Below are positions 1 through 15,303 of a stretch of DNA of 15,303 bases, piece by piece (the stretch's first letter is position 1; each line of letters begins with the position of its first letter). The position numbers and the translations under genes were made by a program. Source of the DNA: a bacterium (GTDB lineage: Bacteria > CSSED10-310 > JAJRTK01); assembly GCA_024278345.1 (NCBI GenBank), contig JAJRTK010000367.1, forward strand, positions 1-15,303. Direction: 5' to 3'. The notes beneath the pieces were generated by a model. The model was not told where the DNA came from. It did no database searches and saw only the letters and a list, made by a program, of their open reading frames with translations.

Positions 1-145
1 ACTCCACCACTGGAGCGGCCAGCGGATGACCCGCGAACCAGAGAGTCACCAGGAAACAGAGAGCCGCGCCCTTCTGGCTTGAGTGGCCATTGCGCCGACT
101 CGTCATGACTGATGCCCCGCGGGGGACCCCTGGAATGACCCGCAT
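1..145 (-). CDS. Exported protein, N-terminal fragment (runs off the left edge)
   Basis: Only the first 48 codons lie inside the window, so the function cannot be read. The minus-strand frame is open from an ATG at 145 to the edge. An ATG at 106 in the same frame is the alternative start; from there the protein reads MTSRRNGHSSQKGAALCFLV, followed by more hydrophobic residues and a small-residue stretch (PLAA) that looks like a signal peptidase I site. That is a classic signal peptide, so the product is probably exported to the periplasm or outer membrane. The start at 145 is preferred because GGAG lies five bases upstream, although it gives an unusually long n-region. The gene is downstream of, and in the same orientation as, the exported protein at 443-1060, with about 300 bases between them. 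The signal peptide is seen directly; its cleavage is inferred. Confidence 0.6.
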   Translation of the reverse strand, partial: MRVIPGVPRGASVMTSRRNGHSSQKGAALCFLVTLWFAGHPLAAPVVE

Positions 146-442
146 CTCTTCTCCAAAAGAATTGCCAGGAAGATCCAATTCTTTATTCTAGTAAGAGGCT
201 CCCAATTCACCTGCTCCAGCCTTTTATTCAGCAACCCGATCGGACACGAAAAATCAGTTAGTTTTATATACGCAACATTTGAGCCAAAACGCCATCTTTC
301 GTGTCATCAACCTGGTGGTGCCGCGGGGGAAGTGAATCTCATGCGGGATCGAGAAGTCCTCCGTGTCAAAAGCCGGGCAGGGAACAGCCCAACCGTGAAA
401 GAAGAGTGTGCGGCGCCGCGACGATCCGTGATGAGAGCTCCG
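146..442. other. Intergenic stretch, AT-rich in the middle, between two minus-strand genes
   Basis: No convincing gene is present. Bases 170-300 are clearly more AT-rich than the flanks. On the minus strand this holds a TATAAA (268-263) that could be a -10 box for the edge gene, but the matching -35 region is poor, so no promoter is called. No hairpin followed by a T-run was found that could end the gene at 443-1060. Short plus-strand reading frames here overlap the minus-strand gene and have no recognisable product. Confidence 0.4.
151..154 (-). promoter_or_regulatory. Ribosome binding site deciding the start of the edge gene
   Basis: GGAG on the minus strand, five bases before the ATG at 145. 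It is a better site than anything before the internal ATG at 106, and is the reason for choosing the longer start. Confidence 0.5.
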
Positions 443-1060
443 TCAAGGGCGTGGGTTGGGTTTGGTGGTGGTGCTGTCAACGTTTTTGGCGGGTTTCGGC
501 GGTCCGCAAAGTCGGAGGATGGATTCTTGGAGTTGTTCGGAAAAAGGTTCCATGAGCTTCAGAAAAGCCGCGCTATCCGTGTAGGTGACATAAACTCTTC
601 GCCGGACGCGGAAGGCCCTGGTCATGGCATAATGGTAGTTCCATTGAACTTTCGAGAAGTCCATTCCGCTTCCTGAAAGGCAGGTTTCTTGCGCTGGATA
701 CTGGCTGGAGGTGGGGGACTTTTGCCCATATTCCTGCACCGGCTGGCCGTCATCACCAGGGATCGGTTCACCGTCTCGGAAGACGATTTCATCGACTCGG
801 AATCTCGGGAAGGTCTGTCCGCCGGCCTTGCTAGGCATCGCTCGGCGAAACATTGTGCTGGTCACTTGTTCCAGGGCTTTTTTCTTGGAAGCATCCAGGG
901 CCGCCGGCGGGCTCTTGAGCGTCCAACCGCTTTCTGTGAGCTCTATGGCGACGCGACCGAGGCAGCCCGCCACCGGAGGAGGTTCAAGGCAGGCAGCCTC
1001 CGGGCCTCCCCAAAACATGAAGCAGAAGAGGGGCAAGAAACTTTTTTGAAAAGCTGGCAT
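443..1060 (-). CDS. Putative exported protein of unknown function
   Basis: A 205-residue protein that I do not recognise. The start ATG at 1060 has GGAG about ten bases upstream. Residues 1-24 (MPAFQKSFLPLFCFMFWG, then GPEAAC) form a short positive n-region plus a hydrophobic core, consistent with a signal peptide. The AAC at residues 22-24 resembles a lipobox, but Glu sits at the position where a Leu-like residue is expected, so lipoprotein status is doubtful. Five cysteines (13, 24, 33, 127, 184) leave room for a disulfide after export. The C-terminal third has alternating charged and aromatic residues (FRVRRRVYVTYTD), suggesting a beta-rich segment. The last 15 residues are Pro/Thr/Lys-rich and look disordered. 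It is divergent from the sensor kinase gene across a 244-base gap. It could be a lineage-specific periplasmic protein. Confidence 0.6.
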   Translation of the reverse strand: MPAFQKSFLPLFCFMFWGGPEAACLEPPPVAGCLGRVAIELTESGWTLKSPPAALDASKKKALEQVTSTMFRRAMPSKAGGQTFPRFRVDEIVFRDGEPIPGDDGQPVQEYGQKSPTSSQYPAQETCLSGSGMDFSKVQWNYHYAMTRAFRVRRRVYVTYTDSAAFLKLMEPFSEQLQESILRLCGPPKPAKNVDSTTTKPNPRP

Positions 1061-1304
1061 GGCTTCACTCCCCGAGTCATCCTCGGTTCAAGGAATTTTC
1101 TTTGTCGCCCGAGGTGGCGAAAAACCGTCTTCACTTGCGGCTCGCTCTCTAGGCGCCTATAACAGATCTTGACCTGTTTTCTTAGTCGGACTTTCGTTTG
1201 TGGCGGAAGAGTGCCAACCGGAATGAAGGCCGGTGGGACCCATGAAACAGGCACCACCCGGAGCTCTCTGCTGAGAGTTCCGGGTTCAAAGCGAGGCGGC
1301 GAAT
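1061..1304. promoter_or_regulatory. Divergent intergenic region before the exported protein and the hybrid kinase
   Basis: This 244-base gap must hold the start signals for both genes. The best plus-strand -35 match is TTGACC at 1169-1174, but the hexamer 17 bases later (TTTCGT) is a poor -10. No reliable promoter, operator or RNA gene is visible. Confidence 0.35.
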
Positions 1305-3512
1305 GTGACTCCACAGTCCTACAGGGACGTTTTCCTCAAAATCTTACCCTGGGCCGTTTTCCTTTCTCTCCTTACTGTGGGCGGTTTGGGGGCCTTCGGT
1401 TTGTGGCGAAACCAGGTGGGGCGCTTGCGTGTGGAGACCGCGGTGGTCACCGATCAGGTGCATCGCCGCCTGGAATGTTGGATCCAAGACAGACTGGCCA
1501 TCGTCGAGCACTTTGCCAACCAGTGGCCCCGGAGATATCAGGATTCTCCCGAGGCATTCCGAGAGGACGCGACGGCCTTCATCGATCTCTTGCCGGGATT
1601 CCAGGCCATCAACTGGATCGATACCGACACGGTGATTCAGATCGTCGTGCCGCTGGAGGGGAATCGCGCGGCGCTTGGAAAAAAGCTCTCCGAGCATCCG
1701 TCGAAGGAAGTTCGAGGCGCCATCACACGGGCGGCGGAGCGGCGGCTCCCCTCCAGGACGTCGGCTTTCTTCGAGCTCTACCAAGGGGGCCGCGGCTTCA
1801 CGGTCTACTGGCCCGTCGTTGGGGAGAACGCCGAGCTCTTGGGTTTCGTCAACGGCGTCTTCCGGTTGCAGCGACTCGTCGAGAGCTGTCTGGCGGAAGA
1901 CCAATTGCGGGAGGGTTTCCGGTTTTCCCTGTTTGATGCCAATGGCCAATTGACCTACTGGTGGGGGAAGCCACTGACCAGGGGCGCTGACCTGTCCGCC
2001 ACGGAAGTCCTGGAGATACTGGATCGCCCCTGGACCGTGATGATGGCTCCGTCCGAAGAAGTCATGGGGAACTTCTCTTCAGCTCTGAGCTGGTTCTTGT
2101 TCGTGGCGACCTTCCTGGTCTCCGGGATCCTGTCGTTCTTGCTCAACCGCATTCTTGCCGACCGGGCAAGGCTGCAACGGAGCGAACGACGGGTCCGCTT
2201 GTTGCTCGACTCTACCGTGGAAGGGATCTGCGGCGTGGATCTTAGCGGGAAACTCATCTTCTGTAACGCTTCGAGCCTGAGGCTCTTGGGATACGAGTCG
2301 TCCCATGAGCTGATGGGGCAGGATGTTCACGAACTATTCCATCCTCATTACCCGGACGGGACTCCTTTCCCAGCGTCAGAATGTGCGCTCTATCAGGCCT
2401 TCCGCCATGGGAAACCCATGGATCTCACTCTCCAATGTCTCTGGAAAAAAACAGGCGAGCCCCTGGACGTCGAAATCCGGATCCATCCAATAGAGCGGAA
2501 CGGCACCGTGACGGGTTGCGTCACAACTTTTATTGACGTTTCGGCCCGCCAGCAAGTTGCCCGGGAGCGCGAAAAGCTCATGGCCGTGCTGGAATCGACT
2601 CCAGACATGGTGGCTATCCTCCAAGGGGATGGGACACCCACCTACCTCAACCGATCCGGTCGCAAAATGTTTGGCGTGGAGGGCGAGGAGGAACTGGGAC
2701 CCTGCCTGTTGAACCGATTTTCCAGCGGGTTGCATCAAAACCCCACTGGCGAGGCTTTGGCGATGGCCCAAAAGCACGGAGTCTGGCAAGCTGAGGGCGT
2801 TATCGAGGGCCACACCGGGATCGAGCTTCCGGTCTCTCTCATCGTCGTGGCCCACGGTCGAATGGGCGGGGAAGTCGCTTACTATTCCGCCATCGCCAGG
2901 GACATCACTCGGTTGCGCCACGCCGAAAAACGGCGCCATGCACTGGAAGAGCAGTTCCAGCAGGCTCAGAGGATGGAAAGCCTTGGGGTTCTTGCCGGCG
3001 GCATTGCCCACGATTTCAATAACTTACTCGTAGGGATTCTTGGGCATGCCAGCCTTGCGGCGTCGGAGGTCGGGCCCGAGTCGCCCGCTTCCATTAGCCT
3101 CCGTGCCATAGAAAAGGCCGCGCAACGAGCTTCGGAGCTCACGCGCCAACTTCTGGCCTACTCCGGTCGCGGCCAGTTTGTCGTGGAATCGATTGATCCC
3201 CGCGTCGTCGTTGAGGAGATGGCCAGCCTCATGCGGGTCTCCATTTCCAAAAAAGTGCTGCTGACGTTCGACTTTTCCCACGAGGCTCAGCCCATCTCAG
3301 GAGACACCACGCAGATCCGGCAGGTCTTTCTGAACTTGCTCACCAACGCTTCGGATGCCATCGGTGAGCGATCTGGTGGGATCAGCCTTCGCGTCCAGCC
3401 GTTCCACGGACGTCCTGACCAGCGTGAATGGCGCATTTTTGGAGAGTCGCCGCCTTCGGGAGACTTCACCTATATCGAGGTTTCCGATACGGGCTCGGGA
3501 ATGAATGAGTAA
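1305..3512 (+). CDS. Membrane hybrid sensor histidine kinase, 5' part (ends at an in-frame TAA)
   Basis: A two-component sensor of 735 residues that senses outside the membrane and autophosphorylates on His. The GTG start has GAGGCGG just upstream. Order of parts: membrane segment 13-34; an extracytoplasmic region to about 255 with a CHASE-like core (LPGFQAINWID, about 103-113); membrane segment about 261-280; PAS 1 about 290-410; PAS 2 about 426-543; HisKA with the phospho-acceptor His569 in GGIAHDFNN; then the ATPase domain with its N box (from 666, QVFLNLLTNASD) and G1 box (DTGSGM, from 728). The frame then meets TAA at codon 736 in place of a residue normally between G1 and F boxes. The F box, G2 box and a receiver domain continue in the same frame after it. 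As read, this product would lack half of the ATP site and is probably inactive. The signal sensed is unknown. Confidence 0.85.
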   Translation: MTPQSYRDVFLKILPWAVFLSLLTVGGLGAFGLWRNQVGRLRVETAVVTDQVHRRLECWIQDRLAIVEHFANQWPRRYQDSPEAFREDATAFIDLLPGFQAINWIDTDTVIQIVVPLEGNRAALGKKLSEHPSKEVRGAITRAAERRLPSRTSAFFELYQGGRGFTVYWPVVGENAELLGFVNGVFRLQRLVESCLAEDQLREGFRFSLFDANGQLTYWWGKPLTRGADLSATEVLEILDRPWTVMMAPSEEVMGNFSSALSWFLFVATFLVSGILSFLLNRILADRARLQRSERRVRLLLDSTVEGICGVDLSGKLIFCNASSLRLLGYESSHELMGQDVHELFHPHYPDGTPFPASECALYQAFRHGKPMDLTLQCLWKKTGEPLDVEIRIHPIERNGTVTGCVTTFIDVSARQQVAREREKLMAVLESTPDMVAILQGDGTPTYLNRSGRKMFGVEGEEELGPCLLNRFSSGLHQNPTGEALAMAQKHGVWQAEGVIEGHTGIELPVSLIVVAHGRMGGEVAYYSAIARDITRLRHAEKRRHALEEQFQQAQRMESLGVLAGGIAHDFNNLLVGILGHASLAASEVGPESPASISLRAIEKAAQRASELTRQLLAYSGRGQFVVESIDPRVVVEEMASLMRVSISKKVLLTFDFSHEAQPISGDTTQIRQVFLNLLTNASDAIGERSGGISLRVQPFHGRPDQREWRIFGESPPSGDFTYIEVSDTGSGMNE

Positions 3513-4097
3513 GTCCTGGACAAGATATTCGATCCCTTCTTCACGACAAAACCGGCGGGACGGGGGCTTGGACTTTCGGCCGTCCTTGGAATCGTACAAA
3601 GCCACGGTGGTGTGCTGGCGGTGAAGACGGCGCCCGGCGCGGGAACGACCTTTCGACTCTTTTTTCCCGTTGCTCCAGCCCAGGATTCCACCGGCAACTC
3701 TCTTGGAGATCGGAGCCCTGCGCCAGAGGGCGGCGGCCTTGTTCTCATCGTGGATGACGAGGAGATCGTGCTCAATTTGATGAAAGAGGTCCTTCGGCGG
3801 AATGGCTTCGATGTCATCACCGCCACCAATGGCCTGGAAGGGATGGCGGAGTACCGTAGATACAAATCGTGCCTCGTGGCTGTCATCTTGGACTACAGTA
3901 TGCCGGGCCTCGACGGGAGAGAAGTTCTGGTCCACATCCGCAAGGACAATAGGACTCTTCCCATTATTCTCGTCAGTGCCCTTGACTCCAAAATGTCCGT
4001 TACAAAGGCTCAAGAAATGGGCTTCTCCTCTTTTTTGCAAAAACCTTTCCAACCTCGGGATCTCCTTTCGGAGATTCACCGGGCCATCAACACCTGA
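3513..4097 (+). pseudogene. 3' part of the same hybrid kinase: ATPase F/G2 boxes plus receiver domain
   Basis: This frame is continuous with the kinase at 1305-3512, separated only by the TAA codon at 3510-3512. It opens at once with the F box (IFDPFFTTK) and G2 box (GRGLGLS) that complete the HATPase domain. After a linker comes a full receiver domain: acidic pair Asp817-Asp818 (LIVDDEE), phospho-acceptor Asp863 (VILDYSMPG), Ser in LVSALDS and Lys913 (LQKPF), numbered from the GTG at 1305. If the TAA were a sense codon the protein would be 930 residues long. A GTG at 3612 could start a receiver-containing protein of about 160 residues, but nothing like a good ribosome site precedes it. The gene could be a recent pseudogene, a sequencing error or, less likely, a readthrough case. 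No separate output domain follows the receiver. Confidence 0.75.
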
Positions 4098-4179
4098 TCC
4101 GAGCTCCGCGCCTAGCTTCCGTGGGCCGACATCTATTTTTTTTGTTGACTTCCGCTCCCATCGCTCGCAGCCGCTCCCG

Positions 4180-5379
4180 CTACTCGCCTCCTTGCAGGCC
4201 AGATCTTCCCACGCGGACTGAGCGCGGCTTACCGAAAATCCCCCGAATAGACTCCAGGTGAGCCGAAAGGCGCCTGGCAATTTCCGCCGGGTGCGGATCG
4301 GACTCCTCCACATAGAGGTCGTGCTCTCGAAGCGGGGCATATTGGACCGGATTGGTCGATGTGAAGATCCCCACCGTGGGCACGGCCGCCGCCGAGGCCA
4401 AGTGCAGGGGGCCGGTATCGGCCGAAATGAAAAGATCCAGGTTGGCCAATAGACCCGCCAGGCGCCGTGGATGGGGGTTTCGATACCAGATGGGGCAGAG
4501 TTCTTGGCCCATGGAATGGCCAGGTGGTAGAATTTGAATGGGGAGAGCCCCGGGAACGGCGATTTGGAGCTGCCGGAGAAACTCCAGCCACCATTTTGCT
4601 GGAAGGCGTTTCCGGCCCGCGGCCTCCGCAAAGAATCCGATTCTCGGGCAATTCGGATGGGAAGGTGTGATGCTCTGGAGCTCCTTGGCACCAAGGCTTT
4701 TGGATTCTTTTGACAGTTCGAGATCCAGTTCACGGAATTGGCCAATGGAATCGCCGGGAAAGACTGCAGTCAAGAGCTGGAGGGGCCGGAGAGATTCGTG
4801 GACCAACCTTTCGGTGGGTTCCGCCGTATGGGTGAGGCGACTCCACTGTCCCGCCCCCGCGAAGCCCAGGCGGAATCGCGCTCTCGATATACGAAGGAGC
4901 AAGCGGTTGCTCGTGGAACAAAGGCAGGGATCGATGGCCAAATCATACCGGTTTCGCCGGAAGTCACCCATGCGCCGCAACAATTGGATAGGGTGCTTGG
5001 CCGGTTTTCCTGGCAATGGAAAGATGTTACGCACGGATTGCATTCCCTGGAACAAGAGGGCATGCGATGGAGCACCCACAACAATGTCGATGGAAGAAGA
5101 GACGCAGGTTCGGGCCAGGGTCCTGATAAGAGGCGTGAGGAGAATCTGGTTTCCCAGGCGCGGATTGGGCCGGCAGATAAGGATTGACCGGATTTCCCGG
5201 GGCGCCAGGAGAGGACCGTGTTGCGGTGGAGCCGGCCTCTTACCGGCGAAGCGGTTCAGGAGGCGCCGGGCCCCGCGGTGGAGATGGATGAATCGAGATC
5301 GTTTCATGGCCTTGGTGGCGAGCTGGACTTTACGGACGCGCCGCCCGCGGTGGAGATGGATGAATCGAGATCGTTTCAT
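4180..5379 (-). CDS. Glycosyltransferase family 9 (ADP-heptose:LPS heptosyltransferase-like)
   Basis: A cytoplasmic or membrane-associated enzyme expected to transfer a heptose-like sugar from a nucleotide donor onto lipopolysaccharide core or a related glycan. The GT9 fold starts near residue 62 (IRSILICRPNPRLGNQILL), matching the usual N-terminal acceptor-side motif. The donor-binding motif is clear at about 317-340: LFISADTGPLHLASA, with Asp321-Thr-Gly and His326. Donor sugar and acceptor cannot be told from sequence. The ATG at 5379 overlaps the ribBA stop as ATGA, implying translational coupling. The N-terminus is odd: MKRSRFIHLHRG occurs at residues 1-12 and again at 25-36, from a 37-bp exact DNA repeat, so an ATG at 5307 is an equally plausible start, giving 375 residues. 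Neither has a good ribosome site. The Arg-rich first 60 residues lie outside the family fold. Confidence 0.85.
   Translation of the reverse strand: MKRSRFIHLHRGRRVRKVQLATKAMKRSRFIHLHRGARRLLNRFAGKRPAPPQHGPLLAPREIRSILICRPNPRLGNQILLTPLIRTLARTCVSSSIDIVVGAPSHALLFQGMQSVRNIFPLPGKPAKHPIQLLRRMGDFRRNRYDLAIDPCLCSTSNRLLLRISRARFRLGFAGAGQWSRLTHTAEPTERLVHESLRPLQLLTAVFPGDSIGQFRELDLELSKESKSLGAKELQSITPSHPNCPRIGFFAEAAGRKRLPAKWWLEFLRQLQIAVPGALPIQILPPGHSMGQELCPIWYRNPHPRRLAGLLANLDLFISADTGPLHLASAAAVPTVGIFTSTNPVQYAPLREHDLYVEESDPHPAEIARRLSAHLESIRGIFGKPRSVRVGRSGLQGGE
5272..5308. repeat. 37-bp direct repeat, copy A (inside the GT9 gene)
   Basis: This 37-base stretch is identical to 5344-5380. It begins CCCGCGGTGGAGATGG and ends ATCGTTTCATG. 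The offset is 72 bases, so the two copies are in the same reading frame. Identity stops sharply on both sides, and the 35-base spacer is not repeated outside the pair. It encodes, on the minus strand, the second MKRSRFIHLHRG of the GT9 protein. Confidence 0.95.
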
Positions 5380-5380
5380 G
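5344..5380. repeat. 37-bp direct repeat, copy B (at the ribBA/GT9 junction)
   Basis: This is the second exact copy of the 37-base repeat. It contains the ATGA where the ribBA stop and the first possible GT9 start overlap. The inner part (GAATCGA, GA, TCGTTTC) is an imperfect palindrome. Confidence 0.95.
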
Positions 5381-6521
5381 AGGGGGCCGGAGGCTCCGAG
5401 ATGTCGATGGATACCGTCTCCACGATCTCAAGGCCATGCCCCTCGATCCCCACAAGCCGCCTTGGATGATTGGTCATGAGGCGTATTTTTCCCAGCCCCA
5501 GGGAGCGGAGAATCTGGGCTCCGAGCCCGTATTCCCGGAAACTCATGCGGTTTTTTTGATGGTTCGCCGCCGGGTTTTCAGGTGTGACCTCCGGGTGGTT
5601 GTATTGGGAAATAAGGTCGGTGAGAGTGGCTCTTTCATGAGCCATATAGACGAAGATGCCCGCGCCGGCCTCTCGGATCATGCGGAGCGCGGCCCGCAAC
5701 TCCCGCCCCGGCCGGCTCTCGAGGATGCCGAAGACGTCGCCCGGCCGGCAAGGGGTCTGAACCCGGACCAAGGTTGCCCGCTCCGGATCGACGTCACCCA
5801 ACAACAGGGCCAGATGCTCACTGCCGTCGATGATGCTTTTTAGGACCCTTGCCTCGAATTCTCCGTAATCCCGCGTCCGAACCATAGCGGCAACCGTCTG
5901 GACCACCAAAGATTCATTTTGGAGCCGAAAATCGATGAGCTCCGCGATGGTGACGATTCTCAGGCCATGCTTCTTGGAAAAACGCTCGAGCTCCGACCGG
6001 CGGGCCATGGTTCCATCATCGTTCATGATCTCGCAGATCACGGCGGCGGGCTCCAGATCAGCCAGGCGGGCAAGATCCACCGAACCTTCGGTCTGTCCTG
6101 TCCGAACCAAGACTCCTCCCTCCATGGCGCGGAGCGGAAAAACATGGCCCGGCCTTACCAGATTTTGCGGTCTGGCGCTAGGTGCCACGGCCGCAAGAAT
6201 CGTGTGGGCACGGCCCTTGGCGGTCTGGCCTGGCAGCAACCCATCCGCCGCATCAATACTCACCGTAAAGGCCGTATTGTATTGGCTGGTATTTTTTCTG
6301 ACCATCATGGGGAGATCGAGCTGGCGGAGCCTGGCGTCGGTCATGGGAAGACAGATCAGGCCGCGGGCCTCCGTGGCCATGAAGTTGATGGCCTCTGGAG
6401 TGACGAGCTCCGCTGCCATGCAGAGATCTCCTTCGTTTTCCCGATCTTCGTCATCCACAAGGATCAGGATTTCGCCTCGCTGAATCTCTTTTATCGCTTC
6501 GCGAACGTTTTGGAGGGGCAC
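5376..6521 (-). CDS. ribBA: RibBA-type protein: DHBP synthase with a degenerate GTP cyclohydrolase II domain
   Basis: A riboflavin-synthesis protein of 381 residues. The N-terminal half (about 1-205) is 3,4-dihydroxy-2-butanone 4-phosphate synthase, which makes the four-carbon unit from ribulose 5-phosphate; LVDDEDRENEGD (21-32), RPGHVFPLRA (123-132) and VICEIMNDDGTMAR (161-174) are the family motifs. At the GHTEA motif, where E. coli has metal-ligand His153, this protein has GQTEG (Gln143). The C-terminal half aligns with GTP cyclohydrolase II (TPCRPGDVFG, YGLGAQILRSLGL, LMTNHPRR), but the Cys-x-Cys zinc ligands are Ser269 and Pro271, and the RQEGR catalytic loop reads AHERA. GTP cyclohydrolase activity is therefore unlikely, and a separate RibA should exist elsewhere. 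The GTG start at 6521 is chosen for its strong ribosome site; the frame stays open upstream without family similarity. It is followed by, and overlaps, the GT9 gene. Confidence 0.88.
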   Translation of the reverse strand: MPLQNVREAIKEIQRGEILILVDDEDRENEGDLCMAAELVTPEAINFMATEARGLICLPMTDARLRQLDLPMMVRKNTSQYNTAFTVSIDAADGLLPGQTAKGRAHTILAAVAPSARPQNLVRPGHVFPLRAMEGGVLVRTGQTEGSVDLARLADLEPAAVICEIMNDDGTMARRSELERFSKKHGLRIVTIAELIDFRLQNESLVVQTVAAMVRTRDYGEFEARVLKSIIDGSEHLALLLGDVDPERATLVRVQTPCRPGDVFGILESRPGRELRAALRMIREAGAGIFVYMAHERATLTDLISQYNHPEVTPENPAANHQKNRMSFREYGLGAQILRSLGLGKIRLMTNHPRRLVGIEGHGLEIVETVSIDISEPPAPS

Positions 6522-6620
6522 AAGTTTGCCTCCTGGCTTGTTCCAGTGGAATCGCGATGGGGCGGGTTTGCTTCCGCGCAATAGATTTCTGCGGGCGATT
6601 GTGGTCAACCATGGGAAAGA
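6522..6620. promoter_or_regulatory. Divergent intergenic region between ribBA and the GT2 fusion
   Basis: This 99-base gap must hold the start signals of both divergent genes. No clear -35/-10 pair was found on either strand. It is too short for the conserved FMN riboswitch often seen before ribB genes, so no such element is called. Confidence 0.4.
6529..6534 (-). promoter_or_regulatory. Ribosome binding site deciding the ribBA start
   Basis: A perfect AGGAGG on the minus strand, seven bases before the GTG at 6521. It settles the GTG start in a frame that stays open for nearly 2 kb further upstream. Confidence 0.8.
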
Positions 6621-8072
6621 ATGCAAACTGTCACCAAGGAGAATCCATTGAGCTTGAAGCTCAGCGTCGTCATTCCAGTTTACAATGAGCGGTTCCTGAT
6701 TCGGGAGCTGATCGGACGGGTACTGGCTGCGCAGCCTCCACAAGTGGATGAACTGGAGATTATCGCTGTCGATGATGGCAGTCGCGACGGAACGCGGGAA
6801 ATCTTGCGAGAACTTGCGGCAAGCTATCCTTCGAAGATCCAACTCGTGGAGCACGATAAAAACCAGGGAAAAGGCGCCGCGATTCGGACGGGAATCGCAA
6901 AGTCCACCGGCGACCTCATCATTTTTCAGGATGCCGACCTCGAATACGACCCCAGAGACTATGCTAGATTGGTGGTGCCTTTTCTCCAAGATGGAGCCGA
7001 CGTCGTGTACGGTTCGAGATTCCTTCCCGGCGAACGGAGACGGGTTCTCTACTTCCGGCACACGCTGGGAAACCGTTTTCTTACAGCGCTCAGCAACTGG
7101 TTCACCGACTTGAACCTCACGGACATGGAGACCTGCTACAAGATGTTCCGGGCTCCGCTTCTCAAGTCGATCCCCATTCGTTCCGACAGCTTCGCCATGG
7201 AGCCCGAGATCACAGCCAAAATTGCCAAACGGGGATTTCGGATCTTCGAGGTGCCCATCAACTATCTGGGACGAACCTACGCCGAAGGGAAGAAGATCGG
7301 GTTCAAAGACGGGTTCTGGGCGCTGGGAACGATCTTCAAATACTGGATCTTGGATGATGTCTACCAGAAGGACGAATATGGCTCCCACATTCTGGTCAAC
7401 TTGGAGCGCGTTCGAAGGTTCAACCAGTGGATGGCCGACTCCATCGCTCCCCACGTGGGGGCAAGAGTCCTTGAGATCGGCGCTGGCATCGGCAATATCA
7501 CGAACTGGCTCCTTCCCAGGGACCGTTATGTTGCTAGCGATATCAATCCTCACTACGTCCACTACTTGAAAAATCTGGCCACGGGAAAACCCTATCTGGA
7601 TTCTGCACGGCTTGACGTCCAGGACCCCGCGGCTTTTGTCCCCTGGTCGAAGCAGTTCGACACGGTGATCTGTCTCAATGTCCTGGAGCACGTCCAGGAC
7701 CCCGTCCAGGCGATGCGCAATATGGCCTCGGCCTTGGAGCCCGGTGGGCAGATCATCCTCTATGTGCCTCAGGGCCAACGCCTCTACTGCTCGTTGGATG
7801 AGGTTCTCGGCCACCGTTGCCGCTACGAAGAAGACGGGCTGGTCCGTGAAATCGAGGCGGCGGGCCTGGTGCTCCATCAGATGGATCAATTCAACCGATT
7901 TGCACTCCCAGGCTGGTGGTTCAATGGAAAAGTCCTCAAAAAAAAGAGTTTCAGTCGGATACAGCTCAAGCTTGTGAACTTCCTGGTGCCACTGCTCCGG
8001 AGGATCGACCGCTGGCTTCCCTGGCGGGCGCTGGGACTTATCGCTGTAGCTAGAAAGCCCGGTGGCGAGTAA
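6621..8072 (+). CDS. Fusion of a family 2 glycosyltransferase and a class I SAM methyltransferase
   Basis: A 483-residue two-domain enzyme. Residues about 13-240 are a GT2 domain of the dolichyl-phosphate mannosyltransferase type: SVVIPVYNE (15-23), DDGS (51-54), and the metal/sugar motif DAD (104-106). Residues about 255-480 are a Rossmann methyltransferase with motif I VLEIGAGIGN (283-292), an acidic residue ending strand 2 (SDIN) and LNVLEHV (352-358), as in UbiG-like enzymes. No membrane segments are obvious, so it is probably cytosolic or peripheral. Such fusions are known in bacterial genomes; the likely role is building and methylating a lipid-linked or surface glycan, but substrates are inferred only. 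The ATG at 6621 has a weak upstream purine run. A TTG at codon 10 (6648) has AAGGAG six bases upstream and may be the true start. It is divergent from ribBA across 99 bases. Confidence 0.9.
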   Translation: MQTVTKENPLSLKLSVVIPVYNERFLIRELIGRVLAAQPPQVDELEIIAVDDGSRDGTREILRELAASYPSKIQLVEHDKNQGKGAAIRTGIAKSTGDLIIFQDADLEYDPRDYARLVVPFLQDGADVVYGSRFLPGERRRVLYFRHTLGNRFLTALSNWFTDLNLTDMETCYKMFRAPLLKSIPIRSDSFAMEPEITAKIAKRGFRIFEVPINYLGRTYAEGKKIGFKDGFWALGTIFKYWILDDVYQKDEYGSHILVNLERVRRFNQWMADSIAPHVGARVLEIGAGIGNITNWLLPRDRYVASDINPHYVHYLKNLATGKPYLDSARLDVQDPAAFVPWSKQFDTVICLNVLEHVQDPVQAMRNMASALEPGGQIILYVPQGQRLYCSLDEVLGHRCRYEEDGLVREIEAAGLVLHQMDQFNRFALPGWWFNGKVLKKKSFSRIQLKLVNFLVPLLRRIDRWLPWRALGLIAVARKPGGE

Positions 8073-8094
8073 ATGATCGACTGTGGCGAGGTCA

Positions 8095-8100
8095 AGGAGG
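8095..8100 (+). promoter_or_regulatory. Ribosome binding site deciding the start of the exported methyltransferase
   Basis: AGGAGG, eight bases before a GTG at 8109. It favours that GTG over the ATG at 8073, which directly abuts the stop codon of the upstream gene. Confidence 0.75.
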
Positions 8101-8108
8101 ATCTTGGC

Positions 8109-8864
8109 GTGCTGGATAGAAGAAGAGGATTGAGGTGGTTTGGGGCCGCCGGTCTGGTCTTGTTTTTGTTGTCGGGGCTTTCTCCTTTGTTGGCGGCCGC
8201 CGATGGGGACGGCATCGCTGATCCCGGTGTCGAACGCTGGATCCACCTCTTCGAGAATCCCCAGCGGGCCATCTGGCAAAAGCCCGCCGCCGTCGTGGAA
8301 GCACTCAGGCTCTCCAAGGGAGATCGGATCGCCGATATCGGCGCAGGCTCGGGCTACTTCACCCGTCGATTCTCCGCGGCCGTCGGGGAGTCTGGAACCG
8401 TGTGGGCCGTGGACATCGAACCAAAAATGCTCCGTTATGTTCAGATGACCGCCCAGCGACAAGGTCTACGCAACATCGTCACCATCCTGGCCGCGGCGGA
8501 CGATCCCCATCTCCCCACGGGAATGTCGGACGTTCTTTTCATCTGCAACACGGTTCGTGACATTCCCGACCGCGAAGCCTATTTGTCTGGCTTGGAAAGG
8601 TATCTTGCCCCCGGCGGCAGGATTGTGCTCATCGATTACTTCAAGGAAAAGCTTCCCGTGGGTCCGCCGTCGGCGCTGAAATTGCGGCGGATCGACTTGC
8701 TGCACGAGATTCAACAGTCTGGCTACGAGTTGCTGGAGGAGCATCGCTTTCTGCCCTATCAATATTTTCTGGTCATCGGCCGCTCACGCGGCCCGCGCCC
8801 AACGACGCAACCATGGACCCAAAGGCCGGCTTCCCAGCCCGCTGAGCCAACTCCATCTCCATGA
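8109..8864 (+). CDS. Exported class I SAM-dependent methyltransferase-like protein
   Basis: A 251-residue protein with a methyltransferase Rossmann fold behind a signal peptide. From the GTG at 8109 the N-terminus is MLDRRRGLRWFGAAGLVLFL, then a small-residue stretch ending LLAAADG, a classic signal peptide with cleavage near residue 31. The longer ATG start at 8073 adds 12 residues and spoils this shape. The domain carries a Trp/Phe-rich lead (ERWIHLFENPQRAIWQKP), motif I IADIGAGSGYFT (74-85) and an acidic ribose-binding residue (VDIEP, Asp102). The final 25 residues are Pro/Thr/Gln-rich and are encoded in the overlap with the recQ 3' end. The upstream GT2-methyltransferase fusion ends 36 bases before, so they form one operon. 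Because SAM is cytosolic, a periplasmic enzyme is puzzling; the segment could instead act as a membrane anchor. Confidence 0.82.
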   Translation: MLDRRRGLRWFGAAGLVLFLLSGLSPLLAAADGDGIADPGVERWIHLFENPQRAIWQKPAAVVEALRLSKGDRIADIGAGSGYFTRRFSAAVGESGTVWAVDIEPKMLRYVQMTAQRQGLRNIVTILAAADDPHLPTGMSDVLFICNTVRDIPDREAYLSGLERYLAPGGRIVLIDYFKEKLPVGPPSALKLRRIDLLHEIQQSGYELLEEHRFLPYQYFLVIGRSRGPRPTTQPWTQRPASQPAEPTPSP

Positions 8865-10349
8865 ATTGCAGCGGTCGCAGCAAACTCCATTGAGAGGCCG
8901 CATGGAGGCTTGAAAGTAATCGCCGATGAACTGGCGGCGGCAGGTGACGCTCGTGGCATACTTTTCCATCGTTTCCAGGCGCGTCCGGCGGAGCTTTAGT
9001 CGGCAATCCCGAAGCTTCTGGGCCGTTTTCACCACCAAACCGGAATCGATTCCGCCCGGAAACGCTGCCAATACCCGTCCTTGAGCCTGACGCAGAAACC
9101 CCATGGCGACTCTTGACGTGGGGCGGGCGAGCCGATCCGTTGCCCGCCAAATTTGCTGGGCCAGCGATGCTCTTAGGATGTCATCATCGGAGGGGAGGCT
9201 TGTCTCCGTCCGAGCCTTGAGGCGTCGGAAATCGGAGTTTCGGTAGACCAGGACACAGAGGGCCGGCCTGCCATCTCTCCCGGCGCGGCCAGACTCTTGG
9301 GAATAGTCTTCAAGACTCCGGGATGGACCCGCGTGGAGCACAAGGCGAACATCGGGCTTGTCGATCCCCATTCCGAATGCCGTGGTGGCTACCAGGATGC
9401 GAATTTGGCTACTCAGAAAGGCGGCTTGCCTTTTTTGGCGAGTCCCGCTGCTCAAGCCGGCATGATAGGCAAGGATTCGCTCGTGAAGCTCCCGACTCAG
9501 GCGGAACGCTAGCTGATCCGCCCCCGAGCGGCTCGGGACATAGATGATGACGCTTCCCCCGCGGATTCGGTCGCACAATCCCACAAGGGCCGCCAGCCGC
9601 TGCCTCTCGGTTCCAACCCGCGCGACGCCATATCGGAGATTCGCTCGATCCACTCCGAAGAGTGAAAGCCTGGCCCCGGGAATCCCAAGCTGGCGGCAGA
9701 TATCGGCCTGGATTTCCGGTTTCGCCGTGGCCGTAAGAGCAAGGACTGTACAGCGAAGCCGGCCTATGAGGGAGGCCAGCCGGAGGTAATCGGGCCGGAA
9801 GTCGTGGCCCCACTCCGATACACAGTGCGCCTCGTCGATGGCCATGAGAACCACACGGGCTTGGAGCAGGCTTCGCCGGGTCGATGGCAGCACGAGGCGT
9901 TCCGGGGCCATGAGCAATACGTCCAACTTGTCCTGAGCCATCCGGCTCAGAATCCTCCGACGCGCCCCCTTGCCAAGGCCAGAGTGGAGGGCCGCTGCCT
10001 GGAATCCTGACCCTTTCAAGGAACGAAGCTGATCCTCCATGAGCGCCACGAGCGGAGAAACAACGACGGTGAGTCCCTCCGTCACCGCGGCGGGTAATTG
10101 GTAAAGAAGGGATTTTCCACCGCCCGTGGGGAGGACCACCAACTGGTGTTGCCGGGCAAGCGTCGCCCGGATTACCGGGAGCTGCCCGGAGCGAAAACTC
10201 CGGTGCCCGAACCTCTTTCTAAGGACGCTGAGAAGCTCTTTGTCCCGGGGGATGTTCGCTTCATGCGGCCCCCTCATTTGGAGTCCAATGGGATTTTGGC
10301 GGGAAGCTCGTGCCAGTGTTGCAGGCAAGACGAGGGTTTCTTCGAGCAT
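8784..10349 (-). CDS. recQ: Short RecQ-family ATP-dependent DNA helicase
   Basis: A 3'-5' DNA helicase for repair and recombination, 521 residues. Motifs in order: motif 0 with Gln56 (FRSGQLPVI), Walker A LPTGGGKS (73-80), DEAH box IDEAHCVSEWGHDFRPDY (171-188), motif III ALTATA (204-209), and motif VI QESGRAGRDG (351-360). A RecQ-type zinc region follows, with Cys470 (CRRQF) and CCDRC (490-494). About 100 residues separate the helicase core from the first zinc Cys, longer than in E. coli RecQ, and the protein ends soon after, with no room for the winged-helix RQC or HRDC domains. This matches short bacterial RecQ proteins such as RecS. The ATG at 10349 is chosen for its GGAGG; the frame extends to 10646 but the added residues look noncoding. 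Its last 81 bases overlap the methyltransferase gene convergently. Confidence 0.9.
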   Translation of the reverse strand: MLEETLVLPATLARASRQNPIGLQMRGPHEANIPRDKELLSVLRKRFGHRSFRSGQLPVIRATLARQHQLVVLPTGGGKSLLYQLPAAVTEGLTVVVSPLVALMEDQLRSLKGSGFQAAALHSGLGKGARRRILSRMAQDKLDVLLMAPERLVLPSTRRSLLQARVVLMAIDEAHCVSEWGHDFRPDYLRLASLIGRLRCTVLALTATAKPEIQADICRQLGIPGARLSLFGVDRANLRYGVARVGTERQRLAALVGLCDRIRGGSVIIYVPSRSGADQLAFRLSRELHERILAYHAGLSSGTRQKRQAAFLSSQIRILVATTAFGMGIDKPDVRLVLHAGPSRSLEDYSQESGRAGRDGRPALCVLVYRNSDFRRLKARTETSLPSDDDILRASLAQQIWRATDRLARPTSRVAMGFLRQAQGRVLAAFPGGIDSGLVVKTAQKLRDCRLKLRRTRLETMEKYATSVTCRRQFIGDYFQASMRPLNGVCCDRCNSWRWSWLSGLGSRPLGPWLRRWARAA

Positions 10350-10354
10350 CGCGG

Positions 10355-10359
10355 CCTCC
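10355..10359 (-). promoter_or_regulatory. Ribosome binding site deciding the recQ start
   Basis: GGAGG on the minus strand, five bases before the ATG at 10349. No other start in the open frame upstream has a site as good. Confidence 0.7.
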
Positions 10360-10583
10360 GGTTGGCTAAAGAAGAGTCGCGTGAGCTGTCGAAAAGCAAG
10401 AGGCATGCCATCAAAACCGGCTTTTGTCTCCGGTGTCGGTGCTTGGGCTTGGGACGGCGTGGATGAGGCGAGTGGCGGCGGACGGATTGCCGTCGCCGCG
10501 AGCGGAACGCAACCCAAAGAAGAGAAAGAGAGTTGCTTGGATTGTGCATTCAGGAGTCCCGCAACTGGATTTTCCGCGTAGGA

Positions 10584-10604
10584 AGTGTCAAGACGCTTGA
10601 CACT
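10584..10604. repeat. Perfect inverted repeat with TTGACA on both strands
   Basis: AGTGTCAAG and CTTGACACT are perfect 9-base arms around a three-base loop (ACG). Each arm reads TTGACA, the consensus -35 hexamer, on one strand. No T-run follows, so it is not a simple terminator. It may be an operator or part of the recQ promoter. On the minus strand no good -10 box lies 16-18 bases downstream. Confidence 0.7.
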
Positions 10605-10646
10605 CCTGACCACCTGGTTGGCGATCCGGAGCCGCGGAGCTGACAC

Positions 10647-10679
10647 AAAAAAAGAGGAGCGAGCTTGGCCCGTTCCTCT
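10647..10679 (-). terminator. Intrinsic terminator of the isocitrate dehydrogenase gene
   Basis: Read on the minus strand, AGAGGA pairs with TCCTCT, and inside it CGGGC pairs with GCTCG (one G-U) around a CAA loop, with one A/C mismatch between the two helices. The stem runs straight into seven T residues. It lies about 30 bases after the dehydrogenase stop codon and separates that gene from recQ. Confidence 0.9.
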
Positions 10680-10709
10680 CCGGGAATTTCCTAGAACGCG
10701 CTGGACGAA

Positions 10710-11909
10710 CTAGGAAGGTTGGTACTCCTTCCAGGTCTGTTCGAGATCTTCGCGAGCCATGGTTTCCAGAAGATAGTCACAGAATTCTCTTCCAGTGGAG
10801 CCAGTGTTGCGGCCGGTCATCACCAGTTTTTTCTCGTACTGGCCGCAGACGTCCAGAGCCATTTCCAGCTTCTTGGCGCGTTTTTTGAAACCCAGGTGCT
10901 CCAGCATCATGGAGGCTGCGCGGATCATGGAGCTGGGATCCGCGTATTGTGCGCGGCCTTCCTTGACCATTCTGGGAGCCGAGCCATGGATCGCCTCGAA
11001 CATGGAGTAACGCTTCCCAAGGTTGGCTGAGCCGGCTGTCCCAACGCCGCCCTGGAATTCCGCGGCTTCGTCGGTGAGAATGTCGCCGTAGAGGTTGGGG
11101 AGGACCATCACCTGGAACTGGGTTCTGCGCTTGGCGTCCACCAGCTTGGCGGTCATTATATCGATATACCAGTCGTCACATTCGATCCCGGGATATTCCT
11201 TGGCAATCTTGTAGCCGAGCTTGAGGAACTTACCATCCGTGGTCTTGATGACGTTGGCCTTGGTAACCAGAGTGACGCGAGTTCTGCCCGCTCGCTTGGC
11301 GTATTCGAAGGCGGCGCGGATGATCCGCTCTGTTCCCTGCGACGTCGCCACAGTGAAGTCAATGGCCAGATCATCGGTGATGTCGATACCCTGGGAACCC
11401 ATGGCATAGGCGCCTTCAGTGTTTTCGCGGAAGAAGCGCCAGTCGATGCCCTGCCCGGGTACGCGGACCGGCCGGACGTTGGCGAAGAGATCGAGCTCTT
11501 TTCGGAGAGCCACGTTGGCCGACTCGATGTTGGGCCAGGGATCGCCCTTCCTGGGGGTCGTGGTGGGACCTTTAAGGGTGACGTGAAAGGTCTTGATTTC
11601 GTCGAGAACCTGGGCGGGGATTGCCGCATTCTCTTCGGCGCGACGCTCGATGGTGAGGCCTTCGATGTTCGCCAGCTCAACCTTGCCGGAATCAACTTCG
11701 GGCTGCAAAAGGCGCTTCAAGACACGCTCCGCTTCAATTGCGATGGCGGGACCGATACCGTCCCCTCCCAGAATGCCGATTCGGATGGTCTCCAGAGTCG
11801 AAAAGTCGATCCAGTCCTGTTCTTTCCTCATACGCTCCACGCGCCCGAGCTGTTGCTGGAGGAGGGCGCCGAATCGTTCCTTGGCTGACGCGATTGCTTC
11901 TTGGTTCAT
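10710..11909 (-). CDS. icd: Isocitrate dehydrogenase (isocitrate/isopropylmalate dehydrogenase family)
   Basis: A 399-residue cytosolic enzyme of the beta-decarboxylating dehydrogenase family, expected to turn isocitrate into 2-oxoglutarate in the citrate cycle. Family motifs are intact: GGDGIGPAI (48-56), GPTTTPRKG (114-122), NVALRKELDLFANVRPV (132-148), ENTEGAYA (162-169), TKANVIKTTDGKF (216-228), NLYGDILTDEAAE (272-284) and HGSAP (308-312). Ser130 and Asn132 before the Arg match the isocitrate-binding Ser-x-Asn pattern, and TKANVIK also favours isocitrate over isopropylmalate. After HGSAP the residues are Arg313-Met314, where the E. coli NADP enzyme has Lys-Tyr and NAD enzymes usually Asp, so cofactor choice is open. 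The ATG has GGGAG six bases upstream. The gene is single, with its own terminator, and divergent from the Omp85 gene. Confidence 0.85.
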   Translation of the reverse strand: MNQEAIASAKERFGALLQQQLGRVERMRKEQDWIDFSTLETIRIGILGGDGIGPAIAIEAERVLKRLLQPEVDSGKVELANIEGLTIERRAEENAAIPAQVLDEIKTFHVTLKGPTTTPRKGDPWPNIESANVALRKELDLFANVRPVRVPGQGIDWRFFRENTEGAYAMGSQGIDITDDLAIDFTVATSQGTERIIRAAFEYAKRAGRTRVTLVTKANVIKTTDGKFLKLGYKIAKEYPGIECDDWYIDIMTAKLVDAKRRTQFQVMVLPNLYGDILTDEAAEFQGGVGTAGSANLGKRYSMFEAIHGSAPRMVKEGRAQYADPSSMIRAASMMLEHLGFKKRAKKLEMALDVCGQYEKKLVMTGRNTGSTGREFCDYLLETMAREDLEQTWKEYQPS

Positions 11910-11942
11910 GAGATTCTCCCATAGGTTCTCCGGTGGCCGGAG

Positions 11943-11972
11943 ATTCGTAATTGAAACCGCCCGACTGTGGCG
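11943..11972. repeat. Imperfect 30-bp direct repeat, copy 1
   Basis: The core TTGAAACCGCCCG at 11951-11963 is identical to copy 2 at 12025-12037, and the following bases end in GTGGCG in both. Over 30 bases, 24 match. Confidence 0.75.
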
Positions 11973-12022
11973 CAGCTTTCGGGAAAGGCTGAAATGAACC
12001 CGGGCTGCGCCCGCGGGTTCAT
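11973..12022. repeat. Two adjacent hairpin-forming inverted repeats
   Basis: The first is CAGCTTTC with GAAAGGCTG (11973-11991; one bulged base, two-base loop). The second, stronger one pairs ATGAACCC (11994-12001) with GGGTTCAT (12015-12022), with an inner GGC/GCC-rich stem and a small bulge. Neither is followed by a T-run on either strand. They sit between the two direct repeats in the gap dividing the dehydrogenase and Omp85 genes. Confidence 0.65.
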
Positions 12023-12046
12023 GGTTGAAACCGCCCGCCGGTGGCG
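12017..12046. repeat. Imperfect 30-bp direct repeat, copy 2
   Basis: It carries the same TTGAAACCGCCCG core as copy 1, 74 bases further on. Its left end overlaps the right arm of the second hairpin. Confidence 0.75.
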
Positions 12047-12121
12047 ATAGGTTGCGGGCTTGGTCTTGGGGCGGACAGAAGGCGGATGTTGCGCCGAAAC
12101 TGATGTCGTGTGGGGAAACTA

Positions 12122-13879
12122 ATGGTCTTGCGGTCGGGTTTCAAGTGCTCGGGTTGGCGACGAGGGTTCGCCGTGGGGATCGTGCTGTTTTATATCACGG
12201 GCCTTAACGGTGAGGCAGCGCAAGGCGAAAGGCCGGTGAACACGCAGGAAGAGGGATCCCGGGCTCCGTCCGAGTCTGGTGCGGCCCGGCAAAATGATCC
12301 GAACTCCCATGAGGTCGCTAACAACGATGGAAACCTCGCGTTGGACGCCGTGAGAGAGCGTGGGCTCCGCATCGGCAAGGTGATGCTTCGCGTGTCGGAC
12401 GTCTACCCGCCAGACGGGGATGAACCGGTGCCGATGCCCTATTCTCTGGTCAATGCTCTTCACCGGAGGACGCGGCGCGGGATTGTCCGGCGGGAGCTTC
12501 TCTTTGGCGAAGGTGATCTTTTTCGGCCCGTCCTTCTGGAGGAAACGGAGAGGAACCTCCGGAAGTTCCGTTTTTTGCGCTTTGCTCGCGTGGAGGCAGG
12601 CGAGCCAAAAGATGGACGGGTCGATGTCGAGGTTCGGACCATCGATGCCTGGAGCACGAAGTTCCAGGTCAACGCAAAGAGTGGCGGCGGGAAACTTACG
12701 GGAAGCGTGGGGATCTCCGAAGACAATCTTCTTGGCCTTGGGAAGCATCTCTCGGCTTTCTATATCCTGGACACGGAACGCTCTCGCGTCCAGTTCACTT
12801 ACTTGGATCCCCGTCTAATGGGGCGCTTTTTGAGCATGACACTCTCCTATTCCACGGGCCGTGATTCGAAAAGGAGGCTGTTTTTCGTTGAAAAGCCCTT
12901 TTACTCGACCCTGACAAGCTGGTCTTGGGCAGTCTGGGCCGACGCTCGCCGGGCGACGGAATTTCTTTACGAAGCTGGAGAAGAATCCCTGAGGTTCCAG
13001 CAGGACGAACTCGACGTGGGCGCATTCGTTGCCGTCAGCTTGGGCTCGACGCCGATTCTCGTGCGGCGGTTGAGGGTTGGGGGGCGATTTCAACGGGACC
13101 GCTTCGAAGAGGTTCCCGATGCCAATGATCCGCTTCCGGAGACTTTTCAGGAGCGCCGTTTTTCCAGGCTGCTTGCTCGGTTCGAGCTTCGCGAGGTCCG
13201 TTTCATTCGGGAGTTCAACATCAATACCTATATTCGGGACGAGGATTTCAACCTGGGAGGCGAACTGCTGCTAGAGGCTGGGTTTGCGCCAAAACTCCTC
13301 GGATCCAGGGACAACACTTGGTTCCTCTTGGCCCGCGCCGCTCGCGGGCTTTTCTTCGGAACGGGCCATTTCGCCCTAGCAGAGCTTCGGCTGTCGGGAC
13401 GCCTGGGAAAAAACGGCGTGGAAAACGGCTGGGGACGCCTCCGCCTTTCCCATTATTTCAGGCTTCACCGGCGCATCACTTTTGCCACCAACGTGGGAGT
13501 CGAAGTCCAAAAAAACTCCGACCCGGAAGAGCAACTCCTTCTGGGAGGCGAAGGGGGATTGCGAGGCTACAAATTGCGCCTGTTCGACGGCAATAAGAAA
13601 ATTCTTGGGCGGTTCGAGGCGCGCTTCTTGCTCGTGGGAGACCTTTTCAAGCTGGTTTCCCTGGGTGCTGTGGCTTTTACTGATGCAGGAAACGCTTGGC
13701 GCCAAGGCGACCGCCTCGACCCACTTTCCCTCCACGTCGATCTGGGCGCCGGGCTCCGGGCGGCCTTCCCTCGGTCCAGCCAGGCCAGGGTCCTCCGGAT
13801 CGACCTCAGTTATGCCCTCGACGACAACGGATTCGATAGCCCGTGGCTCATCTCCTTTGGCTCCTCTCAGTCGTTCTGA
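12122..13879 (+). CDS. Omp85/D15-family outer membrane protein with one visible POTRA domain
   Basis: A 585-residue exported beta-barrel protein. An n-region with Arg/Lys and the core FAVGIVLFYITGLNG (16-30) form a signal peptide, followed by a low-complexity Ser/Gly/Asn linker to about 75. A single POTRA-like domain spans about 85-175: IVRRELLFGEGD (121-132), LLEETERNLRKFRFLRFARV (138-157), VDVEVRTIDAWST (167-179). The rest alternates beta-strand segments, with the family's conserved RGY at 481-483 (GGLRGYK), DAGNAW near the end and a C-terminal Phe, the usual outer-membrane sorting residue. BamA has five POTRA domains and TamA three, so this is another Omp85 branch whose client is unknown. 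The ATG at 12122 follows GGGG at a suitable distance; an in-frame GTG at 12110 is possible. It stands alone, divergent from icd and convergent with the MFS gene. Confidence 0.85.
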   Translation: MVLRSGFKCSGWRRGFAVGIVLFYITGLNGEAAQGERPVNTQEEGSRAPSESGAARQNDPNSHEVANNDGNLALDAVRERGLRIGKVMLRVSDVYPPDGDEPVPMPYSLVNALHRRTRRGIVRRELLFGEGDLFRPVLLEETERNLRKFRFLRFARVEAGEPKDGRVDVEVRTIDAWSTKFQVNAKSGGGKLTGSVGISEDNLLGLGKHLSAFYILDTERSRVQFTYLDPRLMGRFLSMTLSYSTGRDSKRRLFFVEKPFYSTLTSWSWAVWADARRATEFLYEAGEESLRFQQDELDVGAFVAVSLGSTPILVRRLRVGGRFQRDRFEEVPDANDPLPETFQERRFSRLLARFELREVRFIREFNINTYIRDEDFNLGGELLLEAGFAPKLLGSRDNTWFLLARAARGLFFGTGHFALAELRLSGRLGKNGVENGWGRLRLSHYFRLHRRITFATNVGVEVQKNSDPEEQLLLGGEGGLRGYKLRLFDGNKKILGRFEARFLLVGDLFKLVSLGAVAFTDAGNAWRQGDRLDPLSLHVDLGAGLRAAFPRSSQARVLRIDLSYALDDNGFDSPWLISFGSSQSF

Positions 13880-13885
13880 CGCGGA

Positions 13886-15154
13886 TCACCGGTTCGCCAT
13901 GAGGTTCGCCATACGCGGAACGGCCCGGCGGGATAGCCCGTATAGCAGTCCCGCCGCCGCCAAGAGGCCCGTCACACAGAGTGCCGCCGCAAGAAAGGCG
14001 GCGGGCAAGCCATAGTGAACCTTGACCCAGGGCACCACGTACGCAGCAGCCGATCCCACTCCAAAGGTCATGGCGAACTTCAAGCCATAGGCTGTGCTCC
14101 GCCAACCCGGCGGGCTCAATTTCGCCACAAGACTGTTTTCAATCGGCTGCATCCCAAGGGAAAAGAACATGTAACCCGAACCCAAGCCCACCAACCAAAG
14201 ACTGTTCATCCCAGACAGGAGCAGAAGAAAAGGGATGGACGCCAAATGGAAAACCATGTAGGAAAGCCGAAGATCGTGGCGATCCGCCGCACGACCGCCC
14301 GCCAACTGACCCCAAATCCCCACCACGTAGATCAAGGAGACTAAGGCTCCCGCCCCAACGGTCATTCCCGAGCTCGTGTCGATTCCCAGGAAGCTCAGCC
14401 AGCCCTCCATGGCCGGAATCCGCTGCTCGAAAGTCGCCGGAAAGATGAGGGATGTCGTCCAATAGGAAAGCCCCGCCAGAGCCATGGCGACGCAGAGAAG
14501 CCCAAAGTAAAGAGCACGCCGGCCCTTGGAACTGTCCAGCCGATGCTCCCGTGACTCTACAACCGTCTCCTTGATGGGAAGCCAAGCCGATACGAATCCG
14601 GCCAGCATCCCTATTCCTCCCAAGACCAGATAGGCACCTCGCCAACCTGCCAAATAAGCCATCAGCCCCGCAGCAAAAGGCGCCACGGCGTGACCCGCGT
14701 TTCCGGCGATTCCATTCAGCCCCATCGCCCGGCCGCGGGCGCGGACCGACTTCGAGATCAGCGAGAGCCCCGCCGGGTGGTAGATGCTGGCGCAGAGCCC
14801 CATGAGGCCAAGGCCAAGCCAAAGGCCCCAAGGCCCGCTGGAAAGCCCCACGAGACAGGCTGCTCCTCCAGAACCCACAAGACAGGTCACCAGCATCGGC
14901 CGCGCTCCCACCCGATCCGTCAAATACCCCACGGGAAGCGCTCCCACGCCAAAGAGGAGGGAGCCGAGAAACGCCAGCGGAATGATCTCTTCCATGGGCA
15001 GCCCCAAATCCCGCTGCAGCGGAAGCACCAAAGCCGGGAAAAGAAGCATGTACAAGTGGCTGAAAAAGTGGCCCAGGCTAGAAACAATCACGATAAGCCA
15101 CTCATCGCGATCGAGCGGCGGCGGGGCTGTTTGGGGCGTGGCAGTGTTGGTCAT
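13886..15154 (-). CDS. Major facilitator superfamily transporter
   Basis: A 422-residue inner-membrane transporter with about 12 hydrophobic segments in two halves joined by a charged loop (IKETVVESREHRLDSSKGRR). MFS motif A is present in the first half (GYLTDRVGARP, 76-86), and a weaker copy in the second (GGRAADRHDLR). The N-terminal GHFFSHLYMLLFPALVLPL resembles the fosmidomycin-resistance (Fsr) branch of MFS, but the substrate cannot be read. The last residues MANLMANR come from a 12-base tandem repeat (GGTTCGCCAT at 13891-13900 and 13903-13912). No strong ribosome site precedes the ATG at 15154. The gene ends six bases from the Omp85 stop codon, facing it. Confidence 0.88.
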   Translation of the reverse strand: MTNTATPQTAPPPLDRDEWLIVIVSSLGHFFSHLYMLLFPALVLPLQRDLGLPMEEIIPLAFLGSLLFGVGALPVGYLTDRVGARPMLVTCLVGSGGAACLVGLSSGPWGLWLGLGLMGLCASIYHPAGLSLISKSVRARGRAMGLNGIAGNAGHAVAPFAAGLMAYLAGWRGAYLVLGGIGMLAGFVSAWLPIKETVVESREHRLDSSKGRRALYFGLLCVAMALAGLSYWTTSLIFPATFEQRIPAMEGWLSFLGIDTSSGMTVGAGALVSLIYVVGIWGQLAGGRAADRHDLRLSYMVFHLASIPFLLLLSGMNSLWLVGLGSGYMFFSLGMQPIENSLVAKLSPPGWRSTAYGLKFAMTFGVGSAAAYVVPWVKVHYGLPAAFLAAALCVTGLLAAAGLLYGLSRRAVPRMANLMANR

Positions 15155-15235
15155 CGCGGCAATCTATTGTTGAATGGGGTTTCGGCCTCGGTCATGGTAC
15201 CGGCCACCCGAAAAAAGCGCGCAGCGCACAAAGAT

Positions 15236-15288
15236 GTGGGTCCAGGGAGCTGGCTCCCTGGCGTGGGTCTGGGAGCGGCGCTCCCAGC
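15236..15288. repeat. Tandem pair of palindromic repeat units
   Basis: Two units of about 27 bases each start GTGGGTC (15236 and 15263), and each then forms a hairpin. Unit 1 pairs CCAGGGAGC (15242-15250) with GCTCCCTGG (15253-15261). Unit 2 pairs CTGGGAGC (15269-15276) with GCTCCCAG (15280-15287). The stems differ in sequence but both stay fully paired. The element is noncoding, upstream of the MFS gene, and resembles a dispersed REP-like repeat family. Confidence 0.8.
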
Positions 15289-15303
15289 GGAGGTCCGGAG
15301 GCA

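Follow-up and report, generated by a model that had tools for sequence, protein, structure and literature searches.

Two RibBA paralogues with reciprocal losses in one bacterial genome and a possible DHBP synthase site shared between them

The window RibBA and its GTP cyclohydrolase II-like half

What does a RibBA protein do whose GTP cyclohydrolase II (GCHII) half appears to have lost its active site, and which protein of the same genome would then open GTP? The question is raised by a gene in the window, by which we mean the whole stretch of 15,303 nucleotides analyzed here. The gene (positions 5376 to 6521, minus strand) encodes a RibBA paralogue of 381 amino acids with Pfam matches PF00926 and PF00925, in an open frame that runs from a GTG start, preceded by a Shine-Dalgarno-like AGGAGG (6529 to 6534, minus strand) 7 nucleotides 5′ of it, to a TGA stop. 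It consists of a RibB (DHBP synthase) half, residues 1 to 204 (5910 to 6521, minus strand), and a GCHII-like half, residues 205 to 381 (about 5379 to 5909, minus strand); the span of 5376 to 6206 given for the latter in the original prediction includes the end of the RibB half.

The ATG of the downstream glycosyltransferase family 9 gene (4180 to 5379, minus strand) overlaps the stop codon of ribBA (ATGA), so that the two genes probably form one transcript. The start region of the glycosyltransferase gene is present twice, as a perfect 37-nucleotide direct repeat (5272 to 5308 and 5344 to 5380, 72 nucleotides apart) with two MKRSRFIHLHRG starts, and one of the repeat copies overlaps the ribBA stop codon. 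On the other side, a gene fusing glycosyltransferase family 2 and SAM methyltransferase parts (6621 to 8072) diverges from ribBA across a gap of about 100 nucleotides. No consensus promoter was found in the intergenic stretch of the window, and no FMN riboswitch in the window or beside the second ribBA copy described below. The contig is compositionally at home, as the window and the rest of its genome agree in tetranucleotide use; a foreign contig in the bin was rejected at a distance of 0.0096 to the nearest own contig versus 0.027 to the nearest foreign one.

Both halves were compared with 132 intact RibBA proteins, counting as near-invariant the alignment columns conserved in at least 97% of them (54 in the GCHII half and 52 in the RibB half). 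The window protein retains 47 of these positions in its RibB half and only 22 in its GCHII-like half, where 32 are lost; three relatives from the same phylum and a further genome, G451, retain 53 to 54 in GCHII and 51 to 52 in RibB. Read from the GTG at 6521, the residue calls made originally are correct: in the former zinc site (5709 to 5750, minus strand), C258 is retained and Cys65 and Cys67 are replaced by S269 and P271, which leaves the zinc motif C-x10-C-x-C incomplete; the RQEGR loop is replaced by MAHERA (5628 to 5645, minus strand; AHERA at residues 294 to 298), two residues shorter; and the motifs GDVFG, YGLGAQIL, and LMTNHPRR remain. The accompanying claim that the zinc and catalytic residues are lost holds for two of the three zinc cysteines, Asp126, Lys154, and Gln91/Gly93/Arg94, but not for the equivalents of E. 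coli Tyr105 and Arg128, which are kept. This damage arose by substitution and not by frameshift, since the other two frames of the damaged stretches contain no canonical motif. Against TIGR00505 (GCHII), the protein scores 83.4 bits, below the curated cut-off of 205.85, and its AlphaFold model has a mean pLDDT of 88, with low confidence for residues 311 to 330 behind the former RQEGR loop. Judged from these residues, the GCHII half is almost certainly dead. As the window copy would be unable to bind zinc in the way GCHII does, the opening of GTP would have to fall to the other RibBA copy.

That RibBA proteins with a noncatalytic RibA-like half occur in other bacteria, as had been pointed out, is confirmed by RibBX, a real precedent: the top structural match of the window protein is 6mnz, the RibBX of Acinetobacter baumannii. 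RibBX proteins (PRK14019/NF010626; Shewanella, Aeromonas, Acinetobacter, and 6mnz) resemble the window protein in that RibB is joined to a RibA-like half lacking the zinc cysteines and the catalytic loop, and in both cases GCHII comes from another gene; for Shewanella and Aeromonas, the dead RibA-like half is described in PMC10012899. Proteobacterial RibBX proteins keep 13 to 18 of the 54 near-invariant positions, compared with the 22 of the window protein. However, RibBX proteins keep loop 4 of RibB, the lid, which the window protein has lost, and whereas their partner is a stand-alone RibA, the only intact GCHII here is fused to a seemingly dead RibB half on contig C107, the third homologue of the genome being URC1-like. 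The window protein also scores below the curated cut-offs of both families, with 419.8 bits for RibBX (NF010626; cut-off, 513) and 399.6 bits for bifunctional RibBA (PRK09311/NF006803; cut-off, 569).

A second RibBA and the loops of the RibB site

The assembly of this uncultured bacterium (6.06 Mb in 550 contigs, 87.9% complete) contains three matches to PF00925 and two to PF00926. A second full-length RibBA is encoded on contig C107, followed by ribH and nusB, and it is the only one of the two copies that sits in a rib operon. Its GCHII half (11606 to 12100), with C-x10-C-x-C and RQEGRGIGL intact and all 54 near-invariant positions kept, matches the Cys-x8-10-Cys-x-Cys pattern by which a RibA was to be sought, and it very probably supplies GCHII. 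The functional RibA predicted to exist elsewhere in the genome is thus present in intact-looking form, but it does not stand alone: the RibB half to which it is fused keeps 38 of 52 near-invariant positions, and among the 14 that are lost are Glu174 and the greater part of the DEDRENE stretch. By their residues, the two copies are therefore related reciprocally, each damaged where the other is whole. The third GCHII homologue was rejected as the missing RibA, as it matches PRK07198, is URC1-like, and belongs to a cluster of the uracil-catabolism type. In this cluster (contig C462; L158, 2218 to 5909), it stands in a row with a DUF1688 protein, presumably URC4-like, and a uracil phosphoribosyltransferase. 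No RibB besides the window and C107 copies was found in the assembled 87.9% of the genome. RibD is present, and riboflavin synthase was not found in this assembly; contig C107 breaks off immediately 5′ of ribBA, and the missing ribE may lie beyond that end. Among plasmid records, nothing closely related to the C107 copy turned up, every match being under 60%.

While the original prediction was right about the GCHII half, it overlooked a localized damage in the RibB half of the window protein. This half scores 240.7 bits against TIGR00506 (DHBP synthase), above the curated cut-off of 177.45; loop 1, DDEDRENEGD (6426 to 6455, minus strand), supplied to the chain's own site, and loop 3, EIMNDDGTMAR (6000 to 6032, minus strand), are intact, and so is the loop 5 region NLVRPGHVF (6138 to 6164, minus strand) except for the adjacent D130N. 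Loop 4 (6210 to 6242, minus strand), the lid for the partner's site, is destroyed (GVTTGISAADR to GLLPGQTAKGR), the change of VTTGISAAD to LLPGQTAKG amounting to T107P, I109Q, S110T, and D113G in E. coli numbering. The five near-invariant positions lost from this half include T107P, I109Q, and S110T, all in this one loop, and the original residues are found in 158 of 159 homologues (T107) or in all 159 (I109 and S110). With loops 1 to 3 and 5 kept and loop 4 lost, the window chain does not hold a complete set of DHBP synthase loops. The change of GHTE to GQTE, which removes the metal ligand His153, was considered as further damage and dismissed, Gln being common there in intact RibBA proteins. 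At this E. coli position, GQTE is found in numerous RibBA proteins from Desulfobacterota, Nitrospirota, and other groups (e.g., L006, L098, and the window protein) whose site is otherwise intact, and their metal site may not be that of the textbook.

In the DHBP synthase of V. cholerae, the active site combines a monomer's own loops 1 (34 to 41), 2 (82 to 98), and 3 (175 to 185) with loops 4 (103′ to 111′) and 5 (132′ to 138′) of the other monomer, E. coli numbers being one lower; loop 4 has a strictly conserved Thr108 and acts as a lid for Mg2+ entry (PMC5228156). We counted loops 1 to 3 as cis and loops 4 and 5 as trans, using columns at least 90% conserved among 159 homologues and placing Asp113 (Asp114 in PMC5228156) with loop 4, as that paper ties the residue to Thr108. 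The expectation that a mixed dimer would contain one whole site, should loop 4 and the acidic loop stem from different subunits, had been written down before the ownership of the loops by chain was looked up. The window RibB half has lost none of 17 cis and five of nine trans positions, and the C107 half 12 of 17 cis and one of nine trans positions, the latter by a mild T106S; at an 80% threshold, the window half still shows no loss among 22 cis positions. C107 additionally lacks G152 and T154, both in the 150-154 strand, a stretch that the V. cholerae list assigns to none of loops 1 to 5. Fisher's P for reciprocity is 0.0007 at 90%, 0.0035 at 97%, and 0.0004 at 80% conservation, values that are optimistic, since columns of the same loop do not count as independent. 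As read from these alignments, the split into cis and trans losses between the two RibB halves is nearly complete.

Relatives, origin, and parallel pairs

Six of the seven other genomes of the same phylum that were examined have one RibBA each, intact at the checked active-site positions; the seventh, which is 60% complete, gave no RibBA match. In single-half trees, the end branches of the window copy measure about 1.0 for RibB and 4.2 for RibA, and those of the C107 copy 2.0 to 2.2 for RibB and 0.8 for RibA, against medians of about 0.5: opposite halves of the two copies evolve fast. The tree of the RibB halves is compatible with both duplication and transfer as the source of the window copy. 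It is conceivable, though in our view doubtful, that the window copy was acquired when already RibBX-like and that the resident operon RibBA then lost its RibB half, a proposal that concerns origin only and fits any of the mechanisms discussed below. Its RibB half clusters with sequences from Desulfobacterota and Pseudomonadota (25-row set; SH-aLRT, 97), C107 alone occupies the rib operon, and a tree placing the window copy with proteobacterial RibBX is not worse (p-AU, 0.62); yet sister placement of the two copies is not rejected either (p-AU, 0.41), the RibBX model score of 420 bits stays under the cut-off of 513, and the tetranucleotide use of the window matches its own genome.

Two RibBA-length matches at an E value of 1e-100 occur in only three of 386 diverse genomes, namely the source genome and G104 and G370, congeneric species from another phylum. 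The latter two carry a reciprocally damaged RibBA pair (L153-L156): the first copy combines a perfect RibB half (52/52) with a damaged GCHII half (RQESQ, K154R, and a shortened region), and the second a perfect GCHII half (54/54) with a damaged RibB half (DGEPENEGD, T154P, and E174G). The losses in this RibB half fall in cis loops and none in loops 4 and 5, a split that alone is not significant (P of 0.04 to 0.5). Between the two species, dN/dS is 0.009 for the active RibB and 0.031 for the damaged RibA half of the first copy, and 0.105 for the damaged RibB and 0.013 for the active RibA half of the second. The degenerate halves are thus under strong purifying selection, weaker than that on the active halves. 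Like the window and C107 proteins, this pair is reciprocal, but its damage is younger and one copy has a complete RibB half; by its residues, it is an independent, milder case, in which a heterodimer is not needed because the RibB-intact copy keeps its lid. Elsewhere, RibBA proteins with a dead RibA half, in three Acidobacteriota genomes and Sandaracinus, co-occur with an ordinary stand-alone RibA, as described for RibBX. G451 (isolate LB3_2; L199 and L082) has two RibBA copies with both halves of each intact-looking, possibly an earlier stage of the same process.

A composite site or separate enzymes

We favor, at about even odds on the residues of the two chains, the reading that the window and C107 chains form a heterodimer with a composite RibB site. 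We hold slightly less firmly to its strict form, in which DHBP synthase would be an obligate heterodimer of the two degenerate RibBA proteins, with one working RibB site per dimer and GCHII on one chain only. Neither chain alone would then form a working DHBP synthase; the two would dimerize through their RibB halves, one giving the substrate- and metal-binding loops and the other the lid and catalytic-His loops. Since the site lies between two subunits and the loop losses are opposite, a mixed dimer would have exactly one complete site (window loops 1 to 3 with C107 loops 4 and 5) and one dead site. The RibA half of C107 would provide GCHII in the heterodimer, and the GCHII-like half of the window protein would be retained as a structural or regulatory part. 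Loop reciprocity, the absence of another RibB from the assembled genome, the single intact RibBA of six same-phylum genomes, the long branches of opposite halves, and the G104/G370 parallel, with dN/dS of 0.03 and 0.10 on the damaged halves, argue for the heterodimer, and the location of the two genes on different contigs in different gene neighborhoods and the incomplete assembly, in which a separate ribB may be lacking, argue against it.

Of the rival readings, the simplest lets the window RibB half work alone. In such a plain reciprocal subfunctionalization, the window homodimer would be an active DHBP synthase despite its lid, the C107 homodimer an active GCHII, and the degenerate halves would serve folding only. 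Arabidopsis offers a measured precedent in RIBA2 (DHBPS only) and RIBA3 (GCHII only) (PMC3509567), the RibB-intact copy of G104 and G370 needs no partner, and the window half keeps every cis residue (0/22 lost at 80%) along with Gly108 and the His136 loop. Its replaced residues (Thr107 by Pro, Asp113 by Gly, Ile109 by Gln, and Ser110 by Thr), however, are 96 to 100% conserved, including in all RibBX-type proteins seen, and Thr-to-Ser at the loop 4 site abolishes activity in M. jannaschii, according to work cited in PMC5228156. With the lid loop destroyed, a simple homodimer of the window RibB half is unlikely to be a working DHBP synthase; the restriction of the C107 losses to cis loops would also be left unexplained, and we consider this rival rather unlikely as a whole. 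Less probable still is a DHBP synthase encoded separately in the unassembled 12% of the genome, with the window copy decaying or in another role. The assembly, 87.9% complete, lacks at least the riboflavin synthase gene of the pathway, so that a separate ribB may be missing too, and the window copy is damaged in both halves; but its frame is intact, its ribosome site is strong, its untouched cis loops are unlike random decay, and the six same-phylum genomes in which RibBA was found have it intact, so that no separate ribB would be needed there.

Dead RibA-like halves (RibBX) and reciprocal loss (in plants) are already known. To judge by sequence, the window and C107 pair may be reciprocal in the manner of the Arabidopsis paralogues RIBA2, which lacks GCHII activity, and RIBA3, which lacks DHBPS activity (PMC3509567), but plants also have a fully active RIBA1, and no loss of opposite loops from a single shared RibB site is described for them. 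As a comparison of working only, Trypanosoma AdoMetDC depends on a heterodimer with its prozyme, a catalytically dead paralogue (PMC5201418); that unrelated protein is activated by relief of autoinhibition and not by shared loops of one site. The composite-site pattern looks new. The literature searched, with few subscription papers covered, contained no report of reciprocal RibBA loss in bacteria or of cis/trans loop reciprocity in DHBP synthase, which is weak evidence of novelty.

For annotation, the pair is a warning: all four halves still score above their Pfam cut-offs, although neither chain is predicted to have both activities. Should the two chains indeed work as the proposed heterodimer, they would be a clear natural case of a homodimeric enzyme split into two interdependent chains according to which subunit supplies which loops. 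This would also explain why half-dead RibBA proteins are kept untrimmed, since in this pair the partner's site would still depend on the dead RibB half.
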